Shown: piece by piece, positions 1 to 64,000 of the stretch
Layout of the letters: every line of letters begins with the position of its first letter
How positions within the stretch are numbered: the stretch's first letter is position 1
Source: Wenjunlia tyrosinilytica
GTDB taxonomy: Bacteria > Actinomycetota > Actinomycetes > Streptomycetales > Streptomycetaceae
Length of the DNA stretch: 64,000 bases
Direction: 5' to 3'
NCBI RefSeq assembly: GCF_014646055.1
Contig: NZ_BMMS01000009.1
Location: 62,001 to 126,000, forward strand
Notes under the pieces: generated by a model
Told to the model about the DNA's origin: nothing
What the model saw: only the letters and a program-made list of their open reading frames with translations
Databases searched by the model: none
Position numbers and translations under genes: made by a program

Positions 1-869
1 GGAGCCGGCGCCGGCGCGGGGGTGTCGGCGGTGACGGGCGGCAGGACCCTCGTCTCGTCCGCCGAGCCGTCCTCCTCCTCGCCCGGGGTCACATAGGAGG
101 GCTCCTCGCCGTAGGCGCCGGAGGGCAGCCCCGGCCGGATGGTGAACGGGGAGCCGCCGGCGGGCTCGTTCGCCTGGGAGCGCTGCTGTTGTGTCTGCGG
201 CTGCTGGCGGTGCGAGCGCGGCGCCGAGGGTCTCGACGGGCGCGGCGAGGGATTGGCGCTGACCTCGGGGGGCGCCGTCGGGATCGGCGGAACCGGCGGG
301 AACGACTGGGGTATCTGCGGTATCTGCCGGGTCTCGTCCGCGGCTCCGTCGGGGAACCCGCCCGGGTGGGCACCGGTGTCCGGGTAGCCGCTGGTGCCCG
401 GGTGTCCCGCGCCGGGGTGGCCGGTCGGGTGGCCGCCGATCGGGTGGCTGTCGGCCGAGTGGCCGCCGGACGGTTGTCCGCCGACCGGCGAACTGCCGTC
501 CGAGTACGGAGCGATGAGCTGCGTTTCGTCGGCGGAGCCGGGATCCGGCTCCGGGGCCGTGCCCTGCGGCGCGCCCCACGCCTGCCCCTGCCACGGCTCC
601 GCCTGCTGCCACTCCCCGAACCCGCCCTGGGGCGCCGGGGGCTGCTGGACATGCGGCGGCTGCGGCTGCTGGACGTGCGGCTGGACCTGCGGCTGGGCAT
701 ACGGCGGCTGGGCCGACGGGTAGTGCGGCTGCTGGTAGTGCTGCGCCGCCTGCTGGGGCTGACCCGGCGGCTCGGGACGGAAAAGATCGTCCAGTGTCAG
801 CTCGTCAGGGTCCACACGGCGGTGCCCTCCGGGGCCCCCCGTCTCGTTTCCCCGTCCGCTGTTCGTCAC
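1..869 (-). CDS. Pro/Gln-rich protein, N-terminal part (gene runs off the window)
   Basis: The reading frame opens at a GTG (867-869, protein start VTNSGRGNETGG) and stays open to the window edge, giving about 289 residues of an incomplete protein. After a short acidic segment (DPDELTLDDLFRPEPP) it is dominated by Gln, Pro, Gly and His: runs of QQPQ/PPHVQQP near residues 30-80 and GGHP/GHPG-type repeats near 125-165. This part looks disordered. Recurring DETQ/DETR motifs (ADETQLI, ADETRQI, ADETRVL) hint at phospho-acceptor or FHA-ligand threonines, which is inference. Any folded domain must lie beyond the window. Function is unknown. The start is chosen because it begins the N-terminal-looking sequence and the upstream DNA is not coding-like. 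Confidence 0.6.
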   Translation of the reverse strand, partial: MTNSGRGNETGGPGGHRRVDPDELTLDDLFRPEPPGQPQQAAQHYQQPHYPSAQPPYAQPQVQPHVQQPQPPHVQQPPAPQGGFGEWQQAEPWQGQAWGAPQGTAPEPDPGSADETQLIAPYSDGSSPVGGQPSGGHSADSHPIGGHPTGHPGAGHPGTSGYPDTGAHPGGFPDGAADETRQIPQIPQSFPPVPPIPTAPPEVSANPSPRPSRPSAPRSHRQQPQTQQQRSQANEPAGGSPFTIRPGLPSGAYGEEPSYVTPGEEEDGSADETRVLPPVTADTPAPAPA

Positions 870-1259
870 CGGAACTCCTGCCTCGGTACCTGGACCCTAC
901 GGAATCGTCGGCTCACGCTACCCGCTCCCGTCCACGCTCGACCACGCACCCGAAAGCAGGTGCGAGGCCCACGCGGTGTGAGCCGAATCGAATCGTCCAA
1001 CTACCCCGTCAGAAGTCCCCTATGCCACGTGGCCGCCGTCACATTCACAATCGGCCATACCGGCTGGAGCCCATGGGTAAGCATCACTGGTTACGCATGA
1101 GTAGTGCGCTGGTGAGCGGTCCTGCCGACCGGTGACCAGCGACCGCCGACACCCACCCGACGCCGGCGGCCCCTGTTTCGGACGGTTTTCGCACAGCCGC
1201 GCGGGGCGGCCGTCGGACGACCGCGGACGGCCGTCACGCCGTTCAGGAACCCGTCATGT
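870..1259. other. Intergenic 390 bp without a supported gene
   Basis: This lies between two minus-strand genes. It should carry the promoter of the Pro/Gln-rich gene and the 3' end of the TPR regulator. Base composition is less GC-rich around 960-1100 than in the flanking genes. I see no tRNA fold and no convincing ORF. The only clear structure is the hairpin at 1207-1233. Confidence 0.5.
1207..1233 (-). terminator. Possible factor-independent terminator of the TPR regulator
   Basis: CGGCCGTC (1207-1214) is the reverse complement of GACGGCCG (1226-1233), with an 11-nt loop. It begins 27 nt past the stop codon of the minus-strand regulator. There is no U-tract, as is common for Streptomyces terminators, so this is a weak call. 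Confidence 0.4.
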
Positions 1260-2642
1260 TCAAGCGGCCATCTCCTCCTCGACCAGCCGGGCACTGAAGT
1301 CCCGCACCACGGACTCCTCGCGGAACGGCTCCAACCGCCGCCGGAAGTCGTCGAGATACTCGGCGCCCCGGTTGGAGCGCAGCCCGGCCAGCAGCCCGAC
1401 CGCCCGCTCCGCCGTGGAGCACGCCTCCTCCACCTCGCGCTGCTGGACCTGCGCCGTGGCAAGCAGCAGGAGATCGACCGCGCGCCTGCGCACCCGTTTC
1501 TCCGGGTGGGCGTCCAACGCCTCCTGCGCGTAGCGCTGCGCGGGACCCGGCTGCTCCAGATCGCGGTGGCAGTGGGCCAACTCGTCCGCCAGATAGGCGT
1601 GGTCGAAGTGCGCGATCCAGTCCGGGTCGTCGTCCGGGCGGCTGCGCTCCATCGCGTCCAGCGCCCTCGCGGTCGCCAACTGGCAGGCCCTGGAGTCCCC
1701 GAGCTGGGCGTGCCCGCGGGCCTCGGCGGCGAAGAACATCGCCAGCGTCGTCGGCGTGACCTGTCCTCGCGCGCCCTCCTGGGCCGCCCTCGCCAGCTGG
1801 GCGATCTCCCTGGGACTGCCCAACTGCGCCGCGAGATGGCTCATCCCGGCCGCCAGGACATACCCGCCGTAAGCACGGTCGCCCGCCGCCTGAGCCATCC
1901 TCAGCGCCTGGATGTAGTAGCGCTGGGCCAGTCCGGGCTGCCCGGTGTCCACGGCCATGTACCCGGCCAGCTCGGTCAACCGGGCGACGGCGCTGAACAG
2001 CTGACGCCCGGTGGCCTCGGTATAGGAGCCCCCGAGCAGCCCCGACACCACGCTGTTGAGGTAGTGGACGAGGATCGGCCTGATGTGGCCGCTGCCGAAC
2101 CGGTGGTCGAGGTCCGTCAGTGCCTGTGTCGTGGCCCGCACCGCCGCCACGTCGGCCCGCCCCACCCGGGGCCCGGCCGTGCGCCCCACCTGCTGGTCCG
2201 GTCCGGTGATCAGCCAGTCCCGGCTGGGCTCCACGAGCGCGGACGCGGCCACGGAGGCTCCACTGAGGAAGTCCCGTCTGCCGACGTCGCTGCGCCACAG
2301 CTCGCACGCCTGCTCCACCGCCCCGACGACCGTGGGCGCGAACTGGAGCCCCACGCCCGAGGCGAGGTTCTTTCCGTCCGCCATCCCGATCTCTTCGAGG
2401 GTGACGGCGCGGCCGATCTTCCGCCCCAGGGCCTCGGCGATTATGGCCGGGGCGCGGCCTCGTGGCTGTTGGCCACGTAGCCATCGGGCGACGGACGTCT
2501 TGTCGTAACGCAGGTCGAGACCGTGCTCCGCTCCGCACATGTTGACTCGGCGGGCCAATCCGGCGTTCGAGCAGCCGGCTTCCTGGATCAGTGCCTGCAG
2601 CCGTTCGTTGGGCTGTCGTGCGACCAGCGGTCTTGCGGCCAT
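1260..2642 (-). CDS. XRE-type HTH / TPR transcriptional regulator, NsdA-like
   Basis: 460 aa. The N-terminus (about 10-85) reads as a helix-turn-helix (NERLQALIQEAGCSNAGLARRV, then KTSVARWLRG). The rest, about 155-445, is alpha-helical with TPR-like repeats (ALRMAQAAGDRAYGGYVLAAGMS, AEARGHAQLGDSRACQLA). This architecture and the motif TSVARWLRGQQPRG are typical of the Streptomyces NsdA family, whose founder represses sporulation and antibiotic production. That this copy does the same is inference. The ATG at 2640-2642 is preceded by a strong GGAGGGG. It is divergent from the prim-pol gene across a 256-bp spacer. Assignment to a specific S. coelicolor paralogue is not possible by eye. Confidence 0.8.
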   Translation of the reverse strand: MAARPLVARQPNERLQALIQEAGCSNAGLARRVNMCGAEHGLDLRYDKTSVARWLRGQQPRGRAPAIIAEALGRKIGRAVTLEEIGMADGKNLASGVGLQFAPTVVGAVEQACELWRSDVGRRDFLSGASVAASALVEPSRDWLITGPDQQVGRTAGPRVGRADVAAVRATTQALTDLDHRFGSGHIRPILVHYLNSVVSGLLGGSYTEATGRQLFSAVARLTELAGYMAVDTGQPGLAQRYYIQALRMAQAAGDRAYGGYVLAAGMSHLAAQLGSPREIAQLARAAQEGARGQVTPTTLAMFFAAEARGHAQLGDSRACQLATARALDAMERSRPDDDPDWIAHFDHAYLADELAHCHRDLEQPGPAQRYAQEALDAHPEKRVRRRAVDLLLLATAQVQQREVEEACSTAERAVGLLAGLRSNRGAEYLDDFRRRLEPFREESVVRDFSARLVEEEMAA

Positions 2643-2848
2643 GGCCCCTCCTTCTTGTTTAGGGCCTCATCGCTCAATCCTGGAGAAATCCTTCCCACCG
2701 AAATCCACTGAAATTCTCCACCATATGTGGCGTTTTCGGTGCACGCGCAGTCGAACACACCATCACCGGCATACCCACGAGCGGCATCGGCCCCTCCCCT
2801 GCGCCCCCGCCGGTGCACCCATGCGCCCCTGCGTGCACGGGCATTGGC

Positions 2849-2860
2849 CCACTTAAGTGG
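2849..2860. promoter_or_regulatory. 12-bp perfect palindrome in a divergent promoter region
   Basis: CCACTT/AAGTGG is a perfect dyad 38 bp before the start of the prim-pol gene, in the spacer shared with the TPR regulator. It is a candidate operator. The adjoining spacer (2643-2898) also contains GTGCAC three times and is AT-richer than the genes. No protein can be assigned. Confidence 0.35.
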
Positions 2861-2898
2861 CCGACGAGTGGCCGTAACCCATAGTCAGCAACGGAGTT

Positions 2899-3558
2899 GT
2901 GCAGCACGTGGAAGACAACGGAGCCCCATCCCCACAGCAGGCCGAGGGCCTGCTGGAGTCAGCCGTCCGTTATGCGGAGGAACGGCACTGGGATGTCCAC
3001 CCGGGGACCTGGCTGATCGAGGACGACGGCCCGCTCCGGTGCTCCTGCGGCGAGCCGCACTGTCCGCGCCCCGGCGCCCATCCGGTCGAGGACGACTGGG
3101 TCAACCGGGCCACCGGCGCCCCGGCCGCCATCCGCCGCCTGTGGACCGAGCTGCCGCGCGCCTCGGTCCTCATGCCCGCGGGCCGCACCTTCGACGTACT
3201 CGACGTCCCCGAGGTCGCGGGCTGCCTCGCCCTGGCCCGGATGGAGCGCATGGACATCCCCCTCGGCCCGGTCTGCTCCACCCCGGACCGGCGGCTGCAG
3301 TTCTTCGTCCTGCCCGGCGCGAGCGCCAAGGTCCCCGACCTCCTGCGCCGCCTCGGCTGGATGCCGGGCTCGGTGGACCTCGCATGCCGCGGCGACGGCG
3401 AGTACGTGGTGGCGCCCCCGTCCCGCACGGTCACAGGCGGCGCCCTGTGGGCCCGGCGCCCCACCTCGTCGAACCGCTGGCTCCCGGAAGCCGAGGAACT
3501 CATCGGCCCCCTCGCCTACGCCTGCGCCCGCGAAGCCGCCGCCACCCGCAATCGCTGA
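2899..3558 (+). CDS. Bifunctional primase/polymerase (prim-pol) N-terminal domain protein
   Basis: 219 aa, GTG start. The opening segment (LLESAVRYAEERHWDVHPGTW) and the cysteine-containing stretch CSCGEPHCPRPGAHP, followed by DDWVNRATG and WTELPRASVLMP, match the stand-alone prim-pol domain proteins that Streptomyces annotation calls bifunctional DNA primase/polymerase. The family fold is that of archaeo-eukaryotic primases. The canonical catalytic aspartate pattern is not obvious here (FDVLDVPE is the closest), so enzymatic activity is uncertain. A GGAG at 2893-2896 is only 2 nt from the first GTG but 11 nt from an in-frame GTG at 2908, so the true start may be 2908. The gene stands alone. 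Confidence 0.75.
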   Translation: MQHVEDNGAPSPQQAEGLLESAVRYAEERHWDVHPGTWLIEDDGPLRCSCGEPHCPRPGAHPVEDDWVNRATGAPAAIRRLWTELPRASVLMPAGRTFDVLDVPEVAGCLALARMERMDIPLGPVCSTPDRRLQFFVLPGASAKVPDLLRRLGWMPGSVDLACRGDGEYVVAPPSRTVTGGALWARRPTSSNRWLPEAEELIGPLAYACAREAAATRNR

Positions 3559-3600
3559 CGCCCGGCCCTGCGCATGGCGCCCGCCTCGCACCCACGCCCT

Positions 3601-4467
3601 TCAGGCCGGGACGAGCGTCCGCAGGAAGGGCTCCACCGTCTGGCGCCAACTTGTGGGCTGTTCGTAGTGGAGGAGGTGGCCCGCGTCGGGGATTTCGGCG
3701 TAGCGGCCGTGCGGGAGGACGCGGACCATTTCCTGGGCCTCCGCGCGGCCGAGGTCGCCGTCGAGGGCGCGGACGACGAGGGCGGGGCAGGTCACATGGG
3801 CCAGCTCCTCCCAGTGCGCCTCGTCCACCCAGGGTTCGCGGGTGGCCAGCATGTGGTCGAACGAGAAGCCGGGCCGGTAGCCGTCCTCGCCGTCGTGCAT
3901 GAGCTCGACGAAGAAGTCGCCGCGCGCCGGGCGGGGCCGCTCCAGCGCGGGGTCGTCCTCGGCGAACCAGCGGCGGGCCTGGCCCAGCGAGTCGAACGGC
4001 AGCGGCCAGCTCGCGAACCACTCCCACCACTCGCGCTGGCTGGTCTCGCCGTACGCCGAGGCGCGCATGTCGGACAGGACGAGGCCGCGCACGAGATCGG
4101 GGCGGCGGGCGGCGAGCTGCCATGCCGTGAGCGCGCCCATCGAGTGGCCGACGACGACCGCCGGGCCGAGGCCGAGCTGCTCGATCACCGTCTCGGCGTC
4201 ACGGATGTACGCCTCGCGGGAGTAGGGGCCGTCCGGCTTGTCGCTGTGGCCGTGCCCGCGCTGGTCGAGCGCGACCGTGCGGAAGCCGGGGACGAGCCAT
4301 TCGGCCGTCTGCGCCCACGTGGAGGCACGACCCATCAGGCCGTGCAGCAGCAGGAGGCACGGCCGGGAACCGCCGTCGCCGCCCTGGACGGCCTTGGGAC
4401 CGTCGCCGAACTCCCAGGTGGCGAGCCTGACGCCGCCGGGGCCTGTCACATCAGTGCGCCGAACCAT
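3601..4467 (-). CDS. Alpha/beta hydrolase
   Basis: 288 aa from the ATG at 4465-4467, chosen over an upstream in-frame start because GGGGG lies just before it. It shows the alpha/beta-hydrolase landmarks: the oxyanion HG (LLLLHGLMG, about 38-46), DQRGHGHSDKP, the nucleophile elbow GHSMG (107-111, Ser109), a likely acid Asp in RALDGDLG and the catalytic His in IPDAGHLLHYE near the C-terminus. The substrate is not predictable; the family includes esterases, epoxide hydrolases and C-C hydrolases. No signal peptide is visible, so it should be cytoplasmic. The promoter overlaps a near-consensus LexA box (4500-4515), which suggests DNA-damage control. Confidence 0.85.
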   Translation of the reverse strand: MVRRTDVTGPGGVRLATWEFGDGPKAVQGGDGGSRPCLLLLHGLMGRASTWAQTAEWLVPGFRTVALDQRGHGHSDKPDGPYSREAYIRDAETVIEQLGLGPAVVVGHSMGALTAWQLAARRPDLVRGLVLSDMRASAYGETSQREWWEWFASWPLPFDSLGQARRWFAEDDPALERPRPARGDFFVELMHDGEDGYRPGFSFDHMLATREPWVDEAHWEELAHVTCPALVVRALDGDLGRAEAQEMVRVLPHGRYAEIPDAGHLLHYEQPTSWRQTVEPFLRTLVPA

Positions 4468-4493
4468 GTCGCACCCCCATTCGCTTCGAGGCC

Positions 4494-4515
4494 ACGCTAT
4501 CGAACTTTTATTCGA
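4494..4515 (-). promoter_or_regulatory. Putative LexA (SOS) box overlapping the hydrolase promoter
   Basis: TCGAAC-TTTT-ATTCGA at 4500-4515 matches the actinobacterial SOS consensus TCGAAC-N4-GTTCGA at 11 of 12 fixed positions. On the minus strand a -10-like TAGCGT (4494-4499) directly follows, 27 nt before the hydrolase start codon, so LexA bound here would cover the promoter spacer. Confidence 0.5.
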
Positions 4516-4685
4516 ACACGTGGGTTCGGATGCCAAGATCGCTCGTACGAGTGACGGCGCTCAAGGATTGCCGGGCCGTGCCGAGGGGAGCCTTGAAGCG
4601 GGAGGGGGTCCGGATGGGGAAGCCGGACCGCGGTGAGAAGGGGAGACCCGGTGAGCTCGGGGTTCCGGGTATCCCTGGGGGAAAT

Positions 4686-4725
4686 GAGGGAGGGCGGGGC
4701 GGCCTGGGCCGCCCCGCCCTCCCTC
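4686..4725 (-). terminator. Strong hairpin terminator downstream of dmdR1
   Basis: Two 18-nt arms (4686-4703 and 4708-4725) are perfectly complementary around a CTGG loop. The hairpin lies about 100 nt past the dmdR1 stop on the minus strand. Confidence 0.75.
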
Positions 4726-4790
4726 GTGCCGGTGCCGGTTTGGGTGCCGGTGCCGGTTTGAGTGTGCCGTTTTGGGTGCCGGTACCCGAC
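4726..4790. repeat. Short GTGCCGGTTT-type tandem repeats between dmdR1 and its terminator
   Basis: The segment holds two near-identical copies of GTGCCGGTGCCGGTTTG followed by two shorter variants (GTGCCGTTTTG, GTGCCGGTAC). It would be transcribed as the 3' UTR of dmdR1. Confidence 0.6.
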
Positions 4791-4821
4791 GCGGGAGCGC
4801 CGGGCGGTGCCTGACGCGCGA

Positions 4822-5514
4822 CTACCGCTTGGCGACGAAGACGTGCGAGGCGACCTCCGCGTCGAGCTCGGCCGCCTCCCCGCCGCTGCCCACGAGCACA
4901 CCGCCGGCGGACTCGGTCACGCTCACGACCGCGCCGGGCTGCACTCCGGCCCGACGCAGTGTGTACATCAGCTGGGCGTCGGTCTGGATGGGCTCGCCGA
5001 TGCGGCGCACCACGACCGTCTTGCCCTCGGCCCCGGGAGCGAGCTCACCCAGGCTGACCAGTCCGTCGTCGAGGAACGGGTCGGCCTCGGCCTTCTCGCC
5101 CAGCTCCTCCAGGCCGGGAATCGGGTTGCCGTAGGGGGACTCGGTCGGATGCCGCAGGAGTTCGAGGACACGGCGCTCGACCGCCTCGCTCATCACGTGC
5201 TCCCAGCGGCACGCCTCGGCGTGCACCTGCTCCCACTCCAGGCCGATCACGTCCACGAGGAGGCACTCGGCGAGGCGGTGCTTGCGCATGACGCGCGTGG
5301 CCAGCCGCCGCCCCTCCTCGGTCATCTCGAGATGGCGGTCCCCCGCCACATTCAGCAGGCCGTCGCGCTCCATGCGCGCCACGGTCTGGCTCACGGTCGG
5401 TCCGCTCTGGTCGAGGCGCTCGGCGATGCGGGCGCGCATGGGGACCACACCCTCCTCCTCCAGCTCCAGGATGGTGCGGAGATACATCTCGGTGGTGTCG
5501 ATGAGTCCGGACAT
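4822..5514 (-). CDS. dmdR1: DmdR1-type iron-dependent repressor (DtxR/IdeR family)
   Basis: 230 aa. The ATG at 5512-5514 (MSGLIDTTEMYLRT) has GAGGGG upstream. The longer in-frame opening is rejected because residue numbering then matches DtxR/IdeR exactly. Primary metal-site ligands are Met10, Cys102, Glu105 and His106; ancillary-site residues are His79, Glu83 and His98. Domains: winged HTH (about 1-65, with GPTVSQTVARMERDG as recognition helix), dimerisation and metal domain (66-140), SH3-like FeoA domain (about 155-230). Iron(II)-loaded protein should repress siderophore and iron-uptake genes at 19-bp iron boxes. No iron box is visible next to the gene itself. The complementary strand carries a full-length open frame; see findings. 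Confidence 0.93.
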   Translation of the reverse strand: MSGLIDTTEMYLRTILELEEEGVVPMRARIAERLDQSGPTVSQTVARMERDGLLNVAGDRHLEMTEEGRRLATRVMRKHRLAECLLVDVIGLEWEQVHAEACRWEHVMSEAVERRVLELLRHPTESPYGNPIPGLEELGEKAEADPFLDDGLVSLGELAPGAEGKTVVVRRIGEPIQTDAQLMYTLRRAGVQPGAVVSVTESAGGVLVGSGGEAAELDAEVASHVFVAKR

Positions 5515-5590
5515 GCGTGCCCCTCGATCTGCTCGTGGTCCTGCTCCAATTCTGACGCATGGCGGGGACAACGCGGGCCGTCGAGCGGTA

Positions 5591-5619
5591 TTGACAGGGC
5601 GCGGCACAACGAGCACCGT
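5591..5619 (+). promoter_or_regulatory. Promoter of the SIS-domain gene, likely leaderless
   Basis: A consensus -35 TTGACA (5591-5596), a 17-nt spacer and a -10-like CACCGT (5614-5619) put the start point at about 5626-5628, at the ATG of the SIS gene. Confidence 0.55.
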
Positions 5620-5627
5620 GAGCGACC

Positions 5628-6380
5628 ATGACTGACGAGCTGTCCGAGCGGTACTTCGACGCGGCCATCGGCCTGCTGCAAAGGGTCAGGGACGAGGAGT
5701 CGCGGAACATCGCCGCGGCGGGTTCCCTGATCGCCGATGCCGTTGCCGAGGGCGGCCGGATCTTCGTCACGGGGGCGGGCCATTCCTCGCTCCCGGCCCA
5801 GGACGTGGTCTACCGGGCCGGCGGCCTGGCCTTGATGAACCTCCTCGCCGTGCCCGGCGCGGTGGGTGTCGATGTGATGCCGGCAACGCTGGGCAGCGCC
5901 CTCGAGCGCGTCGACGGGCTCGCGTCGGCCGTGCTGGAGACCAGCCCCGCGCGCGAGGGCGACGTGCTCGTGGTGATCTCGCTGTCGGGGCGGAACTCCC
6001 TGCCGGTCGAGATGGCGATGAAGGCGCGAGCGCTCGGCCTGAAGGTGATCGCGGTCACATCGGTGGAGTACACGAAGGAGACCACGTCCCGCCACTCCTC
6101 GGGAACGTTCCTGAAGGACCACTGCGACGTGGCGCTCGACAGCAAGATCGCGGTCGGGGACGCGGAGCTCGAGGTCGAGGGGGTGCCGACGCGGTTCGCG
6201 TCCGCCTCCACGGTGGTCACCAGCGCCATCATGCAGTCCGTGGTCGCCTCCGCCGTCGCGGGGCTCGCGGAGCGCGGGATCACCCCGCCGATGCTGCGCT
6301 CGGGGAATGTGGACGGCGGCCACGACTGGAACGGCCGCATCATGCGCGAGTACGGCGACCGGATCTTCTACCACGCGTAG
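5628..6380 (+). CDS. SIS-domain sugar-phosphate isomerase/binding protein
   Basis: 250 aa. The N-terminal helix (YFDAAIGLLQRVRDEESRNIAAAGSLIADA) is followed by a SIS fold: GGRIFVTGAGHSSLPAQD (about 44-61) and the phosphosugar-binding serine loop DVLVVISLSGRNSLPVE (about 112-128). The C-terminus is GGHDWNGRIMREYGDRIFYH. It resembles DUF2529/SIS proteins related to GmhA and MurQ that bind ketose or MurNAc-type phosphates. The precise substrate is unknown. It is divergently arranged next to dmdR1, an association kept in S. coelicolor as I recall it. No Shine-Dalgarno sequence precedes the ATG. Confidence 0.85.
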   Translation: MTDELSERYFDAAIGLLQRVRDEESRNIAAAGSLIADAVAEGGRIFVTGAGHSSLPAQDVVYRAGGLALMNLLAVPGAVGVDVMPATLGSALERVDGLASAVLETSPAREGDVLVVISLSGRNSLPVEMAMKARALGLKVIAVTSVEYTKETTSRHSSGTFLKDHCDVALDSKIAVGDAELEVEGVPTRFASASTVVTSAIMQSVVASAVAGLAERGITPPMLRSGNVDGGHDWNGRIMREYGDRIFYHA

Positions 6381-6447
6381 AGCGGACGGCCCCGGATCCG
6401 CCGCCGCACCCGAGGACGCCGCGCCCCGTGCGCTCAGGGGGGCGGCC

Positions 6448-7893
6448 TCAGAGCTGCTGGGCCAGGTCCAGCGCGGCGGCGATCCTGACCGCCACCTCCT
6501 CCGCGTACGCGGCGTCCGCCCGGTCGAAGTGGCGTCGGCTGGGCCCACGCAGGAACGTGACCGCCCCCAGCGTCCGGCCCCGGCTGCGCAGCACCGTGCT
6601 GAGGCCGTGAACGGTGCCCTTGGGCCAGCGCCTGGCCTCCGCCCACCGCTCGCCCTCCACCTCGGCGCCCTCGGGGGCCCGGCCGACGCTGGTCCTCACC
6701 GACCCGCACCGGTTCACCGCCTGGAGGGCCGGGTGGCCCTCGTCGTAGCCGACGGGGATCCCGCCGGGCTCGGACGGGACGCACGGCCCCGCCGCGTCCG
6801 TGGGGGTGGCCGCGACCCGCACGAGACGCCCGTCGCGCGTGGCGACGTCGATCAGCGCGTGGTCCGCGAACCCGGCGAGGGCGAAGTCCAGGTGGACCGT
6901 CACCGCCTCCATCGGGTCGTCGCATTCGGCGGCGGTACGGGACGCCCGGCGCAGTTGGTTGCCGCGGAAGCGCAGGAGCGCCGACTCCTGTTCCGCCTGC
7001 TTGGTCTCGGTGACGTCCTGGAAGAGCCAGGCCACGCCCAGCGGCACCGGCTCCTCCCCCAGCGGCGAGCCGAGCCGCAGGAACGTGCTGCGCCAGCAGG
7101 AACGGGCCCCGGTCTCGTCCTCGCGCAGACTGATCCACAGCTCCACGGGGGCCTGCGGGGTGCCCTCGCCGAGCACGTGGTGGACCGCGCTCTCCAGCTC
7201 CTCCGCCCCGTCCCTGAGCAGTTCGGCGATCGGGCGGCCCAGCAGCGATTCGCGGCCGGTGTGCAGCGAGCGGGCCGCGACCCCGTTGACGACCGCCGGG
7301 CGCAGATCGGCGTCGATCACGATGACCCCCCACGGGGCGTCGTCGAAGAGCGCCTCGGACAGGGCGAGGGAGCGCTCGAGCTCGATCTGGGTGTGCACCT
7401 CGGAGAAGGCGCAGTAGACGCCCGCGGGCTCGCCGTCCGGATCGCTCACGACGGCGGACTGGGTCCGCACGAGCACCCGGCGGCCGTCCTTGGTCAGCAG
7501 GGCGAACTCATGAACACGGCGGCGCGGCCTGTCCATCACGGAGAGGAGCTGGTCGCGCACCTCGTCGGCGTCGGCCTCGCGCACGGCCCATCCAGCGAAG
7601 CCCTGGCGGCCGACGGCCTCTTCCGCCGTCCAGCCGAGGATCTTCTCGGCCTCGCGGTTCCAGTGGGTGACCGTCCCGTCGGCGTCGAACGCGCACAGGG
7701 CGACGTCCATGCCGTCGAGGATCGCGGTCAGCAGGTCGGTGTCGGCCGGGTCCGCCGAGGAGGAGAACTCCGGCTGCGGATCGGGGTCGCCTCCCCGCCC
7801 GGCGGCTGCCGGGCCGTGCCGTGTCCCATCCTGCCCGGACGGCTCCTGCGGATCCTGCGTCCCCTGGCGCGGAACCTGACGGGCCGCGCTCAT
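6448..7893 (-). CDS. PAS-PAS-GAF sensory protein
   Basis: 481 aa from the ATG at 7891-7893 (AGGGGG upstream); an in-frame ATG 19 codons earlier is less likely. After a 60-residue Gly/Gln/Asp-rich tail there is a PAS domain (about 53-175: LLTAILDGMDVALCAFDADG, HWNREAEKILGWTAEEAVG, then a PAC motif). A second PAS follows (about 185-310, ALFDDAPWGVIVIDADL to WLFQDVTETKQAEQES), then a GAF-like C-terminal domain (about 320-478). No histidine-kinase, PP2C or GGDEF output domain is present, so it likely signals by protein contact. In Streptomyces such PAS/GAF proteins are often partners of SpoIIE-type phosphatases; this one has lost or never had the catalytic part (inference). Both ligand and partner are unknown. 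Confidence 0.78.
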   Translation of the reverse strand: MSAARQVPRQGTQDPQEPSGQDGTRHGPAAAGRGGDPDPQPEFSSSADPADTDLLTAILDGMDVALCAFDADGTVTHWNREAEKILGWTAEEAVGRQGFAGWAVREADADEVRDQLLSVMDRPRRRVHEFALLTKDGRRVLVRTQSAVVSDPDGEPAGVYCAFSEVHTQIELERSLALSEALFDDAPWGVIVIDADLRPAVVNGVAARSLHTGRESLLGRPIAELLRDGAEELESAVHHVLGEGTPQAPVELWISLREDETGARSCWRSTFLRLGSPLGEEPVPLGVAWLFQDVTETKQAEQESALLRFRGNQLRRASRTAAECDDPMEAVTVHLDFALAGFADHALIDVATRDGRLVRVAATPTDAAGPCVPSEPGGIPVGYDEGHPALQAVNRCGSVRTSVGRAPEGAEVEGERWAEARRWPKGTVHGLSTVLRSRGRTLGAVTFLRGPSRRHFDRADAAYAEEVAVRIAAALDLAQQL

Positions 7894-8010
7894 CGCGCGA
7901 CCCCCTGGACTGTTCGCTCGCTCCGCTCGCTCATGGGGCATCCCCTGCACTCTCGCGGCTCGACCCTGGGTGGCTCTGCGTCACGGCAAGTGGCGCCTGA
8001 CGTCACACAG

Positions 8011-8040
8011 CACAGCCGAGTGATATTCAACTCGGCTGTG
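8011..8040. promoter_or_regulatory. Perfect 11-bp inverted repeat with 8-nt centre
   Basis: CACAGCCGAGT (8011-8021) and ACTCGGCTGTG (8030-8040) are exact reverse complements around GATATTCA. It lies between the PAS gene start (7893) and the promoter at 8089-8117. It could be an operator for a dimeric regulator or an RNA hairpin in the PAS leader. An outer CGTCACA/TGTGACG pair (8001-8007/8037-8043) adds partial symmetry. Confidence 0.6.
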
Positions 8041-8088
8041 ACGCAGCCCACACGCAATTCAGCGAAATCGGCACCCCGATAAATTCCC

Positions 8089-8117
8089 TTGCCGCTGCCC
8101 GGGGCGGTGCTTAGTGT
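8089..8117 (+). promoter_or_regulatory. Strong vegetative-type promoter for a small transcript
   Basis: TTGCCG (8089-8094), a 17-nt spacer and TAGTGT (8112-8117) fit the Streptomyces HrdB consensus well, giving a start near 8124. No conventional gene follows on this strand until 9442; the next gene, pdxH, runs the other way. Confidence 0.65.
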
Positions 8118-8123
8118 GGCCCT

Positions 8124-8326
8124 ACACACGAAGGGAGGTGGTCCGAAGAATGCTTGCTCATCGGACGCGTGAGGTGGCTACCAGCTAGCCGCACGCTCGC
8201 TACGCGAGAGCGCGGCGGGCTATTCCCAAGTAGCTACCCGACCCGTGGGCTCGCCGGATCGTCCGTCCGGTGCCTGGTGGATCCGCGAGGATCTCCAGGA
8301 AGTGGCCCACGGGTTGTCCTTTTTTC
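8124..8326 (+). ncRNA. Putative ~200-nt small RNA with an internal short ORF
   Basis: It begins at the promoter above and ends in a classical terminator. CGACCCGTGGGC (8239-8250) pairs with GCCCACGGGTTG (8305-8316) with one G-U pair, followed by CCTTTTTTCC. An inner CGGATC...GATCCG stem lies between the arms. Near the 5' end a GGCTA-CCAGC-TAGCC hairpin (8176-8190) overlaps the end of a 12-codon ORF, and a second hairpin (about 8189-8220) follows its stop. The 3' end reads towards pdxH but stops about 85 bp short of its stop codon. I do not recognise the family; it does not look like 6C RNA, which has C-rich loops. Confidence 0.55.
8150..8188 (+). CDS. 12-residue peptide ORF MLAHRTREVATS
   Basis: A GGGAGGTGG Shine-Dalgarno (8133-8141) precedes the ATG at 8150. 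The ORF ends at TAG (8186-8188), immediately before a strong hairpin. The layout (promoter, SD, very short ORF, stop, hairpins, terminator) resembles a leader-peptide attenuator or a dual-function small RNA, but no structural gene follows on the strand. There is no obvious run of one regulatory codon; two Thr and three Arg or His codons are unremarkable. Translation is an inference from the SD only. Confidence 0.4.
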   Translation: MLAHRTREVATS

Positions 8327-8373
8327 CACCCGGTTTCGCCCCGTTCCCCTCCTGCGGAGTTCCCCCCCGGCGC

Positions 8374-8407
8374 GAAGTTCCCCCTCCCGGGAAGTTCCCC
8401 CTCCCGC
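8374..8407. repeat. 17-bp direct repeat at the pdxH 3' end
   Basis: GAAGTTCCCCCTCCCG occurs twice head to tail (8374-8390, 8391-8407) directly next to the pdxH stop codon at 8411-8413. A related GAGTTCCCCCC precedes them. Confidence 0.7.
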
Positions 8408-8410
8408 GAA

Positions 8411-9070
8411 TCAGGGCGACAGCCGCTCCACGGTCCACCCGGTGGGCGCCTCGGGGGCGCTGCGGTAGCGCAGCCGGTCGTGGAGCCGGTTCTCCCGCCC
8501 CTGCCAGAACTCGATGGTCTCCGGCTGGACCCGGTAGCCGCCCCAGAAGCGGGGGACCGGCACCGGCTCACCGCCCTCCGGGTAGCGCGCGACCAGCTCG
8601 GCGTACCGCCGTTCCAGCTCCTCGCGCGACCCGATCACGGTGGACTGGGCGCTCGCCCACGCCCCCAGTTGCGAGCCGTGCGGCCTGCTGCGGAAGTAGC
8701 GCTCCGTCTCGTCCTCACCGACGCGGGTGACACCGCCGTCCACGATCACCTGCCGCGCGATCGGGTGCCAGGGGAACAGCAGCGAGGCATGGGGATTCTC
8801 GGTCAGTTCCGTGCCCTTGCGGGAGCCGTAGTTGGTGAAGAACACAAAGCCCCGGTCGTCGAAGCTCTTGAGCAGCACCGTGCGGGAGCTGGGCCTGCCC
8901 TGGGCGTCGGCGGTCGAGAGGACCATGGCGTTGGGCTCGTCGATCCCGCCGGCCGCCGCGTCGGCGAACCAGTGGGCGAACTGCCGCAGCGGGTCCGCGG
9001 CCAGTTCGGTCGCCACGAGCCCCTGGGCGCGGTACTGCTTCCGCATCGCGGCGGGATCTGGGTGATGCAC
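8411..9070 (-). CDS. pdxH: Pyridoxine/pyridoxamine 5'-phosphate oxidase
   Basis: 219 aa from the GTG at 9068-9070; an ATG at 9044-9046 ([10 protein letters not shown]) is an alternative start. It oxidises PNP or PMP to pyridoxal 5'-phosphate using FMN. Family landmarks are all present: [10 protein letters not shown] near the N-terminus, [48 protein letters not shown] (FMN-binding RTVLLK and FFTNY), [38 protein letters not shown] and a C-terminal [26 protein letters not shown]. No good Shine-Dalgarno is visible at either candidate start. It is divergent from the citrate synthase gene across about 370 bp. Confidence 0.93.
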
Positions 9071-9200
9071 GGGCACATTGTTGCAACACGGACTCGCATG
9101 CCGCCGCCGCGGATGCTCGCGCGCGCCCGGCAGTGTGCCGGAGATCACGGTGCGCCGCATGTAGCGGTACCGCCAAAATGCGAACCCGCTCACTGTGGCA

Positions 9201-9214
9201 TCTTGACATCGAGA
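9201..9214. promoter_or_regulatory. Imperfect dyad in the pdxH-citrate synthase spacer
   Basis: TCTTGACATCGAGA is nearly self-complementary (TCTYGAYRTCRAGA) and includes a -35-like TTGACA at 9203-9208. MarR-family regulators of tricarboxylate metabolism such as TamR bind dyads of this general type; linking it to TamR is inference from memory. The rest of 9071-9441 shows no ORF. Confidence 0.4.
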
Positions 9215-9441
9215 GATATCGTGTCTGTCCGGCACGACCCGTACAAGCGCTACCGGCGCGCGACTCGCAAGCACCCTGGGCGAGTCCGTGACCACCTCGA
9301 CTGGGTGACCAACACCTGAGCGGGGCATCACCGGGATACGTCGCGGGGCCGAGGCCTCGCGCGGGGCGCCGACGGGCGCTTCGCACAACAACCCGACCTG
9401 GCCACAAGTCACCCGTCGAACACATCATGAGGAGCCGCCTG

Positions 9442-10542
9442 ATGTCCGACTTCGTACCCGGACTCGAGGGAATCGTCGCGTTCGAAACGGAGATCGCCGA
9501 ACCCGACAAGGAAGGCGGATCCCTTCGCTACCGAGGCGTGGACATCGAGGACCTGGTCGGTCACGTCTCGTTCGGCAATGTCTGGGGCCTGCTGGTCGAC
9601 GGCAAGTTCAACCCCGGACTGCCGCCCGCCGAGCCGTTCCCGATCCCGATCCACTCCGGCGACATCCGCGTCGACGTGCAGAGCGCGCTCGCGATGCTCG
9701 CCCCGGTGTGGGGTCTCAAACCCCTGCTGGACATCGACGACGCGACCGCCCGTGAGGACCTCGCCCGCGCCGCCGTGATGGCGCTGTCCTACGTCGCCCA
9801 GTCCGCCCGCGGCCTGGACAAGCCGATGGTGCCGCAGAGCCAGATCGACAAGGCGCAGACCATCGTCGAGCGCTTCATGATCCGCTGGCGCGGCGAGCCC
9901 GACCCCAAGCACGTCAAGGCCGTCGACGCCTACTGGACGTCGGCCGCGGAGCACGGCATGAACGCCTCCACGTTCACCGCGCGCGTCATCGCCTCCACTG
10001 GCGCCGATGTCGCGGCCGCCCTGTCGGGCGCGGTCGGCGCGATGTCCGGACCGCTGCACGGCGGTGCCCCGTCCCGTGTCCTCGGCATGATCGAGGAGAT
10101 CGAGCGCACCGGCGACGCCCGCGCCTACGTCAAGGGCATCCTCGACCGCGGTGAGCGCCTGATGGGCTTCGGTCACCGCGTCTACCGCGCCGAGGACCCG
10201 CGGGCCCGTGTGCTGCGCCGCACGGCCAAGGAGCTGGCCGCTCCCCGCTTCGAGGTCGCCGAGGCTCTGGAGCAGGCGGCGCTGGAGGAGCTGCACAACC
10301 GCCGTCCGGACCGTGTCCTGGCGACGAACGTGGAGTTCTGGGCCGCGATCGTGCTGGACTTCGCAGAGGTTCCGGCGCAGATGTTCACCTCGATGTTCAC
10401 CTGCGCCCGCACCGCCGGGTGGAGCGCGCACATCCTCGAGCAGAAGCGCACGGGGCGCCTGGTGCGTCCCTCGGCCCGCTACATCGGCCCCGGCACGCGC
10501 GACCCGCGCGAGGTCGAGGGCTACGGCGACATCGCACACTGA
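9442..10542 (+). CDS. Citrate synthase (type II-like, 366 aa)
   Basis: It condenses acetyl-CoA and oxaloacetate to citrate, entering the TCA cycle. The start is the ATG at 9442-9444 behind GAGGAG; an in-frame ATG five codons earlier would contain that SD. Signatures: LRYRGVDIEDLVGHVSFGNVWGLL, the catalytic GPLHGGAPSRVL (His), GFGHRVYRAEDPRARVLR (second His plus substrate Arg) and FAEVPAQMFTSMFTCARTAGWSAHILEQ (catalytic Asp/Glu region plus C-terminal Arg/His motif). The protein is about 60 residues shorter than gram-negative type II enzymes, in line with actinobacterial CitA-like homologues. A methylcitrate synthase role cannot be excluded. Its stop codon lies inside the first unit of an 18-bp tandem repeat. 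Confidence 0.9.
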   Translation: MSDFVPGLEGIVAFETEIAEPDKEGGSLRYRGVDIEDLVGHVSFGNVWGLLVDGKFNPGLPPAEPFPIPIHSGDIRVDVQSALAMLAPVWGLKPLLDIDDATAREDLARAAVMALSYVAQSARGLDKPMVPQSQIDKAQTIVERFMIRWRGEPDPKHVKAVDAYWTSAAEHGMNASTFTARVIASTGADVAAALSGAVGAMSGPLHGGAPSRVLGMIEEIERTGDARAYVKGILDRGERLMGFGHRVYRAEDPRARVLRRTAKELAAPRFEVAEALEQAALEELHNRRPDRVLATNVEFWAAIVLDFAEVPAQMFTSMFTCARTAGWSAHILEQKRTGRLVRPSARYIGPGTRDPREVEGYGDIAH

Positions 10543-10606
10543 CAAGGCGGGGCACACTGACAAGGCGGGGCACACCGACAAAGCGGGGCACACTGACAAG
10601 GCGGGC
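10535..10606 (+). repeat. 18-bp tandem repeat, four copies, spanning the citrate synthase stop
   Basis: CACACTGACAAGGCGGGG is repeated four times (starts 10535, 10553, 10571, 10589) with one to three substitutions per copy. The first copy supplies the last codon and the TGA stop of the citrate synthase gene. Because 18 is a multiple of three, in-frame TGA stops recur in copies 2 and 4. Confidence 0.9.
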
Positions 10607-10689
10607 GGAAAGGGCGCAACGGAGCGCTCGTCGGAGGTCCGCGGCGCCCGCCTGATCGCTGGCGGCCGGAACCGAAACGGTTCCGGCCG

Positions 10690-13620
10690 CTACGGCTTCT
10701 CGTACCCGGAGTCCCCGGAGTCCCCGCTTGCGTCCCCGGTTGTGCCCCTGGGGCCCCCGCAGTCCCCGGACCGCTCCTCGAGCCCCTGCGCCAGTACCTC
10801 TGCCAGGTGCCGGGCCCGTGCCCCCGCCAGACCCGCGATCTGCGTCCGGCAGGAGAAGCCGTCCGCGAGCAGGACCGCCTCCGACGCCGCCTCGCGTACG
10901 GCCGGCAGCACCTGCTCCTCGGCGCACGCCGCCGACACCGCGAAGTGCCCCTTCTCGAAACCGAAGTTCCCGGCCAGTCCGCAGCAGCCGCCCGCCAGTT
11001 CCCCGGTGATCCCGGCCCGGTCGCGCAGCCGCCGCTCCGCCGCGTCACCGAGCACCGCGTGCTGGTGGCAGTGGGTCTGCCCGACCGCGGGCCGGTCCAC
11101 CCGCGGCGGCTGCCACCCCGGCGCCAGTTCCTCCAGTGCCTGGGCGAACGTCCTCACCGAGGAGGCGAGCATCGCGGCCCGGGGCTCGTCGGGCCCCAGG
11201 AGTTCCGGCAGATCGGTGCGCAGGGCCGCCGAACAGCTGGGCTCCAGGCCGACGATCGGCAGTCCCGCGTCCAGCGCGGGCTCCAGGACGTCCAGTGTGC
11301 GCCGCATGACCTTGCGGGCCCTTCCCAGCTGGCCCGTGGACACCCAGGTCAGCCCGCAGCACACCGGCTTCGGCGGAATGACGACGCGCAGCCCGGCGTC
11401 CTCCAGCACCCGCACCGCCGCCCGCCCCACGCCGGGGCTGAAGTAGTTGGTGAAGGTGTCCGGCCACAGCACCACCGCGTGCCCCGTCAGCCGCCGCTGC
11501 CGGGCCGTCGCCCGGAACCACCGGGTGAACGGTTCCGTGGCCAGTACGGGGAGGGAGCGCTGCGGCGCGATCCCGCCCACCCGCTTGGCGAGCCCGGCGG
11601 CGGGGGTGCGCGCCAGTGCGTTGAGCAGGCCCGCCGCCGGAGCGGCCGCGCGCAGCCACACCGGCAGATACCCCATCGAATAGTGCGCGGCCGGGCGCAC
11701 CCGCCCCTCGTAGTGGTGATGCAGGAACTCCGCCTTGTACGTCGCCATGTCCACCCCGACCGGGCAGTCCGAGCGGCATCCCTTGCACGACAGGCACAGG
11801 TCCAGCGCCTCCCGGACCTCCCGCGACCGCCAGCCGTCCGCGACCACCTCGCCCGCCAGCATCTCGTGCAGGAGCCTCGCCCGCCCGCGTGTGGAGTGCT
11901 GTTCGTCGAGCGTGACCCGGTAGGAGGGGCACATCGTGTCCGTACCCGGCGTCGTGGTGCGGCACTTGGCGACGCCGACGCACCGGCGGACGGCCGCCGA
12001 GAAATCGCCCCGGTCGTGGGGATAGGAGAACTCCACATCCACGGGTTTGCGAGGCAGGACCGCGAACCGCAGATTCTCGTCGATGCGGTAGGGCCGGATC
12101 AGCATGCCCGGGTTCATCCTCCCGTCCGGGTCCCACAGGTCCTTGAAGCCGGTGAACAGCTCCATCACCTCGGGGCCGAAGATCTTGGGCCACAGTTCCG
12201 CCCTCGACTGCCCGTCGCCGTGCTCACCCGAGAGCGAACCGCCGTGCGCCACGACGAGTTCGGCCAACTCCTCGGAGAACACCCGGAATCGCCGGATTCC
12301 CTCCTCGCTCATCAAGTCGAAGTCGATTCGGGCGTGAATACAGCCGTCACCGAAGTGCCCATAGGGCGCACCGCGCAGGCCGTGTTCCTTCAGAAGGCGC
12401 CGGAATGCCCGCAGATAGGCGCCGAGCCGCCGCGGCGGGACGGCGGTGTCCTCCCAGCCGGGCCAGGCCTCGGAGCCGTCGGGAAGCCGGGTCGCGGTCC
12501 CCGCGGCCTCCTCCCGGATCCGCCACAGCACCCGTTGCCGGGCGGGATCGGTGACGACGAGCTGCCCGGTGGTGCCCTGGGCGGCCTCCCGGCACAGCTT
12601 CGCGGCATTGGCCTCGGCCTCGGCGGGGGTGTCCGCGCCGACCTCGACGAACAGCCACGCCCCTCCCGCGGGAAGGCTCGCCGCCGCCCCGCCCGACGCC
12701 AGTGCGGCAAGCCCCGCGTCCATGCCCTCCACCGCCAGGGGTTCGAGCGGCAGCAGCGCCGGGGCCGCGTCGGCCGCCGCTCCCTCGTCCTCGTACCCGA
12801 GCACGGCCAGCGCCCGCGCCCGCGGCGACGGCACCAGGCGCACGGTCGCCTCGGTCACCGCGCCGAGCGTGCCCTCGCTTCCGGTGAACGCCCTCGCCAG
12901 ATGCGTTCCCTTCTCCGGCAGGAGCTGGTCGAGCAGGTAGCCGGACATCCGGCGCGGCAGATCGGGCAGGCCGGTGCGCAGGACGGCGAGGTTCCGCTCG
13001 GTGAGGTCGCGCAGCCCGGACCAGAGCGCTCCCTCGCGCCCCGCCCGTCCGGCGAGGGCGTCCAGCCCGCCGGCGCCGACGGCGGCCAGCTCGAGCCGCA
13101 GCCCGTCGTAGGTGAGCACCTCCAGCGTGTGGACGTTGTCGGCGGTGGAGCCCCAGGCCACGGAGTGGGCGCCGCACGAGTTGTTGCCGATCATTCCGCC
13201 GAGGGTGCAGCGGCTGTGCGTGGAGGGATCGGGGCCGAAGGTGAGCCCATGCGGGGCCGCGGCGGCCCGCAGGGTGTCGAGCACGGCGCCGGGCTGCACC
13301 CGGGCCGTGCGCGCCTCGGGGTCGAGGTCCACAATGCGGTCCATATGCCGGGTGAAGTCGAGAACGACCCCCTCCCCGGTCGCCTGCCCGGCGAGACTCG
13401 TGCCGCCGCCGCGGGGCACCACCGCGGCGCCGTGCTCCCGGCAGACCTCCAGCGTCCGAGCGGTGTCCTCGGCGTCCAGCGGGCAGACCACCCCGAGCGG
13501 GACCCTGCGGTAGTTCGAGGCGTCCATGGTGTTCAGCGCCCGCCGCGCGGCGTCGAACGCGACCTCTCCGCGAACCCGTTCCCGCAACGCCTTCTCGAGA
13601 CCGCCCATGAGATCGCCCAT
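10690..13620 (-). CDS. FAD-linked oxidase / Fe-S oxidoreductase (D-2-hydroxyacid dehydrogenase type)
   Basis: 976 aa from the ATG at 13618-13620. The N-terminal half is a VAO-type FAD domain (VVPRGGGTSLAGQATGEG, GLTFGPDPSTHSRCTLGGMIGNNSCG), then the FAD-oxidase C domain (RAFTGSEGTLGAVTEATV, PYGHFGDGCIHARIDFD, SGEHGDGQSR). The C-terminal half carries 4Fe-4S ligands (CRTTTPGTDTMCPSY and CLSCKGCRSDCPVG) and two CCG-type motifs (KPVCCGLTW, GGCCGLAGNFGFEK). This D-lactate/D-2-hydroxyglutarate dehydrogenase plus GlpC-like fusion matches YdiJ-type enzymes feeding electrons to the quinone pool. The substrate is not determined by sequence. The C-terminal tail is Gly/Asp/Ser-rich. The gene stands alone, divergent from serC. 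Confidence 0.88.
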   Translation of the reverse strand: MGDLMGGLEKALRERVRGEVAFDAARRALNTMDASNYRRVPLGVVCPLDAEDTARTLEVCREHGAAVVPRGGGTSLAGQATGEGVVLDFTRHMDRIVDLDPEARTARVQPGAVLDTLRAAAAPHGLTFGPDPSTHSRCTLGGMIGNNSCGAHSVAWGSTADNVHTLEVLTYDGLRLELAAVGAGGLDALAGRAGREGALWSGLRDLTERNLAVLRTGLPDLPRRMSGYLLDQLLPEKGTHLARAFTGSEGTLGAVTEATVRLVPSPRARALAVLGYEDEGAAADAAPALLPLEPLAVEGMDAGLAALASGGAAASLPAGGAWLFVEVGADTPAEAEANAAKLCREAAQGTTGQLVVTDPARQRVLWRIREEAAGTATRLPDGSEAWPGWEDTAVPPRRLGAYLRAFRRLLKEHGLRGAPYGHFGDGCIHARIDFDLMSEEGIRRFRVFSEELAELVVAHGGSLSGEHGDGQSRAELWPKIFGPEVMELFTGFKDLWDPDGRMNPGMLIRPYRIDENLRFAVLPRKPVDVEFSYPHDRGDFSAAVRRCVGVAKCRTTTPGTDTMCPSYRVTLDEQHSTRGRARLLHEMLAGEVVADGWRSREVREALDLCLSCKGCRSDCPVGVDMATYKAEFLHHHYEGRVRPAAHYSMGYLPVWLRAAAPAAGLLNALARTPAAGLAKRVGGIAPQRSLPVLATEPFTRWFRATARQRRLTGHAVVLWPDTFTNYFSPGVGRAAVRVLEDAGLRVVIPPKPVCCGLTWVSTGQLGRARKVMRRTLDVLEPALDAGLPIVGLEPSCSAALRTDLPELLGPDEPRAAMLASSVRTFAQALEELAPGWQPPRVDRPAVGQTHCHQHAVLGDAAERRLRDRAGITGELAGGCCGLAGNFGFEKGHFAVSAACAEEQVLPAVREAASEAVLLADGFSCRTQIAGLAGARARHLAEVLAQGLEERSGDCGGPRGTTGDASGDSGDSGYEKP

Positions 13621-13756
13621 CCGTCCATGGTGGCCCTCGCCGCCTGGCGCGTGCCAGCGCAACGCCCTCTGGGGTGGCCGCCGCCCGCCACAGGACGGGA
13701 CCACTGGCAGAGTAGTCCGCCAGCTGATCACCTCATCTCACTAACTGGACTCTCCC

Positions 13757-14909
<1,153 letters not shown>

Positions 14910-14941
14910 GGCTCGGGCTCACCGCTCGCCTCCGACGCATG

Positions 14942-15000
14942 GGCGCAGCCCCCTCCCGGCAGTCCGGCCCTTCCCGGCCGGTCCGGGAGGGGGCTGCGCC
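14942..15000. terminator. Long-stem terminator after serC (probably bidirectional)
   Basis: Arms at 14942-14959 and 14983-15000 are perfect 18-nt complements. They enclose a second hairpin (CCGG...CCGG), so the whole 59 bp folds as one element 33 bp after the serC stop. Confidence 0.8.
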
Positions 15001-15038
15001 GCGTCCGGCTCCTTCCCGCGCCCCCTCGGGGGTGCGGA

Positions 15039-15136
15039 CTCCTTCCGGGGGCAGGCCCCTTCCGGGGGCAGGCTCCTTCCGAGGGCAGGCCCCTCCTGAG
15101 GGCAGGCCCCTCCCGGGGGCAGGCCCCTTGCGAGGG
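15039..15136. repeat. 17-bp degenerate tandem repeat, five to six copies
   Basis: Units of the form CYCCTTCCGGGGGCAGG start at 15039, 15056, 15073, 15090 and 15107, with a decayed sixth at 15124. They fill the gap between the serC terminator and the next convergent gene. Confidence 0.85.
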
Positions 15137-15161
15137 TGCGGTCTCCTTCCGGCGCGCCGGC

Positions 15162-16157
15162 TTACTTCCGACGCGCGCGCCGCAGCCCGAAGAACGCCAG
15201 CAGCGCCGCCACCACGACCGCCAGGCCGATCTTCGCCGTGCTCCCGGAACCCTGGTCCCCGTCCGCTCCCGCGTCCTTGTGCCCCCTGCCCGGCTTGGAC
15301 GACTCCTTGGCCGCGTCGTCGGGCAGCATGTCGCCGCCGAGCCCGACCCTGAGCACCTCGCTGCCCTCGCCCTCACTGCTGAAGAGCACCGAGCGCCCGT
15401 CCGCGCCGAAGGTGACGCCCTCCCCCTGCGGCTGCACCGACAGCGGAAGGCTCTTCCGGTCGGACATCACCCCGTTCTTCCACCGGTACTCGGCCGCCCA
15501 GAAGTACCCGCGCAGCACCAGACGGGAGCCGTCGGGCGAGAACGAGCCGTCGGTCACCCAGGGCACATCGGCCACCCTGCGGAAGACATTCACCCTGCTC
15601 TCGGAGAGCGTGCGCGGCCCGCGGTAGAGCCCGCCGCCGCCCTCCTTCTTGCTGGCGATGTAGACCCGACCGGTGACGGGATCGACCATCATCGCCTCGG
15701 CGTTGCGCGGCCCGGCCCGGTACTGGACCCGATAGCGGACCGCGTCCACGGTCGTGTCCTTCAGCACCTTCGGCTCGGTGAAGCGGTAGATCCACACCTC
15801 GGGCCAGGTGCCGCCGAGGTTGTCCCCGATGTCGCCCACATAGATCTGGTCGTCCGGCCCGATGGAGATCGCCTCGACGTCGCGGGGGTCGATCCCGCGC
15901 AGCGTCACCCTGGCGACCGTCCGCCCCTTCCCGTCCACGGCGTAGACGTAGGGCCCGTCGCTGCTGTCGTTGTGCGTCCAGTACACCCCCGGATGCCGGC
16001 GGCTCGCCGCGATGCCACTGGACTCCTTGATCCTGCTGTCCTGGAACGAGAACGCGACCTCCGGCCGCCCACTGTCCGCCGAAGCGGGCAGCGCGGCGGG
16101 ACCCGCGACGGCAGCGGCAACAGCGAGGGCAACCGCACACACAACAGACGCACGCAT
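15162..16157 (-). CDS. Secreted, C-terminally membrane-anchored beta-propeller-like protein
   Basis: 331 aa from the ATG at 16155-16157, chosen because it opens a classical Sec signal peptide (MRASVVCAVALAVAAAVAGP, then ALPASA with a likely cut after ASA). The mature part has repeated short strands of WD40/SMP-30 style (HNDSSDGPYVYAVDGKGR, DVEAISIGPDDQIYVGDIGDN, NAEAMMVDPVTGRVYIASKK, GSFSPDGSRLVLRGY). Then come an Asp/Gly/Lys-rich linker (about 270-300), one transmembrane helix (IGLAVVVAALLAFFGL) and a basic tail RRARRK. It should face outwards, tethered to the membrane. Function is unknown; lyase or esterase activity cannot be assigned. Confidence 0.8.
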   Translation of the reverse strand: MRASVVCAVALAVAAAVAGPAALPASADSGRPEVAFSFQDSRIKESSGIAASRRHPGVYWTHNDSSDGPYVYAVDGKGRTVARVTLRGIDPRDVEAISIGPDDQIYVGDIGDNLGGTWPEVWIYRFTEPKVLKDTTVDAVRYRVQYRAGPRNAEAMMVDPVTGRVYIASKKEGGGGLYRGPRTLSESRVNVFRRVADVPWVTDGSFSPDGSRLVLRGYFWAAEYRWKNGVMSDRKSLPLSVQPQGEGVTFGADGRSVLFSSEGEGSEVLRVGLGGDMLPDDAAKESSKPGRGHKDAGADGDQGSGSTAKIGLAVVVAALLAFFGLRRARRK

Positions 16158-16200
16158 GCGCCAAGCCTGCCACCCCCGCGCCACACTCCACCCACGTCCC

Positions 16201-16902
16201 ATGGATGATGTCCGAGTGCGTTTGATGTTCGTCGGCGATTCCATGACCGTTGGCAGCGCCGGTGACCACACCTGGCGCTACCGCATGTGGCAGCACCTGT
16301 GCGCCACCCTCGGCGGCCCGTTCACCATCGTGGGGCCCCGCCACGAACTCCACGACCCATGGGCGGACGCGCCCGTATCCCTCGACTACGCCGACCCGGG
16401 CTTCCCGCGGAAGGCCCGCCACCATCTGGCGGGGTGGGGCGAGGGCTGGTGCCATATGACCCCGCTGATACGCGAGACGGTGGCCCGCCACCGCCCCGAT
16501 CTCCTGCTGGTCTCCCTCGGCCTGATCGACCTCGGCTTCTACACCGACGCCGCCGACACCGCCGAGAACCTGCGCCTGTTCATCGCCGAGGCCAGGGCCG
16601 CCAACCCGGGCATCCATATGGTGCTCCTGCCGGTGATCCCCAACACACGGGCACTGACCGACCCGCTGTTCCTGGCCGAGTGCGACCAGCTGAACGAACG
16701 CATGGCCAAGGCCGTCGCCGACCTCGACACCGACGCCTCCCCCCTCCTGCTCGCGTCCCCGCCCCCGTACTGGGACCCGGACACCCACACGTACGACGGC
16801 ACCCACCCCAACGCGCTCGGCGAACACCTTCTGGCCGCGGCCTTCGCCGACGCCATGCACCAGGCATGGGACCTGGGCGGCGAGTACTCCCCCGGCGTCT
16901 AG
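16201..16902 (+). CDS. SGNH/GDSL-type hydrolase
   Basis: 233 aa from the ATG at 16201 (MDDVRVRLMFVGDSMTVGSAG). Block I is VGDSMTVG with the catalytic Ser, the glycine/Asn blocks are degenerate (LVSLGLIDLGF), and block V YDGTHPNALGEHL supplies the catalytic Asp and His. There is no signal peptide, so it is probably an intracellular esterase/acetylhydrolase of the family that acts on carbohydrate or lipid esters. It is divergent from the secreted protein with only 43 bp between the start codons, so the two promoters overlap. Confidence 0.85.
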   Translation: MDDVRVRLMFVGDSMTVGSAGDHTWRYRMWQHLCATLGGPFTIVGPRHELHDPWADAPVSLDYADPGFPRKARHHLAGWGEGWCHMTPLIRETVARHRPDLLLVSLGLIDLGFYTDAADTAENLRLFIAEARAANPGIHMVLLPVIPNTRALTDPLFLAECDQLNERMAKAVADLDTDASPLLLASPPPYWDPDTHTYDGTHPNALGEHLLAAAFADAMHQAWDLGGEYSPGV

Positions 16903-16979
16903 GGCCGAAGCCGCGGCCGCGGCAGCCCGCGAAGGCATGCCCCTTGCTTCGAGTGCACTCGAACGACTGGGATGGGGGC

Positions 16980-17963
16980 ATGGAGTACACAAAGCTCGGC
17001 AGGACCGGACTCTCCGTGAGCCGTCTGGTGCTCGGCACCATGAACTTCGGCCCGCAGACCGACGAATCCAACAGTCACGCGATCATGGACGCCGCACTGG
17101 ACGCGGGCGTCAACTTCTTCGACACGGCGAATGTGTACGGGTGGGGTGAGAACAAGGGCCGTACCGAAGAGATCATCGGGTCCTGGTTCGCCCAGGGCGG
17201 GGGCCGCCGCGAGAAGACGGTCCTGGCCACCAAGGTCTACGGCGACATGGGGGAGTGGCCGAACGAGGGGCGGCTGTCCGCCCTGAACATCCGCCGCGCC
17301 GCCGAGGCCAGCCTCAAACGACTCGGCACGGACTACATCGACCTCTACCAATTCCACCACATCGACCGGCGCACGCCCTGGGACGAGATCTGGCAGGCCA
17401 TCGACGTCCTGGTCCAGCAGGGCAAGATCCTCTACACGGGATCGAGCAACTTCGCCGGATGGCACATAGCCCAGGCCAACGAGGCCGCGAGCAGGCGCCA
17501 CTCGTTCGGTCTGGTCAGCGAGCAGTGCCTGTACAACCTGGCGGAGCGCCGCGCCGAGATGGAGGTCATCCCGGCGGCCCAGTCGTACGGCCTGGGCATC
17601 ATCCCGTGGTCCCCCCTGCACGGCGGCCTGCTGGGAGGGGCGATCCGCAAGGAGCGCGAGTCGGCGGGCTCTCGTTCGACGTCGGGCCGCTCGGCGGACG
17701 CGCTGAGCAGTGCCAAACAGCGCGAGCAGATCCAGGCGTACGAGGACCTTCTCGAAAAGCACGGTTTGGAACCGGGCGAGGCCGCCCTGGCCTGGCTTCT
17801 GACCCGCCCCGGCGTAACGGGCCCGATCGTGGGCCCGCGCACGGCGGAGCAGCTGACGTCCGCGTTGCGGGCGGTCGAATTGGACCTGAGCGACGACCTC
17901 CTGGAGGAACTCGACGAGATCTTCCCGGGCCCGGGCCCCTCCCCGGAGGCCTTCGCCTGGTAG
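16980..17963 (+). CDS. Aldo/keto reductase
   Basis: 327 aa. A TIM-barrel NADPH-dependent oxidoreductase. Motifs: MEYTKLGRTGLSVSRLVLGTM, NFFDTANVYGWGENKGRTEE with catalytic Asp and Tyr, LATKVYG with catalytic Lys, LYQFHHID with catalytic His, and GIIPWSPLHGGLLGG plus GPIVGPRTAEQL for cofactor binding. It resembles the YajO/Tas and Kv-beta-type AKRs of about 325 residues. The ATG follows GGGATGGGGG. The physiological substrate is unknown. A perfect terminator follows 8 nt after the stop. Confidence 0.9.
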   Translation: MEYTKLGRTGLSVSRLVLGTMNFGPQTDESNSHAIMDAALDAGVNFFDTANVYGWGENKGRTEEIIGSWFAQGGGRREKTVLATKVYGDMGEWPNEGRLSALNIRRAAEASLKRLGTDYIDLYQFHHIDRRTPWDEIWQAIDVLVQQGKILYTGSSNFAGWHIAQANEAASRRHSFGLVSEQCLYNLAERRAEMEVIPAAQSYGLGIIPWSPLHGGLLGGAIRKERESAGSRSTSGRSADALSSAKQREQIQAYEDLLEKHGLEPGEAALAWLLTRPGVTGPIVGPRTAEQLTSALRAVELDLSDDLLEELDEIFPGPGPSPEAFAW

Positions 17964-17970
17964 GTCAGCG

Positions 17971-18010
17971 CCCAATGTCCCGCCGGGGCCGCCCCCGGCG
18001 GGACATTGGG
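17971..18010. terminator. Perfect 18-bp hairpin terminator
   Basis: Arms 17971-17988 and 17993-18010 are exact complements around a 4-nt loop. It ends the aldo/keto reductase transcript and marks the left border of the regulator island. Confidence 0.85.
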
Positions 18011-18128
18011 AACCTGCGGTTTATGCGACAACGCGCATAGTCGCGTGAGCGCATGGACGATCCCGCCGCAGCCCTCGTACCGTCATCGGATACAGGGCCA
18101 AGCAGGCCCCGAATGAAGGGGTTTTCGC

Positions 18129-18356
18129 GTGTCTGAGCGAGCAGGGCTGACCCGCCTGACCGGTAAGGCCGAAGGTGATGGTGGCGGCAACGGCGAGTGC
18201 GGACAGTCGGATTGTCCGAACGTATATCGCACCGAGAAGGGGACGTTAGTCGTCCAGGGAGACGTGTTCAAAGGCTTCACTCCGCCTGAGGGTGAAGGGC
18301 TTGTCGAGATCCCGGAGAGCGTGCTGCGGGAGGCGTTCTATGCTCTTGGACGGTGA
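18129..18356 (+). CDS. Small hypothetical protein heading a regulator operon
   Basis: 75 aa, GTG start with GAAGGGG upstream. A Gly-rich N-terminus contains one CGQSDC pair, followed by a compact segment VYRTEKGTLVVQGDVFKGF and VEIPESVLREAFYALGR. This second half resembles the small proteins that accompany DUF6879/XRE genes in Streptomyces. No catalytic motif is seen. The 3' end overlaps the next gene by 17 nt, implying translational coupling. Local GC content is lower than in the flanking core genes. Upstream, a GCGAC-N10-GTCGC dyad (about 18026-18045) could be the operon's operator. Confidence 0.6.
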   Translation: MSERAGLTRLTGKAEGDGGGNGECGQSDCPNVYRTEKGTLVVQGDVFKGFTPPEGEGLVEIPESVLREAFYALGR

Positions 18357-18852
18357 CGAGTGGACGGCCAAGTTCCAAAAGTTCGAGACGGAAGCCTGGC
18401 GGCTTGAGACGATGCCCCACTATCACGTTCCCCAAGAGGCGGACGAGTTTTCTCGGTTCCTCACCGGGGAGCGATTCTCCGAACCCATCGAGGACTCCTG
18501 GACTTCCCTCATCCGGAATCATAGGGAAGCCGGGAGGACTATCGGGCGCGTGCACGTCGTGACTCGCCCCCTTTCCCCGTATCTCCAGTTCGAGTTCGCA
18601 CGCTACTACCAACACCAGGCAGCGATCGGGGAAGACATCCGAATCCTCGATGTGACCGAACGAGAAAATCCCCTGCCGGACGTCCAGGACTTCTGGATGT
18701 TCGACAGGTCAACGGTCGTCCTCATGCACTTCGAGGAGGACGGCAGGCAACTCGGCCGCGAACTGCACGCGGGAGACCTCGCCCCGTTCTGCGAGTATCA
18801 GCGAATCGCCCTCGCCGAATCTGTTCCATTTCAGGAGTACGTGGCGGGGTGA
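18340..18852 (+). CDS. DUF6879-family protein
   Basis: 170 aa from the ATG at 18340 (GGGAGG upstream, inside the end of the previous gene). The sequence DGDEWTAKFQKFETEAWRLETMPHYHVPQEADEF and the C-terminal DFWMFDRSTVVLMHFEEDGRQLG are typical of DUF6879 proteins, which in Streptomyces nearly always sit beside XRE-DUF5753 or DUF397 genes. A distant relation to phospholipase-D-like or antitoxin folds has been suggested for such partners, but I cannot confirm it here. Its stop overlaps the next start as GTGA. Confidence 0.72.
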   Translation: MLLDGDEWTAKFQKFETEAWRLETMPHYHVPQEADEFSRFLTGERFSEPIEDSWTSLIRNHREAGRTIGRVHVVTRPLSPYLQFEFARYYQHQAAIGEDIRILDVTERENPLPDVQDFWMFDRSTVVLMHFEEDGRQLGRELHAGDLAPFCEYQRIALAESVPFQEYVAG

Positions 18853-19682
18853 CGCTCGAACCCGAGCAGATGGGTCAGTCGCAGCAGGAGCTGGCCTACA
18901 TGCTCAAAGCACTCCGAAAGCGGGCCGGTCTCTCCGGAGACCGGCTCGCTGCACGTTGCAACATATCTCAGTCGAAGATCAGCCGGATCGAGAACGGCAG
19001 GGTGCGGCCGAGCCTCGTCGACATCGAACGCATCTTGACTGCCTTGGATGTACCCCCGCGCGTAGCGGCGGAAGTGTCCGCCCTGGCGCGCATCGCGAAC
19101 ACCGAATGGCAGGACGCGCGGGCCATGAGGCGCAAAGGGCTGGACAAAAAACAGTGGGAGCTGGCCGGGTTGGAGTCCTCATCGACGGAACTCCGCTACT
19201 TCCTGCTCTCGATGATCACAGGGTTGCTCTCCACCCCGGAGTACATCCGCGCCACCCTGTCGCACGTTCCCGGCGACCACAGCAATACCATTGCGAAGAA
19301 GTTGGAGCGGCAGGAAGTCCTCTACGACCGCTCGAAGCGGTTTACGTTCATCCTCACCGAGCAAGCGGCTCGCTCTCCCTTCGTGTCGCCCGACGCGATG
19401 GCGGTTCAGCTTGATCGCCTGGTCTCCTTGAGCCGCCTCCCCAATGTGCGCCTGGCGGTACTCCCGATGGAAATTCCTTTGCCGGGTTGCCCGCTGAATA
19501 CCTTCACCATTTACGACAGCCGCCTGTCGACGGTCGAGATTTCGACGGGCGTCATGGTCTTCCGAGACCCCAGGGACGTGCGCGACCACTTCGACGAGTT
19601 CTCGGGCTACGAGCGACACGCCCTCTTCGGCGACGAAGCCAGGGAGAAGATCGAGGAATGGTCGGCGGCCTTCCGTTCATGA
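18849..19682 (+). CDS. XRE-family HTH regulator with DUF5753 (WhiJ-like)
   Basis: 277 aa, GTG start overlapping the previous stop. An HTH_31/XRE domain is at about 15-75 (LAYMLKALRKRAGLSGDRLAARCNISQSKISRIENGR, VDIERILTALDVP). DUF5753 runs from about 95 to 275 (WELAGLESSSTELRYFLLSMITGLLSTPEYIRA, RQEVLYDRSKRFTFILTEQAAR, GEARE-like DEAREKIEEW at the end). This is the WhiJ architecture; in S. coelicolor, whiJ-type regulators act with BldB/AbaA-like small proteins on development. The adjacent DUF397 gene completes that set. The ligand of DUF5753 is unknown. Confidence 0.85.
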   Translation: MTLEPEQMGQSQQELAYMLKALRKRAGLSGDRLAARCNISQSKISRIENGRVRPSLVDIERILTALDVPPRVAAEVSALARIANTEWQDARAMRRKGLDKKQWELAGLESSSTELRYFLLSMITGLLSTPEYIRATLSHVPGDHSNTIAKKLERQEVLYDRSKRFTFILTEQAARSPFVSPDAMAVQLDRLVSLSRLPNVRLAVLPMEIPLPGCPLNTFTIYDSRLSTVEISTGVMVFRDPRDVRDHFDEFSGYERHALFGDEAREKIEEWSAAFRS

Positions 19683-19777
19683 TTTTCAGTCCGAAACGCG
19701 AAATGTTCTGGAATTCGGCACCCTCGACCCGACAGCATTGCGACAAGCCGAGTCCGATCCGATGCCAGGGAGGAACC

Positions 19778-19972
19778 ATGGCGCAGTACGAGTTCCGGAC
19801 CGCTGCCGCGTGCGGTGGGCCGTGCACCGAGGGGTGTGTGGAGGTGGCGACGAACGTCAGCGGCATCGTCGCGATACGTGACACGAAGACCGAGGCCGTC
19901 ATGCAGTTCACCCCGCGGGAATGGCAGGACTTCCTGGCGGGCGCGAAGGCCGGGGAGTTCGACCTCGCCTGA
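19778..19972 (+). CDS. DUF397 small protein, partner of the XRE regulator
   Basis: 64 aa from the ATG at 19778 behind AGGGAGG. FRTAAACGGPCTEGCVEVATNVSGIVAIRDTK and FTPREWQDFLAGAKAGEFDL are the DUF397 signature (C-V-E-V-A, V-x-V/I-R-D-S/T-K, W-x-x-F). DUF397 proteins are encoded next to XRE-DUF5753 genes throughout Streptomyces and may be co-regulators or antitoxin-like. The gap to the regulator is 95 nt. A perfect terminator follows at 20003-20035. Confidence 0.85.
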   Translation: MAQYEFRTAAACGGPCTEGCVEVATNVSGIVAIRDTKTEAVMQFTPREWQDFLAGAKAGEFDLA

Positions 19973-20002
19973 CCCCTGGCACCGCTTTCACAACCCAGGC
20001 GC

Positions 20003-20035
20003 GGCCCTCGGTCCTTCCCCCAAGGACCGAGGGCC
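20003..20035 (+). terminator. Perfect 14-bp hairpin terminator
   Basis: GGCCCTCGGTCCTT (20003-20016) pairs exactly with AAGGACCGAGGGCC (20022-20035) around CCCCC. It ends the four-gene regulator operon. Confidence 0.85.
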
Positions 20036-20062
20036 ACACGGACTTCACGGACAGGTTGCGTC

Positions 20063-20530
20063 GTGCATCACCATGGCTATCTCTGGCTGGGAGACAAGGC
20101 CCGATTCGACACCGAGAGCATTCGCCGCCCCGCGCCCGGGGTTGAGCCCGCGCCGACCAGTCCCCCCGAGGTGGTGGAGCGGTACCGGCAGGCGGTGGGT
20201 GAGTTTCCGGTGTCGGAGGTGCCCCCGATCGAATCGGCGTTCTGGTTGCTGAAGCCGTCCAGGCTCATTCGCGGCACCTGGGAGGAGCCGAAGGAAGCTG
20301 CGCAGTGGCTGAGCCGTCAACTCACCGAGTACGCACCTCGGTTCTCCTCCGAGTATGACCAGGACAGAAGCCGCTTGGAGCTCCACGTCACCTCAGCCAC
20401 GGAACGACTGACGTGGGGCGGCGACGTGACCCTCGGCTTCTACCTCGGGCAGGCTCAGTTCCTCAGCCTCTCCGTCGTGACGTGCTCCCCCAACCGCGCC
20501 GCCCCCGAACTGGCCTGCCCGGCCCGGTAG
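20063..20530 (+). CDS. Hypothetical protein, 155 aa
   Basis: GTG start at 20063 with GGACAGG 8 nt upstream; protein MHHHGYLWLGDKARFDTESI. No domain is recognised. The middle (VVERYRQAVGEFPVSEVPPIESAFWLLKPSRLIRGTWEEPKEAAQWLSRQL) looks like a soluble alpha/beta protein with several Trp, and the C-terminal quarter is Ser/Thr/Cys-rich. It is convergent with the minus-strand XRE gene, with only 8 nt between stops. Coding potential is supported by length and composition, not by homology. Confidence 0.55.
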   Translation: MHHHGYLWLGDKARFDTESIRRPAPGVEPAPTSPPEVVERYRQAVGEFPVSEVPPIESAFWLLKPSRLIRGTWEEPKEAAQWLSRQLTEYAPRFSSEYDQDRSRLELHVTSATERLTWGGDVTLGFYLGQAQFLSLSVVTCSPNRAAPELACPAR

Positions 20531-20538
20531 CGGACGGG

Positions 20539-20886
20539 CTATGGCTCCGGGTGCGAGAACGCCCACGCCGCCAGGGCCGCGATATTGGCCCTGATCTCGT
20601 TGTCCACCCGCAACGGGCCGAGGCGGCCCACCTGCTCGGCCTCCAGCATGGGAAGTGCTTCCTTGAACAGCCCTCCGGCGTCGAGCACGTCGTCGAGCAT
20701 CAGGAGGTAGCTCTCCCCCGGCACCCTTCGCCCGCACTCGACCATGCCGATCATCCCGCCCGAGTAGTGGAGCAACTCGGCCAGTTCCTGCTGGGTCAGC
20801 CCCGCCCGGCGGCGGAAGTGCGTGGCCACGGCCCCGAAGAACGCGAGCGCGGGCGTGATGGGGGGTTCGGGCTTGCGCGGGCTCAC
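20539..20886 (-). CDS. Small XRE-family HTH protein
   Basis: 115 aa, GTG at 20884-20886. The N-terminal half is an HTH (ALAFFGAVATHFRRRAGLTQQELAELLHYSGGMIGMVECGRRVPG); the second half DDVLDAGGLFKEALPMLEAEQVGRLGPL is helical. It lacks DUF5753, so it is a truncated or minimal member of the same regulator class. It starts inside the stop codon of the upstream minus-strand gene (GTGA overlap), so the two are translationally coupled. Confidence 0.75.
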   Translation of the reverse strand: MSPRKPEPPITPALAFFGAVATHFRRRAGLTQQELAELLHYSGGMIGMVECGRRVPGESYLLMLDDVLDAGGLFKEALPMLEAEQVGRLGPLRVDNEIRANIAALAAWAFSHPEP

Positions 20887-21095
20887 AGGTCCGCCACCCC
20901 GAGCGCATTCCGCCGACCGCCCCGGCCCAGCCGGTCCGCGCACCGCGCGCACCGGCAGGGAGGCCAGGGCCCATTGGCCGGCGCGGTAAAGGAGAGCGGC
21001 CCGCGCGCCACAGCCGTGACAGTCAACGGACGGCTGACCACCCCGTACCGGTCCACCTGATACACCCTCATCGTCATATTGCTGATCGGCGCCAT
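20883..21095 (-). CDS. Small hypothetical protein coupled to the XRE gene
   Basis: 70 aa from the ATG at 21093-21095, chosen because GGGGAG lies 8 nt upstream; a shorter start MTMRVYQVDRYG at 21077 is possible. MRVYQVDRYG followed by a Val/Thr-rich stretch and CRCARCADRLGRGG looks like a small beta-rich protein with a C-x-C-x2-C cluster that could hold a metal (inference). It overlaps the downstream XRE gene by 4 nt. It is divergent from the DUF5919 regulator. Confidence 0.6.
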   Translation of the reverse strand: MAPISNMTMRVYQVDRYGVVSRPLTVTAVARGPLSFTAPANGPWPPCRCARCADRLGRGGRRNALGVADL

Positions 21096-21237
21096 CAAGC
21101 CGACTCCCCGATGTCAATCGTTTGGCGTGTATCCGGATCATCGCCCGACGTACCGATGAGTGCGCCTCCCAAGTAGCGGACCGTCAGGCGGCCTTGGCGC
21201 TATGGTCAAAGACGCCCAAACGTCGCGGGGAGGAACA

Positions 21238-21996
21238 TTGAACACTGCGTTACGGCGTGCTATGGACGACCGGAAGGTCTCCCCTCGGCAGCTTGCCGCC
21301 CGAGCGGGGGTCACTGCGAAGACGGTGGAACGATGGCTCTCTGATCCAGAGCTCGTTCCGCACCCTCGGAGCAGAGCCGACGTCGCCGAGACGCTAGGGG
21401 TGAGTGAGGACATGCTGTGGCCGAAATCCGTCAGGTCGGCCGTCAAGACGGGACACGACCGGGAAGTCGTCAGCGTCTACCCCTACCGCGCCGCCTGCCC
21501 GTCGACGGTGTGGGCCGAGCTCATCGCCTCCGCGGAGCGCGAGCTCATCTTCGCCGGCTACACGAACTACTTCCTCTGGCTGGAGCAACCGGCCTTCCAC
21601 GCGACGCTCAAGGCGAAGGCGCGGACCGGCTGCCGGATCCGCTTCCTCATCGGCGATCCCGACAGCGAGCTGACAAGGGCCCGCGAGCGGATCGAGGACG
21701 TCGCCCTGACCGTCGGGACGCGAATTCGCATCACCCTCGAGAACCTCGACAAGCTTCGGCAGGCCGAGGGAATCGAAATGCGCTTCTGCGGTCCGGACGA
21801 CGCCCCGAACTTCATCTCCCTGAGCGTCTTCCGATTCGATGACGACGCGCTTGTGACGCCCCACCTGGCGCTGCTGTCCGGGCACGATTCGCCCATGATG
21901 CACCTGCGCAAGCGCGACGAGGGCGGGCTGTTCGACCGGTTCACCGAGCATGCGGACGTGCTCTGGTCCCGCGCCATCGAACCCCCGGCACGTTGA
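21238..21996 (+). CDS. HTH regulator with PLD-like DUF5919 domain
   Basis: 252 aa from a TTG at 21238 preceded by GGGGAGGA; the longer in-frame start at 21202 is rejected because a -10-like TATGGT (21200-21205) overlaps it. The N-terminus is an HTH (LRRAMDDRKVSPRQLAARAGVTAKTVERWLSDPELVPHPRSRADVAETLGVSEDMLWP). The rest resembles a phospholipase-D/helicase-like fold (ELIFAGYTNYFLWLEQPAFHATLKAKARTGCRIRFLIGDPDS, and the ISLSVFRFDDDALVTPHLALLSGHDSPMMHLRK region), annotated DUF5919 in Streptomyces. It may sense a nucleotide or phosphoester (inference). It is followed by a DUF397 gene 28 nt downstream. Confidence 0.78.
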   Translation: MNTALRRAMDDRKVSPRQLAARAGVTAKTVERWLSDPELVPHPRSRADVAETLGVSEDMLWPKSVRSAVKTGHDREVVSVYPYRAACPSTVWAELIASAERELIFAGYTNYFLWLEQPAFHATLKAKARTGCRIRFLIGDPDSELTRARERIEDVALTVGTRIRITLENLDKLRQAEGIEMRFCGPDDAPNFISLSVFRFDDDALVTPHLALLSGHDSPMMHLRKRDEGGLFDRFTEHADVLWSRAIEPPAR

Positions 21997-22024
21997 TCCC
22001 AACCAGCAAGGGAGGCCGTAAGCC

Positions 22025-22243
22025 ATGCGAACCACCCCCGACCTGAGCGCCGCCGTGTGGCGCAAGAGCAGCTACAGCAATACGAACGGGGGGAACTGCG
22101 TCGAGGTCGCAGACGGCCTCGACAGCGCCGTGCCCGTTCGCGATTCCAAGGATCCCCAGGGGCCTGCCCTGCTCTTTCCCACCGCCGCGTGGGCCTCGTT
22201 CATCGCAGGGATCAAGACAGGCGACTTCCCCACCAGTCCCTGA
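22025..22243 (+). CDS. DUF397 protein, second copy
   Basis: 72 aa, ATG with AGGGAGG upstream. It carries the full DUF397 pattern: AVWRKSSYSNTNGGNCVEVADG, then VPVRDSKDPQGPALLFPTAAWASFIAGIKTGDF. This is closer to the canonical family sequence than the copy at 19778, so the two probably arose or arrived separately. It forms an operon with the DUF5919 regulator and closes the island. Confidence 0.9.
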   Translation: MRTTPDLSAAVWRKSSYSNTNGGNCVEVADGLDSAVPVRDSKDPQGPALLFPTAAWASFIAGIKTGDFPTSP

Positions 22244-22275
22244 GGGGCGGGGCGCGGCCGCGGTGCGCCGAATCG

Positions 22276-22362
22276 CTACCTGGCCACCTGGCTGACGATC
22301 ACTACCACCAGGAGGAGGAGCAGGCATGCGCTGAGGACGCGGGTGCGGGTCTTCGGGTTCAC
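22276..22362 (-). CDS. 28-aa single-helix membrane protein
   Basis: GTG at 22360-22362 opens VNPKTRTRVLSACLLLLLVV, continuing with VIVSQVAR and a TAG stop. This is a basic N-terminus plus one strongly hydrophobic helix. It lies 25 nt after the thpR stop on the same strand. Upstream, TACCGT sits 7 nt before the GTG, compatible with a leaderless transcript. Evidence is composition and layout only. Confidence 0.45.
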   Translation of the reverse strand: MNPKTRTRVLSACLLLLLVVVIVSQVAR

Positions 22363-22387
22363 GCATTCAACGGTAACCGCACGCCGG

Positions 22388-22954
22388 TCATCCCTTGTCC
22401 GCCCCCTTGCCCAGAGGCCACCGCTCCACCGTCTCGTACACCGGGGGCTGCCCCACTCCCGCCGTGGTGCTGCTCATCAGCCGGATCGAGTCCGCCGGCC
22501 AGGCACTGCCCTCGAAGCCCTCCAGCGCCCGCCGGAACGGCCGCAGATCGACCGGCGACCGGCTGCGCGCCAGCGTCAGGTGCGCCTTGAAGGGGCGCTC
22601 GTCGGCGTCGATGCCCGTGCGGCGGGCCGCGGCGGCGGTGGAGTCGGCGAGGCGGCCGAGGGCCCGGCGGCCGTCGGTGACGCCCGTCCACAGGGCCCGG
22701 TCGGCGAAGCGGCCGCCTCCCGCGAGGCGCAGTTCCATCGGCTCATGGCGGTGGGCGGCGCGGGCGAGGCGGGTGCCCAGCTCGGGCAGGAGGGAGGGGT
22801 CCACGTCGCCGAGGAAGGCCAGTGTGAGATGCCACCCGGCCTGCTCGGTGAACCGCAGCCGGTCGGCATCGGGGAGCTTGTGGAGCGGAGCGAGGGCTGC
22901 CGCCAGCTCGGCGACGGCGGCCGGGGGCGGCTGGACCGCGACGAAGAGCCTCAT
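22388..22954 (-). CDS. thpR: RNA 2',3'-cyclic phosphodiesterase (LigT/ThpR)
   Basis: 188 aa, start MRLFVAVQPP. A 2H phosphoesterase with the two catalytic HxTx motifs: HLTLAFLGDVD (about 42-52) and KAHLTLARSRSP (about 131-142). It hydrolyses 2',3'-cyclic phosphates at RNA ends in vitro. The length (about 190) is normal. It is monocistronic, or followed by the 28-aa membrane ORF. Confidence 0.92.
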   Translation of the reverse strand: MRLFVAVQPPPAAVAELAAALAPLHKLPDADRLRFTEQAGWHLTLAFLGDVDPSLLPELGTRLARAAHRHEPMELRLAGGGRFADRALWTGVTDGRRALGRLADSTAAAARRTGIDADERPFKAHLTLARSRSPVDLRPFRRALEGFEGSAWPADSIRLMSSTTAGVGQPPVYETVERWPLGKGADKG

Positions 22955-23001
22955 GCGGACAGTCTCTCCATTTCCCCGGCTTCCTCGATACGGTCGCCGC
23001 T

Positions 23002-23091
23002 ATGAAGATCAGACCGCGGAGGTCGACCCAGGCGTCCCGGCGGGGGCGCGTTCACCGAGCGGGGAGTGGACGGGTCGGCTCCTGGAGATGA
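23002..23091 (+). CDS. Arg-rich 29-residue ORF, possible remnant
   Basis: ATG opens MKIRPRRSTQASRRGRVHRA and stops after 29 codons. TACGGT (22989-22994) lies exactly 7 nt before the ATG, as in the leaderless genes of this window. The start resembles the beginning of a normal gene, so it may be the leftover of a deleted one. Low confidence. Confidence 0.2.
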   Translation: MKIRPRRSTQASRRGRVHRAGSGRVGSWR

Positions 23092-23100
23092 GGCTCTGAC

Positions 23101-23129
23101 CCAGCCGGGCCGGACAAGGGCCCGGCTGG
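23101..23129. terminator. Hairpin terminator after the MFS gene
   Basis: CCAGCCGGGCC (23101-23111) and GGCCCGGCTGG (23119-23129) are perfect complements around a 7-nt loop, 32 nt past the MFS stop on the minus strand. Confidence 0.7.
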
Positions 23130-23160
23130 TCTCACAGCCCGACCGGCGGCCCCTTGGAGC

Positions 23161-24498
23161 TCACGCCGCCGCGGTCAGCTTCTCTCTGGGGACAAAGGCG
23201 ATCAGCGGGTGGCCCTTGCCCCGGTGCAGGTCGACCTTGACCCGCAGATTGCCTATTCGGGCCAGGACCAGGCCCACCACGACGGCCGCGCCGACGGAGA
23301 CCAGGCCGCCGGAGAGAAAGCCCACGCGGGCGCCGTACGTGTCGGTCACCCAGCCGACGATGGGGGCACCGATCGGGGTGCCGCCCATGAACACCATCAG
23401 GAACAGGCTCATCACCCGGCCGCGCATGGCCGGGTCGGTGGCCAGCTGGACCGAGGAGTTCGCCGTGGTGTTGAAGGTCAGGCCGAACAGCCCGATCGGG
23501 ACCAGCAGGGCGGCGAACAGCCAGAACGCCGGCGAGAGCGCCGCCGCGGCCTCGAGCACGCCGAAGATCAGCGCGCAGCCGACCAGCATGCGCATCCTCG
23601 TGGTGCCGCGCCGGGCCGCCAGCAGGGCGCCGAGCAGGGATCCCGCGGCCATGAGCGTGTTGAGCAGGCCGTAGGTGCCCGCCCCGGCGTGGTAGACGTC
23701 GTCGACGTAGGCGGTCAGCCAGATCGGGAAGTTGTATCCGAATGTGCCGATGAAGCCGACCAGCACGATCGGCCAGATCAGATCGGGGCGTCCGGCCACG
23801 TATCGCAGGCCCTCGCGCAGTTGCCCCTTCTCGCGCGGGACGCGCGGGATGCGGTGCAGCTCGGACTCCCGCATCAGCATCAGCGCGGTCAGCGGCGCGA
23901 TGAACGACACACCGTTGAGCGCGAACGCCCAGCCGCTGCCGACGGCCGCGATCAGCACACCCGCCACGGCGGGGCCGATGATGCGGGCGGTCTGGAAGTT
24001 GGCGGCGTTCAGACTGACGGCGTTGCGCACGTCCTGGGGGCCGACCATCTCGACGACGAACGCCTGACGGGTCGGGTTGTCCACGACGGTGGCGAGGCCG
24101 AGCAGGAACGCGATCAGGTAGACATGCCAGACCTCGACGGTGCCGGAGAGGGTGAGGACGGCGAGCGCCAGACCCAGCAGGCCCATGGTGGCCTGGGTGA
24201 TCAGCAGGAGGGTGCGCTTGGCGTACCGGTCGGCGATCACTCCGCCGTACAGGCCGAACAGCAGCATGGGGAGGAACTGAAGCGCCGTGGTGATGCCCAC
24301 GGCGGCGGAGGAGCCGGTCAGGCTGAGGACCAGCCAGTCCTGTGCGATCCTCTGCATCCAGGTGCCTGTGTTGGAGACGACCTGGCCACCGGCGAACAGC
24401 CGGTAGTTGCGGACCTTGAGCGAGCTGAAGGTACCGCGCTTGGTGATGGGTTCTTCGGGTTCGGTTGCGACTTCGGCTGGTTCTGAGGCCGAACTCAA
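23161..24498 (-). CDS. MFS transporter (multidrug-type exporter)
   Basis: 445 aa from a TTG at 24496-24498 with AAGGAGAT upstream. About 12 hydrophobic segments; the N-terminal signature FRNYRLF-like VRNYRLFAGGQVVSNTGTWMQRIAQDWLVL and the loop GGVIADRYAKRTLLL are typical of the EntS/DHA3-type exporters. The second half contains TNTTANSSVQLATDPAMRGRVMSLFLMVFMGGTPIGAPIVGW. It likely exports a drug-like or siderophore-like compound. It is 82 bp downstream of, and co-oriented with, a MarR regulator gene, which probably controls it. Confidence 0.88.
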   Translation of the reverse strand: MSSASEPAEVATEPEEPITKRGTFSSLKVRNYRLFAGGQVVSNTGTWMQRIAQDWLVLSLTGSSAAVGITTALQFLPMLLFGLYGGVIADRYAKRTLLLITQATMGLLGLALAVLTLSGTVEVWHVYLIAFLLGLATVVDNPTRQAFVVEMVGPQDVRNAVSLNAANFQTARIIGPAVAGVLIAAVGSGWAFALNGVSFIAPLTALMLMRESELHRIPRVPREKGQLREGLRYVAGRPDLIWPIVLVGFIGTFGYNFPIWLTAYVDDVYHAGAGTYGLLNTLMAAGSLLGALLAARRGTTRMRMLVGCALIFGVLEAAAALSPAFWLFAALLVPIGLFGLTFNTTANSSVQLATDPAMRGRVMSLFLMVFMGGTPIGAPIVGWVTDTYGARVGFLSGGLVSVGAAVVVGLVLARIGNLRVKVDLHRGKGHPLIAFVPREKLTAAA

Positions 24499-24580
24499 CG
24501 GGGCATCTCCTTAACCTACGTGCACCTGTGTGCACCTGCGTGCACCGCTGTGCATCCACATGCGTACAAACGTGCGGCGG

Positions 24581-25015
24581 CTACATCTCGGCGAGCTTCT
24601 CCAGGATCGGTGCCGCCTCACGGAGCTTGCGCCACTCGTCCTCGGTCAGTCCGCTCGCCAGCTCCGCCAGCCAGGCGTTGCGGCGACGGCGGCTCTCCTC
24701 AAGGATCGCCTCGGCCTGCTCCGTCTGCGACACGACGATCTGCCGTCGGTCGTCCGGATGGGGCTCCCTGCTGACCAGGCCCTTGGCCTCCAGCATCGCC
24801 ACGATGCGGGTCATCGAGGGCGGCTGGACGTGCTCCTTGCGCGCCAGTTCCCCCGGGGTGGCCGAGCCACAACGGGTGAGCGTGCCGAGCACGGACATCT
24901 CCGTCGGGCTGAGCGACTCGTCGACGCGCTGGTGGCGCAGTCGCCGCGACAGACGCAGGACCGCCGCTCGCAGGCTGCTCACCGCGGTGAGGTCGTCCTT
25001 GGACAGTTCCGCCAT
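24581..25015 (-). CDS. MarR-family transcriptional regulator
   Basis: 144 aa from the ATG at 25013-25015 (MAELSKDDLTAVSSLRAAVLRL). The winged HTH is clear (SPTEMSVLGTLTRCGSATPGELARKEHVQPPSMTRIVAMLEAKGLVSREPHPDDRRQIVVS). It is probably autoregulated and represses the MFS gene directly downstream until an effector binds. The in-frame ATG six codons earlier lies in the operator-like dyad. A TACGCT hexamer 6 nt before the chosen ATG suggests a leaderless mRNA. Confidence 0.88.
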   Translation of the reverse strand: MAELSKDDLTAVSSLRAAVLRLSRRLRHQRVDESLSPTEMSVLGTLTRCGSATPGELARKEHVQPPSMTRIVAMLEAKGLVSREPHPDDRRQIVVSQTEQAEAILEESRRRRNAWLAELASGLTEDEWRKLREAAPILEKLAEM

Positions 25016-25019
25016 GTCG

Positions 25020-25045
25020 TTAGCGTAACTCATTACCCTCGCTAA
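25020..25045. promoter_or_regulatory. Nested dyad, candidate MarR operator
   Basis: TTAGCG (25020-25025) and CGCTAA (25040-25045) flank a second dyad GTAA-CTCA-TTAC (25024-25035). The element covers the promoter and lies 5 bp from the MarR start codon, in the spacer shared with the ribbon-helix-helix gene. Confidence 0.55.
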
Positions 25046-25165
25046 GGAAAATGCGAACAGGAAGGAATGCCGGAACAGACCAAACCCGACCGGACCGATC
25101 ACACTTTGGGCGGACTACGGCGAAAACGAGAGAATCCATCGCATCCGTGCTCACCGCGCGCGAGC

Positions 25166-25360
25166 ATGACCGGTATGGGGACGACAGTGCTCAGCCTTCG
25201 CCTCGACAGCGATCTGCTCGAGAGGATCAGGATGCGCGCGGCTCAGCGCGGCACGACCGTGCGGGACTACGTGCTGGACACCCTGACGCGCGACGACTTC
25301 GACCAGCGCTTCAGCGCCTCCGTGGAGGAGGCCCAGGAACTCTACGGGGACGCCTCCTAG
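25166..25360 (+). CDS. Small ribbon-helix-helix-like protein
   Basis: 64 aa if started at the ATG at 25166 (61 aa from 25175, MGTTVLSLRLD). TTVLSLRLDSDLLERIRMRAAQRGTTVRDYVLDTLTRDDFDQRF has the beta-helix-helix pattern of Arc/CopG-type DNA-binding or antitoxin proteins. No toxin gene is adjacent. No Shine-Dalgarno is visible at either start. A strong terminator follows. Confidence 0.65.
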   Translation: MTGMGTTVLSLRLDSDLLERIRMRAAQRGTTVRDYVLDTLTRDDFDQRFSASVEEAQELYGDAS

Positions 25361-25377
25361 GCGCCCCCGTCGCACAT

Positions 25378-25424
25378 GGGTCGGCCCAGGCACGGAACGT
25401 CCGTTCCCGCCCCTGGGCCGACCC
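25378..25424. terminator. Hairpin terminator with nested loop
   Basis: GGGTCGGCCCAGG (25378-25390) pairs perfectly with CCTGGGCCGACCC (25412-25424). The loop itself holds a GGAACG/GTTCC hairpin. It lies 17 nt past the ribbon-helix-helix gene stop. Confidence 0.8.
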
Positions 25425-25510
25425 GTGCCGCTACCGCCGGACGAACAGCATCTGCGCGCGTAGACACCGGGCCGACCTTGTGCCTTCGTCCAAGCCCTAG
25501 GCTGAGCCTC

Positions 25511-25879
25511 ATGGCCAAGACCCCGCTCCGCCCGGCCCCCGAGCCCCTCGAGGCGAACGATGTGGCGATCGTCACCGGAGGCACGATCCTCTGGTTCGTC
25601 CTCTTCCTCGTCCAGCTGCCGTTCTACGGCTGGTTCGACGACCACGGGCACGCCTGGTGGGTGTGGACCTGCCTCGCCGGAGCCGGGCTGGGCCTGATCG
25701 GCCTGTGGTATGTGCGGCGCAGGCGGGACGCCATCCGCCGCCACGAGCGGTCCGGGAACGGGCCGGGGAACGGGAACGGGAAGGGGCCGGGGAGCGGGCC
25801 GGGGGCCGGTCACGACGGCGGGCAGGAGAGCGGCCCGGACAGCGGACGGTCCGGACAGGACCCTGCGACCCGGGGATGA
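25511..25879 (+). CDS. DUF2530 membrane protein
   Basis: 122 aa. Two transmembrane helices (VTGGTILWFVLFLVQLPFYGW and WVWTCLAGAGLGLIGLWYV) flanked by ANDVAIVTGG and RRRRDAIRRHE match DUF2530. The last 45 residues are a low-complexity Gly/Asn/Ser/Lys tail (GNGPGNGNGKGPGSGPG). Function is unknown. TAGGCT (25498-25503) lies 7 nt before the ATG and no SD is seen, pointing to a leaderless transcript. It may be co-transcribed with the ATPase downstream. Confidence 0.8.
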   Translation: MAKTPLRPAPEPLEANDVAIVTGGTILWFVLFLVQLPFYGWFDDHGHAWWVWTCLAGAGLGLIGLWYVRRRRDAIRRHERSGNGPGNGNGKGPGSGPGAGHDGGQESGPDSGRSGQDPATRG

Positions 25880-25954
25880 TCCGGGTCCTCCTCCGGTACC
25901 GTTCCTGGCCGCCACCACAGGCATTCACGACCGACCGCCCGTAACGTCGGTGGC

Positions 25955-28459
25955 ATGACCGATCGGACCGGGACCGACGCGGCCGTGCCCGCGGCCCGTG
26001 TCAGCGGGCTCACCGAGGCCGAGGTCGGCGAGCGGGTCGCCCGCGGAGACGTCAACGACATCCCCGTCCGCTCCTCCCGCAGCACCGCCGAGATCGTCAA
26101 GGCGAATGTCTTCACCCGCTTCAACGCGATCATCGGCGTGCTCTTCGTGATCATCGTCGCGGTCGCGCCGATCCAGGACGGCCTGTTCGGCTTCGTCATC
26201 ATCGCGAACACCTTCATCGGCATCATCCAGGAACTGCGCGCCAAGAAGACCCTGGACGGCCTCGCGCTCATCGGCGAGGCGAGACCCGTCGTCCGCCGTG
26301 CGGGCCGCGCCCTCGAGGTGTCGACCGCCGAGATCGTCCTCGACGACGTCGTCGAACTCGGCCCAGGCGACAAGGCCGTCGTCGACGGGGTTGTGGTCCA
26401 GGCAGAGGGGCTGGAGATCGACGAGTCCCTGCTGACCGGCGAGGCCGACCCCGTCCTCAAGAACGCGGGCGACGAGGTGATGTCCGGCAGCTTCGTCGTG
26501 GCCGGGACCGGCGCCTTCACCGCCACCAAGGTCGGGCGCGAGGCCTACGCGGCGCGACTGGCGGAGGAGGCCAGCCGGTTCACCCTCGTCGCTTCCGAGC
26601 TGCGCAACGGCATCAACACCATCCTGCGGTACGTCACCTATCTGATGGCCCCTACCGCCCTCGCGCTCATCGCCAGCCAGCTCTACGTCGAGAAGCACGA
26701 CTGGAAGGAAGCGGTGCGCAGGATGGTCGGCGGCATCGTGCCCATGGTCCCCGAAGGGCTGGTGCTGCTGACGTCCGTGGCGTTCGCGATCGGGGTCGTG
26801 CGGCTCGGCCGCCGGCAGTGCCTGGTGCAGGAACTGCCCGCCATCGAGGGGCTGGCCAGGGTGGACACGGTGTGCCTGGACAAGACCGGCACGCTCACCG
26901 AGGGCGGCATGGACGTCAAGGAGCTGATCGTCCTGGACGGGGAGGAAGGCCGCGCCCATCGTGCGCTGGGCGCCCTCGGCGCGTCCGACCAGCGCCCCAA
27001 CGCCAGCCTCCAGGCGATCATCGAGGCGTACCCCTCCGGCTCGTCGCCCCCCTCCGGAGAGGGTCCCTCGGGCTCCCCCGGCCCTCCCGGCTCGTCGGGC
27101 TCCCCCGGCTCGTCGGACTCGCACGGCTCCTCGGGCTCCTCGGGCCCCTCGGGTGACGGCTGGCGGGCGGTGGAGACCCTGCCGTTCTCGTCCGCGCGCA
27201 AGTACAGCGGAGCGACGTTCGCCGAGCCCTCCGGCGAACGCAGCACCTGGCTGCTCGGCGCCCCCGACGTCCTGCTGCCCTACGAGCACGAGGCCCTGCC
27301 GGACATCGAGCGGCTCAACGAGCAGGGGATGCGCGTCCTCCTGCTCGCGCGGACGCGTGAGCGGCTGACCGATCCGGAGGCGGGGACACGGCCAGCCCCC
27401 GTGGCACTCGTCGTCCTCGAACAGCGGCTGCGCCCCGACGCCTCCGAGACGCTGCGGTACTTCGCCGATCAGAATGTCAGGGCGAAGGTGATCTCCGGCG
27501 ACAACGCGGTGTCGGTCGGAGCTGTCGCCGCCACCCTCGGGCTGCCGGGCGCGGACACCCCGGTGGACGCCCGGATCCTGCCCGCCGAGAAGGACGCGAT
27601 GGCGAAGGCGCTGGAGGGCGGCACGGTCTTCGGCCGGGTGACGCCCCAGCAGAAACGGGACATGGTGGGCGCGTTGCAGTCGCGCGGGCACACCGTGGCG
27701 ATGACCGGTGACGGCGTCAATGACGTCCTGGCGCTCAAGGACGCCGACATCGGTGTGGCCATGGGCTCCGGGTCGGAGGCGACCCGGGCGGTGGCGCAGA
27801 TCGTCCTGCTCAACAACAGCTTCTCCACGCTGCCTTCGGTGGTCGCCGAGGGACGGCGGGTCATCGGCAATATCGAGCGAGTCGCCAATCTCTTCCTCAC
27901 CAAGACCGTCTACTCGGTGCTGCTGGCGCTGCTGGTGGCGATATTCCAGCTCCCCTATCCGTTCCTGCCCCGCCATTTGACGCTGCTGTCGACGCTGACG
28001 ATCGGCATCCCGGCGTTCTTCCTGGCCCTGGCCCCGAACAAGGAGCGGGCGCGGCCCGGCTTCGTGCGCCGGGTGATGCGGTACGCGCTGCCCGCGGGGA
28101 TCATCGCGGGGCTGGCGACCTTTGTCTCGTATCTGCTGGCGAGGCATCACTACTCGGGGCCGGAGGCGCTCCAGGCGGAGACGAGTGTGGCGACGCTGAC
28201 GCTGTTCCTCGTGGCGATATGGGTGCTGGCGATCATCGCCCGGCCGTACACGTGGTGGCGGATCGGGCTGGTGCTGGCGATGGGCCTCGGGTTCTTCGTC
28301 GTGCTGGTCACCCCGTATCTGCAGACGTTCTTCGAGCTGAGGCTGGTCGGCGTCGAGGAGCCCTGGATGGGCGTGGGGGTCGCCGTGGTGGCGTCGGTGG
28401 TGCTGGAGTGCGTGTGGCGGCTGGAGGCCCGTGCGGCCAGAGCTCACCCCACCCACTAA
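25955..28459 (+). CDS. Cation-transporting P-type ATPase (CtpE-like)
   Basis: 834 aa. It has all P-type landmarks: the actuator loop LLTGEADPV (TGES variant), the M4 motif [17 protein letters not shown] (PEGL), the phosphorylation site [10 protein letters not shown], a hinge [27 protein letters not shown], and about 8-10 transmembrane helices. It resembles mycobacterial CtpE, a calcium-linked P-type ATPase; ion specificity here is inference. The nucleotide-binding domain contains a 45-residue Gly/Ser/Pro insertion at about 358-402. TAACGT (25942-25947) lies 7 nt before the ATG (leaderless). A small His-rich membrane protein follows after 11 nt. Confidence 0.9.
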
Positions 28460-28470
28460 GGTCTGCGTTC

Positions 28471-28665
28471 ATGACAATTAACGGGGCACTTCGGACGACG
28501 GGCGGGATACTGGCACGCGGTCGTCGTGGCGGTCACCACTACCACCACTACCACGGGAGCGGCAGCGGCGGCGGCGGCTCGATGCCGACATGGATGTGGG
28601 TGCTGATCGCCCTCGTGGTCATCGGCCTGGTCGTGTGGGGCTTCAGCCGCAGCCAGTCCGACTGA
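28471..28665 (+). CDS. His-rich single-pass membrane protein
   Basis: 64 aa. The N-terminal third contains GGHHYHHYHGSGSGGGGS (five His in eight residues), then one transmembrane helix (WMWVLIALVVIGLVVWGF) and a short polar tail RSQSD. The His cluster could bind divalent metal next to a P-type ATPase gene (inference). Start evidence: ATG at 28471 with TAAGGT at 28457-28462, 8 nt upstream. That -10 overlaps the ATPase stop codon, so it may have its own leaderless transcript. Confidence 0.65.
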   Translation: MTINGALRTTGGILARGRRGGHHYHHYHGSGSGGGGSMPTWMWVLIALVVIGLVVWGFSRSQSD

Positions 28666-28676
28666 GTCATCAGAGC

Positions 28677-28698
28677 GGCGGGGCCCCCGCGCCCCGCC
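28677..28698 (+). terminator. Short GC hairpin terminator
   Basis: GGCGGGGC (28677-28684) pairs with GCCCCGCC (28691-28698) 12 nt after the His-rich gene stop. Two copies of a GGGCCGCTCGGCGGGCT-like unit follow at about 28707-28755. Confidence 0.55.
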
Positions 28699-28757
28699 GG
28701 GCGCTCGGGCCGCTCGGCGGGCTCCGCGTGCTCGGGGCCGCTCGGCGGGCTGGGCGG

Positions 28758-31700
28758 CTATTCGAACCAGCGGGCCTCGGCGAGTTCCGCCGAGCGGTCC
28801 GGCTCCGCCAGGAGTGCGGCGATCTCGAAGCGGCGCTGCCACTGGCCGGCCGCCCAGGCCAGGCCCGCGGCGACCCCCTCCAGGGTCGCCGCGTGCAGCA
28901 CCCCGTCGACGTAGCGCCAGTCCACCTCGACATCGCCGGTGACGCGCAGTTCCTCGTGCTCGAAGTAGCTCTCGGGGGCGCCCGGCAGGACGGCGAGCAC
29001 CTCGGCCGGCACACCGTGGGGCTCTCCCTCGGTGACGATCTCGGCGGTGTGCGCGTCGCCCGCCTTCCGCACCTGGAGGAGCTCGGCGAGGTCGTCCGCC
29101 AGGCGCGGCGGCACCGGCAGCAGGGGTCCGTCCGCCGCCAGCGGCAGCAGGTCGGGGGCATCGGCGATGACGGCGTCGGCGGCGTCCACGACCTCCGTCG
29201 AGCCGTCGACCACGGCCCGCAATTCGTCGGGCAGGGTCAGCGTCTGCGGGTCGAGCTCGGCCAGGGCGGCGTAGATGCCGTGCAGTTGCGAGGGGCTGAC
29301 CTCGCGGTCGGGGTCGGCGAGGCGGGCCAGCAGCTCGGCCGGGCCACCGGGCTCGTCCAGGAGCGCGGCCACCGACGTCCGCACGCCGAGGCAGCGCAGC
29401 ACCTGGTCGTCGGGGAGCGGGTGCTCCACGTCGACTCCGGCGTCGTCGTAGAGCCCTTCGAGCAACGGGTCGCCACCCGCAGCCCGCAGACCGACCGGGC
29501 GGCGGCCGTCGAGCACCGGGTGGTCGCGCAGCCACCAGGCGGTGTACGGGCGGACGTTCTGCGTGGAGCCGTCCGGCAGGAGCACCCGCACCGGGGCGAT
29601 CAGCGCGTCCCGCAGCGGCGGCTGGGCGAGCATGGACAGCGCCTGCGGCCAGGCGTCGTCATCCACGAGGTCGAGGTCGCGCACAGCCACCAGCTCGGTG
29701 GCCACGGGCGGGACATCGGACTCGGGCAGCTGGTCGAGCACGTCCTCGCACCACACGTCCACGGCGTCCAGCAGGCCGACGTCCTCGGCCCAGGGCTCCA
29801 GGCCCTCGTCGGGTTCGAGGTCGTCGGGGTCGAGGACGACGTCCTCCGCGCGCACCAGCGCGAAGGTGGCCAGGACGCCCAGCGCTGTCAGCGGACGCTC
29901 CCCCCACCGCTCCAGCAGCTCGACGTCGCAGGCGGCGAGCTCGCCCTCGCGGATGACGGCCTCGAAAGGGCTGCCCGGCAGGACCAGCTCCGCCGCGGGA
30001 GCGAGCTCCCCCTCGTCGTCGGGGAGGGCCAGCGCGCCCAGCCACGGCTCCTCGCCGGGACCGATACCGCTGGCCTGGACGAGCCGGAGGACCACGTCCG
30101 CCAGTTCGTCGGCGGCCAGCGGGCCCTGGTCCTCGTCCCACGCCTCCTCGGCGTCGAGCGAGTCGGCGACGGCGGCCCTCACCTGGGCAGTGGTCAGCAC
30201 CGCGCGGGCGGTGGCCGGAAGCGCGCCCAGCTTCTCCAGCAGGGGATGGGCGGCGTCGGGATGCGCGACCTTCAGCCCGAGACGAGCCAGGCGGGCGGGG
30301 TCGATGCCGTGGTGCTCGGTGTTCGGGTCGTTGGCGTCGGGCAGCGGCAGGAGCACCTGGCGCGGCCCGGTGACCGTCCGGCCGTCGGCGAGCGGCACGG
30401 GAAGCCCGCCGAGCAGGTCGGGATCGGTGCCGGAGAGGGCGCCGTACAGCCGGTACCACCAGTCGGCGGGGCGTTCCAGACCGGCGAGGCGGTCGATCAT
30501 CTCGCCGAGCGGGACACGGTGGACGCCGAGGGTGCGCAGCTCCACCCGGCGCTCGAGGCCACCGGGGATCAGGGTGTGGAAGACCTCGGCGAGAACGGCG
30601 ACGGTGGCGGCGTTGGCGCCCTCGACGAGTTCGGCGTCGGCGGGGCGCAGCGCGAGAGGTACGTCCTCGTCCTCCGGCGGGGCGGCGGCGGTGGGCAGGA
30701 AACGGGTGCTGGGCAGGAGTTCGAGCACGCCGCGGCGCAGGCGGGCGTCGAGCTCGCCCTTGCCCAAGGGGCCGGGTACGAGGCTGAGGGTGCCCACACC
30801 GACCGGCTCCCAGTCGCACAGGAGCTTCACATAGGCCCGGGCGGCCTGCGAGAGCAGGAACTCGGTGAGCGGGCCGGGGGCGGCATGGCGGCGGGTGGGG
30901 TCCAGGGGCAGGCTCGCGATGAGGAGCGCGGGCACCCCGAGGGGTTCGTCGGTGGGGGTCGGGGCGTGCACGACGGGTGCGGTACGGGTGGCGGCGGGGG
31001 CGCCGTCGCTGCCCACGGGAACGGCCCAGGTCAGCGCCCAGGAGGGACGCAGGCGCTCCTCGACGGGGCGGTCGGCGAGGAGCTCCGCGGCGATGGGGCC
31101 CTGGGCACTCTCGACGCGCCAACGGGTGGTGCCGTTGGCGGAGTCGGTGACGACGACGATGTTCTGCTCTTCGCTCCGGATGAGGGTGCGCACGCCCTCG
31201 GGGGTCTCGACGACGACCTCGGCCAGGCCGGGGAGGGTGAGGAGGAGGGCGTCGTCGATCGCGGCGAGGAGGCGCTGGACGAGGTCCTCGGCGGCGCCGT
31301 CGCGCAGGGGCAGGACGACGACGGTGTCATAACCGTCGGGAGGTGTGCCCTCGGCGGGCAACGGCAGTCGAAGGAGCGGCACATGGCCGTCGCGGCGGCG
31401 AAGTTCGTCGCCGAGGCCGGAGCTTGTGCGGGCCGTCTCCTCGGCCAGTTCGCGTGCCTCGGCGAGCGACCAGCGCACCCCGCCGGAGCGGCCGATGACG
31501 GCGGGCTCGTCGGTGACGGCGAGGACGGCGGAGAACCCGACACCGAAACGGCCGACGGTGGGCTGGGTGTCGTCGCGCTTGGCGGAGGCGCGGAGGGTGG
31601 ACAGGGACTCGACACCGGCGGCGTCGAGCCCGGCGCCGGTGTTGGCGGCGGCGAGCATGGCCGGCTGGCCGCCGTGGGCGGGGTGGAGGATGAGCCGGAG

Positions 31701-31940
31701 ACGGCCGGGGACACGGGCGCGGGCGGCGGCGTCGGCGGCGTTCTGGGCGAGCTCCACGACGAGGCGGTCACGGTAGCCACCGAGGACGAGGTCCTCCTCG
31801 GCGTTGGCGTCCTCGCGGAAGCGGGCGGGCGAGGCGGCCCAGGCATCGAGCACGGCCCCGCGCAGGTCAGTGGTCCCGAAGGGGTCGGCTCCGCCGGACT
31901 GCCCTTGGACCAACGACGACAAAAACGATGCCGTTCCCAC
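28758..31940 (-). CDS. Giant sacsin-like GHKL-ATPase-domain protein
   Basis: 1060 aa, GTG at 31938-31940 behind GGAGGAGAG. The N-terminal 170 residues carry an Hsp90/GHKL ATP-binding fold: VVELAQNAADAAARARVPGR (N box, with Asn and Asp), AAANTGAGLDAAGVESL (G1) and VGRFGVGFSAVLAV (G2). The remaining 850 residues are acidic and repeat-like, with many LPDG/LPLADG-type strands, and have no known enzymatic motif. The organisation matches bacterial sacsin N-terminal ATP-binding-like proteins found as single genes in Streptomyces. A chaperone-like role is inference. The 3' end is 60 bp from the terminator region of the ATPase cluster. Its upstream region is the 160-bp repeat array. Confidence 0.8.
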   Translation of the reverse strand: MGTASFLSSLVQGQSGGADPFGTTDLRGAVLDAWAASPARFREDANAEEDLVLGGYRDRLVVELAQNAADAAARARVPGRLRLILHPAHGGQPAMLAAANTGAGLDAAGVESLSTLRASAKRDDTQPTVGRFGVGFSAVLAVTDEPAVIGRSGGVRWSLAEARELAEETARTSSGLGDELRRRDGHVPLLRLPLPAEGTPPDGYDTVVVLPLRDGAAEDLVQRLLAAIDDALLLTLPGLAEVVVETPEGVRTLIRSEEQNIVVVTDSANGTTRWRVESAQGPIAAELLADRPVEERLRPSWALTWAVPVGSDGAPAATRTAPVVHAPTPTDEPLGVPALLIASLPLDPTRRHAAPGPLTEFLLSQAARAYVKLLCDWEPVGVGTLSLVPGPLGKGELDARLRRGVLELLPSTRFLPTAAAPPEDEDVPLALRPADAELVEGANAATVAVLAEVFHTLIPGGLERRVELRTLGVHRVPLGEMIDRLAGLERPADWWYRLYGALSGTDPDLLGGLPVPLADGRTVTGPRQVLLPLPDANDPNTEHHGIDPARLARLGLKVAHPDAAHPLLEKLGALPATARAVLTTAQVRAAVADSLDAEEAWDEDQGPLAADELADVVLRLVQASGIGPGEEPWLGALALPDDEGELAPAAELVLPGSPFEAVIREGELAACDVELLERWGERPLTALGVLATFALVRAEDVVLDPDDLEPDEGLEPWAEDVGLLDAVDVWCEDVLDQLPESDVPPVATELVAVRDLDLVDDDAWPQALSMLAQPPLRDALIAPVRVLLPDGSTQNVRPYTAWWLRDHPVLDGRRPVGLRAAGGDPLLEGLYDDAGVDVEHPLPDDQVLRCLGVRTSVAALLDEPGGPAELLARLADPDREVSPSQLHGIYAALAELDPQTLTLPDELRAVVDGSTEVVDAADAVIADAPDLLPLAADGPLLPVPPRLADDLAELLQVRKAGDAHTAEIVTEGEPHGVPAEVLAVLPGAPESYFEHEELRVTGDVEVDWRYVDGVLHAATLEGVAAGLAWAAGQWQRRFEIAALLAEPDRSAELAEARWFE

Positions 31941-32060
31941 TGCCGCTCTCCTCCGCCACCGACGCCGAGCTACCTGGTCCGGTGAAGGTACAGCCGAACC
32001 GCCCTGGGAACATCATCGCCCTTGTGGGCGGCGACGGGGACCGGAGCCGGGGGGCGAGCT
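31941..32060. other. Upstream region of the sacsin-like gene
   Basis: 120 bp with the Shine-Dalgarno of the minus-strand gene and presumably its promoter. No separate feature is seen. Confidence 0.4.
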
Positions 32061-32700
32061 GGTGACGCTGGTCCGACGGTCTCGTTTGCCGGGCGGCGGT
32101 TCGATCTGCGCGCTGCCGCGCGAAGGACAAAGGCACCAGCAACGGCGGAAGGTGGGCGAGGGGCCTGCTCCGGCAGCCGGGCGGCGGCTTCGAAGCGCCG
32201 CTTCGCGGCGATAGTGACGGACAGGCGCCGCCGGTCCGACGGTCTCGTTTGCCGGGCGGCGGTTCCATCTGCGCGCTGCCGCGCGAAGGACAAAGGCACC
32301 AGCAACGGCGGAAGGGGCCGGGGCCCGCTCCGGCAGCCGGGCGGCGGCTTCGAAGCGCCGCTTCGCGGCGATAGTGACGGACTGGTGACGCTGGTCCGAC
32401 GGTCTCGTTTGCCGGGCGGCGGTTCCATCTGCGCGCTGCCGCACGAAGGACAAAGGCACCAGCAACGGCGGAAGGGGCCGGGGCCCGCTCCGGCAGCCGG
32501 GCGGCGGCTTCGAAGCGCCGCTTCGCGGCGATAGTGACGGACTGGTGACGCCGATCTGACGGCTCCACCACCGGGCGGCGGTTCGATCTGCGCGCTGCCG
32601 CACGAAGGACAAACGCGCCAGCAACGGCGGAAGGGCGGGCGAGGGACCTGCTCCGGCAGCCGGGCGGCGGTTTACTAGCGCCGCTTCGCGGCGAGGGGAC
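32061..32700. repeat. 160-bp tandem repeat, four copies
   Basis: Four head-to-tail units can be aligned by the landmark GACGGTCTCGTTTGCCGGGC and its equivalent at 32081, 32244, 32404 and 32563 (spacings 163, 160, 159). Each unit also contains GAAGGACAAAGGCACCAGCA, CTCCGGCAGCCGGGCGGCGG and CTTCGAAGCGCCGCTTCGCG, the last forming a small hairpin. Copies 2 and 3 are almost identical; copy 4 is the most diverged. Period changes that are not multiples of three, and different frames across copies, argue against coding. Confidence 0.92.
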
Positions 32701-32708
32701 GGGTGGCA

Positions 32709-32828
32709 GGGGTACGGGGATGCCGTTTTCAAAACTGGTGGTGAGAATTTGGCCGCGCGCCCCCGCGCACACCCCCCTGGGCACAAGTGAAATTGCACCA
32801 CCAATTTCAGAAACGGTACCCATACCCC
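32709..32828. repeat. Imperfect 44-bp inverted repeat at the centre of the array
   Basis: 32709-32752 and 32784-32828 are about 75% complementary. They share GGGGTAYGGG, CCGTTTTC/CCGTTTCT and TGGTGGTG blocks and surround a 31-bp GC-rich centre. It could extrude as a cruciform or form an RNA stem. Confidence 0.75.
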
Positions 32829-32842
32829 CGGCCCGTGCACGC

Positions 32843-33149
32843 CTCACCGACGCGAAGCGGCGCGCGAAAACCGCCGACCCGGCGGCGCGGCCGCACCTCG
32901 CGCCCACTTTCGCCGTTGCCGACGCTTTTATCCTTCGCGCGACAGCGCGCGGACCGAACTGCCACCCGGCAAAGAAAACCGTCACACCAGCGCCACAACC
33001 CCGACCCCACAACCCCGACCCACAACCCCGACCCACGAACCAGACCCGCCCGACGGGGCAGGCCCACCCCGCGCCCGCCTCTGCCGTTGTCGGCGTTCCT
33101 GTCTCACTCGCGCGGGAAGTGCGCAACCCACGCCCCGCCCGGCGGCGCC
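32843..33149. repeat. Inverted, decayed copies of the 160-bp unit
   Basis: 32843-32995 reads like the reverse complement of one 160-bp unit: GACGCGAAGCGGCG, then TTTCGCCGTTGCCGACGCTTTT, TCCTTCGCGCGACAGCGCGC and GGCAAAGAAAACCGTCACAC all correspond in order. A second, more eroded fragment (33069-33149) follows. Between them, CCACAACCCCGAC is repeated three to four times (about 32994-33040). Confidence 0.75.
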
Positions 33150-33188
33150 GCCGTCGCGGCGACGCCGGCCCGCGTCCCCGCGCGCCGC

Positions 33189-34091
33189 TCAGCTGTGGCC
33201 CAGTTCCTCCGACTCGGCGCCTTCTTCCACCGATCCGCCGGTCCGCTCCGGATGGAGCGACATCGGGTCCACGTCGTGCATCTCGTCCAGCACCGGCTCC
33301 GCCGGCTTCGGCGGCTTCGGGACCACCGCCGCCTCCGAATGCGCCCCGCAGCCGAACGACAGTGACACCACATGCCCGTCGGCCGGGCCGTACTCGTTCG
33401 CGCACACCCCGAACGCCTGCCGCAGCGACCCCGCGATCGGGACCAGGAAGCCGCAGGTCGCGCACTTGGCCGGCGCCGCCTGCGCCATCGGCGTCTTCGG
33501 CCCGAACTGCTCCTCCCACCGGTCCGCGGCCGCGTGCAGCCCGTAACGGGACAGCACCCTCGGCCGCGCCATGCCGATCTCCTCGGCGACAGCCGCGATA
33601 CTGCTCACACCCGGAGCCGGCTTCGGCTCCACATCCGCGTCCTCGGCCTCCGCCAGTTCCGCGACCTCCGGCGACACCGCGGAGTTCGGCGGCGGCTCAT
33701 CGGCCCCGGTGAACCCCGGCTCCAGCCGGAGATCGTCCGCCTCCGTCGGCAGCAGATCACCCGGCCCCAGGTCACCGGGGCGCAGCCGCTCGCTCCACGG
33801 CACCCACTCGGGCGCGAGCACCGCGTCCCCGCCCGGCAGCAGCACCGTCTCGTCGACCGTCACCTGCTTGCTGCGGGACGCGCGGGCCAGCGTCACCGCC
33901 CAGCGCCAGCCGCGGTAGGCGGCCTCCTTCGTGGCGAACGAGTGCGTGACGACCCGGTCGCCGTCCGCCACCACACCAAGGTGCTCGCCCACGCCGTCGG
34001 GGCCTGCGGCGTCCTCGGCCGCGGCACGGGCGAGCTCGACGGCCTCGGCACACAGGCGGTCAGGGGTACGGCTTCGCATCGCAGCACTCAC
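33189..34091 (-). CDS. DUF3027 protein
   Basis: 300 aa, GTG at 34089-34091. The family signature includes LCAEAVELARAAAEDAAGPDGVGEHLGVVADGDRVVTHSFATKEAAYRGWRWAVTLARASRSKQVTVDE and the C-terminal cysteine pair region CATCGFLVPIAGSLRQAFGVCANEYGPADGHVVSLSFGCGAHSE. The four Cys/His-containing motifs could form a zinc site (inference). A Glu/Pro-rich linker (about 115-165) separates the halves. It is common and well conserved in actinobacteria; function is unknown. Its 3' end faces the repeat region. Confidence 0.85.
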   Translation of the reverse strand: MSAAMRSRTPDRLCAEAVELARAAAEDAAGPDGVGEHLGVVADGDRVVTHSFATKEAAYRGWRWAVTLARASRSKQVTVDETVLLPGGDAVLAPEWVPWSERLRPGDLGPGDLLPTEADDLRLEPGFTGADEPPPNSAVSPEVAELAEAEDADVEPKPAPGVSSIAAVAEEIGMARPRVLSRYGLHAAADRWEEQFGPKTPMAQAAPAKCATCGFLVPIAGSLRQAFGVCANEYGPADGHVVSLSFGCGAHSEAAVVPKPPKPAEPVLDEMHDVDPMSLHPERTGGSVEEGAESEELGHS

Positions 34092-34389
34092 AAGAACGAT
34101 TCTCTCCTAAGCCGCAGATCAATGGCGCCCTCCGGGTGGCGGAGCGGATATCTGGATCCGCATCGACGCGTGCACCGGCAAACGCTTGTCCCGACCATTC
34201 TGCTGGACCGGGAGCGGTGCCGTTCACCGGACGGCTGCCTCGTGCACGGTACCTGGCTCCGACAGCACCGGGAAAGCACCTGCGGAAGCGCGACCGCGAG
34301 GATCCGCAAGCCCCACCGCAAGGAGGAGACTGCCTGCGGTTTGTCCACTAGTCGGCCGTCGTCCGCCTCAGTTGAGGCAGTATGGCCAG
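34092..34389. other. Divergent intergenic region, no gene supported
   Basis: 298 bp between DUF3027 (minus) and the MFS gene (plus). It must contain both promoters. Open frames on either strand lack start signals and codon bias. A CCTCAGTTGAGG dyad (34366-34377) lies 13 bp before the MFS start and may be an operator. Confidence 0.5.
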
Positions 34390-35787
34390 GTGGCAGCCGA
34401 CAGGAGGACCGACGGCGGGCCGGCGCGCCGGTCCGAGAGCACGCTTGCCCGCGGCGGGTCGCGATTCTTCGGCGGATTCCGACGGGCGGGCCGTGCCGTG
34501 GGCGGCCGGATCCGCAAGGCCACCCATGCCCAGGGGGCGGGTGAGTCCGGCCTCGGCAAGCTGATCGAGCTGCACGCCGTGAACTCCGCGGGCGACATGC
34601 TCATCACCATCGCCCTCGCCAGCACCGTCTTCTTCTCCGTCCCGACCGGCGAGGCCCGCGGCCGGGTCGCCCTGTACCTGCTGGTCACCATGGCCCCTTT
34701 CGCCCTGCTGGCACCGGTCATCGGGCCGCTCCTGGACCGCGTCCCCCACGGCCGCCGCACCGCGATGGCCATGGCCATGCTGGCCCGCGCGGTCCTGGCG
34801 TGGACGATGGCGAGTTCCGTCGCGAACGCGGGGCTGGAGCTGTATCCGGCGGCGCTGGGCGTCCTGGTGGCGTCCAAGGCGTACGGGGTCGTGCGCAGTG
34901 CCGTCGTGCCACGGCTCCTGCCGCACCGGGTCACGCTGGTGAAGGCCAATTCCCGGGTCACGCTGGCCGGACTCGTGGCCACGGCCGTCGCCGCTCCCCT
35001 GGGCGGCCTGCTGCACATGATCGGCCCCGGCTGGCCGCTCTACGGGGCGTTCGGCATCTTCGTCCTGGGCACCGTCCTCGCGTTCTCGCTGCCGCACAAG
35101 GTCGACTCGGCCAAGGGCGAGGAGCGCGCGCACATGGTCGACCTGCACAAGCGCGACACCGGCGCGGCCACGCTGAAGAAGCGGCGGGCCCCCGGCCTGC
35201 GCAACGTCGGCTCCTCGGTCCTGAACGCCCTCCAGGCCAACTCCTCGCTGCGCGCCCTGTCCGGCTTCCTCACCCTCTTCATGGCGTTCCTGCTGCGTGA
35301 ACATCCGATAGGGGGGCTCAGCGCCCCCGTCTCGCTCGGCGTGGTCGTGGTGTCGGCGGGCCTGGGCAACGCGTTCGGCACCGCCCTCGGCTCCTGGCTG
35401 AAGTCCCGGGCGCCGGAGGCGATCATCACCACCGTCCTGGCGCTGGCGCTCGGCGCCACGATCGCCGCGGCGATCTGGTACAGCACGGTCACCGTGGCCC
35501 TGGTGGCCGCGACCGCCGGCCTGGCGCAGGCACTCGCCAAGCTCTCGCTGGACGCGCTGATCCAGCGCGATGTGCCGGAGGAGGTCCGCACCTCGGCGTT
35601 CGCCCGCTCGGAGACGGCGCTCCAGATGGCCTGGGTGGTCGGCGGCGCCATCGGCATCATGCTGCCGCTCAACGGGGAGCTCGGACTCGGTGTCGCCGCC
35701 GGGCTGGTGGCCCTGGGCTTCGTGACGACGGTGCGCGGGTTGCTGCTCGCCGGCCGACGCGGCACACCGCATCCACGGACCGTCTGA
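34390..35787 (+). CDS. MFS transporter
   Basis: 465 aa from the GTG at 34390. An unusual basic N-terminus of about 55 residues (RRTDGGPARRSESTL, RFFGGFRRAGRAVGGRIRKAT) precedes the first of about 12 membrane helices. VIGPLLDRVPHGRRTAMAMAMLARAVLAW is the loop 2-3 motif. DALIQRDVPEEVRTSAFARSETALQMAWVVGGAIGIMLPL near the end is typical of the actinobacterial MFS group near the mqn genes. The substrate is unknown. No Shine-Dalgarno is seen; a start further upstream is not supported. Confidence 0.82.
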   Translation: MAADRRTDGGPARRSESTLARGGSRFFGGFRRAGRAVGGRIRKATHAQGAGESGLGKLIELHAVNSAGDMLITIALASTVFFSVPTGEARGRVALYLLVTMAPFALLAPVIGPLLDRVPHGRRTAMAMAMLARAVLAWTMASSVANAGLELYPAALGVLVASKAYGVVRSAVVPRLLPHRVTLVKANSRVTLAGLVATAVAAPLGGLLHMIGPGWPLYGAFGIFVLGTVLAFSLPHKVDSAKGEERAHMVDLHKRDTGAATLKKRRAPGLRNVGSSVLNALQANSSLRALSGFLTLFMAFLLREHPIGGLSAPVSLGVVVVSAGLGNAFGTALGSWLKSRAPEAIITTVLALALGATIAAAIWYSTVTVALVAATAGLAQALAKLSLDALIQRDVPEEVRTSAFARSETALQMAWVVGGAIGIMLPLNGELGLGVAAGLVALGFVTTVRGLLLAGRRGTPHPRTV

Positions 35788-35880
35788 GACGCACGGCCCC
35801 GCAGGGTGTCCCCTCTGATGTGGGCGCGGCACGCCGCACCCCCGCGTGGTGGCGCGGGTGGCGCCCGGTAGCCTCGGGCC

Positions 35881-36348
35881 ATGACCATTCGCCGCCGTGC
35901 CGCCGTGATCGGCGCCGTTGCTGTCGGGCTGGCCACGCTTGCCGCCTGCGACAAGCCCACCCCGCTCGCCTACATCACCTCGGGCACCGACTCGGTCCAC
36001 GCCGAGGCGCAGTGCTACGACGACGGGGACCAGATCTCGCTCGGCCGCGTCCGCCAGTGCCTGAACGCCAAGCCGAAGAAGACGATCACGGTGCACCTCG
36101 GTGAGCGGATCCGCTTCGGCGTCGACCCGACGATCGCCAAGGAGGGCTGGTCGCTGGGCATCGAGGGCCAGCAGATCAACGACCCGACGAAGGACACCTA
36201 CCACAGCTACCCCGTGGACGGTTTCTTCCAGGCGGACCAGACCACGGGTCAGCGGGCGAAGTCGGTGAATGTCTCGATCATCGAGAACTCGCTGAAGAAG
36301 AAGGAGTACTACGGCGTGTGGAACTACAAGGTCAAGCTGGCCGACTGA
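35881..36348 (+). CDS. DUF2771 lipoprotein
   Basis: 155 aa. A lipoprotein signal peptide RRRAAVIGAVAVGLATLAAC ends in the lipobox LAAC, with Cys at about 23. The mature domain (AEAQCYDDGDQISLGRVRQCLNAKPKKTITVHLGERIRFGVDP) holds two Cys that could pair, and ends in a beta-rich segment (YYGVWNYKVKLAD). It belongs to DUF2771, function unknown, expected on the outer face of the membrane. TAGCCT (35869-35874) lies 6 nt before the ATG (leaderless). The mqn genes follow after 16 nt and may be co-transcribed. Confidence 0.82.
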   Translation: MTIRRRAAVIGAVAVGLATLAACDKPTPLAYITSGTDSVHAEAQCYDDGDQISLGRVRQCLNAKPKKTITVHLGERIRFGVDPTIAKEGWSLGIEGQQINDPTKDTYHSYPVDGFFQADQTTGQRAKSVNVSIIENSLKKKEYYGVWNYKVKLAD

Positions 36349-36364
36349 CACGCCGCCGCGTCCC

Positions 36365-37078
36365 GTGCGACTGCTCGTCGTGACCGCTGTGGCGGCGGAG
36401 CTGGACTCCGTCGCCCAGGGACTGCGCGCCCTGGAAGACAGGGGAGTGCATCCGCTTCCGGGCCACCGCCTGCGCCGACTGGGCGTGGCAGGGGGCCCGT
36501 TGCGCGCCGACCTGCTGGCCGCGGGTGTCGGCCCGGGCGCGGCCGCCGCCGGTGCGGCCTCGGCGCTGGCCACCGCGTTCCTGGCCAACGAGGCCTACGA
36601 CCTGGTGGTCGCCGCGGGCATCGCGGGCGGCTTCGGCGGTGTCGCCCCCGTGGGATCGGTGGTGGTCGCGGACGCGATCGTCGCCGCCGACCTGGGGGCG
36701 GAGACCGCCGCCGGGTTCCTGCCGGTCCAGAAGCTCGGCTTCGGCACCTCCGTGCATCTGCCGCCGCAGCCCCTGGCCGGTGAGGTGGCGCGTACGCTCG
36801 AAGCGGTGACGGGGCCGGTGCTCACCGTCTCCACCGTCACCGGTACCGCGCGGAACGCCGAACTGCTGGCCGCCCGCCACCCGGGCGCCGCCGCCGAGGC
36901 CATGGAGGGTTTCGGCGTCGCGGAGGCCGCGGAGGCGCACGGCGTACCCGTCCTGGAGATCCGCGCCGTCTCGAACACCGTCGGGCCCCGTGACCGCGAC
37001 GCCTGGCGGATCGGCGACGCGCTGGCCGCGCTCACCGACGCGTTCGGGAAGCTGCGCCCGCTACTGGAGAAGACATGA
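36365..37078 (+). CDS. mqnB: Futalosine hydrolase
   Basis: 237 aa, GTG start 16 nt after the lipoprotein gene. A nucleoside phosphorylase-fold enzyme that cleaves futalosine to dehypoxanthine futalosine in the alternative menaquinone pathway. Landmarks: LLVVTAVAAELDSV, LLAAGVGPGAAAAGAASALA, LVVAAGIAGGFGGVAPVGSVVVAD and the purine-binding AEAMEGFGVAEAAEAHGVPVLEIRAVSNTVGPRD with the catalytic Asp. It overlaps mqnD by ATGA, so the two are translationally coupled. Confidence 0.93.
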   Translation: MRLLVVTAVAAELDSVAQGLRALEDRGVHPLPGHRLRRLGVAGGPLRADLLAAGVGPGAAAAGAASALATAFLANEAYDLVVAAGIAGGFGGVAPVGSVVVADAIVAADLGAETAAGFLPVQKLGFGTSVHLPPQPLAGEVARTLEAVTGPVLTVSTVTGTARNAELLAARHPGAAAEAMEGFGVAEAAEAHGVPVLEIRAVSNTVGPRDRDAWRIGDALAALTDAFGKLRPLLEKT

Positions 37079-37923
37079 GCCTGCGGATCGCCTACTCACC
37101 CTGCCCCAATGACACCTTCGTCTTCCACGCGTGGGCGCACGGACTGGTGCCGGGCGCGCCCGAGCTCGATGTGACCTTCGCCGACATCGACATCACCAAC
37201 GGCATGGCCGAGCGCGGCGAGTCCGACATCCTCAAGGTCTCCTACGCGGTGCTGCCGTGGGTGCTGGAGGAGTACGCCCTGCTGCCGTGCGGGGGAGCGC
37301 TCGGCCGCGGCTGCGGGCCGCTGGTGCTCACCCGCGAGGAGAGCGATCCGGCGCGGCTGGCGGGTGGGACCGTGGCCGTGCCGAGCGAGCGCTCCACCGC
37401 CTACCTGCTCTTCCGGCTGTGGGCGGCGCGCGCGGTGCCGGGCGGTGTCGGCAGGATCGTCGTCATGCCGTTCCACGAGATCATGCCCGCGGTGCGCGAC
37501 GGCGGGGTGGACGCGGGACTGGTCATCCACGAGGCCCGTTTCACCTATCAGGAGTACGGCCTGCACTGCCTCGCCGACATGGGCGAGGCATGGGAGGACG
37601 AGACCGGGCTGCCCATCCCGCTGGGCGCGATCATCGCCAAGCGGTCCCTCGGCGAGGAGCGGCTGGTCGAACTCGCCGAGGCGGCGAAGGCCTCGGTGCT
37701 GCTGGCGTGGGACGACCCCGAGGCGTCGCAGGCCTATGTGGCCGAGCACGCCCAGGAGATGGACCCCTCCGTGGCACGGCAGCACATCGGGCTCTATGTC
37801 AACGAGTTCACCGCCGACCTCGGGGTGGACGGCTATGCGGCGGTGCGCGGGCTCCTCACCCGCGCCGCCGCCGAGGGCCTCGTCCCGCCGATCAAGCCCG
37901 ACGCGCTGCGCTTCCCCGGATAA
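37075..37923 (+). CDS. mqnD: 1,4-dihydroxy-6-naphthoate synthase
   Basis: 282 aa. It converts cyclic dehypoxanthine futalosine to 1,4-dihydroxy-6-naphthoate, the committed naphthoate ring of menaquinone. Signatures: LRIAYSPCPNDTFVFHAWAHG (SPCPNDTF), DIDITNGMAERGESDILKVSYAVLPWVLEEYALLPCGGALGRGCGPL, VPSERSTAYLLFRLW, and VIHEARFTYQEYGLHCLADMGEAWEDETGLPIPLGAI with a conserved His. The remaining mqn genes (mqnA, mqnC, mqnE) are not in the window. Confidence 0.95.
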   Translation: MSLRIAYSPCPNDTFVFHAWAHGLVPGAPELDVTFADIDITNGMAERGESDILKVSYAVLPWVLEEYALLPCGGALGRGCGPLVLTREESDPARLAGGTVAVPSERSTAYLLFRLWAARAVPGGVGRIVVMPFHEIMPAVRDGGVDAGLVIHEARFTYQEYGLHCLADMGEAWEDETGLPIPLGAIIAKRSLGEERLVELAEAAKASVLLAWDDPEASQAYVAEHAQEMDPSVARQHIGLYVNEFTADLGVDGYAAVRGLLTRAAAEGLVPPIKPDALRFPG

Positions 37924-38004
37924 CGCCCCCGGACAAGCGCGCGTCCGGAAAAGCTCCTTGCTTCCCCGGACGGCCGTCCCGCCTTCCCCTGCCGGCGCCC
38001 CCGC

Positions 38005-38388
38005 TCAGACGTCCAGCTGGTCGGCGACCGCGCGCAGGACCCCCGCGATCTTGCGCCCGTGCGTCTTCTCCGGGTAGCGGCCGCGCTGGAGCGAGCGGGC
38101 CACCTCCTCCAGCAGGGTCGTCAGGTCCTGCACGATCGGCAGCAGTTCATCGGGCTTGCGGCGCTGAGCGGCCGCCACGGAGGGCGCCGGGTCCAGCAGG
38201 GTCACCGAGAGCGCCTGGTCCCCGCGCTGGCCGGCGACCACGCCGAACTCCACACGCTGGCCGGGTTTGAGCGAATCCACCCCGCTCGGAAGAACCGACG
38301 AGTGCACGAAGACGTCGCCGCCGTCGTCGCGGGAGAGGAAGCCGAAGCCCTTCTCGCTGTTGAACCACTTGACCTTGCCGGTAGGCAC
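38005..38388 (-). CDS. Cold-shock-domain protein with C-terminal helical extension
   Basis: 127 aa, GTG at 38386-38388 with GAGG upstream. Residues 1-65 form a cold-shock domain (TGKVKWFNSEKGFGFLSRDDGGDVFVHSSVLPSG, RNP1 KGFGFL and RNP2 VFVHSS). The last 55 residues (KPDELLPIVQDLTTLLEEVARSLQRGRYPEKTHGRKIAGVLRAVADQLDV) form a helical extension absent from CspA proteins. Two-domain Csp proteins of this type are found next to mqnD in Streptomyces. It binds single-stranded nucleic acid. The leader (38389-38500) is AT-rich, as expected for cold-shock mRNAs. Confidence 0.9.
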   Translation of the reverse strand: MPTGKVKWFNSEKGFGFLSRDDGGDVFVHSSVLPSGVDSLKPGQRVEFGVVAGQRGDQALSVTLLDPAPSVAAAQRRKPDELLPIVQDLTTLLEEVARSLQRGRYPEKTHGRKIAGVLRAVADQLDV

Positions 38389-38587
38389 GTCAGACCTCGT
38401 CCCTCGTCCTCGCGTCGGAAAAACTGAAGCGCGATTGGCGCTCGTCACTCACTCGAATACGCGTCGAAAAACAGAAAAGCTCGGGTAACACATTGTCGCG
38501 GGTGACCGGACGACCGGTAACCCGCTCCCACCAGGCTAATGGTCCCCCACCCCGTGGCAAGATGCCCGCGAGTTCTACCCTGGTCCG

Positions 38588-38845
38588 GTGAGCAACGAAA
38601 CCAATGCGCAGCCCGGCGATCTCCTCGTCCGTATCGGGGTGATCGTCTTCATTGTCGGAGCGGTCGCCACGGTCGTCACCGTGATACCGCTCCTGCTCGG
38701 TCTGGACCCGCTGCCGACGGCCGCCTACCTGGTGTCCATGCTCATGCCGACGGGCTTCGCCCTCGCCATCGCCGGGACGGTCCGATCGGTGCTGTCCCAG
38801 CGCCGGGCTCAGATGAGGGCTTCCTCGATCTCGTCGGCCGCGTAG
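38588..38845 (+). CDS. Small two-helix membrane protein
   Basis: 85 aa, GTG start. Two hydrophobic segments (RIGVIVFIVGAVATVVTVIPLLLG and AYLVSMLMPTGFALAIAGTV) and a basic tail. TACCCT (38576-38581) lies 6 nt before the GTG, no SD, so it is probably leaderless. The last 37 nt overlap the 3' end of the convergent HAD gene. No family is recognised. Confidence 0.72.
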   Translation: MSNETNAQPGDLLVRIGVIVFIVGAVATVVTVIPLLLGLDPLPTAAYLVSMLMPTGFALAIAGTVRSVLSQRRAQMRASSISSAA

Positions 38846-39495
38846 GAGTCCAGCCAGGCGGGGAAGCGCGTGAGGTCGTCGAGCACCACATGGGCTCCGG
38901 CGCCGCGCAACTCCTCCGCCCCGCAGGGCCCGGTGGGCACGGCCACGCTCAACGCCCCGGCGGCGTGCGCCCCGCGCACGTCCCCGATGTGGTCGCCGAC
39001 GTAGACCGAGGCGCCGTGCTCGCGCAGCGCCTCCGCCTTGGCTTCTGCCCACAGCCAGCCGATCACCGAGTCGGCGGCGATGCCGAGGCGGTCGATGTGC
39101 AGCTGCGCGTTGGGCTGGTGCTTGGCCGTGACGACGATGGCCTTGCCGCCGTGCCGGTGCACCGCGTCCACCGCCTCACGGGCCCCGGCCATGGCGGCGG
39201 TCCCGGCAATCGCGTGCACCGGATAGAGCTCTCGGTACCGCAGGGTCATGGCCTCGATCCGCTCGGCCGCGAACCAGTGCGCCAACTCGATCTCCAGCGG
39301 CGGCCCCAGCCGGGTGACGACCAGGTCCGTGTCGATGAACGTGCCGGTCTCCTCGGCGAGCGCGTCGAACGCCGCCTTGATGCCGGGCCGGGAGTCGATC
39401 AGCGTCATGTCGAGGTCGAAGCCGACGGTGAAGGGGCGTGTGCTCGCTCTCGTGGGCGCGGCGGGGCCAGGTCGCGTCATGGGCATGGGGCCCAT
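38809..39495 (-). CDS. HAD-superfamily hydrolase
   Basis: 228 aa; ATG at 39495 with alternatives at 39486 and 39480. HAD motif I FTVGFDLDMTLIDSRPG (nucleophile Asp and Asp+2, with the unusual DLDMTLIDS), motif II IVVTAKH, motif III region and motif IV VYVGDHIGDVRGAHAAGA. The helical cap lies between about 45 and 110. It is probably a phosphatase of the phosphoglycolate/beta-phosphoglucomutase group. The substrate is unknown. Confidence 0.87.
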   Translation of the reverse strand: MGPMPMTRPGPAAPTRASTRPFTVGFDLDMTLIDSRPGIKAAFDALAEETGTFIDTDLVVTRLGPPLEIELAHWFAAERIEAMTLRYRELYPVHAIAGTAAMAGAREAVDAVHRHGGKAIVVTAKHQPNAQLHIDRLGIAADSVIGWLWAEAKAEALREHGASVYVGDHIGDVRGAHAAGALSVAVPTGPCGAEELRGAGAHVVLDDLTRFPAWLDSYAADEIEEALI

Positions 39496-39583
39496 TGTGG
39501 CTGACGGGGCCGCCGCCCCTCGAACGGGTTCGCCCCAGCCGAGTCGCCGGCGACGGCCGGCCCTGCGCGGGCAGGGTGCCCGG

Positions 39584-39625
39584 CCCCTGCGGGTCGGCGC
39601 TCAGCCCCTGCGGGTCGGCGCTCAG
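39584..39625. repeat. 21-bp direct repeat spanning a stop codon
   Basis: CCCCTGCGGGTCGGCGCTCAG occurs twice (39584-39604, 39605-39625); the second copy includes the stop codon of the minus-strand membrane gene. A CCCCTCCGGG remnant continues into the gene. Confidence 0.75.
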
Positions 39626-40629
39626 CCCCTCCGGGCGCGGCGGTCCGCCCGCCAGACCAGGTACACGGCCGAACCGATCGCCGCCACCCGCACCATCACC
39701 GGCAGCGCGTCCTGCAGCGCGGGCCCCATCCTGCCGTCCTTCAGCGGCTCGCCCCAGCGGCCGGTGTTGCGGCCCCAGAGCCAGGTGAAGGTGCCGGTGG
39801 CGGTCAGGGCCGGGATGCCGAGCGCCGCGACCTGGGCCTCCATCCGGGTCAGCCGGGACGAGTAGTAGGCGACCAGCCAGCCCGCCGCGACCACGAACAG
39901 CGAGCCGGTGAAGGTGCCCACCAGCAGGAGCGCCGCGGCAAGCCACTCACGCCAGAAGACCCCGCGAGCCGGGGAGAAGGCGGCCGCGTTCCGGCGTCGG
40001 CGCAGCAGCCCTCGCCGCCGCTGCGGCTCCGCCTGCTCCACCGCTGTCCCGGGGTCGGGACCCGGATCGGCGGGGCTGAGCGGGCTCCACCAGTGCTTGC
40101 GCGCCTTCTTCTGCTCGAAGCCCCGCTGTGCCGGTACATCCGTGGTCTTGCCCACACCTCCGAAGGTCGACTTCGACGGGGACACCACGGTCGGCTTGGG
40201 AAGGAAGCCCGGGGGAAGCGAGGACACATTGAGACCCGGGTCGGCGGGATCCGGGTCGGCGGGCTCGGAGTCGGCCGAGCCCGAACGCTGCTGCGGCAGC
40301 CGCCACCACTCGGCGGCCACGGCCACCTCGGCGGGATCGACCAGCACCTCGCTGCCGGGGAACGGAGGAGCGTCCGGATCGTCCTGCGGGGTGTCGCCCC
40401 AAGCCGCCGCCCGTTCCACCACGGTGTCGGGGCTGCCCAGCTTCCCCAGGATCCGCCGTACCGCCGCCGGGTTGTCGGCCTGCCCCGCCGACCGCTCGCG
40501 TTCCCGTTCGATGTCCTGGCGCAGCTGGGTCACCAGCCGCAGGCGCTCCGCCGCGGGCAGCGCCGACTGAGCCAGGTCGCCGACCCGGCTCAGGTAGTCG
40601 TAGATCAGCTGCTCGCTCTCGATCCCCAT
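39622..40629 (-). CDS. Membrane protein with an N-terminal helical domain
   Basis: 335 aa from the ATG at 40627-40629 (GGGGG upstream). Residues 1-75 (ESEQLIYDYLSRVGDLAQSALPAAERLRLVTQLRQDIERERE, KLGSPDTVVERAA) resemble the HAAS-type helical domain that precedes membrane or signalling modules. A long Pro/Asp/Ser linker (about 80-195) follows. The C-terminal 140 residues hold three or four membrane helices (EWLAAALLLVGTFTGSLFVVAAGWLVAYY, AALGIPALTATGTFTWLWG, VMVRVAAIGSAVYLVW). Function is unknown. It is divergent from the XPB/Ssl2-like gene. Confidence 0.78.
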   Translation of the reverse strand: MGIESEQLIYDYLSRVGDLAQSALPAAERLRLVTQLRQDIERERERSAGQADNPAAVRRILGKLGSPDTVVERAAAWGDTPQDDPDAPPFPGSEVLVDPAEVAVAAEWWRLPQQRSGSADSEPADPDPADPGLNVSSLPPGFLPKPTVVSPSKSTFGGVGKTTDVPAQRGFEQKKARKHWWSPLSPADPGPDPGTAVEQAEPQRRRGLLRRRRNAAAFSPARGVFWREWLAAALLLVGTFTGSLFVVAAGWLVAYYSSRLTRMEAQVAALGIPALTATGTFTWLWGRNTGRWGEPLKDGRMGPALQDALPVMVRVAAIGSAVYLVWRADRRARRG

Positions 40630-40757
40630 TGTCCGACCCCCGCCTGTGCCGGTCCTCGTCATGGCCGGCCTTCGTCGTGGCCTGTCGGCCCATCCGAAAC
40701 GATAGAGCCCGCCCACGCACAAGCCTCCCCCGACACAGGGCGGCTAATGTTGAGCGG

Positions 40758-43169
40758 ATGAGCACAGAGCAGAGCACCGCGCCCCGGACCCTGGCCGAGG
40801 ATCTGCGCGCCCGCGACGACGAGGCGCTGTCCGGCCTGCTTCGGGCGCGTCCCGATCTGCTCTCTCCCGTGCCCAACGACCTCACCCAGCTGGCCACTCG
40901 CGCCGGGACCCGTGCCTCGGTGGTGCGGGCCCTGGAGCGGCTGGACCGCTTCACCCTCCAGACCGCGGAGGCCATGGCGGTGGGGCCGGACGGCTGCGAC
41001 CTGGGTGTTCTGGGCGCGCTGATGCCGGACGTGGAGGCCCCGGCGGTCGAGGCGGCCGTGGAGCGGCTGCGGGAGCGGGCCCTGGTGTGGGGGTCGGACG
41101 AGCGGCTGCGCCTGGTGCGCACCGCCCGCGACATGCTCGCCCCGTCCACGGGCGCGCCCTCCCCGACCGGCCTCGGCCCGACCGTGGCGGAGGCCACTTC
41201 CGGTACGTCGCCGGGCCGGATGCAGGAGCTGCTGGCCGACGCCGGGCTGCCCGCGACACACGATCCGGTGAGCGCCGTCGCCTCGTTGACGGCCCTGTTC
41301 AGCGACGCCGAGCGCATGGACGTCCTGCTCGCCTCGGCGCCCCGCGGCACCACGGAGGTGCTGGGCAAGCTGACCTGGGGGCCGCCCTACGGCGAGACTC
41401 CGGACGCCGGGCGCCATGTGCGGGCCGCCGACGCGGTGACCCCGGTCCAGTGGCTGCTGGCCCGGGGGCTCCTGCTGCCATCAGGTCCCGGCAATGTCGT
41501 GCTGCCGCGCGAGGCCGGACTGTACTTGCGCGGGGGCCGGGCGCACCGGCACCACGAGCCCGTTCCGCCGTCGGTCGAGCCGGTCGAGCGTGATCCACAG
41601 GCTGTGGACGCGGCCGCGGCCGGGCAGGCGTTCACCGCCGTTCGCACCGTGGAGGAACTGCTCAAGCGCTGGGACACCGGCGGGCCCGCGGTGCTGCGGG
41701 CGGGAGGCCTGAGCGTGCGCGACCTGAAGCGCACGGCGGCCGCGCTCGACCTGAGCGAGCAGACGGCCGCGTTCTGGCTGGAGGTCGCCTTCGGCGCCGG
41801 ACTGCTGGCGTCGGACGGCGATGTGGACGAGGAGTGGGCGCCCACCCCCGCGTACGACGAGTGGCGGCAACACCCCACGGAACGCCGCTGGGAACAGCTC
41901 GCCGCCGCCTGGCTCACCGCCACCCGCGTCCCCGGTCTCGTGGGCACGAAGGACAGCAAGGGCAGGGTGCTCGCCGCCCTGGGCCCGGACCTGGACCGCT
42001 CACTGGCCGCCGAGGTGCGCCGCCGACTGCTGGCCCTGCTCGCCGGCCTGCCCGAGGGCGGCGCGGCCGGCCGCGACCAGCTGCTCGCCCGGCTGCGCTG
42101 GGACCGGCCGCTGCGCGACGGCGCCGACGGGCTGCGCGAGCAGATCATGGACTGGACGCTCCTCGAGGCCGAACTCCTCGGAGTGACCGGCCGCGGCGCC
42201 CTGTCCTCCCACGGCCGCGCCCTGCTCTCCGGCGGCCACCCGGCACCGCTGCTGGCCCCTCTGCTCCCGCAGCCGCTGGACCATGTGCTGCTCCAGGCGG
42301 ATCTGACCGCGGTGGCACCCGGTCCCCTGGTCACCCATCTCGCCGAGACGCTGGCGGTGGCCGCCGATGTGGAGTCCAAGGGCGGGGCGACCGTCTTCCG
42401 GTTCACTCCGGAGTCGGTGCGTCGGGCGCTGGACGCCGGACGCAGCGCCTCCGACCTTCACGCCTTCCTCGCCGAGCACTCGAGGACGCCCGTTCCGCAG
42501 CCGCTGACGTACTTGATCGACGATGTGGCCCGTAAGCACGGCCGTCTGCGGGTGGGCGCCGCGTCGGCGTATCTGCGCTGCGACGACGACGCCCTGCTCG
42601 CCGAACTCCTCGCCGACCGCCGCTCGTCGGGCCTCGGTCTGCGCAGGCTCGCGCCGACCGTGCTGGCGGCGCAGGCCCCGCCGGATGTCCTGCTGGAGCG
42701 GCTGCGGTCGATGGGCTGCGCCCCGGCGGCGGAGTCGGCCGACGGCGATGTGCTCATCGCCCGCGCGGACGCCCACCGCACGCCGCCCCGTTCCGCGCCC
42801 GTTCCCGTCCCCGAGGGGCCCCCGGTCCCGGACGCCGTGCTGCTGGGGGCCGCGGTCAAGGCGATCCGGGCGGGCGACCGGGCGTCCACGGCCACACGCC
42901 GGCCGGCCGTTCCGGCGCCCGCCGACGGAGGGCTGCCGCGGTCGGCGGCGGCCGAGACCCTGGCGGCGATGCAGGCCGCGGTCATGGTCGGGGAGACCGT
43001 CTGGATCGGCTACGTCAACGCGGACGGGGCGGCCAGCCAGCGGGTGATCGCCCCGGTCCGTGTCGAGGGAGGGTTCGTCACGGCCTACGACCACACCACC
43101 GACGAGGTGCGGACCTTCGCCCTGCACCGCGTCACGGGCGTCGCGGAACTGGCCGACGAGCCCGCGTGA
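40758..43169 (+). CDS. XPB/Ssl2-like helicase-associated protein
   Basis: 803 aa from the ATG at 40758. It has no Walker A motif. The N-terminal part is helical with winged-helix-like repeats (LTQLATRAGTRASVVRALERLDRFTLQTAEAMAV), and residues about 520-640 (LDHVLLQADLTAVAPGPLVTHLAETLAVAADVESKGGATVFRFTPESVRRALDAG) match the helicase C-terminal domain of the XPB/Ssl2-like family (Helicase_C_3). The C-terminus (MQAAVMVGETVWIGYVNADG, TTDEVRTFALHRVTGV) is a WYL-like fold. It lies just upstream of the real XPB helicase gene and probably works with it. TAATGT (40745-40750) is 7 nt before the ATG (leaderless). Confidence 0.82.
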   Translation: MSTEQSTAPRTLAEDLRARDDEALSGLLRARPDLLSPVPNDLTQLATRAGTRASVVRALERLDRFTLQTAEAMAVGPDGCDLGVLGALMPDVEAPAVEAAVERLRERALVWGSDERLRLVRTARDMLAPSTGAPSPTGLGPTVAEATSGTSPGRMQELLADAGLPATHDPVSAVASLTALFSDAERMDVLLASAPRGTTEVLGKLTWGPPYGETPDAGRHVRAADAVTPVQWLLARGLLLPSGPGNVVLPREAGLYLRGGRAHRHHEPVPPSVEPVERDPQAVDAAAAGQAFTAVRTVEELLKRWDTGGPAVLRAGGLSVRDLKRTAAALDLSEQTAAFWLEVAFGAGLLASDGDVDEEWAPTPAYDEWRQHPTERRWEQLAAAWLTATRVPGLVGTKDSKGRVLAALGPDLDRSLAAEVRRRLLALLAGLPEGGAAGRDQLLARLRWDRPLRDGADGLREQIMDWTLLEAELLGVTGRGALSSHGRALLSGGHPAPLLAPLLPQPLDHVLLQADLTAVAPGPLVTHLAETLAVAADVESKGGATVFRFTPESVRRALDAGRSASDLHAFLAEHSRTPVPQPLTYLIDDVARKHGRLRVGAASAYLRCDDDALLAELLADRRSSGLGLRRLAPTVLAAQAPPDVLLERLRSMGCAPAAESADGDVLIARADAHRTPPRSAPVPVPEGPPVPDAVLLGAAVKAIRAGDRASTATRRPAVPAPADGGLPRSAAAETLAAMQAAVMVGETVWIGYVNADGAASQRVIAPVRVEGGFVTAYDHTTDEVRTFALHRVTGVAELADEPA

Positions 43170-43737
43170 AGCGGTGCCACCAGTGGTGGCGGCGGGGGTG
43201 GATGGCCCGGCCCAGGCGGCGGCCGAGGACCAGGTAGCCCAGCAGCGCTCCCACGGTGTTGAGGATGACGTCGTCGATGTCGAACGCCCGGCCCTCCACG
43301 AGCATGCCCTGGACGGTCTCGACCATGACCATCACCACGGCGGTGAGGACGCAGACCCTCAGCAGCCCGCGCGCCTTCGGCCACACCACGGGCAGGAGCA
43401 CACCGAACGGCACGCCCAGCAGGATGTTCCCGCCGATCTGCTTGAAGGTGTCGCGCAGCGCCGGCTGGTCCATGTAGTCGCGGATGGAGTCGCCGGGGCG
43501 CAGGTTGGTGTGGGTCAGGGGCACCGAGGCCTGGGACGGAACGAGGGTCAGCCTGGCCAGCACCACCGCGAACGCCACCATCGCGGCGAAGGCCGCCAGC
43601 ATCACCAGGACCCGCACCGCGAGGGGGGCCGGGGCCTTCGGCGCGGCCGCAGCCTCGTCCCGCTCCTCCTCCCGCACCCTTTCCGCCGCTCCTGCCTTGC
43701 CGGTCCTGTCTCTGCCGAACACGAGGCTGCGCGCCAC
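43132..43737 (-). CDS. VanZ-family membrane protein
   Basis: 201 aa, GTG at 43735-43737. A basic, charged N-terminus of about 45 residues precedes four or five membrane helices. The VanZ signature is NILLGVPFGVLLPVVWPKARGLLRVCVLTAVVMVMVETVQGMLVEGRAFDIDDVILNTVGALLGYLV, including the conserved D-D-V-I-x-N. A role in teicoplanin-type glycopeptide tolerance is known only for some relatives. Its 3' end overlaps the convergent helicase-like gene by 38 bp. Between this gene and the XPB gene (43738-43969) there is a CCACCGAGCC-type short repeat. Confidence 0.85.
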   Translation of the reverse strand: MARSLVFGRDRTGKAGAAERVREEERDEAAAAPKAPAPLAVRVLVMLAAFAAMVAFAVVLARLTLVPSQASVPLTHTNLRPGDSIRDYMDQPALRDTFKQIGGNILLGVPFGVLLPVVWPKARGLLRVCVLTAVVMVMVETVQGMLVEGRAFDIDDVILNTVGALLGYLVLGRRLGRAIHPRRHHWWHRFTRARRPVPRRP

Positions 43738-43969
43738 GGTCCACCCCCCGGGGGTCGGTTGTGCGGTGTCGGTCCGCGTCCGCGTCTGTGTCCGCGTGCG
43801 GAAGCCCAGTCGCGGGAGCTCTGCCGTGGGGGCGGCTACCCAGGGTGAGAGCTCGCATGCGGCGGGGGCGGGTACTTGCGCCGATGAGCGACACTGGTTG
43901 TTTGGCTGCACCACCCACCGAGCCACCGAGCCAGCCATCACCCACCGAGCCGGAGGAAAGGCCCAGCGC

Positions 43970-45616
43970 GTGAACGACGGACCGCTGATCGTCCAGAGCG
44001 ACAAGACACTCCTGCTCGAGGTGGAGCATCCCAAGGCCGACGAGTGCCGCCGCGCCATCGCCCCCTTCGCGGAGCTGGAGCGCGCTCCCGAGCACATCCA
44101 CACCTACCGGGTCACCCCGCTCGGCCTGTGGAACGCGCGGGCCGCGGGCCACGACGCCGAGCAGGTCGTCGACGCCCTGGTGACGTTCTCCCGCTACCCC
44201 GTCCCGCACGCCCTGCTCGTGGACGTCGCCGAGACCATGTCGCGGTACGGGCGCCTCCAGCTCCTCAAGCACCCGGTGCACGGCCTCGTGCTGACCTCCA
44301 GCGACCGCCCGGTCCTGGAGGAGGTCCTGCGCTCACGCAAGATCATTCCGCTCGTCGGGGCGCGGGTCGACCCCGACACCGTCGTCGTGCACCCCTCGGA
44401 GCGCGGGCAGATCAAGCAGTTCCTGCTGAAGCTGGGCTGGCCCGCCGAGGACCACGCCGGGTACGTGGACGGCGAGGCGCACCCCATCGAGCTCGACGAG
44501 ACCGGATGGGCGCTGCGCCCGTACCAGCGCCAGGCGGTCGAGGGCTTCTGGCACGGCGGCTCGGGTGTCGTGGTGCTGCCGTGCGGCGCGGGCAAGACGC
44601 TCGTCGGCGCCGGGGCGATGGCCACGGCGAAGGCGACCACATTGATCCTGGTGACCAACACCGTCTCCGCCCGGCAGTGGAAGCACGAGCTGGTGAGGCG
44701 GACCTCGCTGACCGAGGACGAGGTCGGCGAGTACAGCGGCACCCGCAAGGAGATCCGCCCCGTCACCATCGCCACCTACCAGGTGATGACGACCAAGCGG
44801 AAGGGCGTCTACCCGCACCTGGAGCTGTTCGACTCCCGTGACTGGGGCCTGATCATCTACGACGAGGTGCACCTGCTGCCCGCGCCGGTCTTCAAGTTCA
44901 CCGCCGACCTCCAGGCGCGGCGCCGCCTCGGCCTGACGGCCACGCTCGTGCGCGAGGACGGCCGTGAGACCGATGTGTTCTCCCTGATCGGGCCCAAGCG
45001 CTTCGACGCCCCGTGGAAGGAGATCGAGTCGCAGGGCTACATCGCGCCCGCCGACTGCGTGGAGGTGCGGGTCAACCTCACCGACCACGAGCGGCTCACC
45101 TACGCCACGGCGGAGCCCGAGGAGAAGTACCGCTACTGCTCGACCACGGCGACCAAGCAGCATGTGTGCGAGGCCATCGTGCGCATGCACACCGGCGAGC
45201 AGACCCTGGTGATCGGCCAGTACATCGACCAGCTCGACGAGCTCGGCGACCACCTCGGCGCGCCCGTGATCAAGGGCGACACCTCGAACCCGCAGCGGGA
45301 GAAGCTGTTCGAGGCGTTCCGCCAGGGAGAGATCTCGGTCCTGGTGGTCTCCAAGGTCGCGAACTTCTCCATCGACCTTCCGGAGGCGGCGGTGGCGATC
45401 CAGGTCTCCGGCACCTTCGGATCACGGCAGGAGGAGGCACAGCGGCTCGGGCGGGTGCTGCGGCCCAAGGCGGACGGCCGGGCGGCCCGCTTCTACTCGG
45501 TCGTGGCCCGCGACACGGTGGACCAGGACTTCGCCGCTCACCGGCAGCGCTTCCTGGCGGAGCAGGGCTATGCGTACCGCATCGTGGACGCGGACGAGCT
45601 GCTCGCCTCGGACTGA
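43970..45616 (+). CDS. DNA repair helicase XPB
   Basis: 548 aa, GTG at 43970 with GGAGGAAAGG upstream. Superfamily 2 helicase: an N-terminal helicase/XPB domain (1-175), Q-motif and LRPYQRQAVEGFWHGGSGVVVLPCGAGKT (Walker A GAGKT), YDEVHLLPAP (motif II DEVH), LGLTATLVREDGRE (motif III and RED-like), and C-terminal motifs TLVIGQYIDQLDELG, FSIDLPEAAVAIQVSGTFGSRQEEAQRLGRVLRPK (motif VI). Bacterial XPB has 3'-5' helicase activity. Its in-vivo role (repair or transcription-coupled functions) is not established. It overlaps the convergent GT87 gene by 49 bp. Confidence 0.94.
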   Translation: MNDGPLIVQSDKTLLLEVEHPKADECRRAIAPFAELERAPEHIHTYRVTPLGLWNARAAGHDAEQVVDALVTFSRYPVPHALLVDVAETMSRYGRLQLLKHPVHGLVLTSSDRPVLEEVLRSRKIIPLVGARVDPDTVVVHPSERGQIKQFLLKLGWPAEDHAGYVDGEAHPIELDETGWALRPYQRQAVEGFWHGGSGVVVLPCGAGKTLVGAGAMATAKATTLILVTNTVSARQWKHELVRRTSLTEDEVGEYSGTRKEIRPVTIATYQVMTTKRKGVYPHLELFDSRDWGLIIYDEVHLLPAPVFKFTADLQARRRLGLTATLVREDGRETDVFSLIGPKRFDAPWKEIESQGYIAPADCVEVRVNLTDHERLTYATAEPEEKYRYCSTTATKQHVCEAIVRMHTGEQTLVIGQYIDQLDELGDHLGAPVIKGDTSNPQREKLFEAFRQGEISVLVVSKVANFSIDLPEAAVAIQVSGTFGSRQEEAQRLGRVLRPKADGRAARFYSVVARDTVDQDFAAHRQRFLAEQGYAYRIVDADELLASD

Positions 45617-46755
45617 GCCCGCATCGCCGTGCGGGCGAGGAAGGCCAGGCCCAGCAGCGGGTAGGGGGCGGCCAGCGGTTGCTGCCACCAGGGCAGGCGC
45701 AGATCGAGGACGCCCGCGTGCGGGACGAGCCACATGGTGCGGGCCAGGAAGACGGCCGTCGCGCCGAGAGCGATCCCCGGGGCATCGGCGGCGAGCAGGG
45801 CCAGCAGGGGCACGCACCACACCCAGTGATGGGACCAGCTGATCGGGCTCACCAGCAGGGCGGTCACGGCGCACGCCACGACCGCCCAGGGCTCGTCACC
45901 GCGCCTGCTCGCCCGCGCGGCGACGGCGAGCCCGGCGGCGGCGGTGGCGACGGCCGCGGCCGACCACACCGGGCCGGGCTGCGCGGTGTGCAGGGCGCGG
46001 GCGATCAGCCCCTGGAGCGACTGGTTGTCCACGATCCAGGGCTTGCCGACGCGTCCGGTCTCGAACAGGCGCAGCGTCCAGAACTCCACGGACGCCGACG
46101 GCAGCAGGGCCAGGCCCACGGCGGCCGTGGCAAGGAAGGCCCCCGCGGCGGTGAGCCCCGCCCGGGTGCGGCCGGTCAGCAGGAGGTGCACGGCGAAGAT
46201 CGCGGGAGTGAGCTTGATCCCCGCGACGAGGCCGACGGCCAGGCCCTTGCCGCGGGCGCCGTCGGGGCGCGAGAGGTCCCACAGGACGGCGGTGGTGACG
46301 AGCAGGTTGACCTGGCCGAAGTGCAGGGTCTGGAAGACGGGCTCCAGCCAGATCCCCAGGGCGATGGCGGCGGGTACCGCGATCCGGCGCGCGTGCGGGG
46401 CGGGCCAGTTCGCCAAGCGCAGCGAGAGATGGACCAGGAGCGCGAGCAGGGCCGCGTTCCCCAGGGTGACCGCCACCTTGAGCGCGGGCAGACCCAGCCA
46501 GGTGGTGGGAACGAAGAGCAGGGCGGCGAACGGCGGATAGGTGGCGGGCAGATCCCACTCGGTGACCCGCAGGCCGTAGAGGTCATGGCCTCCGGCCGCG
46601 GCCGCCGCGCCCTCCGCGCGGTAGACGAGCATGTCCGCCATCTCGGCGGGGACAACCGTCGCGTGCAGGGCCGCGTAGGCGGCCAGGGACAGCAGGGGCA
46701 GGGTCCAGATCAAGCGCGCGGCGGGGCGCGTTTCACTGCGGAGCTCGGCGATCAC
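45568..46755 (-). CDS. GT87-family (DUF2029) mannosyltransferase-like membrane protein
   Basis: 395 aa from the GTG at 46753-46755. About ten membrane helices. DMLVYRAEGAAAAAGGHDLYG and PATYPPFAALLFVPTTW are the GT87 N-terminal motifs (the Asp would be catalytic), LHFGQVNLLVTTAVLWD and AGIKLTPAIFAVHLLLTGRTRAG are the next. ALLVSPISWSHHWVWCVPLLALL is the C-terminal signature. Relatives use polyprenyl-phosphate mannose in glycolipid or lipoglycan assembly; the donor and acceptor here are unknown. TAGGGT lies 7 nt before the GTG (leaderless). The last 49 bp overlap XPB. Confidence 0.85.
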   Translation of the reverse strand: MIAELRSETRPAARLIWTLPLLSLAAYAALHATVVPAEMADMLVYRAEGAAAAAGGHDLYGLRVTEWDLPATYPPFAALLFVPTTWLGLPALKVAVTLGNAALLALLVHLSLRLANWPAPHARRIAVPAAIALGIWLEPVFQTLHFGQVNLLVTTAVLWDLSRPDGARGKGLAVGLVAGIKLTPAIFAVHLLLTGRTRAGLTAAGAFLATAAVGLALLPSASVEFWTLRLFETGRVGKPWIVDNQSLQGLIARALHTAQPGPVWSAAAVATAAAGLAVAARASRRGDEPWAVVACAVTALLVSPISWSHHWVWCVPLLALLAADAPGIALGATAVFLARTMWLVPHAGVLDLRLPWWQQPLAAPYPLLGLAFLARTAMRAQSEASSSSASTMRYA

Positions 46756-46788
46756 GCGCGCGACCCTAGCGCGGCCGGGTGACGGCAA

Positions 46789-46974
46789 TCAGTACGTGGA
46801 GTACTTGACGCCCTCGGAGCCCAGGACGGTCACACGGAAGGCCGTCTCGGCGAAGATGCCTATGGCGCGCAGAGCGGAGCCCACGAGGTGCCGGGGGCGG
46901 TTGTGCGTGCCGGTGACCGCGGTGCTGCCGCGGACCCGTGGCACGGGCGGACGGTTCATGTGTGCGGTGCTCAT
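46789..46974 (-). CDS. Small conserved-looking hypothetical protein
   Basis: 61 aa from the ATG at 46972-46974. It is basic, Arg/Gly/Thr-rich in the first half (RPPVPRVRGSTAVTGTHNRPRHLVGSALRAIG) and has a mixed second half FAETAFRVTVLGSEGVKYSTY. TACATT lies 6 nt before the ATG (leaderless layout). The composition is compatible with a small structural or RNA-binding protein; no function is assigned. Confidence 0.6.
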   Translation of the reverse strand: MSTAHMNRPPVPRVRGSTAVTGTHNRPRHLVGSALRAIGIFAETAFRVTVLGSEGVKYSTY

Positions 46975-47299
46975 ACCCCCAATGTACGAACCGCTCCACA
47001 TGGAACGCATGGGCCACCGGGCCCGGAATCCGTGGCGCGCCGGACGCCCGCTCGGGAGCGCCGCGCCTGCGTCCGCGCCCCGGCCCGCGAGCGCCGGCGG
47101 CCGAGCGCCGACGGCCGGAAAACAAGTCGCGGGGGTCCGGAAGCCGCACTACACTCTCCGCTCTTGCCGCCTCCCGAAGCACATCCGCGGGAGGGCCGCC
47201 CGGACGGAAACCGGTCGGCGTCTCCATGTTTTCCCCGGCCGCGGTGGGCCCCGCCCGCCGCGTTCCGCCGCCATGCGTGAAATTCCGGAGGCCACACCC
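46975..47299. other. Divergent intergenic region upstream of the HelD-type gene
   Basis: It contains both promoters. A CACTACACT region (about 47146-47154) could be the -10 of the ATPase gene. No rifamycin-associated element is recognised. No ORF is supported. Confidence 0.4.
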
Positions 47300-49420
47300 G
47301 TGCCCACGCACGCCCGACCCGACGACCCCGGCATTCCCCACGAACCCGACATCCCCGACGACCCCCTGGGCCGCGAACGCTCCCACCTCGCCGCCTCCCG
47401 CGCGGCGCTGTCCGCCATGCGCGCCGACGTCCAGGCGCTCGACCTCACCGACGTCACGGGGAACTGGGTCAACGCCCGGATCCTCCAGCGCGAGATCACC
47501 GCCCGGATCGCCGCGCTCGCCGATCTCGCGGACACCCCGCTGTTCTTCGGCCGCCTCGACTACCTGCACACGCCCGGCGAGGCGGACAGCCCCCTGCCCC
47601 AACCGTCCGCGGACGAGCACGGAACGCGCTTCTACATCGGCCGCCGCCACGTCCACGACAAGGACGGCGACCCGATGGTGATCGACTGGCGGGCTCCGGT
47701 CTCGCAGCCGTTCTACCGCGCCTCCCGCGCCGAGCCGATGGATGTGGCGCTGCGCCGCCGCTTCGGCTACACGGGCGGGGAGCTGACCGCCTACGAGGAC
47801 GAGCACCTCAGCGATCCGTCCGAGGCGGACACCGGCGGCGCCCTTCTCCAGGCGGAGATCGAACGGCCGCGCGTCGGCCCGATGCGCGACATCGTCGCCA
47901 CCATCCAGCCGGAGCAGGACGAGATCGTGCGCGCCGGCATCTCCGGGACGGTCTGCGTCCAGGGGGCGCCGGGCACGGGAAAGACCGCCGTCGGCCTGCA
48001 CCGCGTGGCCTACCTGCTCTACGCCCACCGGGAGCGGCTGGCCCGGACCGGCACCCTCGTCGTCGGCCCCAACCGGTCGTTCCTGCACTACATCGAGCAG
48101 GTGCTCCCGGCGCTCGGCGAGCTGGACGTTGCGCAGGCGACGGTCGAGGAACTGGTGGCGCACGTACCGGTGCGCGGCACGGACTCGGCGGCGGCCGCGC
48201 AGATCAAGGGCGACGCGCGGATGGCCGAGGTGCTGCGGCGCGCGGTCGGATCCGGGCTGCGGATGCCGACGGAGGGCCTGGTGGTGGTGCGCGGTTCCCG
48301 CCGCTGGCGGGTGCCGGTGTACGAACTGGATGAGATCGTCACCGAGTTGCGCGAGCGCGACATCCGCTACGGCGCTGCCCGCGAGGCGCTGCCCCAGCGG
48401 ATCGCCCACGCGGTGCTGGTGAAGATGGAGCTCGGCGGCGAGGCACCCGACGACCGGGTGCAGGACGCGGTGGCCCGCACCAAGGCGGTCAAGGACGCGG
48501 TCAAGGAGCTGTGGCCGCCGGTCGACCCGGCGAAGCTGGTACTGCGGCTGCTGTCCGACGGGGAGTTCCTCGATCAGTGCTCGGAGGGGGTGCTGACCGA
48601 GGACGAGCGCAAGTTGCTGCTGTGGTCCAAACCGGCCAGGGGGGTGGGGTCCGCGCCGTGGTCCTTCGCCGACGCGGTGCTCGTGGACGAGGTCCGCGAT
48701 CTGGTCCAGCGCACCCACAGCCTCGGCCATGTGGTCGTCGACGAGGCACAGGACCTGTCCCCGATGCAGTACCGGGCGGTGGGACGGCGCTGCTCGACCG
48801 GATCGGCGACGGTCCTCGGCGACATCGCCCAGGGAACGACGCCGTGGGCGACCGGATCGTGGCAGGAGGCGCTGTCCCACCTCGGCAAGGCCGAGGCCAG
48901 GATCGAGGAGCTGACCCGTGGCTTCCGGGTGCCCCGCTCGGTGATCGACTACGCCTCGCGCCTGCTGCCGTCGATCGCGCCCGGACTCGCCCCGGCCACC
49001 TCGGTGCGTGACTCCCCCGGCTCGCTGGACATCCGTACGGTGGAGGCGGCCGGGCTGGACTCGGCGGTCGTGGCCGCGTGCCGGGAGGCGCTGACCCATG
49101 AGGGGTCCATCGGTCTGATCGCCGCCGACGCCAGGATCCCCGGGCTGGCCGAAGCACTCGACGCCGCCGGGCTGAGCCGGCTCGAGCCCGGCGAGGAGAC
49201 CTCCCGGCAGGCCCGGCTGACCCTCGTACCGGCGTCCCTGGCCAAGGGCCTGGAGTACGACTACGTGGTCGCCGACGAGCCGGTGGCGATCGTCGACGGC
49301 GAGCCCGACGAGCGGACGGGGCTGCGGCGCCTGTACGTCGTCCTCACCCGGGCGGTCTCCGGACTGACGATCGTGCACGCGGCCCCGCTGCCGCGGGAGT
49401 TGGACAGCGACGCCCGGTGA
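47300..49420 (+). CDS. HelD-type RNA polymerase-associated ATPase
   Basis: 706 aa from the GTG at 47300, chosen because GGAGG lies 8 nt upstream (an ATG at 47273 is in frame). UvrD/Rep-like superfamily 1 ATPase with an N-terminal coiled-coil arm (ERSHLAASRAALSAMRADVQALDLTDVTGNWVNARILQREITARIAALADLADTPLFFGRLDY). Further motifs are the HelD signature YIGRRHVHDKDGDPMVIDWRAPVSQPFYRA, Walker A QGAPGTGKTAVGLHRVAYLLY, motif II VVVDEAQDLSPMQYRAV and motif VI LYVVLTRAVSGL. HelD proteins remove stalled or rifamycin-bound RNA polymerase. Whether this is the rifamycin-responsive HelR paralogue cannot be read from the sequence. Confidence 0.88.
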   Translation: MPTHARPDDPGIPHEPDIPDDPLGRERSHLAASRAALSAMRADVQALDLTDVTGNWVNARILQREITARIAALADLADTPLFFGRLDYLHTPGEADSPLPQPSADEHGTRFYIGRRHVHDKDGDPMVIDWRAPVSQPFYRASRAEPMDVALRRRFGYTGGELTAYEDEHLSDPSEADTGGALLQAEIERPRVGPMRDIVATIQPEQDEIVRAGISGTVCVQGAPGTGKTAVGLHRVAYLLYAHRERLARTGTLVVGPNRSFLHYIEQVLPALGELDVAQATVEELVAHVPVRGTDSAAAAQIKGDARMAEVLRRAVGSGLRMPTEGLVVVRGSRRWRVPVYELDEIVTELRERDIRYGAAREALPQRIAHAVLVKMELGGEAPDDRVQDAVARTKAVKDAVKELWPPVDPAKLVLRLLSDGEFLDQCSEGVLTEDERKLLLWSKPARGVGSAPWSFADAVLVDEVRDLVQRTHSLGHVVVDEAQDLSPMQYRAVGRRCSTGSATVLGDIAQGTTPWATGSWQEALSHLGKAEARIEELTRGFRVPRSVIDYASRLLPSIAPGLAPATSVRDSPGSLDIRTVEAAGLDSAVVAACREALTHEGSIGLIAADARIPGLAEALDAAGLSRLEPGEETSRQARLTLVPASLAKGLEYDYVVADEPVAIVDGEPDERTGLRRLYVVLTRAVSGLTIVHAAPLPRELDSDAR

Positions 49421-49426
49421 GCGGTC

Positions 49427-50134
49427 TCAGACGGGGACGGCGGGGGCGTCGAGGAGGGAGCGCCACTCCCGCACCAGGGCGGGGTCGACCGCGCCCGACC
49501 AGCCGCCCTGCCTGACCGCTCCGCCCACATGGAAGGCGTCGATCCCCGCCGCCCGCAGCACGGGCAGATGGTCCAGGCGCAGGCCGCCGCCGACCAGGAG
49601 GCGGGGCTCATGGCCCGGTGCGCCGCTGTCCGATGCCGCGGCCTCGGCGAGGAGGGTGGCGAGGCCGTCGTCTACACCGCGGGCCGAGCCGGCCGTGAGG
49701 AAGGTGTCCAGACCTGGGTACCCCTCGAGCTGGGACCGCAGCCAGTCGCGGTCGGCGCTGTGGTCGATGGCGCGGTGGAAGGTCCACCGGCATCCGGGCA
49801 CGGCGCCGGTCACCGCCCGGACGGAGTCGAGGTCGAGCCCGCCGTCGGGGCCGAGGAAGCCGAGCACGAACTCCTCGGCGCCCTCGGCCCGCAGCTCCTC
49901 GGCGGTGGCGCACAGCCGGTCGGTGTCGCCCGCCGCGAAGCCGTCCTGGAGCCGCAGCATCACCCGCAGCGGCAGGTCCACGGCGGCGCGGATCCGGGCG
50001 AAGAGCTCACGGGGTGGGGTGAGGCCGTCGGCGGCCATGTCGGTGACCAGCTCGAGCCGGTCGGCCCCTCCCGCCTGAGCGGCCACGGCATCGTCGGCGC
50101 TGACCGCGATCACTTCGAAGATTGGTCTAGACAT
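49427..50134 (-). CDS. cutC: CutC family protein
   Basis: 235 aa from the ATG at 50132-50134. A TIM-barrel of the CutC family: FEVIAVSADDAVAAQAGGADRLELVTDMAADGLTPP, EFVLGFLGPDGGLDLD, WTFHRAIDHSADRDW and LLVGGGLRLDHLPVLRAAGIDAFHVGGAVRQ. It was originally proposed to handle copper; the biochemical role is uncertain. It is convergent with the HelD gene, with 6 nt between stops. Confidence 0.9.
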   Translation of the reverse strand: MSRPIFEVIAVSADDAVAAQAGGADRLELVTDMAADGLTPPRELFARIRAAVDLPLRVMLRLQDGFAAGDTDRLCATAEELRAEGAEEFVLGFLGPDGGLDLDSVRAVTGAVPGCRWTFHRAIDHSADRDWLRSQLEGYPGLDTFLTAGSARGVDDGLATLLAEAAASDSGAPGHEPRLLVGGGLRLDHLPVLRAAGIDAFHVGGAVRQGGWSGAVDPALVREWRSLLDAPAVPV

Positions 50135-50194
50135 GTAGCACAGCGTGCCACAGCCGGGCACCTGGGGGCGAGCGGGGATTGCGACAATGCGTTC

Positions 50195-50875
50195 ATGGCT
50201 GCCACGCACCCGGCGCACTCCGCGCTCCTCGACCGCTGGAACGAGCTCCTCGGCCGTGCCCGCGGCGGTACGAACCCTACGGACGAGCCCGACGGCGGCG
50301 AGGGCCACGAACCCGCCGCCTACGGTGAGCGCCTGCTCTCCGCCTGGGCCGAGCCGCAGCGCCGCTACCACACCACCGACCATCTGATCGCGGTGCTGGA
50401 CCGCGTGGACGAGCTCGCCGAGTACGCGGCCGACGCCGACGCCGTGCGCCTGGCGGCCTGGTTCCACGACGCCGTCTACCTGCCGGACCGCTCCGAGAAC
50501 GAGGAGCGCAGCGCCCGTCTGGCCGAACGCGCCCTGACCGAAGCGGGTGTCCCGTCCCGGACCGTCGCCGAGGTCGCCCGGCTGGTCCGGCTCACCGCCA
50601 CCCATGACCCGGCGCGGGGCGACCGGGACGGCGAGGTGCTCTGCGACGCCGACCTCGCGGTGCTCGCGGGCGGCCCCCAGGAGTACGCGCGCTACGCGGC
50701 CGCGGTACGGGAGGAGTACGCGTTCGTCCCCGACGACCTCTTCCGCCAGGGCCGCTCCGACGTGCTGCGGCAACTGCTCGGGCTGCCGCGCCTGTTCCGC
50801 ACCACGGCCGGCCACGACCGCTGGGAGGCCAAGGCCCGCCGCAATCTGTCCACGGAGCTGGAACTGCTCGGCTGA
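50195..50875 (+). CDS. HD-domain metal-dependent phosphohydrolase
   Basis: 226 aa from the ATG at 50195. HD signature: EPQRRYHTTDHLIAVLDRV (first His), LAAWFHDAVYLPDRSENEERSA (HD pair) and LVRLTATHDPARGDRDGEVLCDADLAVLAG (terminal Asp). The Y-H-x-x-x-H opening and this spacing match a family of predicted HD phosphohydrolases of about 210-220 residues. The substrate is unknown. It is divergent from cutC across 60 bp. Confidence 0.87.
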   Translation: MAATHPAHSALLDRWNELLGRARGGTNPTDEPDGGEGHEPAAYGERLLSAWAEPQRRYHTTDHLIAVLDRVDELAEYAADADAVRLAAWFHDAVYLPDRSENEERSARLAERALTEAGVPSRTVAEVARLVRLTATHDPARGDRDGEVLCDADLAVLAGGPQEYARYAAAVREEYAFVPDDLFRQGRSDVLRQLLGLPRLFRTTAGHDRWEAKARRNLSTELELLG

Positions 50876-50924
50876 GCCGGTCCGCGCGTCCGCGGCTCGT
50901 TCAGGAGGGATCGATCGGGGACGC

Positions 50925-51194
50925 TCAGGGGAGAGCGCGGTGCTTGGGGCGGCGCAGGCCCGCCTCCGTCAGCCGCCTCAGAAGTTCCTTGCTGCCGACC
51001 TCGATGGCACCGCAGCGCACCGCGTCGGCGTAGCGCTCGGACGGAATGTCGTAGTGGTCGCGCTCGAATGCCCTCGGCGGGCAGCCCGCCAGGGCCGCGA
51101 AGGCATGCAGTTCCTCGAACGAGACATCGCTGACCAGGTGCGACCACAGCCGGCCGTGCCCCGGCCAGGTCGGGGGATCGATGTAGACCGCCAC
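50925..51194 (-). CDS. DUF4031 protein
   Basis: 89 aa, GTG at 51192-51194 with TAGGGCG upstream. AVYIDPPTWPGHGRLWSHLVSDVSFEELHAFAALAGCPPRAFERDHYDIPSERYADAVRCGAIEV is the DUF4031 sequence (conserved Y-I-D-P-P, H-Y-D-I-P). The fold is distantly related to nucleotide or metal-binding domains; function unknown. It lies 6 nt downstream of the next gene on the same strand and is probably co-transcribed. Confidence 0.88.
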   Translation of the reverse strand: MAVYIDPPTWPGHGRLWSHLVSDVSFEELHAFAALAGCPPRAFERDHYDIPSERYADAVRCGAIEVGSKELLRRLTEAGLRRPKHRALP

Positions 51195-51200
51195 GTCGCC

Positions 51201-51569
51201 CTACCCCCGTTCCCCACGCTCGGCGCCGAGCCGTCCCACCGCCGCGACCACGATCGCGTCCCTGCCGCAGACCCAGTGCGGATCCGGGCCCAGCTCGGGC
51301 TCGATCTGCAACGCGTGCGGGTCGCCCTCGTCCTTGTGCAGCGGGCACAGCGGCCACCGGCCGTAGCGTTCCAGCAGGGCGTCCTGGACATCCTGCGCCA
51401 CCAGACCGGCCAGGTACTCGGCGCCCTCCGGCCACTGCTCGACCCACCAGCGCCGATGCGCCACCGCGTCCTCGACCAACGACACCACGGTGGCGTCGTC
51501 GACTTCGCCCGCGGCCAGGTCGCTGAGCACCAGGGCACGGGCCCCGTGCAGGGCGGCTTCCAGATCCAT
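51201..51569 (-). CDS. Small hypothetical protein co-transcribed with DUF4031
   Basis: 122 aa from the ATG at 51567-51569. It is acidic and Trp-containing. The C-terminal part GRWPLCPLHKDEGDPHALQIEPELGPDPHWVCGRD has a C-x2-H ... C arrangement that might hold zinc. TACGTT lies 7 nt before the ATG (leaderless). It is the upstream gene of a two-gene operon with DUF4031. No family name is recalled. Confidence 0.7.
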   Translation of the reverse strand: MDLEAALHGARALVLSDLAAGEVDDATVVSLVEDAVAHRRWWVEQWPEGAEYLAGLVAQDVQDALLERYGRWPLCPLHKDEGDPHALQIEPELGPDPHWVCGRDAIVVAAVGRLGAERGERG

Positions 51570-51604
51570 GCCACCAAACGTAGCGGCAACACCGTTTCCA
51601 AGGG

Positions 51605-51634
51605 TTGACCTGACCCCCGGGACGAAAATACCTT
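51605..51634 (+). promoter_or_regulatory. rpiR-murQ promoter, leaderless
   Basis: TTGACC (51605-51610), an 18-nt spacer and TACCTT (51629-51634) put the start at the ATG (51642). No Shine-Dalgarno sequence is present. Confidence 0.6.
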
Positions 51635-51641
51635 CCAGGCC

Positions 51642-52538
51642 ATGGGTCAGAGCCTGAAGGAAACTTTCGCACCGGCACCCGGAGTGCTGCGGTCCAAGGT
51701 GCGCAGCCTCGCGCCGACCATGACCCGGTCCATGCAAAGGGTCGCCGAGACCGTGGCCGCCGACCCGGCGGGCTGCGCCCAGCTCACGGTCACCGCGCTG
51801 GCCCATCGCACGGGCACCAGCGAGGCCACGGTCGTGCGCACCGCGCGCACCCTCGGCTACCCGGGCTACCGGGATCTGCGCCTGGCGCTCGCCGCGCTCG
51901 CCGCACAGCAGGAGGCCGGAACCACGCCGTCGGTAACCGCCGACATCACCGTCGACGACCCGCTGCCCGAAGTGATCGCCAAGCTGGCCCAGGAGGAGCG
52001 GCTGTGCCTGTCGGACACGGCCGCCCAGCTCGACACCACCCAGCTCGAGGCCGCCGTCACCGCGCTCGCCACGGCCGGGCGCGTCGACATCTACGGCATC
52101 GCGGCCTCCGCCCTCGTGGGGCAGGACCTGGCGCAGAAACTGCTGCGCATAGGCATGCTCGCGCACGCCCACTCCGATCCGCATCTCGCCGTCACCAACG
52201 CGGTCCAGCTGCGGCAGAGCGATGTCGCCATCGGTGTCTCGCACTCGGGGAGCACCGTCGACGTCATCGAGCCGCTGAGGGTGGCGTTCGACCGCGGAGC
52301 CACCACGATCGGCATCACCAGCCGTCCGGACGCGCCCATCGCCCAGTACTCCGATCTGGTGCTGACCACGGCGGCCGGGCGCGAGAGTGAGCTGCGCCCC
52401 GCGGCCATGTCGAGCCGCACCAGCCAACTCCTCGTGGTGGACTGCCTTTTCATCGGCGTCGCGCAGCGCACCTACGACACCGCGGCGCCCGCGCTCTCCG
52501 CCTCGTACGAGGCCCTGACCCACCGCCACCGACTGTGA
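51642..52538 (+). CDS. MurR/RpiR-family transcriptional regulator
   Basis: 298 aa. An N-terminal HTH_6 domain (about 20-95: SLAPTMTRSMQRVAETVAADPAGCAQLTVTALAHRTGTSEATVVRTARTLGYPGYRDLRLAL) and a C-terminal SIS sugar-phosphate-binding domain (about 125-285: GRVDIYGIAASALVGQDLAQKLLRIGM, DVAIGVSHSGSTVDVIEPL). The S-x-S-G-x-T loop binds the phosphorylated sugar. Its place 12 nt before murQ indicates that it controls MurNAc-6-phosphate catabolism. Confidence 0.92.
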   Translation: MGQSLKETFAPAPGVLRSKVRSLAPTMTRSMQRVAETVAADPAGCAQLTVTALAHRTGTSEATVVRTARTLGYPGYRDLRLALAALAAQQEAGTTPSVTADITVDDPLPEVIAKLAQEERLCLSDTAAQLDTTQLEAAVTALATAGRVDIYGIAASALVGQDLAQKLLRIGMLAHAHSDPHLAVTNAVQLRQSDVAIGVSHSGSTVDVIEPLRVAFDRGATTIGITSRPDAPIAQYSDLVLTTAAGRESELRPAAMSSRTSQLLVVDCLFIGVAQRTYDTAAPALSASYEALTHRHRL

Positions 52539-52550
52539 GACAAGCCCCTG

Positions 52551-53486
52551 ATGACTGACGAACTCCCCAAGCTGCGCCGCCAGCTCGACTCCCTCACCAC
52601 GGAGGCCCACCGCACCGACCTCGCGGACATCGACCAGCTGCCCACGCTGGAGATCGCCAGGGTGATGAACGGTGAGGACGCGGGCGTCGCCTCCGCGGTC
52701 GCCGCGCAGCTCCCGCGGATCAGTTCCGCCATCGACGCCATCGCCGAGCGGATGGCCGCGGGCGGACGGCTGGTCTACGCGGGAGCGGGCACGGCCGGTC
52801 GGCTCGGGGTGCTCGACGCGAGCGAGTGCCCGCCGACGTTCAACACCGCGCCGGGAGAGGTCGTCGGCCTCATCGCGGGAGGCCCGGCCGCGATGGTCGC
52901 CTCGGTGGAGGGAGCCGAGGACCGTGCCGACCTGGCCGCGGCCGACCTCGACGAGCTCAAGCTCAACCCGGACGACACGGTTGTGGGCATCTCCGCCTCC
53001 GGCCGCACCCCGTACGCCGTCGGAGCGGTCGAGCACGGCCGCGCGCTCGGCGCCCTGACGGTGGGTCTGTCCTGCAACGCGGGCTCCGCCCTGGCGGCGG
53101 CCGCGGACCACGGCATCGAGGTGGTGGTGGGGCCCGAGCTGCTGGCCGGCTCCACGCGGCTGAAGGCCGGGACCGCCCAGAAACTCGTCCTGAACATGAT
53201 CTCGACCATCACCATGATCCGGCTGGGCAAGACCTACGGAAACCTCATGGTCGACGTCCGCGCCTCCAACGAGAAGCTGCGCGCCCGTTCGCGCCGCATC
53301 GTCGCCCTGGCCACCGGGGCCGGGGACGCGGAGATCGAGGAGGCGCTGACGGCGACGGACGGCGAGGTCAAGCAGGCGATCCTGGTGGTCCTCGGGAGCG
53401 TCGGCGCTCCGACGGCCGCCGCACTGCTCGCGCGAAGCAGGGGGCATCTGCGCCCGGCGCTGCGGGAGGCGTTGGGCAAGGGCTGA
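52551..53486 (+). CDS. murQ: N-acetylmuramic acid 6-phosphate etherase
   Basis: 311 aa. It cleaves the lactyl ether of MurNAc-6-P to GlcNAc-6-P plus D-lactate in peptidoglycan recycling. Landmarks: LTTEAHRTDLADIDQLPTLEIARVMNGEDAGVASAV, GGRLVYAGAGTAGRLGVLDASECPPTFNTAPGEVVGLIAGG (catalytic Glu region) and TVVGISASGRTPYAVGA. The conserved KAGTAQKLVLNMISTITMIRLGKTYGNLMVDVRASNEKLRARSRRI follows. It is a full-length family member, co-operonic with the RpiR regulator. Confidence 0.95.
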   Translation: MTDELPKLRRQLDSLTTEAHRTDLADIDQLPTLEIARVMNGEDAGVASAVAAQLPRISSAIDAIAERMAAGGRLVYAGAGTAGRLGVLDASECPPTFNTAPGEVVGLIAGGPAAMVASVEGAEDRADLAAADLDELKLNPDDTVVGISASGRTPYAVGAVEHGRALGALTVGLSCNAGSALAAAADHGIEVVVGPELLAGSTRLKAGTAQKLVLNMISTITMIRLGKTYGNLMVDVRASNEKLRARSRRIVALATGAGDAEIEEALTATDGEVKQAILVVLGSVGAPTAAALLARSRGHLRPALREALGKG

Positions 53487-53526
53487 CTTTGCGGCCGACG
53501 CGGAGACCGACGCGAAGACCGCGAAG

Positions 53527-53600
53527 TGGAAGCCACGTGGAAGAAGGCGCGGACGCCGACGTGGAAGCCGAGGCGGACGCCGACGTGGAAGAGGGCGGTG
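53527..53600. repeat. Short degenerate repeats in the murQ-groEL gap
   Basis: GGACGCCGACGTGGAAG occurs at 53551 and 53575 (24-bp period), preceded by GAAGTGGAAGCCACGTGGAAG. No ORF is implied. Confidence 0.5.
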
Positions 53601-53610
53601 CGGGAAATGC

Positions 53611-53647
53611 CCGAGGACGGCACCCCCGGTGGGGATGCCGCCCTCGG
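53611..53647. terminator. Terminator between convergent murQ and groEL
   Basis: CCGAGGACGGCACCCC pairs with GGGGATGCCGCCCTCGG around a CGGT loop (two mismatches), 29 bp beyond the groEL stop on the minus strand. It probably serves both genes. Confidence 0.65.
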
Positions 53648-53676
53648 TCCGGTCCTGCGAACCTCTGATCGAAGGA

Positions 53677-55465
<1,789 letters not shown>

Positions 55466-55487
55466 GCCCCCTGCGAGTGCAAGCCAA

Positions 55488-55960
55488 GGAAGGGGAAGCT
55501 TCACGGGTTCCCTACCCACGATCGAGCCCGCTCCCCCGTCGCAGCGCCCTCCGCTGGGGCAGAGGGAGGGGCGACGGGCGGGCGCAAGCCAGTCAGGGGT
55601 TGGTCAAGTCTTGCGGCCAGCCACCATCAAGCCCCACTCCCGTCGCAGCGCCCTCCGCTGGGGCGGAGGGAGGGGCGACGGGCGGGCGCAAGCCAGTCAA
55701 GGGTTGGTCAAGTCCTGCGGCCAGCCACCATCAAGCCCCACTCCCGTCGCAGCGCCCTCCGCTGGGGCGGAGGGTGGGGCAACGGGCGGGCGCAAGCCAG
55801 TCAAGGGTTGGTCAAGCCCTGCGGCCAGCCACCATCAAGCCCCACTCCCGTCGCAGCGCCCTCCGCTGGGGCGGAGGGAGGGGCGACGGGCGGGCGCAAG
55901 CCAAGGAAGGGGAAGCTTCACGGGTTCCCCACCCACGATCGAGCCCGCTCCCCCGTCGCA
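55488..55960. repeat. 104-bp hairpin repeat array upstream of groEL
   Basis: The landmark GTCGCAGCGCCCTCCGC recurs at intervals of 104, 104, 104 and 105 bp (GCAGCG at 55541, 55645, 55749, 55853, 55958). The first four units each contain a strong stem: CCCGTCGC...GCGACGGG enclosing CCCTCCGC...GCGGAGGG. Units 1-2, 2-3 and 3-4 are joined by one spacer type (GTCAAGGGTTGGTCAAG, CAGCCACCATCAAGCCCCAC). A different spacer (AAGGAAGGGGAAGCTTCACG, CCCACGATCGAGCCCGCTC) flanks the array on both sides. The last, partial unit runs into the csp terminator. Confidence 0.92.
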
Positions 55961-55994
55961 GCGCCCTCCGCGGCGCCCTCCGCCTCCGCGCGGC

Positions 55995-56029
55995 GAAGGG
56001 CCCGCACTCCGGTGGAGTGCGGGCCCTTC
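55995..56029 (-). terminator. Perfect 16-bp terminator of the cold-shock gene
   Basis: GAAGGGCCCGCACTCC (55995-56010) pairs exactly with GGAGTGCGGGCCCTTC (56014-56029) around a 3-nt loop. It lies 124 bp past the csp stop and separates it from the repeat array. Confidence 0.88.
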
Positions 56030-56152
56030 ACTGAGAAGACCGTTGTTGCCGTTCCCCGTACCAGTGATCCCCTGACGCCGCGCACGGGACCGTGCGCCGG
56101 CGCCTGCCCTGAATCCTGTGGAGATCCTGCGGCGCTGCGGAGCCCGGAAGGC

Positions 56153-56356
56153 TCAGCCGGTCACGCGGACCATGTCCGCCTGCGGCCCCTTCTGGCCCTG
56201 CGAGATCTCGAACTCGACCCGCTGGCCTTCTTCCAGGGTGCGGTAGCCGTCCATCTGGATCGCGCTGTAGTGGACGAACACGTCCGCACCACCGTCGACC
56301 GCGATGAAGCCGTACCCCTTCTCCGCGTTGAACCATTTGACGGTGCCCTGAGCCAT
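56153..56356 (-). CDS. Cold shock protein
   Basis: 67 aa from the ATG at 56354-56356 (GGGGAG upstream). A single cold-shock domain: [30 protein letters not shown] with RNP1 KGYGFI and RNP2 VFVHYS, and [30 protein letters not shown]. It is a major CspA-type RNA chaperone. Its mRNA has a leader of about 84 nt (promoter at 56447-56474), as is usual for cold-induced csp genes. Confidence 0.95.
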
Positions 56357-56446
56357 TCCTAACTCCCCTATTGCTGGCCCTTTCACGGATCAGCACTCCG
56401 CGGATCCGGGTCGTCTCGTTTCATCGGAACGGGCCGACCGCCGCTG

Positions 56447-56474
56447 AATGTATCCGCACAGATGCCCTCTGCAA
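56447..56474 (-). promoter_or_regulatory. Promoter of the cold shock gene
   Basis: On the minus strand a -35 TTGCAG (56469-56474), a 16-nt spacer and a -10 TACATT (56447-56452) predict a start near 56440 and an 84-nt 5' UTR. The surrounding 56360-56620 is markedly AT-richer than the rest of the window. Confidence 0.55.
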
Positions 56475-56813
56475 CAGGTCAATCGGACGAGAATTCCCGA
56501 GCGGTTCGAACGGGAATATTGCAGCAAATGCAATCAAATGCGGTCAACTCGGACCAGGCATAAGGGATTCGACTGACAATTCGCTTCGCCAGTTCGAGCG
56601 TAAGTTGACGTACGAGTCATACGCCCGTAGCAAGCGTCCTGCCCCGCACCGCACTTGGGAGTGCGGCAATGTGCTCCGCGGGGTTTGAAGGGTGGTGCGG
56701 CGGTACAGGAACTCAGTGCGGATGTGCTGTGCCTGTCCGGGGCGGAGCGCATCTTTTGTCGCGCGCCCACCGCCGTGGGCAACTCTACCGCGCCTCAAAA
56801 GGTGAACGTGCAA
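56475..56813. other. AT-rich intergenic region, no gene supported
   Basis: About 340 bp between the csp promoter and the metO terminator. It contains a CGCACTTGGGAGTGCG hairpin (about 56649-56664). Short open frames on the minus strand lack an SD or a leaderless -10. It may hold a second csp promoter. Confidence 0.4.
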
Positions 56814-56848
56814 CCGCCCCGCCCGCCCCTTAAGGGCGAACGGGGCGG
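56814..56848 (-). terminator. Terminator of the metM-metO operon
   Basis: CCGCCCCG (56814-56821) pairs with CGGGGCGG (56841-56848), with an inner CGCCC/GGGCG stem and a CTTAA loop, 77 bp past the metO stop. Confidence 0.75.
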
Positions 56849-56924
56849 CAGGGCTCTTGTCGGACCGTTACCGGCCGGCAGTCCAGCAGATGCCGAGCTC
56901 CCGCACAGGAGGCATCGAGCAGGA

Positions 56925-57203
56925 TCAGCAGCCGCCCGCGACCGCGGGAATGATCGAGACTCCGGCGCCGTCGGGAGTGGGCGTGTCCAGCCCCTCCGCA
57001 AAACGAACGTCGTCATCGTTCACATACACATTCACAAAGCGGCGAAGCTTTCCCGTGTCGTCCAGCACCCGCGCGCTGATACCCGCGTGATTGGACTCCA
57101 GGTTCGCGATGACCTCCGCGAGGGTCGCCCCCTCCGCCTTCACCTCGGCCTGACCGCCGGTGTACGTGCGGAGGATCGTCGGAATGCGGACGCTGACGCT
57201 CAT
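56925..57203 (-). CDS. metO: MetO-type sulfur carrier protein (MoaD/ThiS fold) ending in Gly-Gly-Cys
   Basis: 92 aa. A ubiquitin-like sulfur carrier: SVSVRIPTILRTYTGGQAEVKAEGATLAEVIANLESNHAGISARVLDD and the C-terminal GAGVSIIPAVAGGC. The Gly-Gly is the thiocarboxylation site, but here one extra Cys follows it (TGC codon at 56928-56930, then TGA), so a protease must remove the Cys first. It overlaps the upstream metM by ATGA. In the published Streptomyces pathway, MetO thiocarboxylate donates sulfur to MetM for homocysteine synthesis; the mycobacterial homologue CysO serves cysteine synthesis. Assignment to MetO rests on the operon with metM. Confidence 0.87.
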   Translation of the reverse strand: MSVSVRIPTILRTYTGGQAEVKAEGATLAEVIANLESNHAGISARVLDDTGKLRRFVNVYVNDDDVRFAEGLDTPTPDGAGVSIIPAVAGGC

Positions 57204-58489
57204 GCGAGGCCTGCCTCTCGGAAGGAATCCAGGTTCGGGCGGATGGTCGCGGACAGACCCGTCGTCGGGGCGACCGCGTCGAGGGTCTTGAGGCCGTCAC
57301 CGGTGTTGAGGACCACGGTCTCGGCCGCGGGGTCCAGCTTGCCCTCGGACAGCAGCTTGCGCAGCACGCCGACGGTCACCCCGCCGGCGGTCTCGGCGAA
57401 GATTCCCTCGGTCCGGGCGAGCAGCTTGATCGCGTCGACGACCTCCGCGTCGGAGACGTCCTCGACCGCGCCGCCGGTGCGGCGGGCGATGTCGAGCACA
57501 TAGGGGCCGTCCGCCGGATTCCCGATGGCGAGCGACTTGGCGATCGTGTCCGGCTTCACCGGGCGGACCACGTCGTGACCGGCCTTGTAGGCGGCGGAGA
57601 CGGGCGAGCACCCGGTGGCCTGGGCACCGAAGATCTTGTAGGGCTTGTCCTCGACGAGACCGAGGGCGATGAGCTCCTTGAGCCCCTTGTCGATCTTGGT
57701 GAGCTGCGAGCCGGAGGCGATGGGGACGACGATCTGGTCCGGCAGCTTCCAGCCGAGCTGCTCGCAGATCTCGTACGCGAGCGTCTTGGAGCCCTCGCCG
57801 TAGTACGGGCGCAGGTTCACATTCACAAAGCCCCAGCCCTCGCCCAGCGGGTCGCCGATGAGCTCGGAGCAGAAGCGGTTGACGTCGTCGTAGGTGCCCT
57901 CGATGCCGACGAGCTCACCGCCGTAGACGGCGGCCATGACGACCTTTCCCGCCTCAAGGTCGTGCGGGATGAACACGCACGAACGCAATCCCGCCCGCGC
58001 GGCGGCGGCACCGACGGCACCCGCCAGATTCCCCGTCGAGGAGCAGGACAAGGTGGTGTAGCCGAAGGTGCGGGCCGCCTCCAGGGCGATGGCCACGACC
58101 CGGTCCTTGAACGAGTGCGTCGGATTCCCGGAGTCATCCTTGATGTGCAGGCCGCCGGTGACGCCGAGCTCGCGGGCGAGGTTGTCGGCCTTGACCAGCT
58201 TGGTCCAGCCGGGGTTCAGATTCGGCTTGCTCGCCACGTCGGCCGGGACGGGCAGCAGCGGGGCGTACCGCCAGATGTTCGCCGGGCCCGCCTCGATCCG
58301 CCGGCGCAGGGCCTCGGGGTCACCGGTGGGCAGCTCGTAGGCGACCTCCAGCGGCCCGAAACAGATCTCGCACGCGAAGACCGGGCCGAGTGGGAAGCGC
58401 TCGCCGCACTCGCGGCAGGACAGCGCGGCGGCGGGGCCGAAGGCGGCGGGGGCGGTGGTGTCGTGCTCAGTGATGGTTGGCGTAGCCAA
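57200..58489 (-). CDS. metM: MetM: threonine-synthase-like homocysteine synthase
   Basis: 429 aa, TTG at 58487-58489 with GAGGAGAGAGG upstream. A PLP fold-type II enzyme with an N-terminal four-Cys zinc ribbon (LSCRECGERFPLGPVFACEICFG). The PLP lysine is in DDSGNPTHSFKDRV, and the phosphate loop is in SCSSTGNLAGAVGAAAA. It would routinely be named threonine synthase (ThrC). The coupled sulfur-carrier gene and a SAM riboswitch point instead to the Streptomyces MetM, which converts O-phosphohomoserine plus MetO-thiocarboxylate to homocysteine. Residual threonine synthase activity is possible; the main thrC should lie elsewhere with thrB. No thrB is adjacent. Confidence 0.82.
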   Translation of the reverse strand: MATPTITEHDTTAPAAFGPAAALSCRECGERFPLGPVFACEICFGPLEVAYELPTGDPEALRRRIEAGPANIWRYAPLLPVPADVASKPNLNPGWTKLVKADNLARELGVTGGLHIKDDSGNPTHSFKDRVVAIALEAARTFGYTTLSCSSTGNLAGAVGAAAARAGLRSCVFIPHDLEAGKVVMAAVYGGELVGIEGTYDDVNRFCSELIGDPLGEGWGFVNVNLRPYYGEGSKTLAYEICEQLGWKLPDQIVVPIASGSQLTKIDKGLKELIALGLVEDKPYKIFGAQATGCSPVSAAYKAGHDVVRPVKPDTIAKSLAIGNPADGPYVLDIARRTGGAVEDVSDAEVVDAIKLLARTEGIFAETAGGVTVGVLRKLLSEGKLDPAAETVVLNTGDGLKTLDAVAPTTGLSATIRPNLDSFREAGLA

Positions 58490-58504
58490 AGCGAGGCCTC
58501 TCTC

Positions 58505-58643
58505 CTCATCTTCCCCGGGCGTGTTTCGCCGCAGGACGGACTTGGCACCTTCCCCGCCGGGGCCTCGCGCTGTTCGCTTGCGAGAACCGGCTGGAGGGTT
58601 GCCGGGGCTTCAACGGGCCGTTCCCTCTGCCCCTCTGGATGAG
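58505..58643 (-). promoter_or_regulatory. SAM riboswitch (S-box-type) in the metM leader
   Basis: On the minus strand the leader shows the SAM aptamer core: CTCATCCAGAGGGGCAGAGG (P1 and kink-turn), AACGGCCCGTTGAAGCCCCG and GGCAACC, later GGAAGGTGCCAAGTCC, closing with GATGAG, which pairs with CTCATC (P1). The Shine-Dalgarno GAGGAGAGAGG follows the 3' P1 strand immediately, so SAM binding most likely blocks translation. S-box versus the related SAM-IV subclass cannot be settled by eye. Confidence 0.85.
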
Positions 58644-58823
58644 CGGTATGACGCCCGGTCGTACGGACGTGTTTGTCGCGCGGGACCACCGGCATGCGAT
58701 GGTCGTGGCGCTTGTTCAAGACTGTAACCGACAGGTCGGACACCGGTCACCGGCGTCCGTACCGCGAGATGGACCCCCCATCCGTCGAGATGGGCACCCA
58801 TCCGTGACGACAGGAGCCGGCAC
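58644..58823. other. Divergent promoter region of metM and gpgS
   Basis: It contains promoters for both strands. A minus-strand TTGAAC (about 58713-58718) may be the metM -35. No ORF is supported. Confidence 0.4.
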
Positions 58824-59816
58824 GTGCTTGACGAGGTGGACCGCTGGCTGCGGCGGCGGTCCTGGGCGGCCGGGGACCGGGATCCGGACCGGCTGGTGGC
58901 CGCGAAGGGCGCGGCAGGGGCCGGGGGGACGATCAGCGTGGTGCTGCCCGCCCTCGACGAGGAGCCCACGGTCGGTGAGATCGTCTCGGTGATCCGCCGC
59001 GACCTCGTGGAGGCGGTCCCGCTCGTCGACGAGATCGTGGTCGTCGACTCCGGCTCGACCGACCGCACGGGTGAGGTGGCCGCCCGGGCCGGCGCCCGTG
59101 TGGTGCACCGCGACGACATACTGCCGCGGGTGCCCTCCGTGCCAGGCAAGGGCGAGGTGCTGTGGCGCTCGCTGCTGGAGACGCGCGGCGAGATCGTGTG
59201 CTTCATCGACGCCGACCTGCGTGAATTCGAATCGGGCTTTGTCTCGGGGATCGTCGGCCCCCTGCTGACCGAGCCCGACGTGGACTTCGTCAAGGCGATG
59301 TACGACCGGCCGCTGGAGACCGGTGACGCGGTCGTGCCCGCGGGCGGCGGCCGGGTCACCGAGCTGGTGGCCCGTCCCCTGCTGAATCTGCACTGGCCCC
59401 TGCTGGCCGGGTTCGTCCAGCCGCTGGGCGGGGAGTACGCGGCCCGCCGCTCGCTGCTGGAGCGGCTGCACTTCCCGTGCGGCTACGGCGTGGAGCTGGG
59501 GCTGCTGGTGGACGCGCTGGAGACCGTCGGCCTCGACGCGCTGGCGCAGGTGGACGTGGGGGTGCGCCACCACCGCCACCAGGACGGACAGGCCCTGGGG
59601 CGGATGGCGGCGACGATCTACCGCACGGCGCTGGAGCGGCTGGCCCGCACCCACCGGCTCAAGGCCGAGGACGATCTGCTCTCCCCCCTGCTGACGCAGT
59701 TCGACCGCGTGCCCGGCAATGGCTTCGTTCCGCACACCCACCGGGTGATGGCCGAGGAGCGGCCGCCGATGCTCTCCGTGCCCGAGTACCGGTGGCTACG
59801 CGGTGAGCGCGGCTAG
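58824..59816 (+). CDS. gpgS: Glucosyl-3-phosphoglycerate synthase
   Basis: 330 aa, GTG at 58824 behind CAGGAG. A GT-A fold retaining glycosyltransferase (family GT81) that joins a nucleotide-glucose to 3-phosphoglycerate, the first step of glucosylglycerate or methylglucose lipopolysaccharide synthesis. Signatures: ISVVLPALDEEPTVGEIVSVIRRDL, EIVVVDSGSTDRTGEVA, VCFIDADLREFESGFV with the metal-binding DADL, KAMYDRPLETGD, VARPLLNLHWPLLAGFVQPLGGEYAARRSLLERLHFPCGYGVELGLLVDAL. Its 3' end overlaps the convergent otsA by 21 bp. Confidence 0.92.
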   Translation: MLDEVDRWLRRRSWAAGDRDPDRLVAAKGAAGAGGTISVVLPALDEEPTVGEIVSVIRRDLVEAVPLVDEIVVVDSGSTDRTGEVAARAGARVVHRDDILPRVPSVPGKGEVLWRSLLETRGEIVCFIDADLREFESGFVSGIVGPLLTEPDVDFVKAMYDRPLETGDAVVPAGGGRVTELVARPLLNLHWPLLAGFVQPLGGEYAARRSLLERLHFPCGYGVELGLLVDALETVGLDALAQVDVGVRHHRHQDGQALGRMAATIYRTALERLARTHRLKAEDDLLSPLLTQFDRVPGNGFVPHTHRVMAEERPPMLSVPEYRWLRGERG

Positions 59817-61289
59817 CTGGTCCAGGAACCACTTCTGCGGGGGCAGCGCGGTGGCCGCGGCGGCGAGCCGCTTGGACCGGGCCGCACGCTCCTCGGCGGG
59901 CAGCGTCAGGGCCTCGTGCAGCGCGTCGGCGGTGGCGATCACGTCGTACGGGTTGACCATGACCGCGTCCTCGGCCAGCTCGGCCGCGGCGCCCGCCTCG
60001 CGGGACAGGACCAGCGCGCAGCCCTCGTCGGAGACGACGGGCACCTCCTTGGCGACGAGGTTCATCCCGTCCCTGATCGGGTTGACCAGCGCCACGTCGG
60101 CCATCCGGTAGGCGGCCAGCGAGCGCGGGAAGTCGTCGTCGAGGTGCAGGAGCAGCGGCGTCCAGGACTCGGTGCCGAACTCCTCGTTGATCTCGTCGGC
60201 CACCCGCCGCACGGCCTCGGTGTACACGCGGTACTCCGGCACGTCCTGGCGGGAGGGGTAGGCGAACGCTATGTGCACGACCTTGCCGCGCCACTGGGGC
60301 CTGGTGCGCAGCAGATGCCGGTAGGCGAGCAGGCCGCGGACGATGTTCTTGGACAGCTCGGTGCGGTCCACGCGCACCACGGTGCGGCGCGGCACCCCGT
60401 CGTCCTGGCCGACCCGGGAGCGCAGAGCGGCGAGGCGCTCGTCCACGTCCGGCTTGCGCGCGCGGGAGCGCAGGAAGTCGGCGTCCGCGCCGAGGCCGTG
60501 CACCCCCAGGCGCGTCGTGCGCCCCTCGTGGGTGACGGCGAGGTCGGCCGCCGGGTCCGCCGGCCGCTCCACGGACGCGCCGAGGACGGCCTCGCAGCAG
60601 TCCGCGAAGGCCCCGGCCCAGCGGCGGGTGAGGAAGGCCGCCCGATCGGCGCCGAGTATCCCGGTCAGTACCTGGCGGCCGATCGCGTCCGGCAGCATCC
60701 GGTAGTAGTCCGGCGGCGCCCACGGGGTGTGGGAGAAGTGGCCGATGCGCAGGTCCGGGCGGCGCTCGCGCAGCATCCGCGGGGTCAGGGTCAGGTGGTA
60801 GTCCTGGACGAGGACGGTGGCGCCCCGGGCCGCCTCGGCCGCCAGGGAGTCCGCGAAGGCCGCGTTGTAGGCCTCGTACGAGGACCACTCGCGTCGGAAG
60901 TCCTCGTCGAAGACGGGCTTGAGCGGGGTGTCGTAGAGCAGGTGGTGGACGAACCACAGCACCGAGTTGGCGACACCGTTGTAGGCGCGGTCGAAGGTGC
61001 CCGGGTCGATGTCGAGCATCCGGACGGCCTGGCCGCCGGTGTCGTGGCCGGCGGCGTCCAGGCGGCCGTGCGGCGCCTGGCGGGCGGCCCTGCGGTCGGC
61101 GTCGGACAGTGCCGCGCACACCCACACCGACGACGGGGAGGACTCGCCGTGGCCTATGGCGGACAGACCGGAGACCAGGCCGCCCCCGCCCCGGCGCAGG
61201 GTCAGGGTGCCGTCGTCCTCCTCACGGAACGAGACGGGGCCGCGGTTGGACGCGACAAGGATCTGAGCTGCTGCGTTCGCAGTGACCAT
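59796..61289 (-). CDS. otsA: Trehalose-6-phosphate synthase
   Basis: 497 aa from the ATG at 61287-61289. A GT20 enzyme making trehalose-6-phosphate from nucleotide-glucose and glucose-6-phosphate. Motifs: ILVASNRGPVSFREEDDG, GGGGLVSGLSAI, VLVQDYHLTLTPRML, IGHFSHTPWAPPDYYRMLP, RVDRTELSKNIVRGLLAYRHLL, YRMADVALVNPIRDGMNLVAKEV and AGAAAELAEDAVMVNPYD. It precedes otsB by 68 bp in the reverse direction (otsB is upstream on the same strand), so both may form one operon. Confidence 0.94.
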   Translation of the reverse strand: MVTANAAAQILVASNRGPVSFREEDDGTLTLRRGGGGLVSGLSAIGHGESSPSSVWVCAALSDADRRAARQAPHGRLDAAGHDTGGQAVRMLDIDPGTFDRAYNGVANSVLWFVHHLLYDTPLKPVFDEDFRREWSSYEAYNAAFADSLAAEAARGATVLVQDYHLTLTPRMLRERRPDLRIGHFSHTPWAPPDYYRMLPDAIGRQVLTGILGADRAAFLTRRWAGAFADCCEAVLGASVERPADPAADLAVTHEGRTTRLGVHGLGADADFLRSRARKPDVDERLAALRSRVGQDDGVPRRTVVRVDRTELSKNIVRGLLAYRHLLRTRPQWRGKVVHIAFAYPSRQDVPEYRVYTEAVRRVADEINEEFGTESWTPLLLHLDDDFPRSLAAYRMADVALVNPIRDGMNLVAKEVPVVSDEGCALVLSREAGAAAELAEDAVMVNPYDVIATADALHEALTLPAEERAARSKRLAAAATALPPQKWFLDQLAALTA

Positions 61290-61357
61290 GCGGCGAGCCT
61301 TGCCCTCCGTGATGGGAAGCAAACTTGTGTACGTATCCCGAGCGGCAGTACGTGTGC

Positions 61358-62209
61358 CTAGATCGACAGTACGTCGGCCAGGGCCTCCAGCAACGCAACG
61401 ACCCCTCCGGGGCCGTCCACGACCAGATCGGCCCGGCGCGCCAGCTCGGCGACGGTGGGTTCGCCGCCCTCGTCCAGCGCTCCACTGCACACCAGCAGTC
61501 CCGGCAGTCCCTCTGCCCGCAGCCGTTCCACGGCCCCGAAGGCGGCCAGATCCCCCAGGTCGTCGCCCGCGTAGAGCACGGACCCGGCTCCCACCTCGTT
61601 CAGGTACTCCGCGAGTGCCACACCCTTGTCCATGCCGGGCGGGCGCAGCTCCAGCACCATCCTGCCCGGTTCGAGGACCAGGCCGTGCCGCTCCGCCAGC
61701 TCCCCCAGGGGCCCCTTGAGCAGGTCCAGCGCGGCGTCGGGGTCCTCGGTGCGGCGGGTGTGCACGGCGACCGCGCGCCCCTTGTCCTCGAGCCAGGTGC
61801 CCTGCCAGGCGCCGATGCGGTCCAGGAAGCCGGGCAGCTCGGCACGGGCGGTCAGCACCCCCGGGTGGACCGCGGGCGCGTGCACCTCGCCCGTCACCGC
61901 GTCCCAGCGCTCGGCGCCGTAGTGGCCCAGGACCACCAGGTGCTCCAGGCCCGGCACGCCCGCGAACCCGCCGTGCCGCACGGCCACGCCCGGAGGGCGC
62001 CCGGTGACGACGGCGACCGACCGCACACGCGGCGCGAGTCCCGACAGCGCCCGGACCGCTCCGGGGTGGGCGCGGGCCTGGTCGGGGTCCGGGACGATCG
62101 GTGAGAGCGTTCCGTCGAAGTCGAGCGCGACCACGGCGCGCCCCGGCTCGGCCAGCAGCGCCGCGAGCCCTTCCTTGCCCTGCGGCGTGGTCGGCGTGGG
62201 GATACCCAT
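61358..62209 (-). CDS. otsB: Trehalose-6-phosphate phosphatase
   Basis: 283 aa, ATG at 62207-62209. A HAD phosphatase that dephosphorylates trehalose-6-phosphate. Motif I VVALDFDGTLSPIVPDPDQA, motif II VAVVTGRPPG, the LGHYGAERWD cap signature and motifs III-IV (MDKGVALAEYLNEV, VLYAGDDLGDLAAFGAV). TAGGGT lies 8 nt before the ATG on the minus strand and no SD is seen, so the mRNA is likely leaderless. It lies upstream of otsA on the same strand. Confidence 0.94.
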   Translation of the reverse strand: MGIPTPTTPQGKEGLAALLAEPGRAVVALDFDGTLSPIVPDPDQARAHPGAVRALSGLAPRVRSVAVVTGRPPGVAVRHGGFAGVPGLEHLVVLGHYGAERWDAVTGEVHAPAVHPGVLTARAELPGFLDRIGAWQGTWLEDKGRAVAVHTRRTEDPDAALDLLKGPLGELAERHGLVLEPGRMVLELRPPGMDKGVALAEYLNEVGAGSVLYAGDDLGDLAAFGAVERLRAEGLPGLLVCSGALDEGGEPTVAELARRADLVVDGPGGVVALLEALADVLSI

Positions 62210-62351
62210 GTCGCCCGACCCTACCCAAGGGCTGCCGGAGCATGTGAGGCGTACGGGAGCACGGCGCGGCCGGACCGGCCGCTTCCCCGGGCACCTTCGA
62301 CGGCCCGTGAACCGATCGGGGCGGCCGTTGCGATGTAGGGGCGTGACAACG

Positions 62352-62897
62352 ATGAGAGACGGGCCGAAGCCCTCGGACGTGGAGCTGGTGACGGCCGCCG
62401 CGGACGGGGACCGCCGGGCCTTCGAGGAGCTGTACCGGCGGTACGCGGTCTGGCTGTCCCTTCGGCTGCGGGGCCGCTGCGCCGACGCCGCGCTCGTCGA
62501 CGACGTCGTCCAGGAGACCTTCCTGGCGATCTGGCGCGGCTCGGCCCGGTACCGCCACGAGGGTGATGTCGCGGCCTGGCTGTGGCGCATCGGCTCACGG
62601 CGGCTGATCGACGCCCTGCGCGGCGCCGGAGCGCGCGGCCGATTGCGGCAGGCGCTCTCCCGCGTGCGCGGCAAGGACGAGCCGTCCGCCGAGGAGCAAG
62701 TGCTGGCCGGTGTCGAGCACGGCGATCTGGCCGGCTCGCTGGCCAGGCTCTCGCCCGAGCTGCGAGCGGTGCTCCAGGCGACGGTCATCGACGGCCTCAC
62801 CACCCGTGAGGCCGCGGTCCTGCTGGGCATCCCGCCCGGAACCGTCAAGACCAGGGCGATGCGCGCCCGCAGGCAGCTGCGGCAGGAGCTGGCATGA
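62352..62897 (+). CDS. ECF-type RNA polymerase sigma factor
   Basis: 181 aa from the ATG at 62352 (AGGGG 10 nt upstream; an in-frame GTG at 62343 is possible). Region 2 is VTAAADGDRRAFEELYRRYAVWLSLRLRGRCADAALVDDVVQETFLAIWRGSARYRHEGDVAAWLWRIGSRRLID. Region 4 is ARLSPELRAVLQATVIDGLTTREAAVLLGIPPGTVKTRAMRARRQLRQEL. The next gene is an anti-sigma-like zf-HC2 protein starting within 15 nt, so the pair should form a sigma/anti-sigma switch. The stimulus is unknown. Confidence 0.93.
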   Translation: MRDGPKPSDVELVTAAADGDRRAFEELYRRYAVWLSLRLRGRCADAALVDDVVQETFLAIWRGSARYRHEGDVAAWLWRIGSRRLIDALRGAGARGRLRQALSRVRGKDEPSAEEQVLAGVEHGDLAGSLARLSPELRAVLQATVIDGLTTREAAVLLGIPPGTVKTRAMRARRQLRQELA

Positions 62898-62911
62898 GAG
62901 GAGGAACGGAC

Positions 62912-63769
62912 ATGGAGAGCTGGCACGTTCCCGAGGACGATCTGACCGGCTACGCCGAGGGCTCGCTGGCCGCGCCCCGGCTGTGGTCCACCGAGACCCA
63001 CCTCGCGGGCTGCGCCCACTGCCGGGAGCGGTTGAACACCGCGGTCGGCACGGCCGCCGTGGACGCGGGCTGGGCCCGGTTGGACGCCGAGCTCGACGCC
63101 CCGCGCCCCGGCCCGGTGGAGTCGCTGCTCGTGCGGCTCGGCGTCGCCGACCACACCGCGCGCCTGCTGGCCGCCACCCCCGTGCTGCGGCGCGCCTGGC
63201 TCGGCGCGGTCGTGCTGACCCTGCTCGTCGCGGTCGCCGCGGGGCACGCGATGCGCGGCGGCTCCGCGCTGATGATGCTGCTGGCCACCGCGCCCCTGCT
63301 GCCGCTCGCCGGGGTCGCCGTCTCCTTCGGACCGGGGCTGGACCCGACGTACGAGATGGCGGTGGTCGCGCCCATGCACACCTTCCGGCTGCTGATGCTG
63401 CGCACGGTCGCGGTGCTCACCACGACCACCACCCTCAGCGCCCTCGCGAGCCTGGCCCTGCCCTCCTTCGGGCTCGCCGCTCTCGGCTGGCTGCTGCCCG
63501 CGCTCGCCCTCACCGCTCTCGGCCTGGCCCTGATGCCCCGGCTCGGCCCGGTCGTCGCGCCATCGGTCGTCGCCGTGGCCTGGCTGACCGCGGTGTCGCT
63601 CGGGGGCCTGTGGACGGGCCCGACCGCGGCGCCGTTCACCACCGCCGGGCAATGCGCTCTCGCCGCCATCGCCGTCGCCGCCACGGCGGCAGTGCTCATC
63701 GCCAGGGACCGGTTCGACAGCAGCCGCCACATGAACGCCCGCGTTCGGATCAGCGCCGGGAGGCTTTGA
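62912..63769 (+). CDS. zf-HC2 anti-sigma-like membrane protein
   Basis: 285 aa from the ATG at 62912 (AGAGGAGG 7 nt upstream); an ATG at 62894 overlapping the sigma stop as ATGA is in frame. The N-terminal zinc finger TETHLAGCAHCRERL (H-x3-C-x2-C) is the anti-sigma signature. After it come about six membrane helices (RAWLGAVVLTLLVAVAAG, ALMMLLATAPLLPLAGVAVS, LALPSFGLAALGWLLPALALTALGLAL and others), more than the usual single helix. It may also be a membrane subunit of the ABC system that follows. Confidence 0.85.
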   Translation: MESWHVPEDDLTGYAEGSLAAPRLWSTETHLAGCAHCRERLNTAVGTAAVDAGWARLDAELDAPRPGPVESLLVRLGVADHTARLLAATPVLRRAWLGAVVLTLLVAVAAGHAMRGGSALMMLLATAPLLPLAGVAVSFGPGLDPTYEMAVVAPMHTFRLLMLRTVAVLTTTTTLSALASLALPSFGLAALGWLLPALALTALGLALMPRLGPVVAPSVVAVAWLTAVSLGGLWTGPTAAPFTTAGQCALAAIAVAATAAVLIARDRFDSSRHMNARVRISAGRL

Positions 63770-64000
63770 ATGACCGCGCCGCCAGCATCGAGGACCGCAC
63801 CGCCCACCGTTTCCGTCTCCGGACTCACGCTGCGCTATCGCGGCACGGTCGCCCTGGACGATGTCTCGTTCCGCCTCGGTGAGGGCGTCACCGGGCTGCT
63901 CGGCCCCAATGGCGCGGGCAAGACCACGCTCCTGCGCATCCTGGCCACCGCGACGCCGCCCGACAGGGGGGCGCTGACCGTCCTGGGCAACGACCCGAGC
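63770..64000 (+). CDS. ABC transporter ATP-binding protein, N-terminal part
   Basis: The ATG directly follows the previous stop (TGA-ATG). The first 77 residues are visible: VSVSGLTLRYRGTVALDDVSF, then GVTGLLGPNGAGKTTLLRILATATPP containing Walker A GPNGAGKTT (about 45-53). The rest lies beyond the window. It is probably the ATPase of an exporter whose permease is the six-helix protein upstream or a gene downstream. The sigma factor, zinc-finger protein and ATPase form one operon. Confidence 0.9.
   Translation, partial: MTAPPASRTAPPTVSVSGLTLRYRGTVALDDVSFRLGEGVTGLLGPNGAGKTTLLRILATATPPDRGALTVLGNDPS

Follow-up and report, generated by a model that had tools for sequence, protein, structure and literature searches.

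Upstream of a gene for a sacsin-like ATPase, the window analysed here (the whole stretch of 64,000 nucleotides from Wenjunlia tyrosinilytica, positions 62,001 to 126,000 of contig NZ_BMMS01000009.1) carries repeats of about 160 bp in palindromic arrangement, and the question arose of what kind of element such an array represents. An earlier note, made from the letters alone, had described four direct copies, a central 44-bp inverted repeat and decayed copies in opposite orientation, and had offered a structured RNA, a cruciform or a miniature mobile element duplicated in place as explanations.

Layout of the array in the window

The four direct units are real: Tandem Repeats Finder reported a period of 160 with 92% matches and a score of 1024 on 32059-32694, where the units follow each other at spacings of 163, 160 and 159. 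The central inverted repeat was also found, and its extent was revised from 44 bp to a core of 121 bp. On the other side of the core the units are turned around, and, over 161 nt, the arm at 32050-32210 shows 73% complementarity to that at 32848-33008. The best match of the array to its own opposite strand reached 158 bits; among 95 control pieces of the same window the maximum was 64.4 bits and the 95th percentile 48.2 bits. What had been described as decayed opposite copies is one full right-arm unit, with its end motif at about 32978-32992, and one strongly decayed unit that was recognised by eye. The features are compiled in Table 1.

Table 1. Parts of the palindromic array and their positions in the window
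Feature	Position	Strand	Remarks
Left-arm unit L4, outermost	32059..32221	+	starts with CTGGTGACGCTGGTCCGACGGT (inverted end motif)
Left-arm unit L3	32222..32381	+	
Left-arm unit L2	32382..32540	+	32382-32541 was the query of the genome unit search
Left-arm unit L1, innermost	32541..32694	+	more diverged
Core of 121 bp, inverted arms around a GC-rich spacer	32709..32829	+	the other four genomic copies have the same length
Right-arm unit R1, oriented opposite to the left-arm units	32848..32992	-	ends in ACCGTCACACCAGCG; boundaries approximate
Tandem repeat of 13/14 bp within the right arm	32993..33041	+	separate from the units
Outer right-arm unit, putative, strongly decayed	33060..33160	-	drawn by eye, boundaries approximate
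Conserved hairpin segment, example	32585..32643	-	read outward from the core
Further conserved hairpin segments, left arm	32426-32484, 32266-32324, 32103-32161	-	
Conserved hairpin segment, right arm	32897-32955	+	

The period had been said to break the reading frame. This applies to the spacings of 163 and 160; the spacing of 159 is a multiple of 3. With two of the three spacings shifting the frame and none of the four open reading frames over the array matching Pfam at an E-value of 0.01, coding sequence was rejected as an explanation and the view that the long open frames are artefacts is supported.

Five loci with a common plan

The units do occur elsewhere. In the genome of W. tyrosinilytica (8.49 Mb in 172 contigs) five loci were found: the array of the window (C9), C67, C19a and C19b, which are 16 kb apart, and C13. 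They have one plan in common, a 121-bp core with imperfect inverted arms which is flanked by oppositely pointing units. All five cores are exactly 121 bp long, with an aligned identity of 0.68-0.91 (mean 0.75), and contain a run of 11 invariant bases, ATTGCACCACC. The arrays have a G+C content of 72-74%, and the half-sites in the palindromic core are AT-rich. A pattern of the unit motif, the most conserved part of the unit, allowing up to three mismatches, gave 22 listed matches, all of them in the arrays; the reversed control gave 0. One of the 22 lies at the start of contig C1. Since the genes on either side of the break between C67 and C1, an aldo/keto reductase gene and a small gene, are neighbours in the relatives G001 and G012, the end of C67 was counted, together with the start of C1, as one locus that was split by the assembly. 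The break itself lies inside one copy of the element, at the end of L013 (4683) and the start of L018.

Self-complementarity, measured as for the window, amounted to 239 bits at C67, 102 at C13, 75.2 at C19b and 54.5 at C19a; the last value is below the control maximum of 64.4 bits and, therefore, C19a is palindromic in layout more than in sequence. Three of the sites lie between convergent and two between tandem genes and none between divergent genes, five sites being too few for a test. Because the other four copies lie beside other genes, the sacsin-like neighbour, by which the earlier note had located the array, looks incidental, and a regulatory element specific for the sacsin-like gene was not kept as the main reading. 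By eye, a stretch like GTACCTTC..CCGG precedes the start of the sacsin-like gene in some relatives; here, it lies outside the array.

Units, end motif and growth of the arms

Units are mostly 150-216 bp long and successive conserved segments are mostly spaced 149-216 bp apart, with shorter spacings of 87, 113 and 143 and, at C13, compound ones of 329 and 476. Read outward from the core, the conserved segment is of the type GCGCTTTTGTCCTTCGCGCGGCAGCGCGCA. It is followed, 53-57 bp after its hairpin, by the end motif ACCGTCAGTTCAGCG or a variant with up to three substitutions in 24 of 29 units. The five units in which the motif is missing (more than three substitutions) all belong to left arms (3/3 at C19b and 2/3 at C19a), and the unit on C1 is also without it. 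Both arms carry the end motif at C9, C67, C13 and C19a, at the latter only in an inner unit on the left; C19b has it in the right arm only.

The number of recognisable units (left/right) is 4/1 in the window, 4/1 at C67 followed by at least one on C1, 3/3 at C19a, 3/5 at C19b and 1/4 at C13. Among the 29 aligned unit segments, the mean identity was 0.81 within the same arm (37 pairs), 0.65 with the other arm of the same locus (36 pairs) and 0.67 (159 pairs) and 0.66 (174 pairs) between loci, means that are descriptive since the pairs share history. Because units are so much more alike within an arm than between arms or loci (0.81 versus 0.65-0.67), the arms appear to have grown in place after the palindromes had dispersed, and the identity classes demonstrate amplification within arms.

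Absence of the array from relatives

Four of the junctions could be compared with those of relatives, and at all four relatives without such an array were found. A match to the sacsin-like gene beside DUF3027 was present in 13 of the 23 stretches fetched from relatives. Between the aligned gene ends, the gap is 1,248 bp here and only 92-286 bp in G001 (same genus), G008, G012, G013 and G009 and 175-314 bp in G004, G014, G011 and G025. Longer gaps were found in G007 (472 bp), G005 (762 bp) and G002 (1,148 bp), and that of G006 (767 bp) holds a palindrome of its own. Inverted-repeat searches found no comparable array in the gaps of G007, G002, G005 and G004. The gap between the EAL gene and gatC is 1,309 bp here versus 200-343 bp in G001, G008, G012, G013 and G009, and the LuxR-PQQ gap is about 1,800 bp versus 527, 342 and 52 bp in G001, G009 and G012, respectively; repeat searches revealed no array in the EAL-gatC gaps of G001, G008 and G013 or in the LuxR-PQQ gaps of G001 and G009. 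In G001 and G012, the reductase and the small gene lie 82 and 157 bp apart, respectively. The remaining gaps of relatives at these junctions were judged by size and eye.

The C13 junction is not comparable, since the stretches of five relatives at this junction yielded no match to the GNAT-type gene that adjoins the C13 copy (L016, 6457-7401); this gene and the array at C13 may therefore have arrived together. In four of these five stretches, the DNA behind the glutaredoxin gene was searched and showed no array.

Searches of whole genomes gave a similar picture. With the unit as query, 41 genomes yielded matches in 20 others, all of 22-56 bp and with E-values from 9.7e-5 to 9.5e-4 (best 20 or fewer candidates scored per genome). 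A BLAST search with the core in 297 genomes, with two candidates scored per genome, gave one 25-bp match in G007, at a sensitivity that missed three of the five own copies. In the same number of genomes, a 23-base pattern of the right arm with up to two mismatches had five exact matches in the own genome and, elsewhere, one match with two mismatches in each of three genomes, versus one control match. A covariance model of the core, run with strict filters on 249 genomes of the taxonomic family, matched only the own genome, at the five loci and on both strands. The exact pattern was found twice in genome contigs, a collection from which the own record was possibly left out, in metagenome-assembled genomes of Bacteroidetes and Bacteriovorax, and these matches were taken as chance. 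Neither the core nor the window array matched the phage (50,697) and plasmid (72,556) records, and viral contigs gave no exact match of a core and a unit pattern. Hence, the possibility that the units are found nowhere else fails inside the own genome and holds for the other genomes searched at the sensitivity used. In titles and abstract openings of the literature outside subscription papers and preprints, no account of such palindromic arrays in Streptomyces or relatives was found.

A probable non-autonomous palindromic element as the best explanation

Among the options offered earlier, a miniature mobile element with duplication in place agrees best with the evidence: the family is dispersed over five loci, relatives lack it at all four comparable junctions, and growth took place within the arms. 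We regard it as fairly probable that the window array and its four sisters are a lineage-specific, non-coding and non-autonomous interspersed palindrome with a foldback-like layout, which may have moved. The reading builds on a dispersed family with a common core, inverted arms, an end motif in most units, amplification within arms and absence from the comparable junctions of relatives; the ancestral form, transposition, the enzyme responsible for it and neutrality of the copies we infer.

The ancestral form would have been a palindrome of about 450 bp, made up of an arm unit, the 121-bp core and an inverted arm unit, with each arm terminated by a motif of the end-motif type. Transposition in trans may have dispersed it, or a hairpin form of it may have been copied, and copies would have settled in tolerant places downstream of genes. 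Later, each arm would have grown or shrunk independently, by slippage or unequal recombination between direct units, which would have produced foldback-like arrays whose arms now have between 1 and 5 recognisable units. Target-site duplications could not be read at the loci because the outer units are decayed and the intergenic DNA of relatives is unalignable by eye. A pattern of the ends had ten matches with 0-1 mismatch in the own draft assembly, all of them in the C19 arrays, and six matches outside the arrays, all with two mismatches and comparable in number with the reversed control (7). With this pattern, which is insensitive and also misses ends in the window and at C67, no larger or transposase-bearing copy with these ends was found in the own draft assembly. 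Since there are only five copies and these are diverged (core identity 0.68-0.91), no recent movement is visible.

RNA, binding-site and remnant readings

The structured RNA that had been suggested before would have to be transcribed divergently from the core, so that hairpins and terminators in the arms give short structured RNAs, for instance sponges for binding sites. A scan of the five arrays gave 14 terminator-like sites, compared with 4.9 expected in total from shuffles, and 13 of the 14 point outward; the sites are not independent, as each unit tends to bring its own and two of them overlap, and C67 has none. The conserved segment can form an 11-pair hairpin. On the outward strand, 224 of 297 cells were Watson-Crick pairs, 50 wobble pairs and 23 broken, so that 92.3% were paired, and on the inward strand the numbers were 224, 13 and 60. 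The outward direction of the terminator-like sites and the greater tolerance of the hairpin to change on the outward strand hint weakly at an RNA role. Against it, the hairpin had zero compensatory double changes, and shuffles equalled its observed pairing because one side hardly varies. An alternative short hairpin, which excludes the 11-pair one, was paired in 100% of cells and was the one chosen by RNAalifold. A single unit folded no better than shuffles on either strand (z +0.47 and +0.92), a scan with the sigma-70 consensus found no promoter-like site in the five arrays, and Rfam (4227 families) had no match at E-values up to 1 in 31900-33300 of the window. The alignment of the cores had an unfavourable covariation term (+3.76), with double changes in 3 of 38 pairs, and its mismatches on the plus strand (15 A-C versus 6 G-U cells) favour the other strand. 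A transcribed RNA element is therefore unlikely in our estimate, Rfam and single-unit folding standing against the hairpin and the outward sites.

Alternatively, a putative protein could bind two inverted half-sites in the core and organise the DNA or insulate genes, as a BIME-like architectural site to which the arms add further sites. The constancy of the core, with its 121 bp and 11 invariant bases in five copies, argues for such a site, and so does its mean identity of 0.75, which is higher than that of unit segments between loci (0.66-0.67). Moreover, region 32700-32880, folded as single-stranded DNA, outperformed its shuffles (z -2.35; 3 of 200 were as good). It might extrude as a cruciform, another of the earlier suggestions. 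Unit numbers, on the other hand, vary between loci and arms, and there are only five copies, with none above control level in the sister species or in the rest of the taxonomic family. Because such a restriction would be unusual for a chromosomal site that is needed, we consider this function improbable. The array and its sisters could also be the ends and core that stayed behind when an autonomous element, now extinct, or an integrated phage or plasmid lost its coding part. AT-rich half-sites amid otherwise G+C-rich arrays would agree with such an origin, but the lack of matches among the phage, plasmid and viral-contig sequences and of Pfam matches for the four open reading frames makes it very unlikely.

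A second palindrome family in G006 and G013

The palindrome at the DUF3027-sacsin junction of G006, which belongs to another genus of the same taxonomic family, is one member of a further repeat family. A 300-bp part of its palindromic core is present in at least 18 full copies (18 scored of 106 candidates); the 17 other scored copies are 89-92% identical to the query copy, and the similarity extends past the 300 bp. Ends of the type GTAATGGCTGACCGCCAGCGCGAGCGAACC, for which 8 substitutions in 31 were tolerated and no control was run, were found on both sides of 8 copies, on one side of 7 and on neither side of 3. Five of the 18 copies possess a second unit in the right arm; the left arms lack that marker and were left unscored. 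In the intergenic copies of G006 (L087-L104 and L152-L169), arm segments occur in alternative versions as judged by eye, which suggests exchange between copies or arms. G013 has related, shorter palindromic intergenic elements, L105 and L106 (best E-value 1.9e-27), and one arm of L106 contains a direct duplication with a spacing of 105 bp.

Homology of the two families was rejected: the best match between them had 33.7 bits (E 0.002), below the six best of 20 control draws, which had 36.5 to 82.4 bits, although the two draws at 82.4 bits may stem from shared neighbouring genes. Like the window family, the G006 family has a palindromic core, inverted common ends, additional arm units and a copy at the DUF3027-sacsin junction; it differs by its at least 18 copies, compared with five, and by the lack of detectable sequence similarity. 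It is suggestive that both families share a plan and a junction. Conceivably, genomes of this actinobacterial family contain a recurrent, hitherto unnamed class of foldback-like elements, in which repeat families without sequence similarity (five copies in W. tyrosinilytica, 18 or more in G006 and relatives of the latter in G013) follow one plan, amplify their arms in place and have the outward strand transcribed into repeated hairpin RNAs; in this full form, the proposal is a long shot.

Comparison with known elements

The window family can be compared with three kinds of known elements. In Galileo, a foldback-like element of Drosophila, the middle is enclosed by long inverted arms in which direct tandem repeats can occur. 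The arms can lengthen, among other ways, when such repeats expand, and Galileo is described as having target-site duplications and a single copy with a transposase that is nearly complete (PMC4168063). The window family resembles foldback elements in its long inverted arms of direct subrepeats around a middle, with weak self-complementarity at C19a (54.5 bits). In contrast to Galileo, target-site duplications and a transposase copy were not seen and the host is bacterial; the likeness drawn here is one of layout.

REPs, which are mentioned for E. coli in PMC4681348, lie mostly downstream of coding regions (PMC3733652), and REPINs are inverted pairs around a spacer, some of them in ordered tandem clusters (PMC3116915). 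Like REP, REPIN and BIME sequences, the window family consists of non-coding extragenic palindromes. REPs, however, are 20-40 bp long, carry a GTAG/CGTC tag at one end and occur in high copy, whereas the units here are mostly 150-216 bp long and are found at five loci. Around the hairpin, 28 units have the consensus CTTCGCGCGGCAGCGCGCAGA, with no GTAG or CGTC next to the stem; a CGTC inside the end motif is about 55 bp away from the hairpin. Judged by this tag, the window family is not a REP family. MITEs with inverted ends and PATEs with palindromes near their ends are both dispersed and of non-coding size (PMC3119063), and the window family shares with them several dispersed, short and non-coding copies at five loci. 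It differs in that neither a parental transposon nor a target duplication was found and in that the arms are amplified in tandem.

If the non-autonomous palindrome is the right reading, the foldback transposons of eukaryotes have counterparts of like plan that evolved in bacteria, with long inverted arms that lengthen through tandem repeats. Draft assemblies break at elements of this kind, as seen here for the copy that is spread over two contigs, and the elements could promote inversions. Five copies here, compared with none in the sampled sister species, offer a ready test of arm growth and movement. That G006 houses a family built alike, with one member at the DUF3027-sacsin junction as well, may point to hot spots or to a driver that both families share.

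Other repeats in the window

Two further tandem arrays were observed in the window. At 55473-55989, a 104-bp unit with an internal palindrome is repeated about four times, and this array is flanked on both sides by an 82-bp direct repeat (96%). Beside it, at 55440-55475, lies an inverted repeat, GAGTGCTAA-N9-TTAGCACTC, which we take to be CIRCE-like. The other array, at 15020-15152, consists of 17/34-bp units (CCTTCCGGGGGCAGGCC) and had a score of 152.
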